From Crossaster papposus (Eukaryota > Echinodermata > Asteroidea > Velatida > Solasteridae), in assembly GCA_037893245.1 (NCBI GenBank), contig JBAIAA010000397.1:1-64000 (forward strand): a stretch of DNA of 64,000 nt, given 5' to 3'. A program made the translations under genes and the position numbers. Below, one piece after another: positions 1 to 64,000 of the stretch (position 1 is its first letter; the number at the start of each line of letters is the position of its first letter). The notes beneath the pieces are model-generated. The model had not been told where the DNA came from and did no database searches. It saw only the letters and a list, made by a program, of their open reading frames with translations.

Positions 1-852
1 AGTGACAGGTTTAGAGGCCCGGGGATGAAGATTTAAGTGCTCCCCTTAAAGTTAAACAATTGGTGCGCCCTCCTACATTTTCAACGCTGTTTATCGGACG
101 GTAAAAAATAAGTTAAAACGAGATGAACAATTGAAAATTCAACGGGAAAACAAAACCCTGGCTACGCTCTTGTCCTGGTTTTTAAAAACTCCTATTTTAA
201 AGATTACTTCCGTTTACGGCAAGGTCCTAAATCGTCAAAATGTAATTGTTTGTTTGGAGAGCCTCTGTATAAGAAGCGCGATCACGCGCTTTTTAGCGAC
301 CAAAACGCCCTCTATAGTAACAGCTATCTACTCGACGCGTCCGCGCCCGCCCGACTCGACGAGCGACGACCGGTTCCACGCAACTCTCACAGATGGGTGG
401 CTAACGTAAGGTTCTGGGCACGAAATGCACACTTTATCTCGCTCAGACCAAGAGCTGAGGTTTAGTTGACCGTAGCGACAGGGAGCAAAATGCAACCTCA
501 CGGTACGCTCGTTGTCATGCCAGTGGACGTTCACGACCGTTGCAACACTGCCGATAGTTTAGCGTGTGGTCCAGGAATGCGGAACTAGAGCTGCGACAGT
601 GCATGCAGTATGTGAAGGTGGGTATGACGGGCAGTGCAGTGGCAGGGGGGACACACAGATCAATTTTGGGTCGACATTGGACTTATGGTGGCTTTCATGG
701 TGTGTAGATAATGTGTTCATCATGATGTACATGCATGATGTACGTGTATAGGTAGTGACCGAGTTTCACAATGATTATTGCACGTTTTCGGTTGGGCTAT
801 CCAGCTAGCTATCTGGACATTTAACATGCATGTTGAGTTATGGTTGAATAAA
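1..852. other. Anonymous leading segment without recognised gene
   Basis: Six-frame reading shows only short open stretches with no recognisable domain. A moderately GC-rich patch around 335-400 is not enough to call a promoter. No tandem repeat or transposon terminus was recognised. Confidence 0.5.
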
Positions 853-2361
853 CCCACTAATTCAGTAATTCGGGCCTCATCACATACGGTAACTCCTCTT
901 TTTTAAATTTTGGATTTAGCTTTTTGTACTAGGGCCCCACGCCAAACAATCAAATGACGTCACAATCAAATGACGTCACGGATTTTTGGATTATAATGGA
1001 AGCTTTAAATTTCTGCGCGTTGCAGTTCGACTAAAAAAAAATGCCAACATTTCTCAAAATTGTTGAGGTAAGATTAAGCATTATTCCAAAAAGTAAGAGC
1101 TGAGAGATTAGAGAATGCACCCGGTATAATTGCGATTCCCACAATTCCTCGCACAGAATGCGCACGGAAAAGCAAAGTTGTCAACCAATTTTAGCGTGTC
1201 CCGATGTGTGAACCTGTATAGCGGCAGCACAGGGGGGTGGGGGGGGGGGGGGGGGGGGGGGGGGCGGGGGCGGGAGGGGGGGGCCCCTTCGAGGCTGTGA
1301 TTGCGAAACGCTGTGGTACCGTCCATTCTCAAAAGTAGGGGGGGGGAAACAATTTTCTCACTCGAAAAAATAAAGAGTTTTTGGCATCCAATCTTAACAT
1401 CTTGTCTTTTGTAGTTGTACAAGGTTGTTATTTACCTTAATGTTTATCATCCAATGACACAAAATTGTATTGAAAAATGAAAAAAGCAGTCGAAAAAATT
1501 AAGCGTTGACGTACCGTTGATGCGCGTGAGATTGTGCACAAATACTTAAACGACGTTAACAAATACCTCCCCTAAAAAGGGCAATAATAATCGATAAATT
1601 GTGAAAAATCGTGCTTTGACCCCACTCATTTTTTTCCATGGATACGTTAAAAAAGGATGTAGCAAGTGATATACTGAATTTTTTAAAAAAATCTGCCTGT
1701 GACCCCCCTTGCGTTTTTATCGTGTTGTTTTCGAACGAAAATGGCAGAAAATGACATCGCCCCAAACAAAATCCGTGTAGATCGTGCCTGCGTACCTGGC
1801 TTTGCGGACGTTGTATGAATCACTAAATGCGGAGAGCGATACACGGAGAAATCTGTACGTGTTTCAATGGTGCGCTTCGCGGTAGCGATCTATACGTATT
1901 TACTGTGTGAGATGTGTGGCTCACGAGCGTGGAAGAACGAATGAGATACATTTCAACATTGGGTGGCGCACTTTCTTAGGCCCACCCCCCCCCGCCCCCC
2001 CCCCCCCCCCCCCCCCCCCCCCTGGCGCAGCATATACCGGGCCACACTAGTGGGACTAGACAATACTTAACAAAATAACTAACAATCAATTCTTGACCTG
2101 CAAATCCAAGAAATTTGACGACGGTATTCGAGCGAGTACTGCACTCTTGTTGTTCGCCATGATGGTGCATTGACCTTGAGTACCCCCGAAGCTTTGGAAG
2201 TTTATCTTAGACACACATGGAAGGCTATTTAGTAGTTTGTTAAGTATTGTTGCATGTAATAGACTTTGCATATTGTTTGTTTGGCGTGGGGCCCTAGTAC
2301 GACAAACTAAATCCAAAATTCAAAAAAGAGGAGTTCAACTTCTAGGGCCCCAGTTAGTGGG
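853..2361. mobile_element. Non-autonomous long-TIR / foldback DNA element
   Basis: Inverted repeats bound the segment: 853-949 on the left pairs with 2277-2361 on the right. Both share CCCACTAA at the outer edge, CTCCTCTTTTTT and an inner block AGGGCCCCACGCCAAACAA in inverse orientation. A second inverted patch lies next to the homopolymers: a GTCCC..GTGTG..GTATA..CAGGGGG pattern occurs upstream of the G tract at 1232-1283 and, in reverse complement, beside the C tract at 1981-2022. No transposase frame is visible inside. The open frame at 2237-2599 runs through the right TIR and is probably chance. Target duplication was not resolved and the family is unknown. Confidence 0.55.
955..978. promoter_or_regulatory. 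Tandem pair of CRE/ATF-like palindromes
   Basis: Two perfect TGACGTCA palindromes lie 16 bp apart (955-962 and 971-978) in a duplicated CAATCAAATGACGTCA unit. They sit just inside the left TIR of the surrounding element. TGACGTCA is the classical CREB/ATF site. A regulatory role here is only inference. Confidence 0.3.
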
Positions 2362-2918
2362 TCTACATGTTGAATTGAAATTAGTCGGAGTAACTAGGTC
2401 GGTATTACTTGTTGCTTTTTTAACAACTGGACATGATCTGGCTATAGAAATGTCCGAGGGACTCCACATTGTCTTCAGTATTAAATCAAAATGCACTTTG
2501 CCAAATATCTTAACTGTGACTCAAACCTATGCCGCCCTGCAGACTTCAGAGAGATTTCAATGCACCGTCTTTACCCACTCAGCCATAGACGAAAAATGAT
2601 TGAACCCTGTAGGCTGTATGTTGTTTACTCATTTCTGCATCGCGTGAACATACAAAATGGCTGTCCGCACGATGTTGATGTCTTAACCATAGTTGAACCA
2701 TAAATGAATTATTTCAAGTCTTACACACTTAATGCTTGTAGTCTCTTCAAGGAACAAGGCAATGTGCGATTTATTTTTAATGTATATTTGCGATCAAGCA
2801 AGGAACACATTCTGAACAAGGCTTGAACCAGTGATTGCAATTTCAGTGCTCTACAAACTGTATCAAGCCCTATGTTGGTGGTTGGTTGCCCAAATTAGCC
2901 ACATCTTTGGATGTAAAG
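2362..2918. other. Anonymous spacer
   Basis: Between the long-TIR element and the first satellite block I see no domain-bearing frame, terminal repeat or tandem repeat. The open frame at 2491-2703 has no recognisable features. Confidence 0.4.
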
Positions 2919-4084
2919 TTCCTCTTCATTCTTATTTAAACATTGGACAGATTTGTAAAATTTATATATTTCCACTTTGAAGAGAATCGTTAACTTACCC
3001 GTTAACTTGTTGATTCTTTACACCCCCCCCCCCCCCCCCCCCCCTCTCCCCCTCCCTCTCCCACCCCCTGCAAAATGCTGAACATTATTATAATTATGTA
3101 AAGAAATAATTATCGTCAGTATTTCATTTCTTGCAATGTTGTTGGGTCCCCTACTCCTCTTAGGATCCATATTTTGTGTAACTATATAGACTTGGTTTTA
3201 ATTTGATGTTTGTTGGCGTTTGTTTCTGCCATGACTTTGAACATGGGTTAGGGGATTAGCAAAAACATCCAAGAAAATCCGTCAGGCATGGTCATCTTTG
3301 CGCGTGTTTTCGATTCGGATTAAACTGCAACAATTAATTAACAAGCTTAAAACAATTTTACAAGCATCATTGCTGCAGCTAATCATCACCAACGACAACA
3401 CAATTTAATATTACATAGGCCTATCTGAACCATATCCAAACTTACAGATATTCGAGATTGCCGAGTTCACGGAATATACCGGCTGGAATCGTCTGAAGGG
3501 GAAGATTGATCATTCGACTGTCGAATCAAACAAAGAACAGCAAAGTTGAAATATTCTGCAAAATATGTATATAACAATAGAAAAGAATGGCACCACTACA
3601 GTAATTTAACAAGTTTCAACCCGTGCTATATTTTTGTTGTTCTTTGTGATTCTCCAAGTAACTTTTCAATAATTTATTTGAGCGAAAAGTTATCCTATTT
3701 GGATGTCTTCATCCCATTTTTTATTTGCTAGTAAATATGCTCCCCTCCCCCTGCGAAAGCCGAAAATTTAATAAATGTGACAAAGTAAACAAATAAACAA
3801 TCGTTGGTGGATATGGTTGTTCGATGTCTTTTTCAAAATGGAGTAACTTTTGACATTTAAATACCAGTTCAGGACGATCAAACAAATAGTTTTCGTGGTT
3901 AAACTTAAGGAACGCATCTTGTATGATCCATTTCAGATCTCCTAAAAAATGCAATACAAAGTTCTTTCTGGAATATACGTATACTGTATTGTTGTATAGT
4001 GAACCTAAAGTCCAACTACAGTCCCTAACGTACGAAGGGTCTAGCCCCCTAAAATATTGGCTCTAGTACCGCGCCTGCCCTTAA
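2919..4084. repeat. Satellite block I (~950-bp family), interrupted
   Basis: This is the first copy of the satellite found again at 7.5-8.5, 10.2-14.2, 19.4-21.7 and 26.9-32.8 kb. The shared anchor AACAGCAAAGTTGAAATATT lies near 3537. About 220 bp around 2975-3196, including an oligo-C tract (3023-3046), does not match other units and looks like an internal insertion. The block ends with a conserved sequence, CCGCGCCTGCCCTTAAT, at about 4067-4084. No coding content. Confidence 0.75.
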
Positions 4085-4400
4085 TTCATTTCTGTATTTT
4101 GTATAAGATTGAAAATATACTCTATTTGTTGATTTCCACTGTACATTTGTTACAAATTGAAGATGGCGAACGCTGCCGGAATTTAGGCGCGAACCGCGGT
4201 TAGGGTTTAGTTGACTTATCCTTTGTTGTATCCAATGTTTTGAGTAATTTTTCTTAGCATTTTAGTACAATCGTTCTTTTGTATTTATTGATTCTGTTTT
4301 CGGTCGAAGACCAAGTAAAACCGTCTTCGATTCCTCAACAGAAATAAACCAGCAAAAACTGAGACTCTGCCTGTAGCCCGCATCATCTACGAGGGTCACA
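4085..4400 (+). mobile_element. 3' part of an LTR-like insertion (copy A)
   Basis: Nearly identical to the last ~310 bp of the 757-bp insertion at 15511-16267. It ends in GGGTCACA at 4400 and is followed directly by LINE reverse-transcriptase sequence. Its 5' part is missing, since satellite sequence abuts it at 4084/4085. This shows that the tandem duplication broke inside the element. Confidence 0.5.
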
Positions 4401-5790
4401 AAGACAACAGGTCCGGATTCCATTCTAGCCCGTTTTTTTAAAGACATGGCAGAGGAAATATCTCCTATCTTGTCATTCATTATTCAACAGTAGTGGAGAA
4501 TTGCAAACATAATTCCCATCATTCCATAAAGGTGATCGCATGAAGCCGCCGTATCACTCACATCAATATCATGTAAAATACTTGAGCATATTATTTTTTT
4601 ATTATGAAACTCACAACATTTTAATTGAAAGTCAACATGGCTTTCGCCCTGGTCGCTCCTGTGAATCACAGCTTATTATTACAATTCATGATCTGGATGA
4701 CAGAAATCAAACAGATTCCATCATTCTTGACTTCTCCAAGGCTTTTTATAGAGTACCCCACCAAAGACTCATCCTAAACTATTTCATTACGGAGTTCGTG
4801 GCTCTCTTCTGAATTGGTTCAACAACTTCCTCACCCAAAAAATCCAACGAGTTGTGGTAGATGGCGAAGCTTCGGAGTAGTCAGATGTTCTTTCTGGAGT
4901 TCCCCATGGCATGGTGTTAGTGCCATTGTTATTTCTCACATTCATCAATGATGTATCAAACTGCACCACATCGTCCATACGGCTATTCGCCGATGATGGT
5001 TTTATGTACCGTTCTCAATTTGGATGACTGCAGAGCTTTTTTAAAATATCTTGAGTCACTGCATTCTTGGTCAGCCAAATGGCGAATGAAGTTTAACATC
5101 GACAAATGCCATGTGATGCAAGTTTCCCATCGTAAAAACCACATCGGCTTGGAGTACCACTTGGGTAATGATGTACTGGCATCAGTTGATGAACATCCAT
5201 CTCTTTCAACTCCAAGCTTTCCTTGATGACACATAATCAAACATCACTTTGAAAGCCAACCGGATGCTAGGGTTAATTAAGAGGAATCTAAGGCACTGTT
5301 ACCCACGGCTGAAAAAACAAGCTTACATCTCTCTGGTCAGGCCACATTTAGAATATTGCTCCTCAGTTTAGAATCCTCGTTATCGAACCTCCACCAACCA
5401 AGTAGAAGCCATCCAAAGGAGAGCAGCTAGATTTGTGCAGAACATCTATCAGCGCACTGAAAGTGTTACTGCAATGATACAAAACCTGCAGGGGCCTTCA
5501 CTTCAAGCTAGAAGGGAAGCAGCCATCAACATAGGATGTACACAATTTCCCACGACCTCATTGCCATCAACAAGGATCATGTACTTGACCCCAATGACAG
5601 ATACCAGGCTAATAAAGTACCATCAGTCTAGATACCAGCTTCTCACAACCCATTCCTCCAATGACATCAATGACAAGTTCTTCTTCTGTCCGAATATGAA
5701 ATGCTCTTTATGTATTATGTCATCTCAGCTCCATCAGTGGGGGTCTTCGGGCACTTGTCTCTTCCCCCTATACTTCTAGCTCCAAGATTG
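4401..5790 (+). pseudogene. LINE reverse transcriptase, copy A (CR1/L2-like), broken
   Basis: Translation in several frames gives a non-LTR reverse transcriptase. A TGPDS-type start region lies after 4401, followed by a palm block with HGFRPGRSCESQLI and ILDFSKAF (4640-4750), GVPQG-like sequence near 4895, the catalytic FADD at 4986-4997, and the thumb/C-terminal region to ~5760. The frame is interrupted by stops and frameshifts at about 4490, 4810, 5226 and later. It is the RT half of an element whose upstream linker survives only in copies B and C. It continues into a LINE 3' UTR shared by all three copies. Placement in the CR1/L2/Jockey group is by motif recognition only. Confidence 0.85.
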
Positions 5791-7529
5791 GAGTATTTTT
5801 TTTAACTTGCACCTGTACACGTAGGACTATATCCGGTATTTCCCCAGCTTCATGTACACCTTAAGCTGCACCTCGGCGTTAATATCCAGAAGTTGACTTT
5901 GCCGAGTATCACCTTATACCTAGTTGTGTCCTCGTTGGTCAATAAATGAGGTGGACCTGCAGGCCTTAAATTTGGTGATAGGGCAAGGCCACTTTGGCCT
6001 TGAATGATGCAACATTTTGGAGGGCACTAAGGCCAGTTTGGGTAGGGCACCAAGGCCAAACCTTAATAATCCTTAATCATCTGACCCCTATTTTTTGTTC
6101 TGGGTAACTTACAAACAAGACAGAGAGCCCCACGCCCCTTCTCTCCCCCCAAACAAATTAAACAATATAATAATAAAATAAAACAGTTATTAAAACATCA
6201 ATTTGTATCCACCTTTTAAAAATGTAAAGTCGGCCTAAATTGTAAATTTAATATTGTTTAATTTAATCTTAGTTTGTGGAGACGATAATTAGTATTAGTA
6301 CTTCATTGTGTGCCTTAAAAAGACTTTGAGATCGAGAATATTATTAGATCACTTCCATGTTCATTCACGCCTAGCAAGACTTTCAGATGCAGGAGCACAT
6401 AACTTAACAGTCTTTAAAATGTGTCAAACCTTGAACATCGCCGAGTCAGCAGTTATTCCGTCAGTGCATCGAAGTTGTGTGTACTTTTTTAGCATTCTAA
6501 AGTAACATCGGAATCAGTTAAAATATCTGAGTGCATCATAACTACACAATTTCAATGTCGTTTTTGCATTCAAGCACTATTCAACCACCTTTTTGTCATT
6601 AAATTGAGACAAATTTTGCATATTGCTGACTTATTCTTGTAGTATGTAAAAATGGTTTATGAAAGGTTATGCTACTGTGAGGTCAAACAGGAAGCAATAC
6701 GTGCATTTGAGTGCATTTACTGCATTATATTACAACATTCCCTATGCATCCTGAGCCACGCTGCGCTTTTACGAGCTTTCTACAATTTACGCTCAAACCC
6801 CATGCGGTCATTCGGCAAGATCCGTGGTTATTAGCGCAAAGATTCATCCGCCCAATCAGAGCCTCCGTTACAAACAGACCAAGGCCGTTTTCCAAGCCCC
6901 TGACTTTGGATTCGTCTCCAGCTACAGCCTATTGCTAAAGTGTATAAATGAAGCTTGAGACTGAGATGAAGCTGAGGTTCGGAAAACAGCCCAACTGTGA
7001 TGCGGAATAACTTCGAGCCCAACGCGCAATTCTATTGGTCCATTCGCTTGGACATCTGAGGTGTTCACACAAATGTTCATCCTCCCACATACAAATTAAA
7101 ATTAATCCGAAAAATTGTAGAAATTAACGTACAGAACGTGAAATAAACCTATACAGTATACAGAATAAGAAACATGAAAGACTGAAAAGCTACGTAAACG
7201 CCAATAAAATTAAGTATAGTGGTAGAAATTGTAATTTTTCCAGGGGTGGACGTTCATATATATCATGTATTGGCCAACTCGTTTAATAATTGCTGCGAAT
7301 GTCCGCAGGGTTTGAGGGCGACAATTCAAGAGCCCGTTAAACGCTGCGTGGCTCAGGATGTCCCTGTGTCGCTTATGCGTTTTTAGACGCCATTTATAAA
7401 AATGGCCGCCAATGCTGACACATGCCTTTTTCCAGGTGGGTCCAATCCTGAAAACATTGTTTCGGCTATGGTCTAGAAGTGTGCCAACTTTCATGCTTGT
7501 ACCCAAAACCCACAATTGTTACACGTTAT
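5791..7529. repeat. LINE 3' UTR and unique flank, macro-duplication copy A
   Basis: This is collinear with 17701-19399 and 25191-26919. The first ~300 bp has short iterations of AAGGCC/GGCCTT (5985-6060) at the LINE tail. The rest has no supported gene. A promoter-like pair, CCAATCAG at 6852-6859 and TATAAA at 6943-6948, is kept in all three copies (18753/18844 and 26244/26336), but no convincing open frame follows. Minus-strand frame 7210-7515 is conserved in copy B simply because the DNA is almost identical. Confidence 0.7.
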
Positions 7530-8518
7530 CTGCTGGACTATTGTTTCTGCCGTGACTCTGAAAACCTATTAGGGGATTAGAACAAACATCCTAGAAAATC
7601 CGTCAAACATGGTCATCTTTGCGCGTGATTCGGATAAAACTGCAAAACTCTATTAACAAGCTTAGAATCAATTTACAAGCATCGTTACTGCAGGTATTCA
7701 TCAACAACGACAACAACATTTAATATTGAATAGGCCTATCTGAACCATATCCAAAGATTAGCGAGTCAGCTAAATGTTTCAGCAGAAATCGTCTGAAGGG
7801 CAAGATTTTTCATGTCACTGTCAAATCAAACAAAGAATAGCAAAGTTGAAATATTCTGAAAAATATGTATATAACACTAGAAAAGAATGGCACCACTAAT
7901 AGTCCTTGCCCAAATTTAAGTTTCACACACGTGCTTTTGAACAATTCAATATATTGTTTGTCTCTGAGTAATTTTTTTCTATTTGGATGTCGTCATCCCA
8001 TGTTTTCGTTTGCAAGCAAAAAGGCCCCACCCCACCCACGCGAAAGCCGAAAGTAATTATATGTGACAAAATAAACAATCGTTGGTGGATTTGGTTGTTC
8101 GATGTCTCTTGAAAGGTGTACATTTTGATATAGTATAGCATGCATAAGATTGAGTTGCATTCTTCTGGTGACATCAGAAACAATATCAAACTTAAAGCTC
8201 TTTAAGATCAGGGAGTCCTTCTACATGTAGTGGCCCAGCGGGGAATGACACGAGAGAAAGGTTGTCCATTGTACTGTCGAGTCAAAAGGAGAATACAAAC
8301 TGAAATACACTCTAAAATAATTAAACTTAGGTGTTAAAAGTGCTGTTGACAACACAATTGAATAATGAATAGGCCTATCTGAACCATATCCTATTCGAGA
8401 TTGGCGAGTCCACGGAATATACCGGCGGGAATCGTCTGAAGGGGAAAATTGCTAATTTCACTGTCGAATCAAACGAAGAACAGCAAAGTTGAAATATTCT
8501 GCAGAATATTTATATCAC
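7530..8518. repeat. Satellite block II, left part
   Basis: About one and a half satellite units, with the anchor AACAGCAAAGTTGAAATATT near 8478 and a variant of it near 7840. A deletion makes the second unit ~640 bp. The block stops at 8518, where a Penelope-like element interrupts a unit. Confidence 0.75.
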
Positions 8519-8540
8519 AATATCAAATAAGTTAAGAGGG

Positions 8541-8577
8541 CCTAATATTTTGATCTTAACAAGATCTTCTTCAGAGA
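8541..8577 (-). ncRNA. Hammerhead-ribozyme-like motif at PLE 3' end (degenerate)
   Basis: On the minus strand the core reads CTGAAGA, then a 6-bp hairpin GATCTT-GTT-AAGATC, then AAAA. This mirrors the hammerhead layout CUGANGA - stem II - GAAA, with the G12 position changed to A. Hammerhead motifs are established features of Penelope-like elements. The second PLE fragment (56468-56505) has GAAA intact but CTAA in place of CTGA. No stem I/III partner was established. Confidence 0.45.
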
Positions 8578-8957
8578 CTAAATACCTGTGTACAAGAAAC
8601 AAACATATATAGGGCAAAATACAGCATGATGCACATCATTGACGCTGAAAAAAACAAAAAGAAAAAAGCACAGAGTTCAATGGAACAAACAACAAAAGGA
8701 GGATTAGGCTGAGGGATTAAAGGGTGAGGTAAGTGTGGGTAGGATCAAAGGCGGGGTAGGAACAAAAACAGAGGGGGTAAAGCCACAAGGAAAGGGGTCC
8801 AGGGTGGAGATCAAAGGGAAGAACTAACAAAGAAGTATGAATAGGAGTAACGAGGAGGTGGGGGTTGAGGAAAACCAGAGGAGTAAGAACAAACAAAAAC
8901 AACATTCTGGCAAGAAATGAATCTGAAACAGATGACAAATGGAGAAAAAAATAGAAG

Positions 8958-10210
8958 TTAATCATTTCCTAGTTGGATGTTAAGCCCATGTGGTTGAATA
9001 GTCCGAAGACGATTCATCCACACTTTCTCCCGGCTGAGGCGGACTGAGTCTTTCCGATGGCCAAGTGATTCTATGCCCTGAAGAATCATATCAGAAATGC
9101 AATGGTTAGGCTGGTTAAAGTGATGTCCTACAGGGGTATCCAGTTTCTTGGTGTTGACAGTCGATCGATGACCGTAGAAACGCTTTTTTAGGGCATTTTT
9201 GGTCTCTCCGACATACTGAACTCCACAAAACCTGCAAGAGATGAGATATATGACATTAGATGTACTGCAAGTGATGTTACCAATAATTCTATGAGTAGTA
9301 CCAGAAGAGTGGCCAGAAAAGGAGTCAGACTCCTGAATGTGGATCTGGCAGACCTCACATCTAGAGCTGCACTTGAAAGTTCCGTGCTGGATGGGGGGAG
9401 ATGCATCCAAGCTGGGAACTTCGGCTCGAACAATGAGGTCTCGTAGATTTTGAGGGCGTCTATAGGCCAATACAGGGCTGTCGGGGATGGCCCGGACAAG
9501 GCGATCTGAAGTGTGGAGAATGTGATGGCTGTCGTTAGTGATTTTGCGAAGGGAAGGGAGACTGGGGTGAAAGGTAGTCACCAGGGGGATCATGGGTTTG
9601 GCATTAGTCTGGGAGGCCTTTACCTTTAGAGCCAAATTTCTAGGTACGGCTTTGGCTCTGGCAATGGCAAGTTGAACTTAGCGGGAACTGTGACCCCTGG
9701 CAACCAAGTTGTTCTTCAGTATCTGTGAGTGGCGGGAGAAATCATAGTCGTTAGAACAAATCCTTTTGAGTCTGAGGGCCTGACTAAATGCCATGCCAGT
9801 CTTGCAATGCCTAGGGTGACAGCTGGAGGAGTGGAGATACTGGTGTGTGTCTGTGGGTTTAGAATACAGATCAGTGGTTATTAAGTTGTCCTCCTTGCGG
9901 ATGGTGACATCCAGGAAGTGGGCCTGATGATGTGAGTACTCTGATGTGAACTTGATGGTCCTGTGGAAGGAATTCATGTGATTAGTGAAAGTCAGCAGAC
10001 TGTCCTCATCACTGGTCCATATGAAAAATACATCATCAATGTATCTCCACCAGATCCAGGGACGGCACGGTGCTAAGGCAAGCATGCGTTCCTCGAGGTC
10101 ACCCAAAAAGAGGCATGCAAAGGAGGGTGCCATATGAGTACCCATTGCAGTGCCATGTACCTGTAGATAGTGCTTATCTAGGAAGGAAAGATTATTCTTC
10201 GTTAGTACTT
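8958..10210 (-). pseudogene. Penelope RT-GIY-YIG endonuclease ORF with one nonsense codon
   Basis: The upstream part (about 10210 to 9678) encodes the RT catalytic region, with HYLQVHGTAMGT and a WWRYIDD box (YIDD at 10032-10043). A TAA at about 9678-9680 stops the frame, but coding resumes in the same frame through to the terminal stop at 8958. The downstream part contains a cysteine cluster (CSSRCEVC) and a GIY-YIG nuclease core, read as VIYLI..GVQYVGETKN followed by the conserved R and H (RFYGHRS). In the family, RT and GIY-YIG form a single polyprotein, so the stop is an inactivating mutation. A related C-terminal fragment lies at 55975-56520. Domain assignment is strong and the clade within PLEs is not determined. 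Confidence 0.88.
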
Positions 10211-11045
10211 GAACAAGTTTCACACCCGTGCTATTTTTTTTTGTTATTTGTGGTTCTCCAAGTAACTTTTCAATAATTTATTTGAGCGAAAGATTATCCT
10301 ATTTGGATGTCTTCATCCCGTTTTTGATTTGCAAGTAAAAATGCTCCCCTCCCCCTACGAAAGCCTACAATGTAATATATGTGACAAAGTAAACAAATAA
10401 ACAATCGTTGGTGGATATGGTTGTTCGATGTCTCTTTCAAAATTGAGTAACTTTTGATATTGCTAGAAGAATACTAGTTCAGGACGATCAAACAAATAGT
10501 TTTCGTGGTTAAACTTAAGGAACGCATCTTGTATGATCCATTACAGATCTCCTAAAAAAATGCAATACAAAGTTCTTTCAGGAAAATACATATACTGGAT
10601 CTGCGAAAGTTAGAAGTTGACGTCACGTGCGAAGGGTCTAGCCCCCTAAAATATTGGCTCTAGAACCGCGCCTGCCCTTAATTGGTTATTTCTTTGCAAC
10701 TACATAATTATTTCAGTATTTCATTGTTTGCAGTGTGACTGGTTTCCAATCACTCAGGATACATAACATCGTATTATGCTTCGCAGAAGGGCATAATGTG
10801 CGTACACGCGAACGCGTAATCACCAAAATGTTCCCCATTAGGGCATAATTTGTCAGGTTAAACTGCCTCTAAACAATTTAAACATTTCCGTTGCTCCAAA
10901 AAATTGTGATTCAGACGTGTGTCAGATTAAAAAAATCGTCCGATTTATGATATGTGTGGTAGTATACCCAGAAAAATATGGGACCTAGGGACTCCCCCCT
11001 TAGTCCCCCATACATATACACTCTCTATACTATTGTTACCTAACG

Positions 11046-11076
<31 letters not shown>

Positions 11077-11430
11077 CCCCCACTCCCCCACCCCCTTAAA
11101 AACCTAACCATAATTCTTGAAAAACCACAACATTTCTTAAGCACAATGACACCACAAAATGAAGGGGGGCTCTCTCCGTCCCATGTCTTGCTTCATAAGG
11201 GTGGGAGAGCGTTGGATTCGTAATGCGTGGGGGAACGTTATAGCCTTTCAATGCAATTTTTCTTGAATCATGATATTTTCGCTTCAGAACGCCCATGCCC
11301 TTCTGCCGGAGACCCGACGACATAGGCCCCGGAATCCAGTCTACTCACAGAGAGGATATTTTAGCAACAAACACAAACGACCATCACTAAACACTCACAG
11401 GCCATCGAGACGATAAAATCTGCTGAATAC
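10211..11430. repeat. Satellite beta unit plus gamma/delta extension
   Basis: The remainder of the PLE-split unit runs to CGCGCCTGCCCTTAATTGG at about 10685. A conserved ~270-bp gamma segment follows (GGGCATAATGTGCG... region), then a delta segment starting GTATACCCAG near 10967. Delta contains an oligo-C tract at 11045-11078. The same beta-gamma-delta order recurs at ~12.8-13.9, 20.8-21.7 and 31.1-32.8 kb. A 75-aa minus-strand frame at 11096-11323 is conserved at 13528-13755 only as part of the repeat. Confidence 0.7.
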
Positions 11431-13865
11431 GCCTGGTTCTGTCATTGGTGCCAACTGTCATGCTTGTACCCCAAAACGCAAAATTGTTACACATATCTGC
11501 TGGACTATTGTTTCTGCCGTGACTCTGAACACGTGTTTTAGGGGACATGTTCATCTGACATGATCATCTTTGCGCGTGATTCGGATAAAACTGTAAAACC
11601 ACATTAACAAGCTCAAATTCAATTTGCAAGTATCATTACTGCAGGTATTCATCAACAACGACAACAACATTTAATATTGAATAGGCCAATCTGAACCATA
11701 TCTAAACTTACAGCGTGGTGAGATTAGCGAGTCCACTAAATGTTTCAGCAGAAATCGTCTGAAGGGGAAGGTTTACCATGAAACTGTCGAATCAAACGAA
11801 CAACAGCAAAGTTGAAATATTCTGCAAAATATTTATATCACAATAGAAAAGAATTGCACCACTAATAATAGTCCTTGCCCAAATTTAAGTTTCACACACG
11901 TGCTTTTGAACAATTATATATTTTGTTTGTCTCTGAGTAATTTTTCCTATTTGGATGTCGTCATCCCATGTTTTCGTTTGCAAGCAAAAAGGCCCCACCC
12001 ACGCGAAAGCCGAAAGTAATTATATGTGACAAAATAAACAATCGTTGGTGGATTTGGTTGTTCGATGTCTCTTGAAAGGAGTATAACTTTTGATATAGTA
12101 TGGCATGCATAATATTGAATTACATTTGTTTGGTGACATCAGAAACCATATCAAACTTAAAGCTCTTTAGGATTAGGGAGTCCTTCTACATGTAGTGCCC
12201 CAGCGGGGAATGACACGAGAGAAAGGTTGTCCATTGTACTGTCTAGTCAAAAGGAGAATACAAACTGAAATACACTCTAAAATAATTAAACTTATAGGTG
12301 TTAAAAGTGCTGTTGAACTGTTTTTGTCTCTATGAAATTGCCTGAATAGTACAGATGTAAAGTTCCTCTTCATTCTTATTTAAACATTGGACAGACTTGT
12401 AAAGTTATAATTTTTTTAATTTGATGTCTGTTGGTGTTTGTTTCTGCTGTGACTTTGAACACGGGTTAGGGTGATTAGCACAACAATTCAAGAAAATCCG
12501 TCGGGCATGGTCATCTTTGCGCGTGATTTCGATTCGGGTTAAACTGCAAAATTCATTAACAAGCTTAAAACAATTTTACAAGCATCATTGCTGCAGCTAA
12601 TCATCACCAACGACAACACAATTTAATAATGAATAAGCCTATCTGAACCACCATATCCAAACTTACAGAATTTCGAGATTGCCGAGTCCACGGAATATAC
12701 CGGCGGGAATCGTCTGAAGGGGAAGATTGCCCATTTCACTGTCAAATCAAACAAACAACAGCAAAGTTGAAATATTCTGCAGAATATTTATATCACAATA
12801 TAAAAGAATGGCACCACTAATAGTACTTGAACAAGTTTCACACTCGAGCTATTTGTTTGTGTTATTTGTGGTACTCCAAGTAACTTTTCAATAATTTATT
12901 TGAGCGAAAGATTATCCTATTTGGATGTCTTCATCCCATTTCGTGGTTAAACTTAAGAAACGCATCTTGCATGATCCATTACAGATCTCCTAAAGAAATG
13001 CAATACAAAGTTCTTTCTGGAAAATACATATACTGGATCTGCGAAAGTTAGAAGTTGACGTCACGTGGGAAGGGTCTAGCCCCCTGAAATATTGGCTCTA
13101 GAACCGCGCCTGCCCTTAATTGGTATTTTTTTTGCAACTACATAATTATTTCAGTATTTGATTTGTTGCAGTGTGACTGGTTTCCAATCACTCAGGATAC
13201 GTAACATCGTATTATGCTTCGCAGAAGGGCATAATGTGCGTACACGCGAACGCGTAATCACCAAAATGTTCCCCATTAGGGCATAATTTGTCAGGTTAAA
13301 CTGCCTCTAAACAATTTAAACATTTCCGTTGCTCCAAAAAAATGTGATTCAGACGTGTGTCAGATTAAAAAAATCGTCCGATTTATGATACGTGTGGTAG
13401 TATACCTAGACAAATATGGGACCTAGGGACTCCCCCCTTAGTCCCCCATACTATACACTCTCTATACTATTGTTACCTAACGCCCACCCCCCCCCCCCCC
13501 CCCCCCCCCCCCCACTCCCCCACCCCCTTAAAAACCTAACCATAATTCTTGAGAAACCACAACATTTCTTAAGCACAATGACACCACAAAAGGAAGGGGG
13601 GTTCTCTCCGTCCCATGTCTTGCTTCATAAGGGTGGGAGAGCGTTGGATTCGTAATGCGTGGGGCAACGTTATAGCCTTTCAATGCAATTTTTCTTGAAT
13701 CATGATATTTTCGCGTCAGAACGCCCATGCCCTTCTGCCGGAGACCCGACGACATAGGCCCTGGAATCCAGTCTACTCACAGAGAGGATATTTTAGCAAC
13801 AAACACAAACGACCATCACTAAACACTCACAGGCCATCGAGACGATAAAATCTGCTGAATACGCC
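11431..13865. repeat. Satellite block III, one full alpha-beta-gamma-delta macro-unit
   Basis: The phrase GGTTCTGTCATTGGTGCC at ~11432 returns at ~13868, giving a macro-period of ~2.44 kb. Anchor spacing inside (about 11804 to 12760) is ~956 bp. The oligo-C tract in delta lies at 13486-13514. No coding content is supported. Confidence 0.7.
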
Positions 13866-14170
13866 TGGTTCTGTCATTGGTGCCAACTGTCATGCTTGTA
13901 ACCCCAAAACGCAAAATTGTTACACATATCTGCTGGACTATTGTTTCTGCCATGACTCTGAACACGTGTTTTAGGGGACATGTTCATCTGACATGGTCAT
14001 CTTTGTGCGGTTGTTCATTGTACTGTCGAGTCAAAAGGAGAATACAAACTGAAATACACTTCAAAATAATTAAAATTACGTGTTAAAAGTGCTGTTGAAA
14101 TTGTTTTTGTCTCTATGAAATTACCTGTATAGTACGATGTAAAGTTCCTCTTCATTTTTATTTAAACATT
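13866..14170. repeat. Partial satellite unit
   Basis: A truncated alpha unit with an internal deletion: the text jumps from the GGACATGTTCATCTGACATGG region (around 13978-13996) to the unit end (AGTCAAAAGGAGAATACAAA, around 14028). It stops near 14170 where unrelated sequence begins. Confidence 0.6.
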
Positions 14171-14734
14171 TGACAGATTTGTACGATTTATATATGTTGC
14201 CCCAAAAATGAATAAAAACACCGGCAACAAAGACAACAAATCGGATATATAAAAAAAAGATTGGGTATAATTTCATGTAGCTGTTAAGCAGAACAAGTTG
14301 CTTAGCACAAAAGGTCTTGCTCAGTAAAAACTGGTTTCCATCCAAAATTCAATGTGCCTGTTTATGCAAAGCAAAAGTCAGCTGAATATATACCAGTCAC
14401 AAACAATATTTTATCACCTGAAAATTAGGTCTATAAATATGTTTTGGCCAAGTAAGAATTGTTATGCTAAGTATTTGTTGGGCTTAGCACAAGCGACGTC
14501 GGAAACGTTGTAATATAATGCAAACAAAGCCTTTTAGATGTTCTTTTCTATAAGAATAACAACTAGAATGTTATTCTTAAGAATTACTTGAGCAACAAAT
14601 TGTCAACAACAACCCCCCCCCCCCCCCCCCCCCTTTTAATGCAATAATTGCTGACTCAGCAAAGTATCACAATTCACAATTGCTATAATTTATATTAAAC
14701 GTATAACTATCTCTCATTAGACCATTCATAACAT
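14171..14734. repeat. MITE-like segment and oligo-C tract
   Basis: The segment contains short inverted words around TTAAGCAG and GCTTAGCAC (14281-14310 and 14490-14500), a pattern seen in small dispersed elements. Boundaries and target duplication could not be fixed. An oligo-C run lies at 14612-14633. No gene. Confidence 0.3.
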
Positions 14735-15510
14735 AGAGCAACAGTTTTTAGACCCAACACCCAACGAGGGATCGCGCAAGCAACATCCTGGATCTAATCT
14801 TGACATTGTATCCAAACTCCACCAAGAACACTATGATATTGCAGCCTGCAGTCAAAAAGAAGGAACCTATGATTAATCTTTATTTACAGCAAAGGTGACA
14901 TGAAAGGTGTGAGATCGGATTTTGTAACTTTTCAAGAAGAATTGTTTAGCTAGGCACCTCCGTAATCAATGATAACTGGCCCCTGTTAAAGAATTCTATT
15001 CTGCAGACAATAGAGAATAATATCCCTAGTAAGATTGCAGGATCTCTTGGCAACCGGCCATGGATTACATCTTCCCTCAAACGTATGAACAGAAAGAAGA
15101 CCAGAATGTACAAGAAGGCAAAAACCTCCAACTCCAAGGATGACTGGGTTCATTTTAAGTCATTCCGCAAAGTTGTACAGAGAAAGATCTGAGCCTTCTA
15201 CTGGTCATATACCAACCGCATGATGGATGATCCTGGTGGCAAACATAGGAAACATTTCTGGCGCTTTATCAAATCAAGGCGACTAGATACTACTGGTGTC
15301 TCGCCCCTTACACAAAATAACAAGGTCATCTCAGACTATATCAAAACGTAAAGCTAGAATTTTGGACATGAAATTCAAGTCTGTTTTCACCTCCGATAGT
15401 CTGTCTGATCTGCCATCAATGGCCGATTCTCCGTTTTCTGATGCCGAGCACATTATGGTGAGTGGCGTGCGTAAACTACTTGTCTTTTAAAAAGCTTAAC
15501 ATCATCAAGG
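14735..15510 (+). pseudogene. LINE copy B, endonuclease C-terminus and EN-RT linker
   Basis: Around 14755-14830 the translation gives the C-terminal endonuclease motif (ASNILDLILT followed by PNSTKN). A linker follows near 15050-15150, with RPWITSSLKRMNRKK and YKKAK-type sequence, and then the region that precedes RT motif 0 (FKSVFTSD..DLPSMADSPF at 15375-15435). Stops and shifts separate these blocks. The frame leads straight into the interrupting 757-bp insertion, and RT motifs resume after it. Confidence 0.75.
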
Positions 15511-16267
15511 TGTGACGGTTGCAATGCGAACCCCCCTCTATATTTTTTTGAATTACGTAATCCTTTTTCTATTATTGGCGAGCGCCCTCTTGGTTTGTAA
15601 ACCCGTTTGCGCGCTTTCCACTTTTGGTCATTCTGTTTTCGCTCGAAGACCAAGTAACACCGTCTTCGATTCTTAAACAGGTAAGGAACTTTACATTAAT
15701 TCTCTTTGGATATTTACCATGATTTTAACTTTAATTAACTGATTTGTTTACAATAGTACCTACTTATTCTTTGGTTTCATGTATATCTTTCTTTAGGCTG
15801 TTATTTTATTGATTTTGGAAAGCATATAGCCAGATTGACATGAATATCGTGACTGCGTCATTAATGTACTAGGGCCTATATTTCCTAATTCATTTCTTAT
15901 TGTAAAAGAGACTTGTCATTGACGCAGTTGAAAAAAATTACTAATTCATTTCTGTATTTTGTATAAGATTGAAAATATACTCTATTTGTTGATTTCCACT
16001 GTACATTTGTTACAAATTGAAGATGGCGAACGCTGCCGGAATTTAGGCGCGAACCGCGGTTAGGGTTTAGTTGACTTATCCTTTGTTGTATCCAATGTTT
16101 TGAATAATTTTTCTTAGCATTTTAGTATATTCGTTCTTTTGTATTGTGTATTTATTGATTCTGTTTTCGGTCGAAGACCAAGTAAAACCGTCTTCGATTC
16201 CTCAACAGAAATAAACCAGCAAAAACTGAGACTCTGCCTGTAGCCCGCATCATCTACGAGGGTCACA
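15511..16267 (+). mobile_element. Probable solo LTR inserted in LINE copy B
   Basis: The segment begins TGTGACGG and ends GGGTCACA, so it has TG..CA ends with a 6-bp inverted terminus (TGTGAC/GTCACA). It interrupts LINE coding sequence between the KLNIIK-type and TGPDSIPTRFF motifs. A short internal duplication centred on GAAGACCAAGTAA occurs at ~15645 and ~16177. Only AAG matches at the two flanks, so a clean 4-6 bp duplication is not shown. A MITE is the alternative. Confidence 0.45.
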
Positions 16268-17700
16268 AATACAACAGGTCCGGATTCCATTCAATCCCGT
16301 TTTTTTAAAGACATGGCAGAGGAAATATCTCCTATCTTGTCATTCATCTTTCAACAGTAGTTGAAGTCTGGTGAAATCCCTCATGACTTGAGAATTGCAA
16401 ACATAATTCCCATCATTCCATAAAGGTGATTGCATGAAGCCGCCGTATCACTCACATCAATATCATGTAAAATACTTGAGCATATTATTTTTTTATTATG
16501 AAACTCACAACATTTTAATTGAAAGTCAACATGGCTTTCGCCCTGGTCGCTCCTGTGAATCACAGCTTATTATTACAATTCATGATCTGGATGACAGAAA
16601 TCAAACAGATTCCATCATTCTTGACTTCTCCAAGGCTTTTTATAGAGTACCCCACCAAAGACTCCTCCTAAACTATTTCATTACGGAGTTCGTGGCTCTC
16701 TTCTGAATTGGTTTAACAACTTCCTCACCCAAAAAATCCAACGAGTTGTGGTAGATGGCGAAGCTTCGGAGTAGTCAGATGTTCTTTCTGGAGTTCCCCA
16801 TGGCATGGTGTTAGTGCCATTGTTATTTCTCACATTCATCAATGATGTATCAAACTGCATCACATCGTCCATACGGCTATTCGCCGTTGATTGTTTTATG
16901 TACCGTTCTCAATTTGGATGACTGCAGAGCTCTTGAAAAATATCTTGAGTCACTGCATTCTTGGTCAGCCAAATGGCAAATGAAGTTTAACATCGACAAA
17001 TGCCATGTGATGCAAGTTTCCCACCGTAAATACAACATCGGCTTTGACTACCACTTGGGTAATGATGTACTGGCATCAGTTGATGAACATCCATCTCTTT
17101 CAACTCCAAGCTTTCCTTGATGACACATAATCAAACATCACTTTGAAAGCCAACCGGATGCTAGGGTTAATTAAGAGGAATCTAAGGCACTGTTACCCAC
17201 GGCTGAAAAAACAAGCTTACATCTCTCTGGTCAGGCCTCATTTAGAATATTGCTCCTCAGTTTAGAATCCTCGTTATCGCACCTCCACCAACCAAGTAGA
17301 AGCCATCCAAAGGAGAGCAGCTAGATTTGTGCAGAACATCTATCAGCGCACTGAAAGTGTTACTGCAATGATACAAAACCTGCAGGGCCTTCACTTCAAG
17401 CTAGAAGGGAAGCAGCCAACAACATTAGGATGTACACAATTCCCCACAAGCTCATTGCCATCAACAAGGAATAGTACCTGACCCCAATGACAGATACCAG
17501 GCTAATAAAGTACCATCAGTCTAGATACCAGCTTCTCACAACTCATTCCTCCAATAACATCAATGACAAGTTCTTCTTCATGCCTACAGCTGTCCAAATA
17601 TGAAATGCTCTTTCTGTAGATGTCATCTCAGCTCCATCAGTGGGGGTCTTCAGGGCACTTTTCTCTTCCCACTACTTCTAGCTCCAAGATTGGAGTTTTT
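16268..17700 (+). pseudogene. LINE reverse transcriptase, copy B, broken
   Basis: Near-identical to copy A, with a slightly more complete N-terminal RT (TGPDSIPTRFFKDMAEE after 16268). The active-site box reads FAVD at 16880-16891 instead of FADD, removing a catalytic aspartate. It carries the same frameshifts near 16700 and 17120. C-terminal motifs continue to ~17690. It is non-functional. Confidence 0.85.
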
Positions 17701-19399
17701 TTAAAAACTTGCACCTGTACTTGTAGGCCTATTATACGGTATTTCCCCAGCTTCATTTACACCTTAAGCTGCACCTCGGCGTTAATATCTAGAAGTGGAC
17801 TTTGCCGAGTATCACCTTATACCTAGTTGTGTCCTCGTTGGTCAATAAATGAGGTGGACCTGCAGGCCTTAAATTTGGTGATAGGGCAAGGCCACTTTGG
17901 CCTTGAATGATGCAACATTTTGGAGGGCACTAAGGCCAGTTTGGGTAGGGCACCAAGGCAAAACCTTAATAATCCTTAATCATCTGACCCCTATCTTTTG
18001 TCCTGGGTAACTTACAAACAAGACAGAGAGCCCCACGCCCCTTCTCTCCCCCAAACAAATTTTAAAAAATATAATAATAAAATAAAACAGTTATTAAAAC
18101 ATCAATTTGTATCCACCTTTTTAAAATGTAAAGTCGGCCTAAATTGTAAATTTAATATTGTTTCCATATCTTAGTTTGTGGAGACGATAATTAGTATTAG
18201 TACTTCATTGTGTGCCTTAAAAAGACTTTGAGATCGAGAATATTATTAGATCACTTCCATGTTCATTCACGCCTAGCAAGACTTTCAGATGCAGGAGCAC
18301 ATAACTTAACAGTCTTTAAAATGTGTCAAACCTTGAACATCGCCGAGTCAGCAGTTATTTCGTCAGTGCATCGAAGTTGTGTGTACTTTTGTAGCATTCT
18401 AAAGTTACATCGGAATCAGTTAAAGTATCTGAGTGCATCATAACTACACAATTTCAATGTCGTTTTTGCATTCAAGCACTATTCAACCACCTTTTTGTCA
18501 TTAAATTGAGACATATTTTGCATATTGCTGACTTATTTTTGTAGTATGTAAAAATGGTTTATGAAAGGTTACGCTACTGTAAGGTCAAACAGGAAGCAAT
18601 ACGTGCATTTGAGTGCATTTACCGCCTTTTATTACAACATTTCCTATGCATCCTGAGCCACGCTGCGCTTATACGAGCTTTCTACAATTCACGCTCAAAC
18701 CCCTGCGGTCATTCGGCAAGATCCGTGGTTATTAGCGCAAAGATTCATGCGCCCAATCAGAGCCTCCGTTGCAAACAGACCAAGGCCGTTTTCCAAGCCC
18801 CTGGCTTTGGATTCGTCTCCAGCTACAGCCTATTGCTAAAGTGTATAAATGAAGCTTGAGACTGAGATGAAGCTGGGGTTCGGAAAACAGCCCAACTGTG
18901 ATGCGAACCAACTTCGAGCCCAACGCGCATTTATATTGGTCCATTCGCTTGGACATCTGAGGTGTTCACACAAATGTTCATCCTCCCACATACAAATTAA
19001 AATTAATCCGAAAAATTGTAGAAATTAACGTACAGAACGTGAAATAAACCTATACAGTATACAGAATAAGAAACATGAAAGACTGAAAAGCTACGTAAAC
19101 GCCAATAAAATTAAGTATAGTGGTAGAAATTGTAATTTTTCCAGGGGTGGACGTTCATATATATCATGTATTGGCCAACTCGTTTAATAATTGCTGCGAA
19201 TGTCCGCAGGGTTTGAGGGCGACAATTCAAGAGCCCGTTAAACGCTGCGTGGCTCAGGATGTCCCTGTGTCGCTTATGCGTTTTTAGACGCCATTTATAA
19301 AAATGGCCGCCAATGCTGACACATGCCTTTTTCCAGGTGGGTCCAATCCTGAAAACATTATTTCGGCTATGGTCTAGAAGTGTGCCAACTTTCATGCTT
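17701..19399. repeat. LINE 3' UTR and flank, macro-duplication copy B
   Basis: Collinear with 5791-7529 at a constant offset of about 11,900 bp and with very few differences, implying a recent large tandem duplication. No supported gene. Confidence 0.75.
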
Positions 19400-21700
19400 G
19401 TACCCAAAACCCACAATTGTTACACATTATCTGCTGGACTATTGTTTCTGTTGTGGCTATGGACACGTGTTAGGGGATTAGAACAAACATCCAAGAAAAT
19501 CCGTCAGACATGGTCATCTTTGCGCGTGATTCGGATAAAACTTCAAAACTCCATTAACAAGCTTGAAATCAATTTACTAGCACCATTACTGCAGGTATTC
19601 ATCAACAACGACAATAACATTTAATATTGAATAGGCCTATCTGAACCATATCCAAACTTACAGCGTGGTGAGATTAGCGAGTCCGCTAAATGTTTCAGTA
19701 GAAATCGTCTGAAGGGGAAGATTGTTCATTTGACTGTCGAATCAAACAAAGAACAGCAAAGTTGAAATATTCTGCAAAATATGTATATCACAATAGAAAA
19801 GAATGGCACCACTAATAGTACTTGCCCAAATTTAAGTTTCAAACACGTGCTTTTGAACAATTATATATTTTTTTTGTCTCTGATTAATTTTTCCTATTTG
19901 GATGTCTTTATCCCATGTTTTCGTTTGCAAGCAAAAAGCCCCCCCCCCCCACCCACGCGAAAGCCGAAAGTAATTATATGTGACGAAATAAACAATCGTT
20001 GATGAATTTGGTTGTTCGATGTCTCTTGAAAGGAGTAACTTTTGATATAGTATAGCATGCATACGATTGAGTTGCATTCTTTTGGTGACATCAGAAACAA
20101 TATCAAACTTAAAGCTCTTTAAGATTAGGGAGTCCCTCTACATGTAGTGGCCCAGCGGGGAATGACACGAGTGAAAGGTTGTCCATTGTACTGTCGAGTC
20201 AAAAGGAGAATACAAACTGAAATACACTCTAAAATAATTAAACTTATGTTAAAAGTGCTGTTGAACTGTTTTTGTCTCTATGAAATAGCTTGAATAGTAC
20301 AGATGTAAAGTTCCTCTTCATTCTTATTTAAACATCTGACAGATTTGTACAATTTATAATTTGTGTAATTGAATGTTTGTTGGCGTTTGTTTCTGCCGTG
20401 ACTTTGGACATGGGTTAAGGGATTAGCACAAACATCAAAGAAAATCCGTCGGGTATATGGTCATCTTTGCGCGTGATTTTCGATTCGGGTTAAACCGCAA
20501 AATTCATTAATAAGCTTAGAACAATTTTACAAGCATCATTGCTGCAGCTAATCATCACCAACGACAACACAATTTAATAATGAATAAGCCTATATGACCC
20601 ATATCCAAACTTACAGTAATTTGAGATTGCCGAGTCCATGGAATGTACTGGCGGGAATCGTCTGAAGGGGAAGATTGATCATAAAACTGTCGAATCAAAC
20701 GAAGAACAGCAAAGTTGAAATATTCTGCAGCATATTTATATCACAATGTAAAAGAATTGCACCTCTAATAGTACTTGACCAAGTTTCACACCCGTGTTAT
20801 ATTTTTGTTGTTATTTGTGGTTCTCCGAGTAACTTTTCAATAATTTATTTGAGCGAAAGATTATCCTATTTGGATGTCTTCATCACATTTTTTATTTGCA
20901 AGTAAAAATGCTCCCCTCCCCCTGCAAAAGCCTGCAATGTAATATATGTGACAAAGTAAACAAATAAACAATCGTTGGTGGATATGGTTGTTCGATGTCT
21001 CTTTCAAAATGAAGTAACTTTTGATATTTGAATACAAGTTAAACTTAAGGAACGCATCTTGCATGATCCATTACAGATACCCTAAAAAATGCAATACAAA
21101 GTTATTTCTGGAATATACATATACTGTATTGTTGTATAGTGAACCTAAAGGCCAACTACAGTCCCTAACGTACGAAGAGTCTAGCCCCCTGAAATATTGG
21201 CTCTAGAACCGCGCCTGCCCTACATAATTATTTTACTATTTCATTTTTTGCAGTGTAACTGGTTTCCAATCACTCAGGCTACGTAACATCGTCTTATGCT
21301 TCACAGAAGGGCATAATGTGCGTACACGCGAACGCGTAATCACCAAAATGTTCCCCATTAGGGCATAATTTGTCAGGTAAAACTGCCTCCAAACAATTTT
21401 AACATTTCCGTTGCTCCAACAAAATGTGATTCAGACGTGTGTCAGATTAAAAAATCGTCCGATTTATGATACGTGTGGTAGTATACCCAGAAAAATATGG
21501 GACCGAGGGACTCCCCCCTCAGTCCCCCATACATATACACTCTCTATGCTATTGTTACCTAACGCCCCCCCCCCCCCCCCCCCCCCCCCCCCCGCTCCCT
21601 TAAAAACCTAAACATAATTCTTGAGAAACCACAACATTCCACAAGCACAATGACACCACAAAGGAAAGGGTGTTCTCTCCGTCCCACGTCTTGCTTCATA
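19400..21700. repeat. Satellite block IV (alpha, beta, gamma, delta)
   Basis: Anchors lie at ~19755 and ~20706 (about 950 bp apart). A short oligo-C tract occurs at 19939-19950, then beta to ~21220, gamma, and delta with an oligo-C run at 21565-21593. The block is cut at 21700 by a MITE within delta. Confidence 0.75.
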
Positions 21701-22497
21701 AGGGTGGGATTTCACGGGGTACGTGGACGATTCGCGCAGGATGCGAATGCCCAAAAAGTCCAACATTCGGAGAAGTTTTTCTCCAAATATGTCGCGACAA
21801 TGCGCTTTCTCACAACGTATGTGCCAACGTCGTGTGTAGATTTGCCGAACTATGGCCAGTCCACATACACGAAGAACATGCGACTAAAATGCACGAATCT
21901 CGGGCAACATTCGTGCGGACATTTCGCGACACATGCGATACATGCGAACGTTTTGCGCATATTTTGCGAATAATGAACGTCGTGCGGCATTCATGCGACA
22001 TTCGTACATATGTCGCGCGATATCTTGTGAAAGGCTCGCTTTGCTTCTTTGGCGAAGTCCACCTGTTCTCAAGAAGTACGCGAACAGTTATTGAATAGCT
22101 CGAGAAATTATCGGACGAACTTCGCTGCTTTTGAGAGACATGCGCAATACATTCTTTAAACTGTCGGAATCTGTTTCGGGTTTCACGAAGATTTTACGAA
22201 ACATCACGCACGTCGTGAGTAGGTCGTGCGCATATGACGAAGCTTTTAAGAAATGTTTTAAGGGAAATCACGAGCAAATCACGACCCGGAGTGCGGGAAA
22301 CGTTCGCAAGAAATGTCAAACTTTTTTGAAATTCCCGCCGAACTAAAAACGACTCCCGCGAACAATTAAAGGCGCTTCCGAACCCCCGCGCATGTTTTCG
22401 AACTTTTGGAGCCTAAAATACGAACGTTGGACTTTGCCATTTTCCCGGCATTTGCATCCTTTGCAAATCGTTCGCGTGCCCCGTGAAAACCCACTCT
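21701..22497. mobile_element. ~800-bp foldback/MITE in delta repeat
   Basis: Ends are inverted over roughly 85 bp: AGGGTGGGATTTCACGGGG at the left and CCCCGTGAAAACCCACTCT at the right. Both are followed inward by CGAACGATT- and TCCAACATTCG-like words. A 300-bp copy with the same ends occupies the same delta position at 32294-32593. Delta copies at ~11205 and ~13625 have no insertion. Interior is rich in ATGCGACA/GTCGCG words and non-coding. Confidence 0.65.
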
Positions 22498-22500
22498 AAA

Positions 22501-22680
22501 GCCCAGTTCATACTTCACGCGAAAGCGATTGCGATACGAATTTGACGTCACAAAGCATTTGCTGCGAACTTTCGCCCAAGTTATAAGGAGTTCAACTTTT
22601 GCGATTTCGTATCGCGAAAACTCCACCTGACGTCACAAATTCGCGTTAGCGTTTGCTTTCGCGCCGAGTATGAACCGGCC
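22501..22680. mobile_element. 180-bp MITE
   Basis: The left end GCCCAGTTCATACTTCACGC is mirrored at the right by GGCCGGTTCATACTCGGCGC (as reverse complement). Long palindromic pairing continues inward around GCGAAAGCG and GACGTCACAAA. It abuts the preceding MITE. Target duplication is not clear. Confidence 0.55.
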
Positions 22681-22789
22681 TTATAGTGTAGGATGCTATG
22701 TGTATTTGCATTTGTTTTGCTAAGGATGCTTTTTTTGTTTCATTGGCTAGAGTAGACTCTCAGCTCTCAGAAAAGTATTGGTAACATTT

Positions 22790-23090
22790 TTTTCCGTCAA
22801 ACGTATGGCCGCCATCTTGAATTTCAAAATGGCCGCCGTTTCCAAAAGAATTTGCCCTATAACTTTGGTTCTTAGCAACATAGGGAGTCAAACTTGTTGG
22901 CAAAGCCTGATTTTTACAATACCAGGGATTTCAAAAATATTAAAATTAAGTGTATAGCTATATACGTATGACCGCCATCTTGGATTTCAAAATGGCCGCC
23001 CTTTCTAGAGGATTTTGCCCTATAACTTTTTTTGTTCTGAGCAACATATGGTCAAACTTGGTGGCAATAAAACGTATAGCTATAGCTGTT
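22790..23090. repeat. Two tandem copies of a YY1-like dyad repeat
   Basis: GGCCGCCATCTTGAATTTC (22806) and its relative GACCGCCATCTTGGATTTC (22969) are each followed by AAAATGGCCGCC, then TTTGCCCTATAACTTT and a conserved stretch, giving a ~165-bp period. GCCGCCATCTT is the complement of AAGATGGCGGC, the YY1/Pho core. The same dyad occurs inside the TTA-flanked element (42160-42205, 45950-45975). Confidence 0.5.
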
Positions 23091-23329
23091 GTCAGCAATC
23101 TTAGACTGGCAGGTGTAATTACGCAGCTGTAAATGTAAATTATAAACCTGACAATAATAATTTGCTTTTGATGCTGTTTTAACTTGTACCAGATGTTTTA
23201 TAATAATGCTAATTAAATTGTTGACCCTTTTGTTAATCTGTAATAACATGACAATATGAGAGCTGTCAAATAAGGGTGCTGTTGTGGTTACTTAACCCTG
23301 TATGTACCAATGCCAGCCTCAGGCTATCA
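23091..23329. other. Short spacer
   Basis: AT-rich spacer between the dyad repeat and LINE copy C. No recognised content. Confidence 0.4.
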
Positions 23330-25190
23330 ACTCCCCCCCCCCACTCGCAAGCAACATTCTAGATCTAACCCCGTCATCGCATTAAATGTCCATCAAGAAC
23401 ACTCGGATAGTGGAAGGTATTATTAGTGATCATGAGGCGGTATTGAGTGACATTGAATTCCAGCCTGCAGTCAACAAGAAGGCACCTAAAAGAATCTGTT
23501 TTTTACAGCAAATGTGACATGGAAGGTGTGAGATCGTATAGTGTAACCTTTCAAGAAGATTTTTTTTAGCGAGGCACCTCGGCGATCAACCAATCAACTG
23601 GCTCCTGATTCTGCAGACAATGAAGAAAAACACCCTTACTAAGATTGTAGGATCTCGTGGCAACCGGCCATGTATTACACCTTCCCTCAAACGTATGATC
23701 AGAAAGAAGGCCAGAATGTACAAGAAGGCAAAAGCTTCCAACTCCAAGGATGACTGGGATCATTTTAATTCATTCTGCAATGGAGAAAGATCCCAGCCTC
23801 CTACTGGTCATACACAAACCGCATCCTAATGACAAACATAAAAACAATTTCTGGCGCAACATACTACTGGTATCGCGGTGAAGCCGCCAACTACTGACCC
23901 GTATCACTCGCATCAATATCATGTAAAATACTATCATGTAAAATAGCATATTATTTGTAGCCCTGTCATGGATCATTATGAAACTCACAACATTTGTTTT
24001 CGAAAGTCAACTTGGCATTTGCCCTGGCCGCTCCTGTGAATCACAGCTTATCATTACAACTCATGATCTTGCTGAGGCCCTGAATGACAGAAATCAAAGA
24101 GATTTCATCATTCTTGACTTCTCTAAGGCTTTTGATGCAGTACTCTACCTAATAAGGCTCCTCCTTGTTAAAGCTATATCATTGCGGAGTTCGTGGCTCA
24201 CTTCTGAAGTGGTTCAACAACCTCCTCACCCAAAGAAGCCAACGAGTTGTGGTGTTTGGCGAAGCTTCGGAGTGGTCAGATGTTCTTTCTGGAATTCCCC
24301 AAGGCACGGTGTTAGGGCCATTGTTATTTCTCACATTCACCAATGGTGTATTAATCTCCATCACATCGAATGTTTTATGCATCGTTCTATTAACAATGTG
24401 GATGAATGCAGAGCTCTTTGAAAAGATCTTGATTCAGCTGCTTTCTTGGTCAGCCGAATGGCAGATGAAGTTTATCATCGACAAATGCCATGTGATGCAA
24501 GTTTCCCACGTGAAAAACAACATCGGCTTTGACTACCACTTGGGTAATGATGTACACTGGCATCAGTTGAGAAACATCCATATCTTTCAACTTCAAGCTT
24601 TCCTTGATGACACATAATCAAACATCACTTTGAAAGCCAACTGGATGCTAGAGTTAATTAAGAGGAATCTAAGGCACTGTAACCCACAGCTGAAAAAAAA
24701 GAAGCTTACATCTCTCTGGTCAGGCCACATTTAAAATATTGCTCCTCAGTTTAGGATCTTCATCATCAAACCTCCACCAACCAAGTAGAAGCCATCCAAA
24801 GGAGAGCAGCTACATTTGTGCAGAACATCTATCAGCGCACTGAAAGTGTTACTGCAATGATACAAAACCTGCAGGGGCCTTCACTTCAAGCTAGAAGGGA
24901 AGCAGCCATCAACATTAGAATGTACACAATAATTTTCCCACAAGCTCATTGCCATCAACAAGGAATAGTACCTGACCCCAATGACATATACTAGGCTAAT
25001 AAAGTACCATCAGTCTAGATACCAGTTTCTCACAATCCATTCCTCCTATGACATCTATAAGTTCTTTTTCATGCCGACAGCTGTCCGACTATGAAATGCT
25101 TTTTCTGTAGATGTCATTTCAGCTCCGTCAGTGGGGGTCTTCAGGGCACTTGTCTCTTCCCCCTACTTCTAGCTCCAAGATTGGAGGTTT
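23330..25190 (+). pseudogene. LINE copy C: endonuclease tail, linker, RT, broken
   Basis: More divergent than A and B. Endonuclease C-terminal and linker residues appear at 23340-23480 and 23660-23770 (PCITPSLKRMIRKKARMYKKAK-type block). An internal deletion then removes RT motif 0. RT resumes at ~23990 with RPGRSCESQLI-like sequence (read CPGRSCESQLI), ILDFSKAFDAV, and GIPQGTVLGPLLFLTF at ~24293-24340. The FADD box is deleted near 24360. The thumb region runs to 25100. It has no solo-LTR insertion at the copy B position, so it diverged before that insertion or lost it. Confidence 0.8.
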
Positions 25191-26919
25191 TTTTTTAACT
25201 TGCACCTGTACATGTAGGCCTATTATACGGTATTCCCCCAGCTTCATGTACACCTTAAGCTGCACCTCGGCGTTAATATCCAGAAGTGGACTTTGCCGAG
25301 TATCACCGTATACGTTGTTGTGTCCTCGTTGGTCATTAAATGAGGTGGACCTGCAGGCCTTAAATTTGGAGATAGTGCAAGGCCACTTTGGCCTTGAATT
25401 AAGCAACATTTTGGAGGGCACTAAGGCCAGTTTGGGTAGGGCACCAAGGCAAAACCTTAATCATCCTTAATCATCTGACTCCGTTTTTTTGTTCTGGGTA
25501 ACTACAAACAAGACAGAGAGCCCCACGCCCCTTCTCTCCCACCAAACAAATTAAAAAATATAATAATAAAATAAAACAGTTATTAAAACATCAATTTGTA
25601 TCCACCTTTTTAAAATGTAAAGTCGGCCTAAATTGTAAATTTAATATTGTTTCCATATCTTAGTTTGTGGAGACGATAATTAGTATTAGTACTTCATTGT
25701 GTGCCTTAACAAGCCTTTGAGATGGAGAATATTATTAGATCACTTCCATGTTCATTCACGCCTAATAGCAAGACTTTCAGATGCAGGAGCACATAACTTA
25801 ACAGTCTTTAAAATGTGTCAAACCTTGAACATCGCCGAGTCAGCAGTTATTCCGTCAGTGCATCGAAGTTGTGTGTACTTTTGTAGCATTATAAAGTAAC
25901 ATCGGAATCAGTTAAAGTATCTGAGTGCATCATAACTACACAATTTCAATGTTGTTTTTGCATTCAAGCACTATTCAACCACCTTTTTGTCATCAAATTG
26001 AGACAAATGTTGCATATTGCTGACTTATTATTGTAGTATGTAAAAATGGTTTATGAAAGGTTATGCTACTATAAGGTAAAACAGGAAGCAATACGTGCAT
26101 TTAAGTGCATTTACCGCATTATATTACAACATTCCCTATGCACCCTGAGCCACGCAGCGCTTATACGAGCTTTCTACAATTCACGCTCAAACCCCTGCGG
26201 TCATTCGGCAAGATCCGTGGTTATAAGGGCAAAGATTCATGCGCCCAATCAGAGCCTCCGTTACAAACAGACCAAGGCCGTTTTCCAAGCCCCTGGCTTA
26301 GGATTCGTCTCCAGCTACAGCCTATTGCTAAAGTGTATAAATGAAGCTTGAGACTGAGATGAAGCTGGGGTTCGGAAAACAGCCCAACTGTGATGCGGGC
26401 CAACTTTGAGCCCAACGCGCAATTCTATTGGTCCATTCGCTTGGACATCTGAGGTGTTCACACAAATGTTCATCCTCCCACGTACAAATTAAAATTAATC
26501 GGAAAAATTGTAGAAATTAACGTACATAACGTGAAATAAAGCTTTTCTATTATATAGTACACAAATTAAGAAACATGAAAGACTAAAAAGCTACGTAAAC
26601 GCCAATAAAATTAAGTATAGTGGTAGACATTTTCCAGGGGTGGACGTTCATATATATCATGTATTGGCCAACTTGTCTAATAATTGCTGCGAATGTCCGC
26701 AGGGTTTGATGGCGACAATTCAAGAGCCCGTTAAACGCTGTGTGGCTTAGGATGTCCCTGTGTCGCTTATGCGTTTTTAGACGCCATTTATAAAAATGGC
26801 CGCCAATGCTGACACATGCCTTTTTCCAGGTGGGTCCAATCCTGAAAACATTGTTTCGGCTATGGTCTAGAAGTGCGCCAACTTTCATGCTTGTACTCAA
26901 AACCCACAATTGTTACACG
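25191..26919. repeat. LINE 3' UTR and flank, macro-duplication copy C
   Basis: Collinear with copies A and B (offset from B about 7.48 kb), and it keeps the CCAATCAG/TATAAA pair. Slightly more diverged, with a small insertion near 25765 and a few indels. No supported gene. Confidence 0.75.
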
Positions 26920-28373
26920 TTATCTGCTAGAATATTGTTTCTGCCGTGGCTATTAACACGTGTTAGGGGATTAGAACAAACATCCAAGAAAATCCGTCAA
27001 ACATGATCATCTTTGCGCGTGATTCGGATAAAACTGCAAAACTCCATTAACAAGCTTAGAATCAATTTACAAGCATCGTTACTGCAGGTATTCATCAACA
27101 ACGACAACAACATTTAATATTGAATAGGCCTATCTGAACCATATCCAAAGATTAGCGAGTCAGCTAAATGTTTCAGCAGAAATCGTCTGAAGGGCAAGAT
27201 TTCTCATGTCACTGTCAAATCAAACAAAAAACAGCAAAGTTGAAATATTCTGCAAAATATGTATATAACAATATAAAAGAATGGCACCACTATAGTACTT
27301 GCCCAAATTTAGGTTTCACACGCGTGCTTTTGAACAATTATATATTGTTTGTCTCTGAGTAATTTTTCCTATTTGGATGTCTTCATCCCATGTTTTCGTT
27401 TGCAAGCAACCCCCCCCCCCCCCCCCCCCCCCCCCCCACGCGAAAGCCGAAAGTAAATATGTGACGAAAAAAACAATCGTTGATGAATTTGGTTGTTCGA
27501 TGTCTCTTGAAAGGAGTAACTTTTGATATACTATAGCATACATAAGATTGAGTTGCATTCTTTTGGTGACATCAGAAACAATATCAAACTTAAAGCTCTT
27601 TAAAATTGGGGAGTCCCTCTAAGTGTAGTGCCCCAGCGAGAAATGACAGGAGAGAAAGGTTGTCCATAATACTGTCATGTCAAAAGGAGAATACAAACTG
27701 AAATACACTCTAAAATAATTAAACTTAGGTGTTAAAAGTGCTGTTGAACTGTTTTTGTCTCTATGAAATTGCCTGAATAGTACAGATGTAAAGTTCCTCT
27801 TCATTCTTATTTAAACATCTGACAGATTTGTACAATTTATAATTTTTTTAATTGGATGTTTGTTGGCGTTTGTTTCTGCCGTGACTTTGAACATGGGTTA
27901 AGGGATTAGCACAAACATCTAAGAAAATCCGTCGGGCATGGTCATCTTTGCGGGTGTTTTCGATTCGGATTAAACTGCAACAATTCATTAACAAGCTTAA
28001 AACAATTTTACAAGCATCATTGCTGCAGCTAATCATCACCAACGACAACACAATTTAATATTACATAGGCCTATCTGAACCATATCCAAACTTACAGATA
28101 TTCGAGATTGCCGAGTTCACGGAATATACCGGCGGGAATCGTCTGAAGGGGAAGATTCTCCATTACACTGTCAAATCAAACAAAGAACAGCAAAGTTGAA
28201 ATATTCTGCAAAATATGTATATAACAATAGAAAAGAATGGCACCACTAATAGTACTTGCCCAAATTTAAGTTTCACACACGTGCTTTTGAACAATTATAT
28301 ATTTGTTGTCTCTGAGTAACTTTTCCTATTTGGAAGTCTTCATCCCATGTTTTCGTTTGCAAGCAAAAAGCCC

Positions 28374-28406
<33 letters not shown>

Positions 28407-31110
28407 CGCGAAAGCCGAAAGTAATTATATGTGACGAAAAAAACAATCGTTGGTGGATTTGGTTGTTCGATGTCTCTTGAAAGGAGTAACTTTTGATATA
28501 CTATAGCATACATAAGATTGAGTTGCATTCTTTTGGTGACATCAGAAACAATAGCAAACTTAAAGCTCTTTAAGATTAGGGAGTCCCTCTACATGTAGTG
28601 CCCCAGCGGGGAATGACACGAGAGAAAGGTTGTCCATAATACTGTCATGTCAAAAGGAGAATACAAACTGAAATACACTCTAAAATAATTAAACTTAGGT
28701 GTTAAAAGTGCTGTTGAACTGTTTTTGTCTCTATGAAATTCCCTGTATAGTACGAATGTAAAGTTCCTCTTTATTCTCATTTAAACATTGGACAGATTTG
28801 TAAAATTTATAATTTTTTTAATTTGATGTTTGTTGGCGTTTGTTTCTGCCGTTACTTTGAACATGGGTTAAGGGATTAGCACAAACATCTAAGAAAATCC
28901 GTCAGGCATGGTCATCTTTGCAGGTGTTTTCGATTCGGATTAAACTGCAACAATTAATTAACAAGCTTAAAACAATTTTACAAGCATCATTGCTGCAGCT
29001 AATCATCACCAACGACAACACAATTTAATATTACATAGGCCTATCTGAACCATATCCAAACTTACAGATAAACGAGATTGCCGAGTCCGTGGAATATACC
29101 GGCGGAAATCGTCTGAAGGGGAAGATCGGTCATATAACTGTCGAATCAAACGAAGAACAGCAAAGTTGAAATATTCTGCAAAATATTAATATCACAATAG
29201 AAAAGAATGGCACCACTAATAGTACTTGCCCAAATTTAAGTTTCACACACGTGCTTTTGAACAATTATATATTTGTTGTCTCTGAGTATTTTTTTATATT
29301 TGGATGTCTTCATCCCATGTTTTCGTTTGCAAGCAAAAAGCCCCCCCACGCGAAAGCCGAAAGTAATTATATGTGACGAAACAAACAATCGAATTGGTGG
29401 ATTTGGTTGTTCGATGTCTCTTGAAAGGAGTACCTTTTGATATAGTATAGCATGCATAAGATTGAGTTGCATTCTTTTGGTGACATCAGAAACAATAGCA
29501 AACTTAAAGCTCTTTAAGATTAGGGAGTCCCTCTACATGTAGTGCCCCAGCGGGGAATGACACGAGAGAAAGGTTGTCCATTGTACTGTCGAGTCAAAAG
29601 GAGAATACAAACTGAAATACACTCTAAAATAATTAAACTTAGGTGTTAAAAGTGCTGTTGAAATGTTTTTGTCTCTATGAAATTGCCTGAATAGTATGGA
29701 TGTAAAGTTCCTCTTCATTCTTATTTAAACATTGGACAGACTTGTACAATTTATAATTTTTTTTAATTTGATGTTTGTTAGCGTTCGTTTCTGCCGTGTC
29801 TTTGAACACGGGTTAGGGGATTAGCACAAAAATTCAAGAAAATCCGTCAGGCATGGTCATCTTTGCGCGTGTTTTCGATTCGGATTAAACTGCAACAATT
29901 CATTAACAAACTTAAAACAATTTTACAAGCATCATTGCTGCAGCTAATCATCACCAACGACAACACAATTTAATAATGAATAGGCCTATCTGAACCATAT
30001 CCAAACTTACAGTAATTTGAGATTGGCGAGTCCACGGAATATACCGGCGGGAATCGTCTGAAGGGGAAGATTGTTCATTTCACTGTCGAATCAACGAAGA
30101 ACAGCAAAGTTGAAATATTCTGCAGAATATTTATATCACAATAGAAAAGAATTGCACCTCTAATAGTACTTGAACAAATTTAAGTTTCACCCACGTGCTT
30201 CTGAACAATTATATATTGTTTGTCTCTGAGTAACTTTTCTTATTTGGATGTCTTCATCCCATGTTTTCGTTTGCAAGCAAACAGCCCCCCCCCCCCTCCA
30301 CGCGAAAGCCAAAAGTAATTTTTGTGACGAAATAAACAATCGTTGGTGGATTTGGTTGTTCGATGTATCTTAAAAGGAGTAACTTTTGATATAGTATAGC
30401 CTGCATAAGATTGAGTTGCATTCTTTTGGTGACATCAGAAACAACATCAAACTTAAAGCTCTTTTAAATTGGGGAGTCCCTCTACATGTAGTGCCCCAGC
30501 GAGAAATGACAGGAGAGAAAGGTTGTCCATAATACTGCCATGTCAACAGGAGAATACAAACTGAAATACACTCTAAAATAATTAAACTTAGATGTTAAAA
30601 GTGCTGTTGAACTGTTTTTGTCTCTATGAAATTGCCTGAATAGTACAGATGTAAAGTTCCTCTTCATTCTTATTTAAACATCTGACAGATTTGTACAATT
30701 TATAATTTTTGTAAATGGATGTTTGTTGGCGTTTGTTTCTGCCGTGACTTTGAACATGGGTTAAGGGATGGGCACAAACATCTAAGAAAATCAGTCGGGC
30801 ATGGTCATCTTTGCGGGTGTTTTTGATTCGGATTAAGCTGCAACAATTCATTAACAAGCTTAAAACAATTTTACAAGCATCATTGCTGCAGCTAATCATC
30901 ACCAACGACAACACAATTTAATAATGAATAGGCCTATCTGAACCATATCCAAACTTACAGACTTTCGAGATTGGCGAGTCCACGGAATATACCGGCGGGA
31001 ATCGACTGAAGGGGAAGATTGCTCATGTTACTGTCAAATCAAACAAAGAACAGCAAAGTTGAAATATTCTGCAGAATATTAATATCACAATAAAAAAGAA
31101 TTGTACCTCT
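26920..31110. repeat. Tandem satellite array, ~950-bp units
   Basis: Five consecutive anchors AACAGCAAAGTTGAAATATT lie at about 27230, 28186, 29156, 30100 and 31049, spaced 956, 970, 944 and 949 bp. Each alpha unit has an oligo-C tract at the same place (27410-27437, 28374-28404, 29340-29347, 30286-30297), with lengths from ~8 to ~30. Every unit has a 60-65 codon minus-strand frame (for example 27619-27804), explained by repeat identity and not by a gene. Confidence 0.85.
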
Positions 31111-32293
31111 AATAGTTTCGCACTCGAGCTATTTTTTTTTTGTTATTTGTGGTTCTCCAAGTAACTTTTAAATAATTTATTTGAGCGAAAGATTATCCTA
31201 TTTGGATGTCTTCATCACATTTTGTATTTGCAAGTAAAAATGTTCCCTTCCCCCTGCGAAAGCCGAACATTTAATAAATGTGACAAAATAAACAAATAAA
31301 CAATCGTTGGTGGATATGGTTGTTCGATGTCTCTTTCCAAAAGGAGTAACTTTTGATATTGCTAGAAGAATACCAGTTCAGGACCATCAAACAAATAGTT
31401 TTCGTGGTTAAACTTAAGGAACGCATCTTGCATGATCCATTACAGATCCCCTAAAAATGCAATACAAAGTTCTTTCTGGAAAATACGTATACTGGATCTG
31501 CGAAAGTTAGAAGTTGACGTCACGTGGAAAGGGTCGAGCCCCCTAAAATATTGGCTCTAGAACCGCGCCTGCCCTTAACTGGTTGTTTTTTTGCAACTAC
31601 ATAATTATTTCAGTATTTGATTTGTTGCAGTGTGACTGGTTTTCGATCACTCAGGATACATAACATCGTCGTATGCTTCGCAGAAGAGCATAATGTGCGT
31701 ACACGCGAATGCGTTATCAACAAAATGTTCCCCATTAGGGCATAATTTTTCAGGTAAAACTGCCTCTAATCAATTGAAACATTTCCGTTGCTCCAAATTT
31801 TTTTGATTCAGACGTGTGACAGATTTAAAAATCGTCCGTTTTATGATACGTGTGGTAGTATAGACGATGTGCCTCTGTTTACATCTGTATTCAAATGAGC
31901 CCGTCAATATGCGCACGCATCATGTTTTACATAAATTTGGTTAAGAGATGACATCAGAGGTCACATAATTCAAAGGCGATCTGACCTGCGACGTCACTCT
32001 TTAAGCAAATTTTATGTAAAACACGATGGGTGCGCATCACTGCCGGGCACATTTGAATACATATGTAAACACGTGACGTCAGAGGGCACATCGTCTATAC
32101 CCAGACAAATATGGGACCGAGGGACTCCCCCTTAGTCCCCCATACTATACACTCTCTATATTATTGTTACCTAACGCCTCCCCCCCCCCCCTTAAAAAAC
32201 CTAAACATAATTCTTGAGAAACCACAACATTCCACAAGCACAATGACATCACAAAAGGATGGGGGTTCTTTCCGTCCCACGTCTTGCTTCATA
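31111..32293. repeat. Beta-gamma-delta extension at array end
   Basis: Beta starts near 31111, gamma near 31586 and delta near 31850. A 233-bp MITE splits the start of delta at 31863-32095, and the 300-bp MITE splits it again at 32294. The oligo-C run at 32179-32190 is short here. Confidence 0.7.
31863..32095. mobile_element. 233-bp MITE with TATA target duplication
   Basis: Ends are GACGATGTGCC...GGCACATCGTC, flanked on both sides by TATA (31859-31862 and 32096-32099). The uninserted site, GTAGTATACCCAG, is present in three other delta copies (near 10970, 13400 and 21485), so insertion and duplication are directly demonstrated. A TA duplication with TIRs starting TAGACG fits equally well. 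The interior is a long imperfect hairpin (TTTACATAAATTTG / CAAATTTTATGTAAA). Non-coding. Confidence 0.8.
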
Positions 32294-32593
32294 AGGGTGG
32301 GATTTCACGGGGCACGCGAACGATTCGCGCAGGATGCGAATGCCGAAAAAATGGCAAAGTCCAACATTCGGAGAAGTTTTTCTCCGAACGTGTCGCGACA
32401 ATGCGGTTTCTATATGTGCGAATGTCGTGTGTAGATTTGCCGAACTATGGCCAGGCCACATACACGAAGAACATGCGACCAAAATGCGAACAACACGAAT
32501 GTTGCACGAAATAATACGAATGTTGGACTTTGCCATTTTTTCGGCATTTGCATCCTTCGCAAATCGTTCGCGTGCCCCGTGAAAACCCACCCT
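32294..32593. mobile_element. 300-bp deletion derivative of the 800-bp MITE
   Basis: The same termini (AGGGTGGGATTTCACGGGG and CCCCGTGAAAACCCACCCT) occupy the same delta position as 21701-22497, but most of the interior is lost. After it the delta text resumes at AAGGATGGGAGAACG, resembling AAGGGTGGGAGAGCG of the empty copies. Confidence 0.7.
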
Positions 32594-33074
32594 AAGGATG
32601 GGAGAACGTTGGATTCGTAATGCGTGAGAGAACGTTATAGCCTTTCAATGCAATTTTTCTTGAATTTTGATTTTCGCGTCAGAACGCCCATGCCCTTCTG
32701 CCGGGGACCTGACGACATAGGCCCCGGAATCCAGTCTACTCGCAGGGAGCAACAAACACAAACGACCATCACTAAACACTCACAGCCTTTTGAGACGATA
32801 AAATCTGCTGAATACGCCTGGTTCCACGTGTGAGATATTGCCTCCGCTGAGGGTCCTGTATATAGACAGCCATGAAACGATAAGATGCAGAATGAAGACA
32901 TTAGTGGGCTGGGCAGAACCAGTCATTTGTTCCTGTCCTATTCCAATAAAAAAATATTACAGTTACTTTCCCAAGTGCAACACTTATGCATTCATTATAT
33001 TAATCAATATATACCTCTACGATTCATCAACTCTTAATTCGCACAGCACGCTGCACATCGGTCCTTGGGTTTAA
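32594..33074. repeat. End of delta repeat and spacer
   Basis: Delta sequence continues to about 32830 (GACGACATAGGCCCCGG and AAATCTGCTGAATACGCC blocks). From there to 33074 I see nothing recognisable. Confidence 0.55.
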
Positions 33075-33470
33075 CGGAAGTCACATAATATAGTCTGAAG
33101 GTTCGATAATCCAAAGGTTCGTTATTCCAAGTGTTCATTATTCTGAAGGTTCGTTCGTCCAATGGTTCAACAGACCGAAGGATTCGTGATTCGTTAATCC
33201 GAAAATAGAATAATGTTAAATAATCCGAATGCTCGATAGTCTGAATCGACAATGCGGTTCGATAGACCGAGTTGACAACGTTCAATGGTTCAAATCGACA
33301 ATAAATAAAGGTTTTATGAGCATCCAAATGTACACAGAGTATGTAGGCCTACATAATAATATAAGTGACTCAAATGATTGGATCTTTATTGTTGACGATT
33401 TGTTATATCGAACCATTATTGTCAATTCGGACTACCGAACCCTACGTTTTTTGGATTGATGAACTTTCCG
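33075..33470. repeat. Degenerate minisatellite of GGTTCG/ATCCGAA words
   Basis: Imperfect ~20-bp iterations of the type GAAGGTTCGTTATTCC, mixed with TCGATAATCC and GATAGACCGA words. A related array in the opposite sense lies at 60240-60440. No coding role; the open frames over it are simple-sequence frames. Confidence 0.6.
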
Positions 33471-33550
33471 TATATTGTACCTTGTTTTCTTTTTGATTAA
33501 CGTTCGGTCTAATTAGCCTTATTCTAAATTCGAACCACTTCATTGGTAAG

Positions 33551-33688
33551 ACCACTTCTTGGAGTGTATAGAATGTGTTGAAATTAGGTGTAAACAAAGA
33601 CAGCCTGTGCTTATCGGTTCTGTTTATAGGCCTCCTTCAAGCTCTGTCGAATTTATGGGTAAACCTAGTTATATTCTTAATAGTGGCC
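33551..33688 (+). pseudogene. LINE D endonuclease fragment, part 1
   Basis: Translation from about 33553 gives an AP-endonuclease segment with the hallmark GSVYRPPSSSVEF (~33618-33656), ending where the palindromic element begins. The downstream continuation, including the GDF motif, lies 16.1 kb away at 49816, beyond the right target duplication. This shows that the large element inserted into LINE DNA. The joint is out of frame by one base, so the LINE was already decayed or an indel followed. Confidence 0.75.
33683..33688. repeat. Left 6-bp target-site duplication GTGGCC
   Basis: GTGGCC immediately precedes AGTAGTGC. The identical hexamer follows GCACTACT at 49810-49815. Confidence 0.85.
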
Positions 33689-33941
33689 AGTAGTGCATAT
33701 CGCTGGTACAGTCTATATGACGTCATCATTTTAGCCTCTCGACCAATCAGAACGCTGCATTTGAGCCTCATTAGCATAATTTGAGGAGCCAATTTGAGGA
33801 ACAGACGGGACCGTTCACATTCGTGTAGGAGGGGTGTTGATTCGCGTAAGCGAATGCAAATACAATACTAACAATAGATAATTGATTTAATCGTATGTAA
33901 AGAATGAGTTTCAATTTTTATGGATATTTTAGAAGAGACTG

Positions 33942-34081
33942 TTAGCGTCGCAGTAAAGAATCAACCATGAAATAAAATGTCACCGAGCTCGACGCACATC
34001 GTAATTGTGCAATCGCATGGGCCATTTTACGTGTACAGACATGACAACAACAATTAAGTGTATCGGTCGTGCTTGTGATCG
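33942..34081 (-). CDS. Left-arm copy, exon 2 of putative two-exon gene
   Basis: Inverted duplicate of 49417-49556. On the minus strand it follows a consensus acceptor (TTTAATTTCTGCAG at 34082-34095) and runs 140 bp to a stop at 33942. It encodes a short piece with a CCCHVC cysteine cluster and a serine-rich tail. It is separated from exon 1 (36818-36998) by the 2.3-kb element inserted in the intron. Whether it is expressed is unknown. Confidence 0.35.
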
Positions 34082-34506
34082 CTGCAGAAATTAAAGACGT
34101 ATTATATAACGGGGATCCTATGTAACAGTATTGAATATTGCTGGTACAATGTAAAAACACTCAACAGCCTACTCGCACGGTATTGCCCGATATTGTTTTA
34201 ACTGGCACATGATGTTCACGGTAAATTCTAGAGAGCTAATAATCCACACGTCCGTACAAGAGTGGGACAGGCCGGGCCGGGCCGGAGTATTGATCAGCCC
34301 ATGGAGGAACAAGAAGGAACATAATGGTTTGCCCACAAATGGTCGCACCGATATTGGTCATGACATTGACATGGCTTATCGGGAGAGAGACACCAGTCTC
34401 ACGAAAAGTATACTCTGCAGTGCTGCCAAAACCATTCAAGTAAAATTGTACGCAAAATACATGGTATCAATAATGCACGCGGTTGTAGAAAACACAGTAC
34501 TCACCA

Positions 34507-36810
34507 TAGTCTTTGGGCAAGACGTTGCTAAATTCGCAGCCACGAGAGGGCGCTTTCGCGACAAACCATCATCACTCGCCATCCTGTCCGTAACAACGTC
34601 TTTGGAATTACGTAAAAAAAATTACCAAAAACGGTAAAAAACTAGTGCGCATGCGCTATTTATGTATGTTAATGAAGGAAATTTGTTCTTCGCGCACGCG
34701 CACATACGACAGCTAGTGTACAATAGGTCAGGTAGCAAGTACCGAGATATACTCACACGAATCATCAGAAACTCGCCGGCACGGTTTTCTCCGTGTGCAC
34801 GGTGGGCTCCGAGATGGCAGAAGGAGCGGACAGGAAAGCGGACATCATGTTTATTTCTAGTGATTTGGATAAATTTAACCTTTATTATAAGTGCATTGAG
34901 GTAGGAATACATTCCTAATCTTACATGTACCTCAATTGCAAGTGTTATCAAAGAATTAAATTTTGAAAATGATTCACATGTATTTTGAATTTCATTTGAG
35001 GCCAAAAAGAATTAACAAACAGCACTCTTATTCTTAATGTCGCTGTTTGCTGCTTTGTATTAATATAAACTGAAACTCAATTAGAATGACTAAATTGGCA
35101 ACTGCAGTGTAAAGATAAAATGTGTCTAATACTAATTATAGTTTTCCCCTCTGAAAAATAGGCCATGTCCGAATTCCTTGGCTGCAGCTTAAATTGCATA
35201 AAAGTCTGTGGGAATATTTTAGTAAGAATTAATTGATGATTACCCTGAAGCTTGCTTAGCCCAGTAATATACCCAGCCCGATATGATGAGACCAAGGGAC
35301 TACCCTTAGACCACCATATACCACCATATACACTCTATACTTACCTAACGCCCCCCCCCCCCCTATTCCCTAAAAAACTACAAAGAATCATGAAAAAAAC
35401 AGAATATTCCGCAAGCACAATGGCGACCGGACCAGAAAGGACGGGGGGGGGGGGGGCAATTTTAAAATTATATGAAAAGGCACATAATAATATACGTAAG
35501 CAAAATTGTTTCCTTTGAGAAGTTGGGTTACTGATACCCCCTTCACATACACGGATTTTTCTTACGAGTCTTTACGGATCGCACAGATTCACAGATCGTT
35601 CATAGATCCTTACGATTTGGCCAGTTTTACGACTGATTTAAGTGTTTTTACGAGTTATATTACGGGCTATTTACGGTTTATTACGGATTATTACGAGTTA
35701 TTGCCATGTATTTACGAGTCCTCAGGATTTGTTGCCAAAAAATATATATATCCTGCAAATCTCAATGTACATGTACAATCATTCGTAAAGTATACGTATT
35801 TATTATTAAAGTACTCGTAACTACACGTAAAGTGCTCGTAATAACTCGTAACAATCCGTAAAGCCATCGTAACACGACCCGAATGAAATCGTTAACAACA
35901 CGTAAGCACTCGTAATAATCCGTAAACAAATCGTAAACTAACCGTAACAAATTGTTAAAAAAATTGTTACGAGTCATTTACGGATTTTTGCGAGCAGTTT
36001 ACGGATGGTTACGTGTTGTTGCGAGTGGTTTACGATACTTACGGATTGTTACAAGCTTTTTACGAGTTATTTACGGAAAACTCAAACCGTGGACAATCGT
36101 AAGATTTGTTTGTGTCTGCGAGTTGTTGCGAGTTGTGACGAATTATTTACGATACCAGCGAGTTATTTACGGATGCTTGCGATTGACTACGAGTTGGCGA
36201 TCCGTAAGGACTCGTAAAACAAATCCGTGTATGTGAAGGGTGTATAAAGATCCTAAAAAAAAATTTGAAAAATAAATTGCAAAGGTAAAATTCGTCCTGA
36301 ATTTATGACTAAAGAAATTCATGAAAATAAATATATTTTAAGGGGATCGTTGTCATTTTCAAAATACCAAACGGATTCTGCCTTTAAAACTTGTTGGCAA
36401 GAGATGACCCTAATAATAATTAATATGTACCGAAAAGTCTTCCATTTTCACGAATAACGTTGAACACGTTTGATGATAAAATGTGTACAGTATGTACATG
36501 TACATGTACATTTGTGTACAGTACACCATGGAGGAATATTCCTCCATGAGTACACGTATACATGTGTACACACACACGTACATGTACATCCAGATGCAAT
36601 GAGAAGTTGAGTCAGGGTGTTAGACCTATGCATATGTATGTTTATGCAAAGTACGTAATGTACGCTGCATTCATTAGGCTAAGCAGGTGCGTGCGCATAT
36701 CTCTACATCGACGTAATTCCAAAGACGTTGTTACGGACAGGATGGCGAGTGATGATGGTTTGTCGCGAAAGCGCCCTCTCGTGGCTGCGAATAGTCTTGC
36801 CCAAAGACTA
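34507..36810. mobile_element. 2.3-kb TIR element with 9-bp target duplication
   Basis: Ends TAGTCTTTGGGC...GCCCAAAGACTA, with TIRs of ~105 bp (both ends contain CGAGAGGGCGCTTTCGCG). The flanks are TACTCACCA at 34498-34506 and 36811-36819. The right arm of the palindrome holds the empty site with a single copy, in inverse orientation, at ~48985-48993. Nine-bp duplications are typical of Mutator-like elements (including Rehavkus), but no transposase is present and the family is inferred from that alone. Contents include a delta-like fragment (35264-35400), a G tract and a nested foldback MITE. Confidence 0.75.
35537..36242. mobile_element. Foldback MITE built of TTACGAGT / TTACGGAT words
   Basis: Terminal repeats CCCTTCACATACACGGAT occur at both ends in inverse orientation and are flanked by TA. 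The ~700-bp interior is composed almost entirely of degenerate 8-16 bp words TTACGAGT and TTACGGAT. They are forward at 35560-35710, inverted at 35815-35950, forward again at 35965-36190 and inverted at the right end. Open frames on both strands are by-products of this simple structure. Confidence 0.6.
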
Positions 36811-36817
36811 TACTCAC

Positions 36818-36998
36818 CAGCAAAACAATAATCAACACGATATTTCCGTTTATTTGCACCGTAATAATTATTGCGTAGTTTAGGATATCTTTCAAAACCG
36901 CCGTTCTTGTCGTACAATGGTGACAAAAGTGACATAATTACACAATAATGTGGACAAAAACATACCATTTTGCACGGTAAAGTTTCGTTGTCTGCCAT
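36818..36998 (-). CDS. Left-arm copy, exon 1 of putative two-exon gene
   Basis: Inverted duplicate of 48806-48986. It starts MADNETLPCKMVCFCPHYC on the minus strand and ends at a consensus splice donor, CTG|GTGAGTA. The 9-bp duplication of the 2.3-kb element (36811-36819) is exactly this donor sequence, so the donor is preserved next to the exon. Reading through without splicing enters the inserted TIR and stays open for a while, which is coincidental. Confidence 0.35.
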
Positions 36999-39040
36999 TT
37001 GTTGTTGTTAGTCGAACCATAGCTCCATGGTCTAACTAATCACTATGGTTAACCATGGAGGAAGGAATAGTCCTTGATCGAGCTTTTAATTGCTCCTGCA
37101 TTGTGACGAGTTTGTCGCTATGTGTTGTCCACGTACGTGTACACAACCTATTATTAACTGTTGGTTTAATCGTGCATGGTTCATTGGGTCTTTAGAATTT
37201 AGCGGGGGATCTCCACGCGTTATGTAACAGCGATGAGTCATTGAAGGGTGGTAAACATCCGGACTTGTCCGATTCTGTTCAGTCGTATGGTCTGGAATTC
37301 ACGGTAATTTTAAACGTCCCCGTAGTGCGCAATCAGTGTTTTGAGCGCAATTGTACATTGAAGGAACGTGAACCATTTACACATTTTTATTGTTCGTTTT
37401 ACTAATTTAGCTGTTCATTTGCTATTTCTCGCTCCTTTTGCCCATTTATTTATTTCGCGGCACCCTACAGTATGTGGTTTAGCCACTCCGCTACATAATA
37501 ATAGACGTGATAACGTCTCGTGTACAAACAAACACGACAAAGCTATTCATCATTAGCAAACTTCTATTTTATATAACCGGATGATATCGACTACAGGCCT
37601 TGTGGTTTACCGTTATATGCACATGTATATGTAAACAACAATAAGCAAGAGCCGCTGCAAGCAAAGTGATATCTTAATTTGTTATTCTGACGTCACCCGA
37701 CCACTATGCAAGGCCAAAGAAAGAAACTTGTACAAACACTCTGATTTTGGATTACCTTTTGACAGGAAAGGATGTTACTCCTAAACATTTTTTGGTATAC
37801 AATATACATTTACTTATATGTACACATACTTATACTTGGATTTGACCTAGTTCACCCTACATAGGACCCAATAAACAAATAGGGCCTACAAGAAACCAAA
37901 TTAAATAAAAACACCAAGAAAATATGGTGATTATCTACGAGAAGAAACTACGAGAAGAAATATTTACGTAAACAAATAAAAGCATAACGGCGAATACAAT
38001 AAATAGACAACGGGTGTCTAAAACCAGCCGGAACTCACTCAATTGGTCAACGGGCAATATACAGTTTCAAGTATTTTATTTTAATTCCACTTCGAATAAT
38101 ACAATAATTACATGATAATGATACGACTTAAACTGATCAAATAACGGATTAAAAGAAAACAATTACCGTCGTACGTAAACAACTTGTTCATTCTCTATAA
38201 CATAACGTCTTGCAATCAACTTTATTCACGGCGTCTTCAACTTCGCAGTCCATAAAAAGCAAACTCATTGAACAAAGAGAATGCCGACTTATGTTTTGTA
38301 AAAAGAGTAAACCCAAGTAACTTGTTTTCTTTTTCTCCCATGCGATGGTAGAGGTAAACAAATCTCGAGCTGTTCAGTTATACGTGTTGTTTTAGAAGAA
38401 ATCATTTCAATAGTTCATCGGAATTGCGTTTGTCGTCTTCAGATTTGTACAATGTCGTCCATGAAATTAAAAACAAAAACAAATTAAAGTGTGTTTGTAG
38501 GCCTAATTGCAATCGTCCGTCAATGAGAGATGTTTTTTGTCATATACATGTACATGCATTCTTTATATAAATAATTAGTTAGGGCATAATTTTAAATAAA
38601 TCTTGAAACTACTGGTAGATAAACGCTCAGTGAATGTATTTTGACCTTGATATGATTACAAAATATTTACGAACAGTCAAATGGTTATACGCGTAGAAAA
38701 TGCTACCATAATATAATTTATATACATTTACATTCGTGGACAAATTAAAAAATGCATCAATTTTTTTTCTCGTAAACTTACTAAGACCGTAATTTATACT
38801 ACACTAAAGATTCAGGTTAATTTAACAAATGTACACTCGGCTTTGAACTATTCTGCCATGTACAAAGCGCAACTTGCTTGTATATATTGTTTATTTTAGT
38901 TAGAAATGACTGCATGAGGTAAAAACAAAATGTACGATGCAGAAATAAAAACTTATGTACAAAAAACAACCTAAAAATCGGAATTATTGCCTTTATCTGA
39001 GAACCTGGTTTTGAGTGCGTAAGTGCGACACAATTATGGT
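36999..39040. other. Non-coding part of left arm
   Basis: AT-rich arm sequence with no supported gene. It is matched in inverse by 46766-48805. A 62-codon frame at 37368-37556 is mirrored at 48250-48438, but it opposes the direction of the other arm genes and has no recognisable domain. An imperfect inverted word pair around CCATGGTTAACCATAG lies just 5' of exon 1 (37005-37060). Confidence 0.5.
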
Positions 39041-39245
39041 ATTAGAACTTGAGTAACAAATTAGTAAAAAAGATCAACAAATGAGTAAATAGAGCAACAA
39101 ATGAGTAAATAGAGCAACAAATGAGTAAATAGAGCAGCAAATGAATAAACAATGAGTAAAATAGAGCAACAAATGAGTAAAAAGAGCAACAAATTAGTAA
39201 AAAGAGCAGCAAATGAGTCAAATGAGCAGCAAATAAGTAGAAGGG
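39041..39245. repeat. 20-bp tandem repeat (GAGTAAATAGAGCAACAAAT), left arm
   Basis: About nine imperfect 20-bp units, preceded by TATGGTATTAGAACTTGAGT. Followed at 39295-39330 by TTATATATTAAACGATTTCC and CATTCGGAGATTA. The same array plus adjoining sequence occurs beside the palindrome centre, so each copy of the zinc-finger gene is bracketed by inverted copies. Confidence 0.7.
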
Positions 39246-39941
39246 GCACACAAAGTGTAAAAGAAGCACAAACAGCAAGGAATTAGTAAAAATGGGTAAT
39301 TATATATTAAACGATTTCCTCCGTTCCTTGCCATTCGGAGATTAACCTTCAAATACTTCCACATTGCCACCGTGTCAATATAGGCCGGGGTCGCCATAGA
39401 ATTGGTTGTTTGTTTTGCCAATTATCACACAGAATACGTACGACTGATCCTTGCACTCGAGCAAGAGCCACGTAGTGATGTGTCGTTTCCTAACTTTTTT
39501 TTTGCGTTTACTTTTTAATTGTTATTATACATATTTTTTTATAATTATTTTGTTTGGCACTTTAGCAAATAATGGTAGCCGACAGCCCCTCTTAAAAGAG
39601 CGAGCATCTCCCTTCCTTCTCACTTCGTTTGCTCAAATACGCACCGAAAATGATCATCATGACTAAGTTTGACGTTTTGCCGAGTTGGTGACGTTTGATT
39701 TTATTCCCCAATATCATTTGCAACTTATATCGCTGTCCTCAATGTAACGTAAAAGTAGGAAATAACCATAATGGATTACTGTAAGAATGACTAACAGAGG
39801 TGACTCTTTGTATATTATTTTGTTTTTCTACCAAAAGAACAAGATTATTATTTTTAATACAGTAGTTTATTATTTTTAATACAGTAGATTCTCTGAAACT
39901 GTTAGTCTTTAATCATCAATGTCTTCCTCGTTATCTTCCTG
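39246..39941. other. 3' flank of left zinc-finger gene
   Basis: Contains CATTCGGAGATTAA-type sequence shared with the centre and an AT-rich stretch downstream of the gene, with a TATTTTTAATACAGTAG duplication at 39850-39885. No coding frame. Confidence 0.4.
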
Positions 39942-40601
39942 TTAATCGTGCTGGAACAGTCCGTTAAATTTGGCCGTGTGTTTAAGCATTACTCTGCTCA
40001 GGGCCTTGTTTATTTCCACGCCTTTGTTTACTTTTTCTTCTACATCTTCCACAATATCTTGATGCGTGTCATTATCTTTCAGATGTAGGAAACTTGACAA
40101 AAAATCCTCGTAGTTGTTGAAAAAAAAGATTCGCTTGACTGCCCAGAGGGTCTTCCTGCTGGCTTTTTCCACGGCTTGATCTTCATTCATACCCCGGTCG
40201 ACGTACTTTTCGTATTTGTTATTCAACATCTCCGTTGTGGATTCTTTGTCTTCTGCCAACCAGTCTTTATAGGCGGCATTGTCTTCCAACTCAGAACTAG
40301 ACTCGTCTTCATCAGATGATTCGTCATCATATTCTACCTCCGTTTCAGATTCCGAACCATCTTCTTCGGCATCTTCGTTTTCGTCCTGCGAAGATTCAGT
40401 TTCACTGTTTTTTATTTCCAAAACTTTCAATCTACGCTTTTTAAAATCGGGCTCGGAATTATCCACGTCAGAATTGTCCGCAAGATCATCGTCAACTTCA
40501 TTTATTTTAGATGCCCCTTAAGCATGTACATTTTCTGCATGCCTCCGTAGGTTATATCTCCGTCCAAAGCTTCTATCACACTGGTGACAAGCATGGTGCA
40601 T
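39942..40601 (-). pseudogene. C2H2 zinc-finger / acidic protein gene, left arm
   Basis: From the ATG at 40601 the minus strand encodes a single C2H2 finger within the first 26 residues (C-x2-C-x12-H-x4-H, with the linker-like RRYNLRRH). An in-frame TAA follows at 40518-40520. The same frame then continues without interruption to 39942: an acidic Ser/Glu/Asp tract with a basic KKRRLK patch, then a charged helical C-terminal region of ~110 residues. If the TAA were sense the product would be ~219 aa. Short proteins with one N-terminal C2H2 finger, an acidic middle and a helical tail are recurrent in invertebrate repeats (from memory, function unknown). The identical stop is in the right copy, so it predates the palindrome or spread by conversion. 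Confidence 0.65.
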
Positions 40602-40679
40602 GTTTAACTGCAGTAATTACATCCATGTCGAGTCCGTGAAGGGTAATCTCCGAATGGCAAGAAACGGAAGAATTCGTTT

Positions 40680-41100
40680 AATATATAACTACTCATTTGT
40701 TGCTCTTTTTACTCTTGTTTACTCATTTGTTGCCCTTTTTACTATCCTTTTACTCATTTGCTGCTCATTTACTACTCAATTGTTACTCTTTTGTACTCGT
40801 TTGTTGCTCTTTTTACTCTCCTTTTACTCATTTGTTTATAAGTATACGCAGTATGGTATTAGAACTTGAGTAACAAATGAATAAAAGGAGAGTAAAAAGA
40901 GCAACAAACGAGTACAAAAGAGTAACAATTGAGTAGTAAATGAGCAGCAAATGAGTAAAAGGAGAGTAAAAAGGGCAACAAATGAGTAAACAAGAGTAAA
41001 AAGAGCAACAAATGAGTAAACAAAGAGTAAAAAAAGAGTAAAAAGCGTAACAAATGAGTAAACAAGAGTAAAAAGAGCAACAAATGAGTAGTTATATATT
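40680..41100. repeat. Palindrome centre with inverted GAGTAAA-type tandem arrays
   Basis: Left of centre, ACTCATTTGTTGCTCTTTTT units (40690-40833) mirror GAGTAAAAAGAGCAACAAAT units on the right (40876-41095). The unpaired loop is roughly 40834-40875 and includes GTATGGTATTAGAACTTGAG, the sequence that also precedes the array at 39041. Arrays are 20-30 bp periodic and imperfect. Long leucine/phenylalanine-rich frames here are repeat translations. Confidence 0.75.
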
Positions 41101-41178
41101 AAACGAATTCTTCCGTTTCTTGCCATTCGGAGATTACCCTTCACGGACTCGACATGGATGTAATTACTGCAGTTAAAC

Positions 41179-41837
41179 ATGCACCATGCTTGTCACCAGT
41201 GTGATAGAAGCTTTGGACGGAGATATAACCTACGGAGGCATGCAGAAAATGTACATGCTTAAGGGGCATCTAAAATAAATGAAGTTGACGATGATCTTGC
41301 GGACAATTCTGACGTGGATAATTCCGAGCCCGATTTTAAAAAGCGTAGATTGAAAGTTTTGGAAATAAAAAACAGTGAAACTAAATCTTCGCAGGACGAA
41401 AACGAAGATGCCGAAGAAGATGCTTCGGAATCTGAAACGGAGGTAGAATATGATGACGAATCATCTGATGAAGACGAGTCTAGTTCTGAGTTGGAAGACA
41501 ATGCCGCCTATAAAGACTGGTTGGCAGAAGACAAAGAATCCACAACGGAGATGTTGAATAACAAATACGAAAAGTACGTCGACCGGGGTATGAATGAAGA
41601 TCAAGCCGTGGAAAAAGCCAGCAGGAAGACCCTCTGGGCAGTCAAGCGAATCTTTTTTTCAACAACTACGAGGATTTTTTGTCAAGTTTCCTACATCTGA
41701 AAGATAATGACACGCATCAAGATATTGTGGAAGATGTAGAAGAAAAAGTAAACAAAGGCGTGGAAATAAACAAGGCCCTGAGCAGAGTAATGCTTAAACA
41801 CACGGCCAAATTTAACGGACTGTTCCAGCAAGATTAA
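41179..41837 (+). pseudogene. C2H2 zinc-finger / acidic protein gene, right arm
   Basis: Inverted duplicate of 39942-40601. The ATG is at 41179, the C2H2 finger at codons 5-26 and the shared TAA at 41260-41262. The acidic frame runs from 41263. A one-base loss in a T run (seven T at 41653-41659 against eight in the left copy) shifts the frame, so it terminates at ~41700. The remaining C-terminal coding sequence continues out of frame to the old stop at 41835-41837. A few substitutions distinguish the copies (for example Glu/Lys and Gly/Ala in the acidic tract). Confidence 0.65.
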
Positions 41838-42488
41838 CAGGAAGATAACGAGGAAGACATTGATGATTAAAGACTAATAGTTTCAGAGAATCTACTGTAT
41901 TAAAAATAATAAACTACTGTATTAAAAATAATAATCTTGTTCTTTTGGTAGAAAAACAAAATAATATACAAAGAGTCACCTCTGTTAGTCATTCTTACAG
42001 TAATCCATTATGGTTATTTCCTACATTTACGTTATAGTCCGGGAGCTTATGACACGAAATTAAGTCCCGTAGGCACCGAATGATTAGAACATGCCACCTA
42101 TCTAGATACCTAAATCAGACCCTCAGGAATAAGAAAAAACATGTTGGCAAAATGTTAAGTGTGGCAGAGGGCGGCCATCTTAGATTTCAAAATGGCCGCC
42201 ATTTTTAGCCTCTTTTTTGCCTAAATCAACGTTTAAATGTCATATGGAATCAATCTTTGAGGCTGTAAACCCCCTATTGTTTATGTCAAAGGTTGAAACT
42301 TTACAATTTGTATTTGCAGGAAAGAAAACATGAATGGCTGCCATCTTGCTTTTCAAAATGGCTGCACTGTTTTATTGTTGATGAATATGTTTTCCTTTCG
42401 ATGTCTCAAGAATTGTATGTGGCCAAAAGTATCTATAATTAACAAATAATTGTAGCTGTAAGTTGTACACATGCAACATGTGTAATTG

Positions 42489-43800
42489 GACAGAAGTTAT
42501 GTTCGCTGTCCCTCGTATCGACGAGACACTATATGCGCTGGTGGGTGCAGGGTGCAGAGTGGTTTTCCACTCTCGATTTAGCGTCTGTGTATTGGCAGGT
42601 TGACCTCGATGAGGATGCCAGCCAGAAGTCAACCTTTGTAGTGCGGAACGGTTTATACAGGTGGCGATGCATGCCCTTTGGTCTTTGCAACGCCCCTGCT
42701 ACCTTTGAAAGGGTGATGGAGAAGGTGATGGCAGGTCGTCAGTGGGACATCCTGCTGATATACCTGGACGATGTCATTGTGTTTGGCAAGACTGTGAAAG
42801 AAGGAATTGAACGACTACGAGTCGTCTTCTGCAGGTTGAGGTGACTTCACCGTTGCATGCGCTGACTGAAAAGTCGCGTGAGTTCCAGTGGACAGATGCC
42901 TGCCAACATGCATTTGTTGGGTTAAAGCAGAGACTACAGACAGCACCGGTGTTGGCATACCCCGTTCCTGATAGTGACTACATCTTAGATACAGATGCTA
43001 GTGGAGATGGGATTGGGGCAGTTTTGTCTCAGATCCATGACGGGGAAGAGAAGGTCCTCGACTTTGCAAGCCGTAAACTCAACAAGGCAGAGAGGAACTA
43101 CTGTGTTACTGGGAGAGAACTTCTGGCGGAAGTTGTCTACCTCAGGAAGTTTAGACAGTACTTGTATAGTCAGAAGGTGATACTCTAAACCGATCATGCT
43201 GCTTTTAGCTGGTTGCTTAATTTTAAGGATCCCGAGGGTCAGCTTGCCAGGTGGTTGGAAGTGATCAGCGAGTACGATTTGACGATTCAACACAGACCTG
43301 GGCGGAAGCATGGAAATGCTGATGGGTTGTCCCAGAATGCCTGCAAACAGTGTGGTCGTGCTGACGCTGATGAAGCGCCAGAGACAGTTGGGGCTGCGAA
43401 TAAGGCCAAGGTGACAACGACCAGTGAGGTTGACGATGGTCGCCATGAGGTTGACTCTGACGTGCTGATCCCAGAGGCAAGGGTTAGGGGCATTTTTGCT
43501 CAACCACACTTGCCTAAGGATGCAGTCAAAGAGGGTCAACTTGGTAACGGAAGTATTGGTTGGATGATTAGGTCAAAGGAGTCGGGCACAGTCGGCCCAG
43601 TTTAGAGACTGTGTCAGCCTCTGGTCCTCTTGTGATCAGTTGGAGGTGCTTGGGAGTCCGACGATGGGAAGTCGGTGAGGTTGCGACTACTACTTCCTGG
43701 GAGATTTAGAGAGGTCGTGCATGGTAGCCGGACGAGTGACCATACAAAGCATAGAAATTCAGCTTCCACTGGCATTCCTAAAAAATACCAAAATTCATAA
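42489..43800 (+). pseudogene. Ty3/gypsy reverse transcriptase-RNase H fragment
   Basis: RT is recognised from TLDLASVYWQV through CMPFGLCNAPATFERVM to LIYLDD (catalytic YLDD at 42761-42772). About 90 residues of RT connection are then deleted, and RNase H resumes at 42841 (ILDTDASGDGIGAVLSQ, then ASRKLNKAERNY). A stop at 43186-43188 replaces the residue before TDHAAFSWLL. The tail includes HRPGRKHGNADGLS and the pre-integrase linker. A one-base frameshift sits near 42540. No LTR was found at either side. Confidence 0.88.
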
Positions 43801-44059
43801 CGAGTAACAGATCATAATACAATATACACTGCATCCAATGCCAGAGCTGCAATCGAGCCACTCACATGTCACTAACAAATCACTCACAAATCACTTCGTC
43901 AAAGTTCATCAACAGCTCGCGAGTCGACCAAAAATGAATGATGCGTGACCGACTTGCAGCGACCCGCGACCAGAACACTGATATACAACACTACAAAGAG
44001 ACGATAAACACGACATGTATAACAAATTAATGATGAACCAGTTATTAAACAATCCTAAG

Positions 44060-44632
44060 ATATGCACCAGCAATTACCTCTTGACACACGTATTGAAAAG
44101 GTGGATGGCATTTTGAACAAATTAATTTCTAGTGCGACAGAGTGAAATGGGTGGAACACAAAGGAGGATGCCAGATATGTTGAATTTAAAATGATTATTC
44201 AATGGGTGTGAGGAGTCATGCATAATTTTGTTAACTTTCAACAAAACCCGATGCTCAAACAAGGAAACAATTGAGGGAAGATTCGAATTAATTATACGTT
44301 GGGCAATCTTCCTGGGTCTTTCTAACTTATTGATGTTTTCTTTTGACAAGTTACCAAAGTTACAGACAAGACAACAAGTAAGAATACTCTGAATCAAGGA
44401 CTGATAAAAGAGAATTAAAAACCTAATGTCAACGCACAATTCCTTCAATTTCCTCAGGAAATATAATCTTTGATTTGCTTTTCCTGCAACACTTTTACAG
44501 TTGGTCGTCCATGCTAGTTTACTATCAATCACAGTACCCAAATACTTGTACTCAGACAATTGCTGAATAGGTTGATCATGAATAACTAAAGGCTCATGAA
44601 CTACTGCTGACCGACGGAAATCAAAATCAAAA
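44060..44632 (-). pseudogene. LINE RT C-terminal fragment inserted in gypsy remnant
   Basis: Minus-strand translation from ~44632 gives EYKYLGTVIDSKLAW, KANQRLYFLRKL, CVDIRFLILFYQSLIQSIL and the terminal VPPISLCRTRN block, typical of the C-terminal part of CR1/Rex-like LINE ORF2. It lacks the RT core. It separates the gypsy RNase H and integrase portions and so was inserted between them. Confidence 0.75.
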
Positions 44633-44639
44633 ATTCATC

Positions 44640-45640
44640 AGATGTTGCGAGCTGTGTGGGAAGAGGATATCTCCTGCGAAGAGGAGAGTTTCCCCGATCC
44701 AACAGTATTTGGTGGGCGAGCCCATGGAGAGAGTGGCTGTGGACTTGCTGGGGCCACTCCCCGGCCCCCGGAGTGACAGTGGCAACGTCTGGATCATGGT
44801 ATTTGGTTACTACTGCTCCAAATGGATGGAGGCATACGCTCTGCCTGATGCTAAGGCAGAGACGGTAGCGAACAAGTTTGTCAGTGAGTTTGTCTGTCGG
44901 TTTGGCATTCCCTTGGAATTGCATTCCGATCAGGAGACAAACTTTAAGTCGGCGGTGTTTGGCGGGATGTGTAAGGTCCTGGGAACCATTAACATGGTTG
45001 CTGTGATGATTGATCCGAGGAGGAGACAGCGTGACTGGGACGAGTGTTTACCGTACGCATGTTTTGCTTATCGGTGCACTCCCCAAGAGTCCACTGGCGG
45101 GTCTCCAAACATGATGATGTTTGTAAGGGAGGCGAGGCTTCAAAATGATTTGCTGGTTGAGGGTCCTACAGTAGAGGACGCAACAGCGACAGATTTTGCC
45201 CAGAGGTTACGGCAGAATCTGCAAGAGGCACATGGCAGGGCCAGAGAGTGCCTGAAGCAGAGTGCCAAAAACCAGAAGCGAAATTACGATCACAGGGTAC
45301 ATGGCGAAAGCCTAAAGGAAGGCCAGTTTGCATGGCTGTACAAGCACGAGGGCGAGGAAGAAGGGAAGAAGGCTAGAACTTCGATGGGTAGGACCATACT
45401 TGGTGGTCAACAGACTCTCTGATGTGACCTACCGGATTTAGCTGAAGCCTGGGAGTAGGGTGGTTGTAGTTCACGGCGACCGACTGAAGCCATACACCGG
45501 CGAGAATTTTGAGACGTGGGGGTACCAGCCCAAGATAGTGGAGGAACCCTTGACCGAAGAACAAGATGAAGTTCCTAAGACCATGCCTAGTAACCTAATT
45601 GTAGAGTTAGGTGTAGGAGTAGAGGTTGAGCAAGGATAAC
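44640..45640 (+). pseudogene. Ty3/gypsy integrase fragment
   Basis: The HHCC end (CELCGRR-like), then EPMERVAVDLLGPLP with the first catalytic Asp, W(M)EAYALPDAKAETVA, and HSDQETNF with the second Asp. The block that should carry the catalytic Glu (SDGQVER-type) is deleted. Text passes directly to DWDECLPYACFAYR and the GPF/Y-type C-terminal region (GDRLKPYTGENF) to a stop near 45637. Frameshifted near 45390. Enzymatically dead. Confidence 0.85.
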
Positions 45641-46554
45641 GCCATGGCCACGAACAAGTTGGTTCTTACCCCCTCCCTTCACACCCTTAATACAAATCGG
45701 TATGTAGGTCTAAATGCATACATTGTCATATACTGTACCAAGATACGCTTAGGATACACTACTATTATGACATACTGGTGACCATTTTTGAATAAATAAT
45801 GCTAAAAACCAAATATGACTATACTTTGATCACATCAGATGTATGTTGAACTGCTTCCTTATCATGGCAAATGTAGGGTTTGGCTCCAAAATCAGCTTTG
45901 CACGGCATTCAGAGCCAGAGTTATGGCATAATGAAGATGTATATAGCGGCCATTTTGAAATCCAAGATGGCCGCCCTCTGCCAAAACTTCAAAATTGCCA
46001 ACATGTTTTTTTGTGCTCTCTAGTACCTAAATAACATGACTAGGTGGGTGGGATCTTCTAATCATTCATTTCCTACGGATCACCATAAGCTCCCTGACTA
46101 TTACATTGAGGACAGCGATATAAGTTGCAAATGATATTTGGGAATAAAATCAAACGTCACCAACTCGGCAAAACGTCAAACTTAGTCATGATGATCATTT
46201 TCGGTGCGTATTTGAGCAAACGAAGTGAGAAGGAAGGGAGATGCTCGCTCTTTTAAGAGGGGCTGTCGGCTACCATTATTTGCTAAAGTGCCAAACAAAA
46301 TAATTATAAAAAAATATGTATAATAACAATTAAAAAGTTAACGCAAAAAAAAAGGTTAGGAAACGACACATCACTACGTGGCTCTTGCTCGAGTGCAAAG
46401 ATCAGTCGTACGTATTCTGTGTGATAATTGGCAAAACAAACAACCAATTCTATGGCGACCCCGGCCTATATTGACACGGTGGCAATGTGGAAGTATTTGA
46501 AGGTTAATCTCCGAATGGCAAGGAACGGAGGAAATCGTTTAATATATAATTACC

Positions 46555-46765
46555 CATTTTTACTAATTCCTTGCTGTTTGTGCTTCTTTTACACTTTGTG
46601 TGCCCCTTCTACTTATTTGCTGCTCATTTGACTCATTTGCTGCTCTTTTTACTCATTTGTTGCTCTATTTTACTCATTGTTTACTCATTTGCTGCTCTAT
46701 TTACTCATTTGTTGCTCTATTTAGTCATTTGTTGATCTTTTTTACTAATTTGTTACTCAAGTTCT
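46555..46765. repeat. 20-bp tandem repeat, right arm (inverse of 39041-39245)
   Basis: ACTCATTTGCTGCTCTATTT-type units ending in ACTCAAGTTCTAATACCATA. It is the mirror of the left-arm array. Confidence 0.7.
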
Positions 46766-48805
46766 AATACCATAATTGTGTCGCACTTACGCACTCAAAA
46801 CCAGGTTCTCAGATAAAGGCAATAATTCCGATTTTTAGGTTGTTTTTTGTACATAAGTTTTTATTTCTGCATCGTACATTTTGTTTTTACCTCATGCAGT
46901 CATTTCTAACTAAAATAAACAATATATACAAGCAAGTTGCGCTTTGTACATGGCAGAATAGTTCAAAGCCGAGTGTACATTTGTTAAATTAACCTGAATC
47001 TTTAGTGTAGTATAAATTACGGTCTAGTGAGTTTACGAGAAAAATAATTGATGCATTTTTTAATTTGTCCACGAATGTAAATGTATATAAATTATATTAT
47101 GGTAGCATTTTCTACGCGTATAACCATTTGACTGTTCGTAAATATTTTGTAATCATATCAAGGTCAAAATACATTCACTGAGCGTTTATCTACCAGTAGT
47201 TTCAAGATTTATTTAAAATTATGCCCTAACTAATTATTTATATAAAGAATGCATGTACATGTATATGACAAAAAACATCTCTCATTGACGGACGATTGCA
47301 ATTAGGCCTACAAACACACTTTAATTTGTTTTTGTTTTTAATTTCATGGACGACATTGTACAAATCTGAAGACGACAAACGCAATTCCGATGAACTATTG
47401 AAATGATTTCTTCTAAAACAACACGTATAACTGAACAGCTCGAGATTTGTTTACCTCTACCATCGCATGGGAGAAAAAGAAAACAAGTTACTTGGGTTTA
47501 CTCTTTTTACAAAACATAAGTCGGCATTCTCTTTGTTCAATGAGTTTGCTTTTTATGGACTGCGAAGTTGAAGACGCCGTGAATAAAGTTGATTGCAAGA
47601 CGTTATGTTATAGAGAATGAACAAGTTGTTTACGTACGACGGTAATTGTTTTCTTTTAATCCGTTATTTGATCAGTTTAAGTCGTATCATTATCATGTAA
47701 TTATTGTATTATTCGAAGTGGAATTAAAATAAAATACTTGAAACTGTATTGCCCGTTGACCAATTGAGTGAGTTCCGGCTGGTTTTAGACACCCGTTGTC
47801 TATTTATTGTATTCGCCGTTATGCTTTTATTTGTTTACGTAAATATTTCTTCTCGTAGTTTCTTCTCGTAGATAATCACCATATTTTCTTGGTGTTTTTA
47901 TTTAATTTGGTTTCTTGTAGGCCCTATTTGTTTATTGGGTCCTATGTAGGGTGAACTAGGTCAAATCCAAGTATAAGTATGTGTACATATAAGTAAATGT
48001 ATATTGTATACCAAAAAATGTTTAGGAGTAACATCCTTTCCTGTCAAAAGGTAATCCAAAATCAGAGTGTTTGTACAAGTTTCTTTCTTTGGCCTTGCAT
48101 AGTGGTCGGGTGACGTCAGAATAACAAATTAAGATATCACTTTGCTTGCAGCGGCTCTTGCTTATTGTTGTTTACATATACATGTGCATATAACGGTAAA
48201 CCACAAGGCCTGTAGTCGATATCATCCGGTTATATAAAATAGAAGTTTGCTAATGATGAATAGCTTTGTCGTGTTTGTTTGTACACGAGACGTTATCACG
48301 TCTATTATTATGTAGCGGAGTGGCTAAACCACATACTGTAGGGTGCCGCGAAATAAATAAATGGGCAAAAGGAGCGAGAAATAGCAAATGAACAGCTAAA
48401 TTAGTAAAACGAACAATACAAATGTGTAAATGGTTCACGTTCCTTCAATGTACAATTGCGCTCAAAACACTGATTGCGCACTACGGGGACGTTTAAAATT
48501 ACCGTGAATTCCAGACCATACGACTGAACAGAATCGGACAAGTCCGGATGTTTACCACCCTTCAATGACTCATCGCTGTTACATAACGCGTGGAGATCCC
48601 CCGCTAAATTCTAAAGACCCAATGAACCATGCACGATTAAACCAACAGTTAATAATAGGTTGTGTACACGTACGTGGACAACACATAGCGACAAACTCGT
48701 CACAATACAGGAGCAATTAAGCTCGATCAAGGACTATTCCTTCCTCCATGGTTAACCATAGTGATTAGTTAGACCATGGAGCTATGGTTCGACTAACAAC
48801 AACAA
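46766..48805. other. Non-coding part of right arm
   Basis: Mirror of 36999-39040 with very few differences. No supported gene. The ~50 bp before the ATG at 48806 form imperfect inverted words (CCATGGTTAACCATAG and GACCATGGAGCTATGG, 48746-48790), a possible regulatory hairpin or binding site. Confidence 0.5.
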
Positions 48806-49556
48806 ATGGCAGACAACGAAACTTTACCGTGCAAAATGGTATGTTTTTGTCCACATTATTGTGTAATTATGTCACTTTTGTCACCATTGTACGACAAGAA
48901 CGGCGGTTTTGAAAGATATCCTAAACTACGCAATAATTATTACGGTGCAAATAAACGGAAATATCGTGTTGATTATTGTTTTGCTGGTGAGTACTGTGTT
49001 TTCTACAACCGCGTGCATGATTGATACCATGTATTTTGCGTACAATTTTACTTGAATGGTTTTGGCAGCACTGCAGAGTATACTTTTCGTGAGACTGGTG
49101 TCTCTCTCCCGATAAGCCATGTCAATGTCATGACCAATATCGGTGCGACCATTTGTGGGCAAACCATTATGTTCCTTCTTGTTCCTCCATGGGCTGATCA
49201 ATACTCCGGCCCGGCCCGGCCTGTCCCACTCTTGTACGGACGTGTGGATTATTAGCTCTCTAGAATTTACCGTGAACATCATGTGCCAGTTAAAACAATA
49301 TCGGGCAATACCGTGCGAGTAGGCTGTTTACTGGTGAGTGTTTTTACATTGTACCAGCAATATTCAATACTGTTACATGGGATCCCCGTTATATAATACG
49401 TCTTTAATTTCTGCAGCGATCACAAGCACGACCGATACACTTAATTGTTGTTGTCATGTCTGTACACGTAAAATGGCCCATGCGATTGCACAATTACGAT
49501 GTGCGTCGAGCTCGGTGACATTTTATTTCATGGTTGATTCTTTACTGCGACGCTAA
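48806..49556 (+). CDS. Putative two-exon cysteine-rich gene, right arm
   Basis: Exon 1 is 48806-48986: an ATG in good context (AACAACAAATGG), 60 codons, starting MADNETLPCKMVCFCPHYC and ending with a lysine/arginine/tyrosine-rich stretch. A consensus donor (CTG|GTGAGTA) follows. A consensus acceptor (TTTAATTTCTGCAG) ends at 49416. Joining leaves the frame open through exon 2 (49417-49556, CCCHVC cluster) to a TAA, giving a product of ~107 residues. No known domain was recognised. Intact splice sites and frames in both arms support a gene, but I have no expression evidence. A second donor-like CTG|GTGAGTG at ~49330 is absent from the left arm because of a 7-bp deletion. Confidence 0.35.
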
Positions 49557-49809
49557 CAGTCTCTTCTAAAATATCCATAAAAATTGAAACTCATTCTTTA
49601 CATACGATTAAATCAATTATCTATTGTTAGTATTGTATTTGCATTCGCTTACGCGAATCAACACCCCTCCTACACGAATGGGAACGGTCCCGTCTGTTCC
49701 TCAAATTGGCTCCTCAAATTATGCTAATGAGGCTCAAATGCAGCGTTCTGATTGGTCGAGAGGCTAAAATGATGACGTCATATCGACTGTACCAGCGATA
49801 TGCACTACT

Positions 49810-49815
49810 GTGGCC
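49810..49815. repeat. Right 6-bp target-site duplication GTGGCC
   Basis: Identical to 33683-33688 and directly abuts the terminal CACTACT. Confidence 0.85.
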
Positions 49816-50097
49816 TCATGTGAATGTATAGAAATTATTACAACTGGGGACTTTAAGTGTGATGTTTTAGAGGAACACGATAGTATGCACTCAAATCCAA
49901 ATCTTAATGGTTTTAATTTGTTTCAAATGACGCAACTCGTGCATGACCCAACACGTGTCACTGAATCCACTCAAACTACCATCGATCTCATGTTTAGATC
50001 CAGCCCAGAGCTCATGAAGCACTGTGGTGTCTTGCCAGTCCTAATCAGTTATCATTATCTTTGTTTATAGGTTACACAGTTGGAAAACATCAAAACT
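49816..50097 (+). pseudogene. LINE D endonuclease fragment, part 2
   Basis: Encodes the continuation of the endonuclease: IEIITTGDFK (GDF motif with metal-binding Asp), FQMTQLVHDPTRVTESTQTTIDLMF, and GVLPVLIS ending near the SDH-type motif (here SYH). It is open from 49810 to 50070. It stops where the 5.6-kb DNA element begins. Confidence 0.85.
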
Positions 50098-50849
50098 AAA
50101 GCCCTTTTAACACTGCAGAGCCAATCCCCGGGAAATAAATCCCCGTGAAATTCCCGGGGATTTTTTTACCCCACCAACACCCCAGCAACAGTTAACACTA
50201 GACCCATTTGGTAACTCCCGGGGACACTATTTCCCGGGAATACGCACGGTCGTTTCACACTGGCCATCAAACCCCGGGAAATAATACACGCTGGGCCACG
50301 CATCATGCGGATAAGAAAATAGAAGACTGGTACCTAACCACACGGGACATTATAAATACACAAAAAGGAAGCTAAACACAGTCTTGTTCACGACACTTCT
50401 TTTATTAAATATTAAAACCATTCATTTTGCTTATATTCTTTAAAATTTAATTATTTGTATAATTTTCAAACGTTATTATTTGTCTTTTGTACTTCACTGT
50501 AAATATAGACTAGGCACACAAAGGTGAAAAATCATCTGGAAAGCAATGTAAGCAGCAAATCATTCTCAAAGTGGGCAACACTTATTTTAATGGTAATTTG
50601 ACCCTGCTGATTATGAAAATGCCTGTTGCCAAATAAACAAATCAACCGAAAGCCCAAATTTAAGATGGCGGCTAAAATGGCCACTAAAACAGGAAAAACC
50701 ATGACGCATGTCTTATTACTAGCGCAAAAGATAGTTATTCGGATAGCCAACAAAATAAAAACGTGCTTGGGACAACATAATTATTATAACAAGCAGCTAA
50801 ATGTATTTGTAAGTCAATGTTGAGGCCAAATTTGTTTTATTTTGTAGAG

Positions 50850-51402
50850 TTTGTATTTAGCGCCCTCTATTCCAGTAGCAGACGTATAACTGTGGTAGCC
50901 ATCTTGCTCGGCAGCAGTCCTATGTGCCGTTCGTAATTAGGCGTTTTTTGGGCCATGTTTGAAGGCCAAATTAGAATTGTTTAGCAGTCTGGGTTAGAAG
51001 ATAGTACAGATTATTTCGATTTCTTCCAGATATGTTTATATTACGTATTTATGAAGTTGTAATGGTTGAAGTTTGTTGTGTCGAGGAGAGGAGTTAGGCT
51101 ACCTTTACTGTGCAGCGGGCAATTGGCCGTATAGCTTACGGTTCTACTGTAACTTAGAAGCTGTGTCGCCATGAAAGCACACCTTAACTGCGCCAGAGCA
51201 AATGCAACCACGATAAAGTACAGCTATGCCTATATGAGAAGCAGGAAATTAACAGAATTGTATCCAGGTTTAAAACCTTTCCCAGTTGACCCGTTATTTT
51301 TGTCTTTATACTTGATCTCGTTATCCCAGACAAATAGTTCACCTGCACGAATCTTTAGAACTTGATGCACATGCCTGCTACGGCATTGGTAGCAGATGTA
51401 TC
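50850..51402. other. Interior of the 5.6-kb element without recognised gene
   Basis: No domain-bearing frame. A 64-codon frame at 51171-51365 has no features. Confidence 0.4.
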
Positions 51403-51431
51403 TGGTTTATGGTTTATGGTTTATGGTTTAT
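51403..51431 (-). repeat. 3' tail of LINE E, (TAAACCA)n
   Basis: Four 7-bp units read TAAACCA on the minus strand. They mark the 3' end of the LINE to the right, as short tandem tails do in the CR1/L2 group. Confidence 0.7.
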
Positions 51432-51650
51432 TTATTTAAAAATGCCATCGCAGCATACCGCTGAATTGCGACATAATTTACAATCATTAAAAATATTACA
51501 ATTATTAAAAAGCTTTACAGTAGAAAATATATAGTGAACATTTTATAAAAAATAATCACAAAAACAAGAATCTGCAAGAAATGCACAAACAGTTTGACTA
51601 CATTTATACACATTTAAGACCAGAAAAATTTGCAATATATTGAAATGGTT

Positions 51651-52872
51651 TTAGGAGTTCAGGAGCTTGGTGAGGTAGGGCAAGGGGCTGTTTTGAAATC
51701 TGTTGGTTTTGCAGTGAAACAAACCAAACTTGGCTCGTTGGCGCAATTGCATGGATGAGTTGTTTACTGGAGCAGGGAACCACCTCGAAAATCTCACAGA
51801 AGCGCTTGCCTTCTCCGCAAATTGATGGCAGAGTTTAATTCTTCGAGACTGGAGGGAGTCCAGTTGAAGACTAGACAGAGCATCATGATATGTTTTATAG
51901 TCCTTAGAGAGAATGTGACATACACGCTTCTGGATCTTCTCGAGGTGGTTCACCTGCTTCTGGGTAAGGCCAGCATTCCAGACAGGGGCTGCGTATTCGA
52001 GAACTGGGCGAATATAGCCTTTGTATACCGTGAGGAGCTCTTCAGTGTCTAGTCCAGCATCCTTCAACTTCCTTAGCATGAACAGCTTTCTGTTGGCCTT
52101 ACTATACATCGAGTCTACTTGGCTCTCCCATTTTAGATTTTGTTCAATAATTACCCCTAGTAGTTTGACCTTGTCCACGAAGGCGAGTTTCTGGTCAGAG
52201 ATACGGACATCCACGTCGGGGATGGGTTTTCGTCCAAAGTACACCTGCATGACCTGACATTTTGATGGGTTGAGTTTCATTTTGGTATCGATGGTCCATT
52301 GATACAAGGAGTCCAAACTATCTTGGATGGTACCTGGACTGTCGTAACTTCTGCTCTCACTCAATGTCAGGTCATCAACATACTCCCATGCATGGACGTC
52401 CGTATCCCTGACTTCCTCCTGGGCACTGTTGATGATACAAAGAAAAATAATTGGAGCTAAGATTGTTCCTTGTGGGACACCACCCATTAAAGTAGTGCAA
52501 TCGGAGAGGGTTTGTTTATATTTGACTCTTTGCTTTCTACCTGAAATGAAGTCAACCACCCACTGTACAATATTGGGTGCCACACCCATGCTCAAAAGAC
52601 TAGAAAAGGCAATGTTGTGATCAATAACATCGAAGGCTTTAGAAAAGTCAGTTAGTACAAGCGTACTGATGTTGCCAGGTTTCTCAGCTTTTGACACCAA
52701 TTGGTGATAGACATCAATTAGGCAATGTGTGGTTGACATACCCTTACGGTTACCATACTGTCTGTCATCAACATGAGGTTGGATTGAATTAAGCACATGT
52801 TTGGCTACACGCCCTTCAGCAATTGTTGCTAGAGTTGATGTCAATGAAATTGGTATTGGACCGATGGCATAT
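51651..52872 (-). pseudogene. LINE E reverse transcriptase, long intact frame but 5'-cut
   Basis: Uninterrupted ~405-codon frame covering the RT: PISLTSTLATIAEG at the start, YGNRKGMSTTHCLID, VLTDFSKAFDVIDHN, GGVPQGTILAPIIF, the catalytic YVDD at 52371-52382, MKLNPSKCQVMQV, LLGVIIEQNLKW, and a C-terminal region of ~150 residues. The first ~20 codons of the open frame come from the adjoining LTR and are not LINE. Endonuclease and linker are missing, cut at 52872/52873 by the LTR element. It is the least decayed RT in the window and so relatively young, but it cannot encode a full protein. Confidence 0.88.
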
Positions 52873-55086
52873 TGTAACGTTGACCGTTTGCTAGGGTCGA
52901 CACACACACAGGAAGAAAACTCAAGACAGGTATTCACTGGTTTCGGTGGTTCTTAGGCCGTTTATTCCAACTACTTCTGGGTCAAACAAGTGACATGAAG
53001 TTACCGTTCCAACGCGGCACTAAAAACAGTCCGGCGAATGCGCTATCCGGAACGGGTTGCCTAGGCGTACTGGCAGGGCTCCACTAGGCGATTCCACCGT
53101 GGAATCGATCTGGTGCTCTATATCGGCCAACCGGCACAGACGCTACACAGCCCCCCTCGAGGACCTTGTTTGTCCCCAAACAGGACGGCGGACATCTGCC
53201 GCCGCGCACCCGGAAGACCCGGACCGGACGGCGCATGACGCCAACAACAATACAACAACAACGAAAGGAAAATGAGAGTCAAAGTTCTCGTCTAGTAGGT
53301 GGGAGGTGGCCGGCGCTGGAACTATGTCTGCCTAAACCGCTGCTTCCAGAACTCCGGTGGGACGTCGTCGGGGTAGCGCGGGGGTGTTCACACAAGGGAA
53401 CCTGCATGTGGGTTGCCGCTTACCTCATGCGGGGCGGCCGCCGTCCACCTCCAACTGCATCCAGGTCCCGTCCGGCAGCTCCACCTGGGACCCGGCCGGC
53501 AATTAGACCCTGGGCTGTCCACGCCACCGAAGCGTCGGCATCCGGGGGGGGGGGCATCGGGGGCTCCGTCTGAGTCCCACTTTCCGCCCGAGCTGGCGGG
53601 GATGGGTTGGCTGGGCTGTCTTCCTTCGGCCGGCTGGAGCGGCGTCCGCGGCCGTATCCCTGGCGCCCCGGTAGGCGGGGCGGATCCGCCCTTTCTGGTT
53701 TTGGCTTGGCTGGCTGGCCGGGAGGACCGCTCGAAGTGGGGGTGGTCCCCCGGCTCCCCCGCCGAAACTGGGCCCAGTCGTCTCTTGGGCGGGGGCGGCA
53801 ACAAAGGCCGGGCCGCTGCAGGGTGGTCCCGTCCGCCGTGGGGGAGGTCTGGGCTCCTTTGCTTGAAGAGGCGAGGCAGAGAAGGCCCTCGGCCGGCGGG
53901 ATTGACGAGCTCCCTCTCGTCGCCGCTGGGGTAGATCTCCAGCTCATCCATCTCTGCCATCACTCCAGGCACCAAACCTTCCTGGCAGAACCGATAGTGA
54001 CGGCTCCTATCCTCCCGGTAGAATTCCCGCGCAGCCCGCAGCCCCTTTCGCACACGTATGGGCGCCATGGGTGGAGCTGCTCGCACGCGGTGCACGCCTT
54101 CCCACAGTGGGGGCACATCACGGGAACCCTCCTCCGGGGGGAAGAAGATGATGGTTCGGTTATTGCAAGAAAATACCGGCTAGCTTCTGGCCGGCGCAGA
54201 TGTACCTCTCGGGGCCTGGCTCCGCCGGTGGAGAGAGTGGCCGATCGCACCCCGGATCAGGCTCGCCAAGCCCCAGACCCGGTTCCGCGCCCGCATCACC
54301 CTGCCCGTCAGTGGCGGCCTTACGCTTCCGGCGAGGGCAGTCTCTCCTGGTGTGTCCCAACCATGACACCAGTAGCACTCTACTTGAGTCCGCGCGCCTG
54401 GTGTATACTTCACCCTTGGAACTGGCTTATACTGGAATACTTGGAATTGATGTCATCCCCCCACACAATGCGCAAAACTAACAAAAGTTGGTGTGATGTT
54501 TCCTATGGATGCTTTGCCGACTATATGCTACAAATACAGATACTCTCGAGCATGAACTGGAGTAAACTGGTCTACCGACATTACGCCGCTGGCTCTGGCC
54601 TTCCTTTTCCGTTTGTACTCCTGGAACTCCATGAACGCCTCCATCTCCGTCGCCAGCGTGATAGCTTCGGTCAGGGTCGCCGCCTTCTTGGAGTAAAGGT
54701 GACGCTACAGCTGCTCCTCCCACAGGGCCTTCCGGAAAGCCTCCACTCCCAAGTCATCCCGGGCCTGCACACGCAATCTTGGGTAGCTTTTCAACACCAG
54801 CCGCCGAATGGATTGTCCCAGGCTGCTGAGGGAATCGTCGCGGCCCCTCGTCCGCATAGACAACTGGGCCCGATGTAGTGGAACCTGTGCCGCCCCGCCG
54901 AATCGTTGCTCAAAGTTCTCCAAGATAGAGGAGTGTTCCCTCCGTGCCTCGGGCGCCATGTCCGCCAGTGCTTCCAGACCTTTGCCCTTCAGGTGAGCCG
55001 TCAGGTACATTGCCTTCTCAGACTCACTCCAAATGGATCAAGTAGTCCGACCAGGACACAATCGCATCAAACTTATCCGAGAGCAT
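52873..55086 (-). mobile_element. GC-rich Ty3/gypsy remnant: LTR plus gag, pol missing
   Basis: The boundary with LINE E is TGTAACG at 52873, the complement of an LTR 3' end ...CGTTACA. A minus-strand AATAAA (complement at ~52959) fits an LTR polyadenylation signal. To the right is an extremely GC- and CpG-rich stretch (about 53050-54480), then gag. No RT, integrase or second LTR was seen. Composition contrasts sharply with the AT-rich surroundings. Confidence 0.65.
54331..55086 (-). pseudogene. Gypsy gag: capsid fragment and zinc knuckle, broken
   Basis: The capsid-like region begins with SDKFDAIVSWSDYLIH (55086-55035). It then jumps by a small deletion to MYLTAHLKGKGLEAL, ENFEQRFGGAAQ, RTRGRDDSLSSLGQSIRRLV and FRKALWEEQL (55010-54710). 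A frameshifted continuation leads to a CCHC knuckle at 54380-54331 (ECYWCHGW, then GHTRRDCPRRK in another frame). In other frames the GC-rich tail gives proline-rich and CPHCGKAC-type sequence of uncertain meaning. Non-functional. Confidence 0.75.
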
Positions 55087-55679
55087 CAACTACTAACACA
55101 ATAATTGGTGCATTTGAATTGTTTATTTAGCCTAAATAGTTCTTCGAATGTGATTTTACCAGTTTTGGGGAGCCATTTTGTCGGCCATCTTGAATTTCAG
55201 CTTTCTGATCATTTTCTTTTTTGGCAACAGCAATTTTCGTAATCAGCAGGGTGGAATTACCCTAGAAATGTGTGTTGCCAACTTTGAGCATAATTTGCCG
55301 CTTACATTATGATTTATCATTTTTGTGCCTAATCTAATATATTTACGACAAGTTTGAAAGGTACTGCATTACAATACTAAGTCACCGCGCGAATTATTTG
55401 GCGCGCTATTTGTGACCCTGTGACCTTCGAGATTACCCGTGGACGCAAAAAGGTGGGGTAAGTTCAAACCCTGCGACGTTCACACTAGTTGCTATTCCCC
55501 GGGAAAAACGTTAAACCCCGGGGATTTCTCCTTTAACCCTACTCCCGAGCAGGGGTAAATATTTCCCGGGGAAAAGCAGTTTCCCGGGGATTTCTTTGGC
55601 AGTGTGAACAGACCGACCGAAATTCCCCGGCAATTCACCGGGGAATTGCTGGGGAAATCGTCCAGTGTGAAAGGGGCTT

Positions 55680-55970
55680 AAAAGGGCGTTCAATAAATTG
55701 TCGATGTCTAAAAATTTATTACTATCTCCGTAATTCACCATGGCAAGATGTTTTTGGTTGTTATGATGTTGATAATGCGTGGTGTATATGGCACTCTATA
55801 TTTATAAGTATTAATAACTTCCATGCTCCAGTCGAAGGCAAACGCATTCGGGGTGCCTCAGTACTGTGGTTCGATAGCGAAATTCCTAAACTTATGCGGC
55901 AGCGCAATCGTGTACACACAAGTGCAAATTCATTGGGATTCATACAAAAACATGCGGAACATTGTAACTA
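55680..55970 (+). pseudogene. LINE D EN-RT linker fragment, part 3
   Basis: Translation gives RSFNKLSM- and NNFHAPVEGKRIRGASVLWFDSEIPKLMRQRN-type linker sequence (split: APVEGKRIRGASVLWF at ~55827-55873), typical of the region between endonuclease and RT. It resumes exactly after the right TIR of the 5.6-kb element. It ends at ~55970 where a Penelope fragment begins, so the RT half is absent. Confidence 0.6.
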
Positions 55971-55974
55971 ATAA

Positions 55975-56520
55975 AATTGCATTTCTGATATGATTCTACA
56001 GGGCATAGAATCACTTGGCCATCGGAAAGACTCAGTCCGCTTTAGCCGGGGGGGAAGTTTGAATGAATCGTCTTCGGACTATTCAACCACACGGGCTCAA
56101 CATCCAACTAGGAAATGATTAACTTATATTGTTTTCTCCTATTTGTCATCTGTTTCAGATTTATTCCTTGCCAGGAGTTTGTTCTTATTGTTCTCACTCC
56201 TCAGGTTTCCCCTGTCTATTGTCCTAACCCCCCCCCCCCCCAAAAAAAAAACCCACCACATGTATCATATTAACACTTCTTTGTTAGTTCTTTCTTTGAT
56301 CCTACCCACACTGACCTCTCCCTTTAATCCCTCAGCCTAATCCTCCTTTTGTTGATTGTTCCATTGGACTCTGTGTTTTTTCTTTTGTGTTTCTCCCGCC
56401 AACCATGATGTGCATCATGCTGTATGTTGCCCTTTATATGTTTGTTTCTAGTACACAGCCATTATGTCTCTAAAGAAGATCTTGTTAAGATCGAAATATT
56501 AGGCCCTCCTAAAGGGTCTA
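55975..56520 (+). mobile_element. Penelope-like element 3' fragment
   Basis: Homologous to the 3' third of the element at 8519-10210 but on the plus strand. It has the last ~45 codons of the endonuclease (SDMILQGIESLGHRKDSVR, frameshifted near 56050, stop at 56119-56121), a similar 3' UTR and the terminal hammerhead-like motif. 5'-truncated. Confidence 0.8.
56468..56505 (+). ncRNA. Hammerhead-like motif, second PLE copy (degenerate)
   Basis: CTAAAGA, hairpin GATCTT-GTT-AAGATC, then GAAA, followed by TATTAGGCC. The catalytic GAAA strand is intact but the conserved CTGA is CTAA. It complements the pattern of damage in the other copy. Confidence 0.45.
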
Positions 56521-56849
56521 AAAAATGTGGTTTTTATTAGTTTAAATGAAAGATTATAACTAATTGAGTTATTTTCAGTTTATACAAGTTTTATTTTGGG
56601 GTAATAAATATAAGAAAGAAACAAAATAAAGTGCTTTGGGGGACTAGCCCCACCCCTAGAATGGTAGCTTATTAACATGTAAAATTTGCATAATTGTGAC
56701 GTATGTTCGGGAAGCCCTCGACGATCAGCGTTGCCCGTGCGTGCATGCATGCATCATGTGCCACGCGTATCGATGCAAAATCATTCAGTCGATGGTCGAC
56801 TCAAGTTATTGTCAAAGACATTGTTCTGAGTTTTCTTATTTAAAATAAG
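56521..56849. other. Spacer, possible intron upstream of the THAP exon
   Basis: AT-rich sequence, ending in a T-rich tract and AAG just before 56850. GCATGCATGC words occur near 56740-56755. No gene recognised. Confidence 0.4.
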
Positions 56850-57330
56850 GTGTTGCTGCTGGTTGCAGCAACACTAACAAATGTGGTGTGAGCATGCACA
56901 CATTTCCAACTGATCCAAAATATAGACGGATTTGGACTGCCAAAGTCCGACTGACTATGGCGAAGTGGACAGGCCCGACACCAAGCTCCACGCTATGCAG
57001 CGAACACTTCGAGCCGGATTTCAAAAAATGTACGAATCGTTTGGCTTGAAATGTTAAAGGTTGTTGAAACCAACTGCAGTGCCAACAATATTTCTGATGA
57101 TACTGCGGATATTTCGTCCGATTCTGTAGAATATTCGCTCCCCGGCCCCGAACTGTCGTCTTCACTGGCCATGTCTGAACAAAATCTGCTGCGTGCGTAC
57201 CCGCGTGCATGCATGGCATCACGCATGTACATAGTACATGTATTTACGTACGTGGATCGCATGCTGCACGCACGCCGTGAAGCGGCATCGTACGGGGCTT
57301 ATCTGGCGTCCAGACGTATTGTCAGGTACC
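56850..57330 (+). pseudogene. THAP-domain exon, frameshifted
   Basis: The frame starting at 56852 encodes most of a THAP zinc-binding domain: GCSNTNKCGVSMHTFPTDP, RIWTAKVRL, and LCSEHFEPDFKK, giving the second Cys and the final C-x2-H of the C2CH signature. A stop precedes the frame, and an acceptor (T-rich tract then AAG at 56847-56849) fits a phase-1 intron. A T from the previous exon plus GT would make the missing first Cys with the family spacing C-x4-C. The frame ends at TGA 57047-57049. Moving one base at the A run 57022-57028 leads into an open Asp/Ser-rich frame to ~57300. THAP domains occur in host DNA-binding proteins and in P-element-type transposases, and I cannot tell which this is. 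Confidence 0.7.
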
Positions 57331-57499
57331 AGACTATAATTTTGTTTCTTTTGGGGGGTTGCCGAATGTTCGTCACGAACAGCGCCACCATTTGTCAGTG
57401 TTTGAACATGTTAATGAGGGGGCCAATTACATTTACGGTGATTAACCCCAATTAATGTCATTTTATACAACTAGTCAAAAGTACCCGTGGGTGTAATAT

Positions 57500-58151
57500 A
57501 TGACCGGAAGAAGGGAAGTTGGGGATGGGGTGACGTACCCGTACCCGTAAGTTTGGGCGAGATCGGACCAAGGACTTGGGAGGAGTAGCGAAAAACGAAC
57601 ATTTGACCTTTGACCTTTGACCCCAGTGACCTTGACATATGACCGGAAGAAGGGAAGTTGGGGATGGGGTGACGTACCCGTACCCGTAAGTTTGGGCGAG
57701 ATCGGACCAAGGACTTGGGAGGATTAGCGAAAAACGAACATTTGACCTTTGACCTTTGACCCCAGTGACCTTGACATATGACCGGAAGAAGGGAAGTTGG
57801 GGATGGGGTGACGTACCCGTACCCGTAAGTTTGGGCGAGATCGGACCAAGGACTTGGGAGGAGTAGCGAAAAACGAACATTTGACCTTTGACCTTTGACC
57901 CCAGTGACCTTGACATATGACCGGAAGAAGGGAAGTTGGGGATGGGGTGACGTACCCGTACCCGTAAGTTTGGGCGAGATCGGACCAAGGACTTGGGAGG
58001 AGTAGCGAAAAACGAACATTTGACCTTTGACCCCAGTGACCTTGACCTTTCCAAAAATGAACCCCTCAAGGGCAATTCTGGGGTGAACTTACATCCACCC
58101 ACCAAGTTTGGGCGAGATCGGACCAAGGACTTGGGAGGAGTAGCGAAACAA

Positions 58152-58182
<31 letters not shown>

Positions 58183-58190
58183 AACGTTGC
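57500..58190. repeat. 139-bp minisatellite with TGACCTTTGACC clusters and (CAGA)n tail
   Basis: Near-identical units start GACCGGAAGAAGGG at 57502, 57641, 57780 and 57919 (139-bp period), followed by a partial unit. A GACA/CAGA microsatellite occupies 58147-58185. Each unit contains TGACCTTTGACCTTTGACC and AGTGACCTTGAC. Long open frames on both strands (241 and 182 codons, minus) are consequences of the period and lack any domain. The array abuts LINE F. Confidence 0.9.
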
Positions 58191-58239
58191 TCGAATTATA
58201 GTATGATTTTATCACCTCTGGTGTTGTTACTTACACACC

Positions 58240-59190
58240 AAGGCACATTTCAAATTATTAAACAGCAATTCTTCTTGAAAGGTCTGCGTAGACCTTTAAC
58301 TTATTTAATAAAATTCGCAGTAAAAAGTAAATACTACACATCCGCTATGGCAGAAAATAAAAGCAATTCATCTATGCTGTGGAAAACTCTAAAGGAGGTA
58401 CTTCCTAAGAAACAGAAAACTTTATCAAATTCGAATACTTCCCCAAATGGGAAAAATATTGACACGCCGACATTGCTAAATAAACGCTTGTCAACATTCG
58501 GCAAGCGGACTGCTGGAAATGATCCTTTGCGTAAACTTGAAATATATGACAATACTGACGCCTCTATCTTTGATTCTCATGATAAAAAATGCGTAGTATC
58601 TAATGTTACAGAAGAGTTCGTTCAAAAGCAAATATCATCTATGTCGGTTGCGAAAGCAACAGGTCCGGGTGGCATTAGTGTTAAAATGATCCAAATTGCT
58701 TCACCTTGTCATTAAATCTTTAACTCATATTTTGAGCCTGTCTGTAAGATGCGAGCGATACTAAAGATTGGAAACATGCTTTAGTAACACCAATTCACAA
58801 GGGAGGAGATAAATGTAGTACAGGTAACTATCGGCCTATTTCTATACTGCTAATTATCTCTAAGATTTTGAAAGATGGGTGCACTCATCGGTATATAGAT
58901 ACCTTGATGAAAACAATCTGGTTAGTTGCCAGTAAGGATTTAGACCCCTGCACTCAACTGAAAGCACCCTACACGACTTAGCAAACAAGTGTTTTGCTGC
59001 CATGGAAAATGGACAAGTTACATGCAGTGTGTTTATATATCTCAGTAAAGCATTTGATCTGGTGGATCATGGGGTGCCTTTACGTTTGCTTGCGGTTGAC
59101 TCGTCAAAAGCAGCGATCGGAATGTCGTTTCCGGAATCGCAGGGTTTGTATAGGTCCGCCGCAGGCACCACAACGCCACTGCCACTGTTA
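58240..59190 (+). pseudogene. LINE F: EN-RT linker and N-terminal RT, heavily broken
   Basis: Frame 58240-58715 gives linker and RT motif 0: AMAENKSNSSMLWKTLKEVL, LNKRLSTFGKRTAG and SMSVAKATGPGGISVKMIQI. Downstream blocks in shifting frames give VTPIHKGGDKCSTGNYRPIS (~58785-58845), a palm-like ESTLHDLANKCFAAMENGQV stretch (~58960-59025) and YLSKAFDLVDHG (~59036-59070). The catalytic box was not found. The 5' side is the minisatellite. Confidence 0.75.
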
Positions 59191-59503
59191 AGATGACCTT
59201 ACGGAGTCTTATATGGTGGTGTTACGGTAGTTGCGGAAGCGTTGAGAAGGCGTTGAGGAAGCGTTGCGGTCTAGATTTCCGTAGCACTGCCGTAATTTTC
59301 TTACGAAAGTTTTGGTCTTAACCCCAAACTCTTGTAAGAAATTACGACCCCTCCCGGACGCTTGGGGATCCATACGAACTCTCCAGGAAGCGTTGAGGAT
59401 GTCCGAGGTGCTACAAGGAATGCTCCCGGTTGTGCACGATTGTTTCACCGCAAGGCCGCCGTAAACGTCGTAACGACCCCGTAAGGCCGGTGTGAGGGAG
59501 GGC
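59191..59503. other. Possible small foldback element
   Basis: GACCTTACGGAGTCTT (59193) is approximately mirrored by GTAACGACCCCGTAAGGCC near 59470-59488. GGAAGCGTTGAGG occurs at ~59252 and ~59388. Suggestive of a MITE, but ends and target duplication are unresolved. Confidence 0.3.
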
Positions 59504-59789
59504 TGATGATGATGATCATGCATTTGTAAAGCGCCATCTATCTAGTTGCCTATTCCGAGGCGCTGCCAGGAACACCGGGGCGAACCCCTTCGCTTAGCGA
59601 AGAGTGTTACTGGGTTCTTTTACGTGCATTACACAACGCACGGGACCTACAGCTTTACGTCCCATCCGAAGGACGAAGCAATAGTGGTTTAATTGCCTTG
59701 CTTAAGGACACACGTGTCGACACCGGGACTCGAACCCACGCTCTGCGGAACAGAAATCCGAGTTCCTAACCGCCCGGCCACGACACTCC
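59504..59789 (-). mobile_element. tRNA-derived SINE, copy 1
   Basis: On the minus strand the 5' end reads GGAGTGTCGTGGCCGGGCGG. The A-box-like TGGCCGGGCGGTTAGGA is at 59780-59764 and a perfect B box, GGTTCGAGTCC, at 59736-59726; their starts are 44 nt apart, as in tRNA genes. A conserved body of ~200 bp follows, ending in CATGATCATCATCATC at the 3' end. A second copy at 62121-62414 differs at a few bases. The family name is not assigned. Confidence 0.85.
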
Positions 59790-60239
59790 ACTTTAAACAC
59801 GTTTAAATCGGAGCTCCGACATGTCATCCGTTAGAGGAGCCGGATGTGGTGCCGAGTGGGAATTTCTCCTTCTCCTTTTTTACCCCAATTTTGTTTTTTT
59901 ACGGGTTTTTGCCCATCTCGTACATCAGAATTAGTATCAATGTATTCCTGTAAATATACTTGTACGTCTGTAAATATTATGTTTGCAATTTTGTGTAAAA
60001 AAGAAGAAGATATTTTACATTTTTTGTACAGTCTAGATCGATAGAGTGGGGTCCAAAATGCTAGTAATATGAATTTTTGTGGAAAAGCTCTAGGTAAAAA
60101 CGGGTTAGGTTACAGTAAAAAAGAATCTGTGCACGTCTCTATGAAGATGTCTCTCTAATGGATCATTTTCGGTTATCATTATGTATGCAAGGCCCAAATG
60201 AAATCCAGTTTTTAAACTGTTTTGGCACACCCTGGGTAA
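59790..60239. other. Anonymous AT-rich spacer
   Basis: No gene or repeat recognised. Confidence 0.4.
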
Positions 60240-60440
60240 GAAATGGAACAAATATATTTCAATAATATATCGAACCTTCTGATTAACAAACCTTCGGACT
60301 ATTGCATCAAATGCTCCGAATAATTAACCTTATTTCGTTTTCGGACTAATGAACCACAGCTTATGGGAAATGTGTGTGTTCGGACTATCGAACCTGCGGA
60401 TCAATAGACCTTGGGACTATCAAACCTTCGATCGGGTGTG
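60240..60440. repeat. Degenerate minisatellite of GGACTAT..AACCTTC words
   Basis: Imperfect iterations such as CGGACTATCGAACCTGC and GGGACTATCAAACCTTCG. It is the same family as 33075-33470, in the opposite sense. Confidence 0.55.
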
Positions 60441-61059
60441 CACCAGAACACAGAGTACCCTCTCTCGACCCAAGCTATCAAGCAACCAATCAATGGCATA
60501 ACCGTTCATACCTTAATGTGAATTCACACAAATGTATTTATATTAATCCGTCAAATTATGTTGTCTGTATTTCTGGTCCTCATTAAAGACCCTAAATAGT
60601 GTTGTTGAGAAAATGAATTGTTGCTTACAAATAGAGAATTGTACTGTTGATTCTTTGGAAGCTTTCAAAGTTCCAATCGTGATAACACAAAACAAAATCT
60701 GTCCTCTGGTAAGTACATCCAAGCGGGCTTCGCCCTGTTACGGGATAAAAATGAAAAAGAGTCAACACAATGCATATTGTAACCATTGATTTGATTAAAG
60801 AATCTCAAGATTGATACATGGTTACCAGCTCGATGCATGCACAAAACGAAATGTTTTTCTTCTTGAGACTGGGCGTAAGTGATCAATGTGACCTCAAGTA
60901 CAAAATAATCGCCATTGCACCCTGCAATTGGATTACACAGATGTGGATTCATAGGGCGAGGGGTCGAATCCCCAACCCCCCTCCCCTGCTCCGACAGCCG
61001 AAAAATTAGAGCAATACAAAACAAGGATTGTTCTCAAACAACGAGTCGCACCTACTTTC
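60441..61059. other. Spacer without recognised gene
   Basis: Open frames on both strands around 60665-61024 overlap and have no domain. Confidence 0.4.
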
Positions 61060-61375
61060 GCGATTACCATATTTTACAATCTGACCTCAAATGACCTTTA
61101 ACCTTAGTACATGACCTTTTGACGCGAGCCTCATAAAAGTTCCAAGTCTGTTTTAGTTACAAGTCTATTTTAAAACTCGTGCTCAAATGACCTTTGACCT
61201 CAGTACTTGACCTTTAACACATCTACGATATGCAGGTTACAATATTACATTCATGACCCAAGTTTGATTGGAATCAGACTACAAAATTTGCGTACTATAA
61301 GACAAATTTTTCGAAACTTTAACCAAAATTAGACTTACGGACGGACGGACTACCACAGGAAACAATGAGTAAGCC
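61060..61375. repeat. Diverged TGACCTTTGACC repeat with GGAC tail
   Basis: Several TGACCTCAAATGACCTTTAACC-like phrases, a CCAAGTTTGATTGGAATCAG block and a short ACGGACGGACGGAC tail. It resembles the consensus of the 57.5-58.2 kb array (half-sites, CAAGTTTGGGCGAGATCGG, tetranucleotide tail) and is probably an older member of the same dispersed family. Confidence 0.45.
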
Positions 61376-62120
61376 AAAAAAGGAGAACACTTTGGGCTAT
61401 AAGGTTTTAGGCTATAAATTACGGTATCAGCTGCCTTTTTGTGTTTTTGAGCAAGTTGGCAATATTTCTGTGGTTTTCCTTCAGTCTATATCCTTTACAA
61501 TCACCGGACCACGACAAATGTAACCATAGTCTGACTAAAATGACCCGAGACAGATTCGACTATACAACACTGATACTGGTGTTTAGTATCATTGCTTAGA
61601 TTGGACAGCAGAGACAAAGTGAAAGTTTCTTTTCAAAATGAATGTAATAACCCAAACTATATCTATTCACAGACGAACACGTGTATATCAACAAACTTTG
61701 TATTCCCAATAGCGGTTTCTGATGAATGGTGATTCCATCAGGGTGTGTGGAAATAATTCATCAAAAGCGATTACGTTGGGATTGGATTTTGGTGGATGGT
61801 AGGGTGTTGTGAGAAGGTAAAAGGGTAGATTATATAAATGTCCTTGATTGGGATCACATGAACCGTTAACGTCAGTTCAGTTCAGTTCATTTATTTCCAC
61901 TTATTCAATTCATAAGAACTGGGAGTTGACAAGCTAGTTACAACAACTATAAGTGGAGGAGGTCTCCAAAAAGCAAAGCTTGTAAACCGGAGATCCCCTG
62001 ATGTGTACCTAATGGCCTTTAAATTATAAATGTTCAAGTATGACATTAATAAACGTACACAATGAGTTCATTAAGCTACTATACACATCAAAGGACATAC
62101 ATGCATGACAAACAAGACAA

Positions 62121-62414
62121 GATGATGATGATGATGATGATCATGCATTTGTAAAACGCCATCTATCTAGTTGCCTATTCCGAGGCGCTGCCAGGAACAC
62201 CGGGGCGAACCCCTTCTCTTAGCGAAGAGTGTTACTGGGTTCTTTTACGTGCATTACACAACGCACGGGACCTACAGCTTTACGTCCCATCCGAAGGACG
62301 AAGCAATAGTGGTTTAATTGCCTTGCTTAAGGACACACGTGTCGACACCGGGACTCGAACCCACGCTCTGCGGAACAGAAAACCGAGTTCTTAACCGCCC
62401 GGCCACGACACTCC
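62121..62414 (-). mobile_element. tRNA-derived SINE, copy 2, with 9-bp duplication
   Basis: Same family as 59504-59789. The B box is at 62361-62351 and the A-box-like sequence at 62405-62389. The direct repeat ACAAGACAA flanks it (62112-62120 and 62415-62423), as for target-primed insertion. It lies in the 3' UTR of LINE G, so it is younger than that copy. The GATGAT tail is longer here. Confidence 0.88.
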
Positions 62415-62559
62415 ACAAGACAACATGAGGAGGCTAACAATTGATCAAGAGAGATAATTACAAAGATTTACAAAACAAGTAAATACAAATGGCATTAATC
62501 AATCTTGACAATATTTTTTTCCAGAAGCCATGATTTAAGTATCTTTTTTAAAGCTTGGA

Positions 62560-63835
62560 AACTATTAACTGTTTTGAGATTATTACTCAGAGAGTTCCAG
62601 AACTAAGGACCCTGAAATGACACACGATTCATGGATTTAGAAAGACGTACACGGGGAATATGAAAATCTCTGGCAGATCTGGTATGATACGAATGAATTT
62701 GAGTATTTAAAGTAAACATATTCTGAAAAGATTTTGGTAAATTTTTTTTTAATGGGTGTAACCCTAGCAATTTGCATTGAGTCGGGTACAATGCCAGTTG
62801 TTAAAGATAAATGTATAATAAAAGTCAAGGGCTTAGCAATAGCATGAAACACCTGCTTTATAAGAGGACAATTAATGGAATCATGACCGGAACTTTTCTT
62901 ATTAGGTAAATTAATACAATGGTAAATACTTCATGTTCGGTAAGTGGAGTGAAAAAAATAGAGGAAAGATTAGGCTCCTGTAAACAATCCTGAAAATTAG
63001 AATGGCAAGTGGGAATCTCGCTGGCCAATTTAGGTCCAATGTTAACAACAAAATGTTTAACATTCTCAGCAATAAGATTAAGGTTGACGACGCTCTGGTT
63101 GTTGACATGAATACTTGTGATTTTAGAAACAGAATTATTATTTAAGGTGTTCTTCAGATTATTCTTTTCCTTTTTGAATTGCTGGGAGTAATATAACCGT
63201 TTGGCGGAACGCAAAATAGTTGTAAGAGAATGTCTGTACTTCACAAAATTAGAACGATTAAACTCAGAAGGAGAACAAAGACATTTTTGATACAGCTTAT
63301 TTTTTCTGATTAATAGACTTAAGAATAGCAGATGTTACCCACGGCGACCTAGGTTGGGATTTCCTGTCATGACACCTCACTTTCACAAGGGGACTATTTT
63401 TATCGTATAAATTTATAAAAGTATTCAAAAAATTATTCAGAAAATTCGTTAGTATCATCACAAAATACCGCAGACCATTCTGCAGAATTCAAATAATTTC
63501 GAAAATGACGCAAATCACCAATGGATTGTTTTCGAATGTGGATTGTGCGTGGCGGGGGGGGGGGGGGGGGGGGGGTAACAAGAAATGAGGTAAAAATAGG
63601 GAAATAATCAGAAATATCACAAATTAAAACACCAAAATTTGAAGGGGGAAAAGTTTATAAAAATATTGTCAATAAGCGTGGCTGAAGTGCTAGTAATCCT
63701 AGTAGGTTTATTAATCAAAGGTAGACAAGAGTTGGCCAATATTGTGTCTAAACATTTCTGGGATTGACTATTTAAATCACTGTTGAGAAGATTAATATTG
63801 AAATCACCAAAAAACGTCTGGGAAAATTGTTATGT
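62560..63835 (-). pseudogene. LINE G ORF2 remnants: endonuclease, linker, RT start, C-terminus
   Basis: Reading from right to left: TFFGDFNINLLNSD with the GDFN motif (~63820-63780), then TSATLIDNIF and GVLICDISDYFPIF (near 63600) of the endonuclease. After the G tract comes the linker: NSPLVKV, PWVTSAILKSI and KYRHSLTTILRSAKRLYYSQQF (to 63180). Next are VNIGPKLASEIP, FFTPLTEHEV and IVPDSMQIARVTPIKK of RT motifs 0-1 (63000-62750). A jump follows to the C-terminal NTQIHSYHTRSARDFHIPRV and VSFQGP..FWNSL (62720-62590). About 350 RT residues are deleted, and shifts occur at ~62890 and ~62750. Confidence 0.8.
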
Positions 63836-63847
63836 CAGTTTCAATAA

Positions 63848-64000
63848 ATGGAGGGTTTCCACCTACTTGACCACGGATATTCCTCACCGCCTGATGAGGA
63901 CTGTCCAGAGGATTCCCCATCGCCTGATGAGGACTGCCCTGAGGATTCCCCATCGCCTGATGAGGACTGTCCGGAGGATTCCCCATCGCCTGATGAAGAC
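63848..64000 (+). repeat. 33-bp minisatellite, open in frame to window end
   Basis: The unit CCTGATGAGGACTGTCC plus AGAGGATTCCCCATCG repeats every 33 bp from 63891 to the window end. Because 33 is a multiple of three it is open on both strands. The plus frame from an ATG at 63848 gives acidic 11-residue units (PDEDCPEDSPS), and the minus frame gives SPHQAMGNPQG-type units. It is next to the 5' side of LINE G. Whether either frame is real cannot be judged, as it runs off the window. Confidence 0.6.

Follow-up and report, generated by a model that had tools for sequence, protein, structure and literature searches.

Polinton/Maverick elements are defined at their ends by (AGT)2//(ACT)2 or (AG)3//(CT)3, the former being the commonest end motif of vertebrate Mavericks, which carry 6-bp target-site duplications and, when intact, inverted repeats of 46-1,447 bp (PMC8097293). 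Adintoviruses are defined by a hexon and a PolB with an OTU-like N-terminus, together with a chromodomain integrase (PMC11071296), and in bidnaviruses a PolB of Polinton origin occurs together with inverted terminal repeats (PMC4061559). A different kind of relative in form is found in the snapback, or defective interfering, genomes of AAV, described as self-complementary half-genomes, symmetric or looped, that carry genes head to head and depend on proteins supplied in trans (PMC8235507). Among the openly licensed papers listed, titles and opening lines of abstracts contained no description of palindromic Polintons, which is weak evidence of novelty.

The window (i.e., the whole 64-kb stretch of DNA that was analysed) holds a palindrome lying between two copies of GTGGCC, with arms of 4.8 kb, a 35-nt loop and two later inserts (Table 1). 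Aligned block by block, the arms mismatch at 20 of 4,801 paired bases (0.42%); gaps were opened 9 times and amount to 126 letters. The arms are thus near-identical, as the first-pass annotation had stated, and somewhat closer than the divergence of about 1% given there; its perfect GTGGCC duplication and palindromic plan were confirmed by the coordinates, the arm alignment and the empty-site matches described below. The loop boundaries were set by a 19-of-20 match rule, BLAST alone leaving 113 bp unpaired. The ends and duplication of the left-arm insert were read by eye, and this insert is absent from the right arm, whose alignment continues through the position. The right-arm insert contains Gypsy-like RT and RNase H pieces, plus an integrase match below the cut-off.

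Table 1. Coordinates of the palindromic element and its parts within the 64-kb window.
Feature	Position	Strand	Remarks
Whole palindromic element	33689-49809 (16,121 bp)	none	ends AGTAGTGC / GCACTACT
Target-site duplication GTGGCC, left copy	33683-33688	none	
Left arm, outer part	33689-34506	+	814/818 aligned bases identical to 48985-49809 reversed
Later insert, left arm	34507-36810	none	2.3 kb; inverted ends (TAGTCTTTGGGCAAGAC); 9-bp duplication TACTCACCA
Left arm, inner part	36811-40836	+	from arm alignment
Broken zinc-finger/acidic ORF	39945-40677	-	reads outward from centre; disrupted by a stop (codon 52) and 7 inserted letters
Asymmetric central loop, 35 nt	40837-40871	none	core common to other inspected zinc-finger palindromes
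Right arm, inner part	40872-42034	-	from arm alignment
Mirror broken zinc-finger/acidic ORF	41103-41834	+	disrupted by a stop (codon 52) and 6 inserted letters
Later insert, right arm	42035-46100	+	inverted ends; 3-bp duplication TTA (by eye)
Right arm, outer part	46101-49809	-	from arm alignment
Target-site duplication GTGGCC, right copy	49810-49815	none	

The insertion itself could be examined through its empty site. When the window flanks were joined at one GTGGCC, sequences matching across the junction were found at 40/40 scored places (the best 40 of 465 candidates), with 88-94% identity to the joined flanks and length differences of at most 4 letters. Such matches are plentiful because the element inserted into a copy of an abundant repeat. 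The window palindrome is confirmed as a genuine insertion.

Each arm of the window element carries one recognised gene, an ORF whose product combines a C2H2 finger, an acidic stretch and a helical domain. Both copies are broken in nearly identical ways, and the window copy of the element is therefore non-autonomous; accessory genes in duplicate had been expected, and the duplication holds for this one gene, with neither window copy intact. The seven small ORFs of the element gave nothing above Pfam cut-offs, and no PolB match was found in it. Among copies within this genome, dN/dS for the zinc-finger ORF rested on few changes with mixed ratios and gave no clear signal. The predicted fold of the protein (mean pLDDT 63.7) had no Foldseek match at E <=0.001 in PDB or BFVD, the viral contigs searched yielded no confirmed relative, and the nearest named protein was from the sea star Patiria miniata (1 named of 42).

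The element belongs to a family. Its 25-nt terminus had 48 genomic matches at <=2 mismatches, compared with 0 for the reversed control, so chance is no concern, and the host genome holds at least 63 such termini, among which at least 22 inward pairs were recognised, not all independent and 10 of the 22 paired by position alone. At least 11 of the 22 pairs carry the small zinc-finger ORF and at least 6 carry a Polinton-type PolB; provisionally, no pair among the 22 carries both. These counts are lower bounds, as the genome searches scored best candidates only (40 of 145; 62 of 213 for PolB; 40 of 321 for the zinc-finger protein). PolB and zinc-finger matches on seemingly relevant contigs were compared with the 22 pairs by computation and the rest by eye, with none of the latter falling inside a pair. 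The window element and its relatives share AGTAGT...ACTACT ends, and a perfect 6-bp duplication flanks 8/10 independent insertions (10/12 places), in agreement with the Polinton-type ends and duplications originally proposed. In C123, 5/6 letters of the duplication agree. C185 lacks a target duplication, and in a 30-terminus tree its two arms do not pair with each other; we take it to be a probable recombinant. A single-ORF relative, C585, looks as though it arose by deletion of the centre.

Two relatives that were read whole, C532 and C697, have the same ends and a PolB between 3.5-kb inverted repeats (PF03175; E 3.2e-12 and 5.7e-37, respectively). This PolB is 50% identical over 92% to that of a Rhodactis coral adintovirus, and its nearest named proteins include one from Acanthaster planci alongside those of Mytilus and other molluscs. 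A search of viral contigs with the PolB alignment gave no confirmed relative, solved structures gave no match at E 0.01, and phage records gave one distant match. An integrase was also among the genes sought in the relatives: none turned up in the scanned ORFs of C532 and C697, and a 9.9-kb stretch of C117 showed no evident one, Gypsy inserts aside. A stretch of C117 considered as an integrase module was rejected, being mostly a Gypsy-like insertion judging by its reading frames. No capsid or protease gene was found among the ORFs scanned in C532 and C697. The Pox_A32 ATPase had 18 genome matches (74/74 candidates scored), 0 of them inside the 22 terminus pairs, a search that would miss an ATPase too divergent from Pox_A32.

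Because the cores that were read showed no integrase, Polinton membership is unproven; the assignment relies on ends, target duplication and PolB, and falls short of the full defining set. The family resembles Polinton/Maverick elements in its 6-bp duplication, (AGT)2//(ACT)2 ends, inverted repeats and the PF03175 PolB of relatives with the same terminus, but its inverted repeats exceed the range reported for intact vertebrate elements, measuring 3.5 kb in C532 and C697 and making up the whole element in the window, which is also devoid of Polinton core genes. The PolB is related to an adintovirus enzyme, whereas the N-terminal PolB ORF of C697 shows C2H2 fingers in Pfam rather than the OTU-like N-terminus of the adintovirus definition, and PolB is the only gene of that set found here. 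Bidnaviruses likewise unite a Polinton-type PolB with inverted terminal repeats, as the relatives do, but are described as ssDNA viruses that are encapsidated and carry genes like those of parvoviruses; no such genes were seen here. With AAV snapback genomes the window element shares a half-genome present twice, in head-to-head orientation, on either side of a short loop (35 nt), with both ends intact. AAV, in turn, is a parvovirus with Rep rather than PolB, and its snapbacks are described as particles of a virus population, unlike the repeatedly transposed elements of this family.

One loop core is common to the six zinc-finger palindromes inspected (the window element, C123, C690, C185, C291 and C343b), which points to one founding event followed by transposition as a palindrome; independent palindromes within the zinc-finger lineage were rejected on the same ground. 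A second palindrome, C419, has PolB in both arms and a different loop of 50 nt, and its inner arms differ at 2 of 2,608 bases. About 11 nt of terminus are missing at its left end and the 6-bp duplication is absent, so C419 could be a chromosomal rearrangement instead of a transposed molecule. Only these two founding events were seen. In the 30-terminus tree, the two arms of an insertion form a clade in 9/10 cases; the right arm of C355 differs by 0.35% from C585 and by the same amount from its left partner. Grouping by insertion is expected for any inverted repeat copied as a panhandle and is not by itself proof of fold-back. A duplicated insertion, C343a and C291, provided one testable case of later arm history: 16 inner sites linked arms of the same side across the two copies and 0 linked arms of the same element, and the arms there were not converted after insertion.

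Altogether, the window element, palindromic throughout and non-autonomous, on balance probably belongs to a Polinton-derived, PolB-dependent family in which a snapback form became heritable. PolB would start at a primed end of the linear element, presumably with a protein primer, and displace one strand as it copies. The 3' end of the displaced strand could then fold back at an internal site and prime synthesis up to the authentic terminus, and copying through the resulting hairpin would give a palindrome that has a short loop scar in the middle and is bounded on either side by the correct end. Such a molecule would serve in full as substrate both for that polymerase and for a trans-acting integrase, perhaps from resident Polintons, that makes 6-bp duplications, allowing the palindrome to persist as a heritable snapback genome. 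The zinc-finger protein may serve in replication or end binding.

The alternative that fares best is terminal repeat spreading, in which the core of a normal Polinton-type element was lost from between its long inverted repeats, via deletion or panhandle recombination, and the repeats grew until they met, with no fold-back priming. The PolB relatives already possess 3.5-kb inverted repeats, and homology to the palindrome arms extends beyond the C697 repeat, almost to the inferred PolB stop. However, the identical, short and asymmetric loop core in 6/6 zinc-finger palindromes and the separate, differently placed loop of C419 fit single priming events better, and the palindrome arms hold a gene that did not turn up in the PolB pieces examined; we regard this route as unlikely. 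No terminus sequence lies at the palindrome centres inspected or measured, and arms group by insertion, both of which speak against a composite origin, where head-to-head copies or a chromosomal inverted duplication gained outer ends and were mobilised as a unit. The incomplete end and lacking duplication of C419, and the presence of two elements 216 bp apart in C123, lend this origin some weight, but we consider it quite improbable.

Gene conversion homogenises the arms of Y-chromosome palindromes, and the arms of C585, with 3 mismatches over 4,609 bases, are alike enough for chromosomal arms that were not identical at birth to have been kept similar in this way after insertion. The sharing by side in C343a and C291 largely refutes this explanation, from one insertion only, and makes it very improbable. 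An assembly or library artefact is scarcely credible: contiguity of the palindrome is known here from the assembly alone, but other insertions are built to the same plan, the independent insertions have distinct flanks with perfect duplications at 8/10, the arms differ from each other (side-specifically in duplicated copies), nested inserts sit in a single arm only, and the joined window flanks have empty-site matches.

The fold-back reading can be carried further, although we hold the extension only tentatively. In such a class of transposon, the self-complementary snapback form of a protein-primed DNA element may have been the inherited transposing unit, with PolB-only parents devoid of integrase repeatedly spawning palindromes and then being outnumbered by them, in an LTR-like mode of evolution with arms identical at birth. 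A puzzle is raised by a polymerase-bearing family that has no visible integrase and still makes 6-bp duplications. Replication of linear DNA viruses is known to yield snapback genomes as by-products, as described for AAV (PMC8235507); integrated snapbacks seem to be recorded in this genome as a successful transposon lineage. If the arms were born identical, arm divergence would date each insertion, as in LTRs, and the loop scars would preserve a genomic record of Polinton-type DNA copying.

Once two nested inserts are discounted, the window element (33689-49809) is one palindrome with GTGGCC on both sides. Its arms were found to mismatch at 20 of 4,801 aligned bases, with nine gap openings, and the unpaired stretch at the centre is 35 nt. 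The window element is a real insertion. Flanks fused at a single GTGGCC gave a junction-spanning match in 40 of the 40 places scored (the best 40 of 465 first-look candidates), at 88-94% identity; many places match because the element inserted into one copy of an abundant repeat. The shorter insert is, judged from the size of its duplication, presumably Mutator-like. The longer has inverted ends of 17 letters (TAGTC...GACTA, 16 of 17 matching by eye) with TTA duplicated, and is perhaps a retroelement nested inside a DNA transposon. Additionally, about 29 kb of the window (3196-31862) is crowded with related direct repeats of 0.4-4.3 kb each, mostly 86-97% identical.

Arms and nested inserts of the window element (positions in the window)
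Feature	Position	Description
Left arm	33689-34506 + 36811-40836	pairs with right arm
Right arm	40872-42034 + 46101-49809	pairs with left arm
Nested insert 1	34507-36810	2.3 kb; inverted ends starting TAGTCTTTGGGC; 9-bp duplication
Nested insert 2	42035-46100	4.1 kb; Gypsy-like RT and RNase H pieces; integrase match below Pfam cut-off

Relatives were sought in the host genome (1.02 Gb, 1,841 contigs, hereafter C-numbers). The first 819 bp of the element gave at least 43 matches (best 40 of 145 candidates scored). The 25-nt terminus gave 48 matches with up to two mismatches and 63 with a looser pattern, the reversed control giving none in either case. Amongst the 63 termini were 22 inward-facing pairs, 2.2 to 77.8 kb long, which are places and not in every case independent insertions: C343a, C343b and C291 have common flanks, and the PolB matches of C19 and C468 agree in frame length and in both stops, so those two may be a single insertion present on two contigs. 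A perfect 6-bp duplication was present in 10 of the 12 pairs whose flanks were compared (8 of 10 as independent insertions); C123 agreed at 5 of 6 letters, and in the flanks of C185 the duplication was absent. At C854:323745-397269, a zinc-finger ORF pair lies between termini separated by 73.5 kb, and the 6-bp duplication is perfect; the element is either swollen by inserts or unusually large. Two family elements on C123 (L044; positions 231199 and 231416) lie 216 bp apart, end to start.

PolB matches were located inside six of the 22 pairs (C19, C117, C468, C532, C697, C1012) and zinc-finger ORF matches inside 11, ten from the genome search and C123a from a separate ORF comparison. Five pairs held neither (C245, C344, C395, C506, C833) and none held both, counts that are provisional because both gene searches scored best candidates only.

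Nine zinc-finger elements were read whole, in pieces (window, C690, C585, C355, C123a, C185, C343a, C343b, C291); seven, representing five independent insertions, are palindromic through the centre. C585 and C355 have arms of 4.6 and 4.2 kb, respectively, and one ORF copy each. The left arm of C585 stops directly at the minisatellite that borders the centre in other elements, the arrangement expected after deletion of the centre; for C355 we infer such a deletion from alignment only. In C532 and C697, the two PolB elements read whole, a PolB core is enclosed by 3.5-kb inverted repeats; PolB is spread over two overlapping frames in C697 and fragmented in C532, which lacks about 1 kb by comparison. 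Homology of the palindrome arm to these elements extends to near the PolB stop, as placed from the open frame. Amongst six core ORFs scanned (leaving out a 121-aa C532 frame and frames opposite PolB and Gypsy), three gave PF03175 or C2H2 finger matches as PolB pieces, one encoded a Gypsy polyprotein, and the remaining two, PolB pieces judged from position, had no match.

The family's PolB is of the Polinton/adintovirus kind, and its ends and duplication are like those of Mavericks as described in PMC8097293. However, PMC4642659 states that PolB and a retrovirus-like integrase are encoded by all Polintons, whereas no integrase of the family's own was seen among the cores read and the genome's ATPase matches lie elsewhere. 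For these reasons the family is not classed as bona fide Polintons. PMC4642659 also suggests that integrated Polinton-like viruses without integrase may borrow those of resident Polintons. Pox_A32-type ATPase occurs at 18 places in this genome, 15 of them identical in score and open frame; these probably mark a classic Polinton family that was active recently. Blocks at C89:1806934-1819833 and C89:1853818-1866717, 46.9 kb apart, each contain two facing PolB matches; an element from a different PolB lineage may have been duplicated here.

When intact, the arm gene has an open frame of 242 codons, whose product combines a single C2H2 finger with an acidic stretch and a C-terminal helical domain. 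Its protein has 42 relatives at E <=0.1 (41-71% identity; 38 on contigs <3 kb; the only one with a named source is from Patiria miniata), conservation that argues for a functional protein. Copies within this genome differ very little. The stop is common to both window copies, suggesting that mobilisation continued after the gene had been broken.

Thirty terminal pieces, 27 of them different, were placed in a tree. In nine of the ten insertions represented by both ends, same-insertion arms formed an exclusive clade; C343a/C343b/C291 count here as one insertion, as do C697 and C1439, since the C1439 flank matches that of C697 when read backwards. Five clades had starred branch support (window, C123, C854, C697, C343 group) and three had bootstraps of 86-93 (C690, C585, C355), the C355 right arm being equally close to C585 and to the C355 left arm; the C532 arms were identical. 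The exception was C185, perhaps a recombinant, in which the duplication is missing too. Between C343a and C291, 16 inner sites were shared by arms on the same side and none by the two arms of one element; four changes were private (182 gapped columns excluded). Arms diverge by drift once inserted. Repeats that are copied off a single template each cycle behave in this way, as LTRs do; the pattern agrees with protein-primed copying via a panhandle or hairpin intermediate, favouring neither. In mechanism, the palindromes would resemble AAV snapback genomes.

Among the best 40 zinc-finger matches scored, 18 form nine head-to-head pairs <2.5 kb apart, and the other 22 are unpaired among the matches listed. 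The loop comparison took in six zinc-finger palindromes, leaving out C343a, and found an identical loop core, in either orientation, in C123, C690, C185, C291, C343b and the window, where a few letters are missing. The loop core being common to all six, the inspected zinc-finger palindromes thus descend from one palindrome that kept transposing as a palindrome. In the parts read of C419, a PolB gene is present in each arm, head to head, flanking an unrelated 50-nt loop. The inner 2.6 kb of its arms show two differences across 2,608 aligned bases, and four of five mirrored outer probe pairs are identical, the fifth lying outside the element. Its right end bears AGTAGTGC, its left end is about 11 nt short, and a target duplication is absent at these ends. 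C419 would represent a second founding event, besides that of the zinc-finger palindromes.
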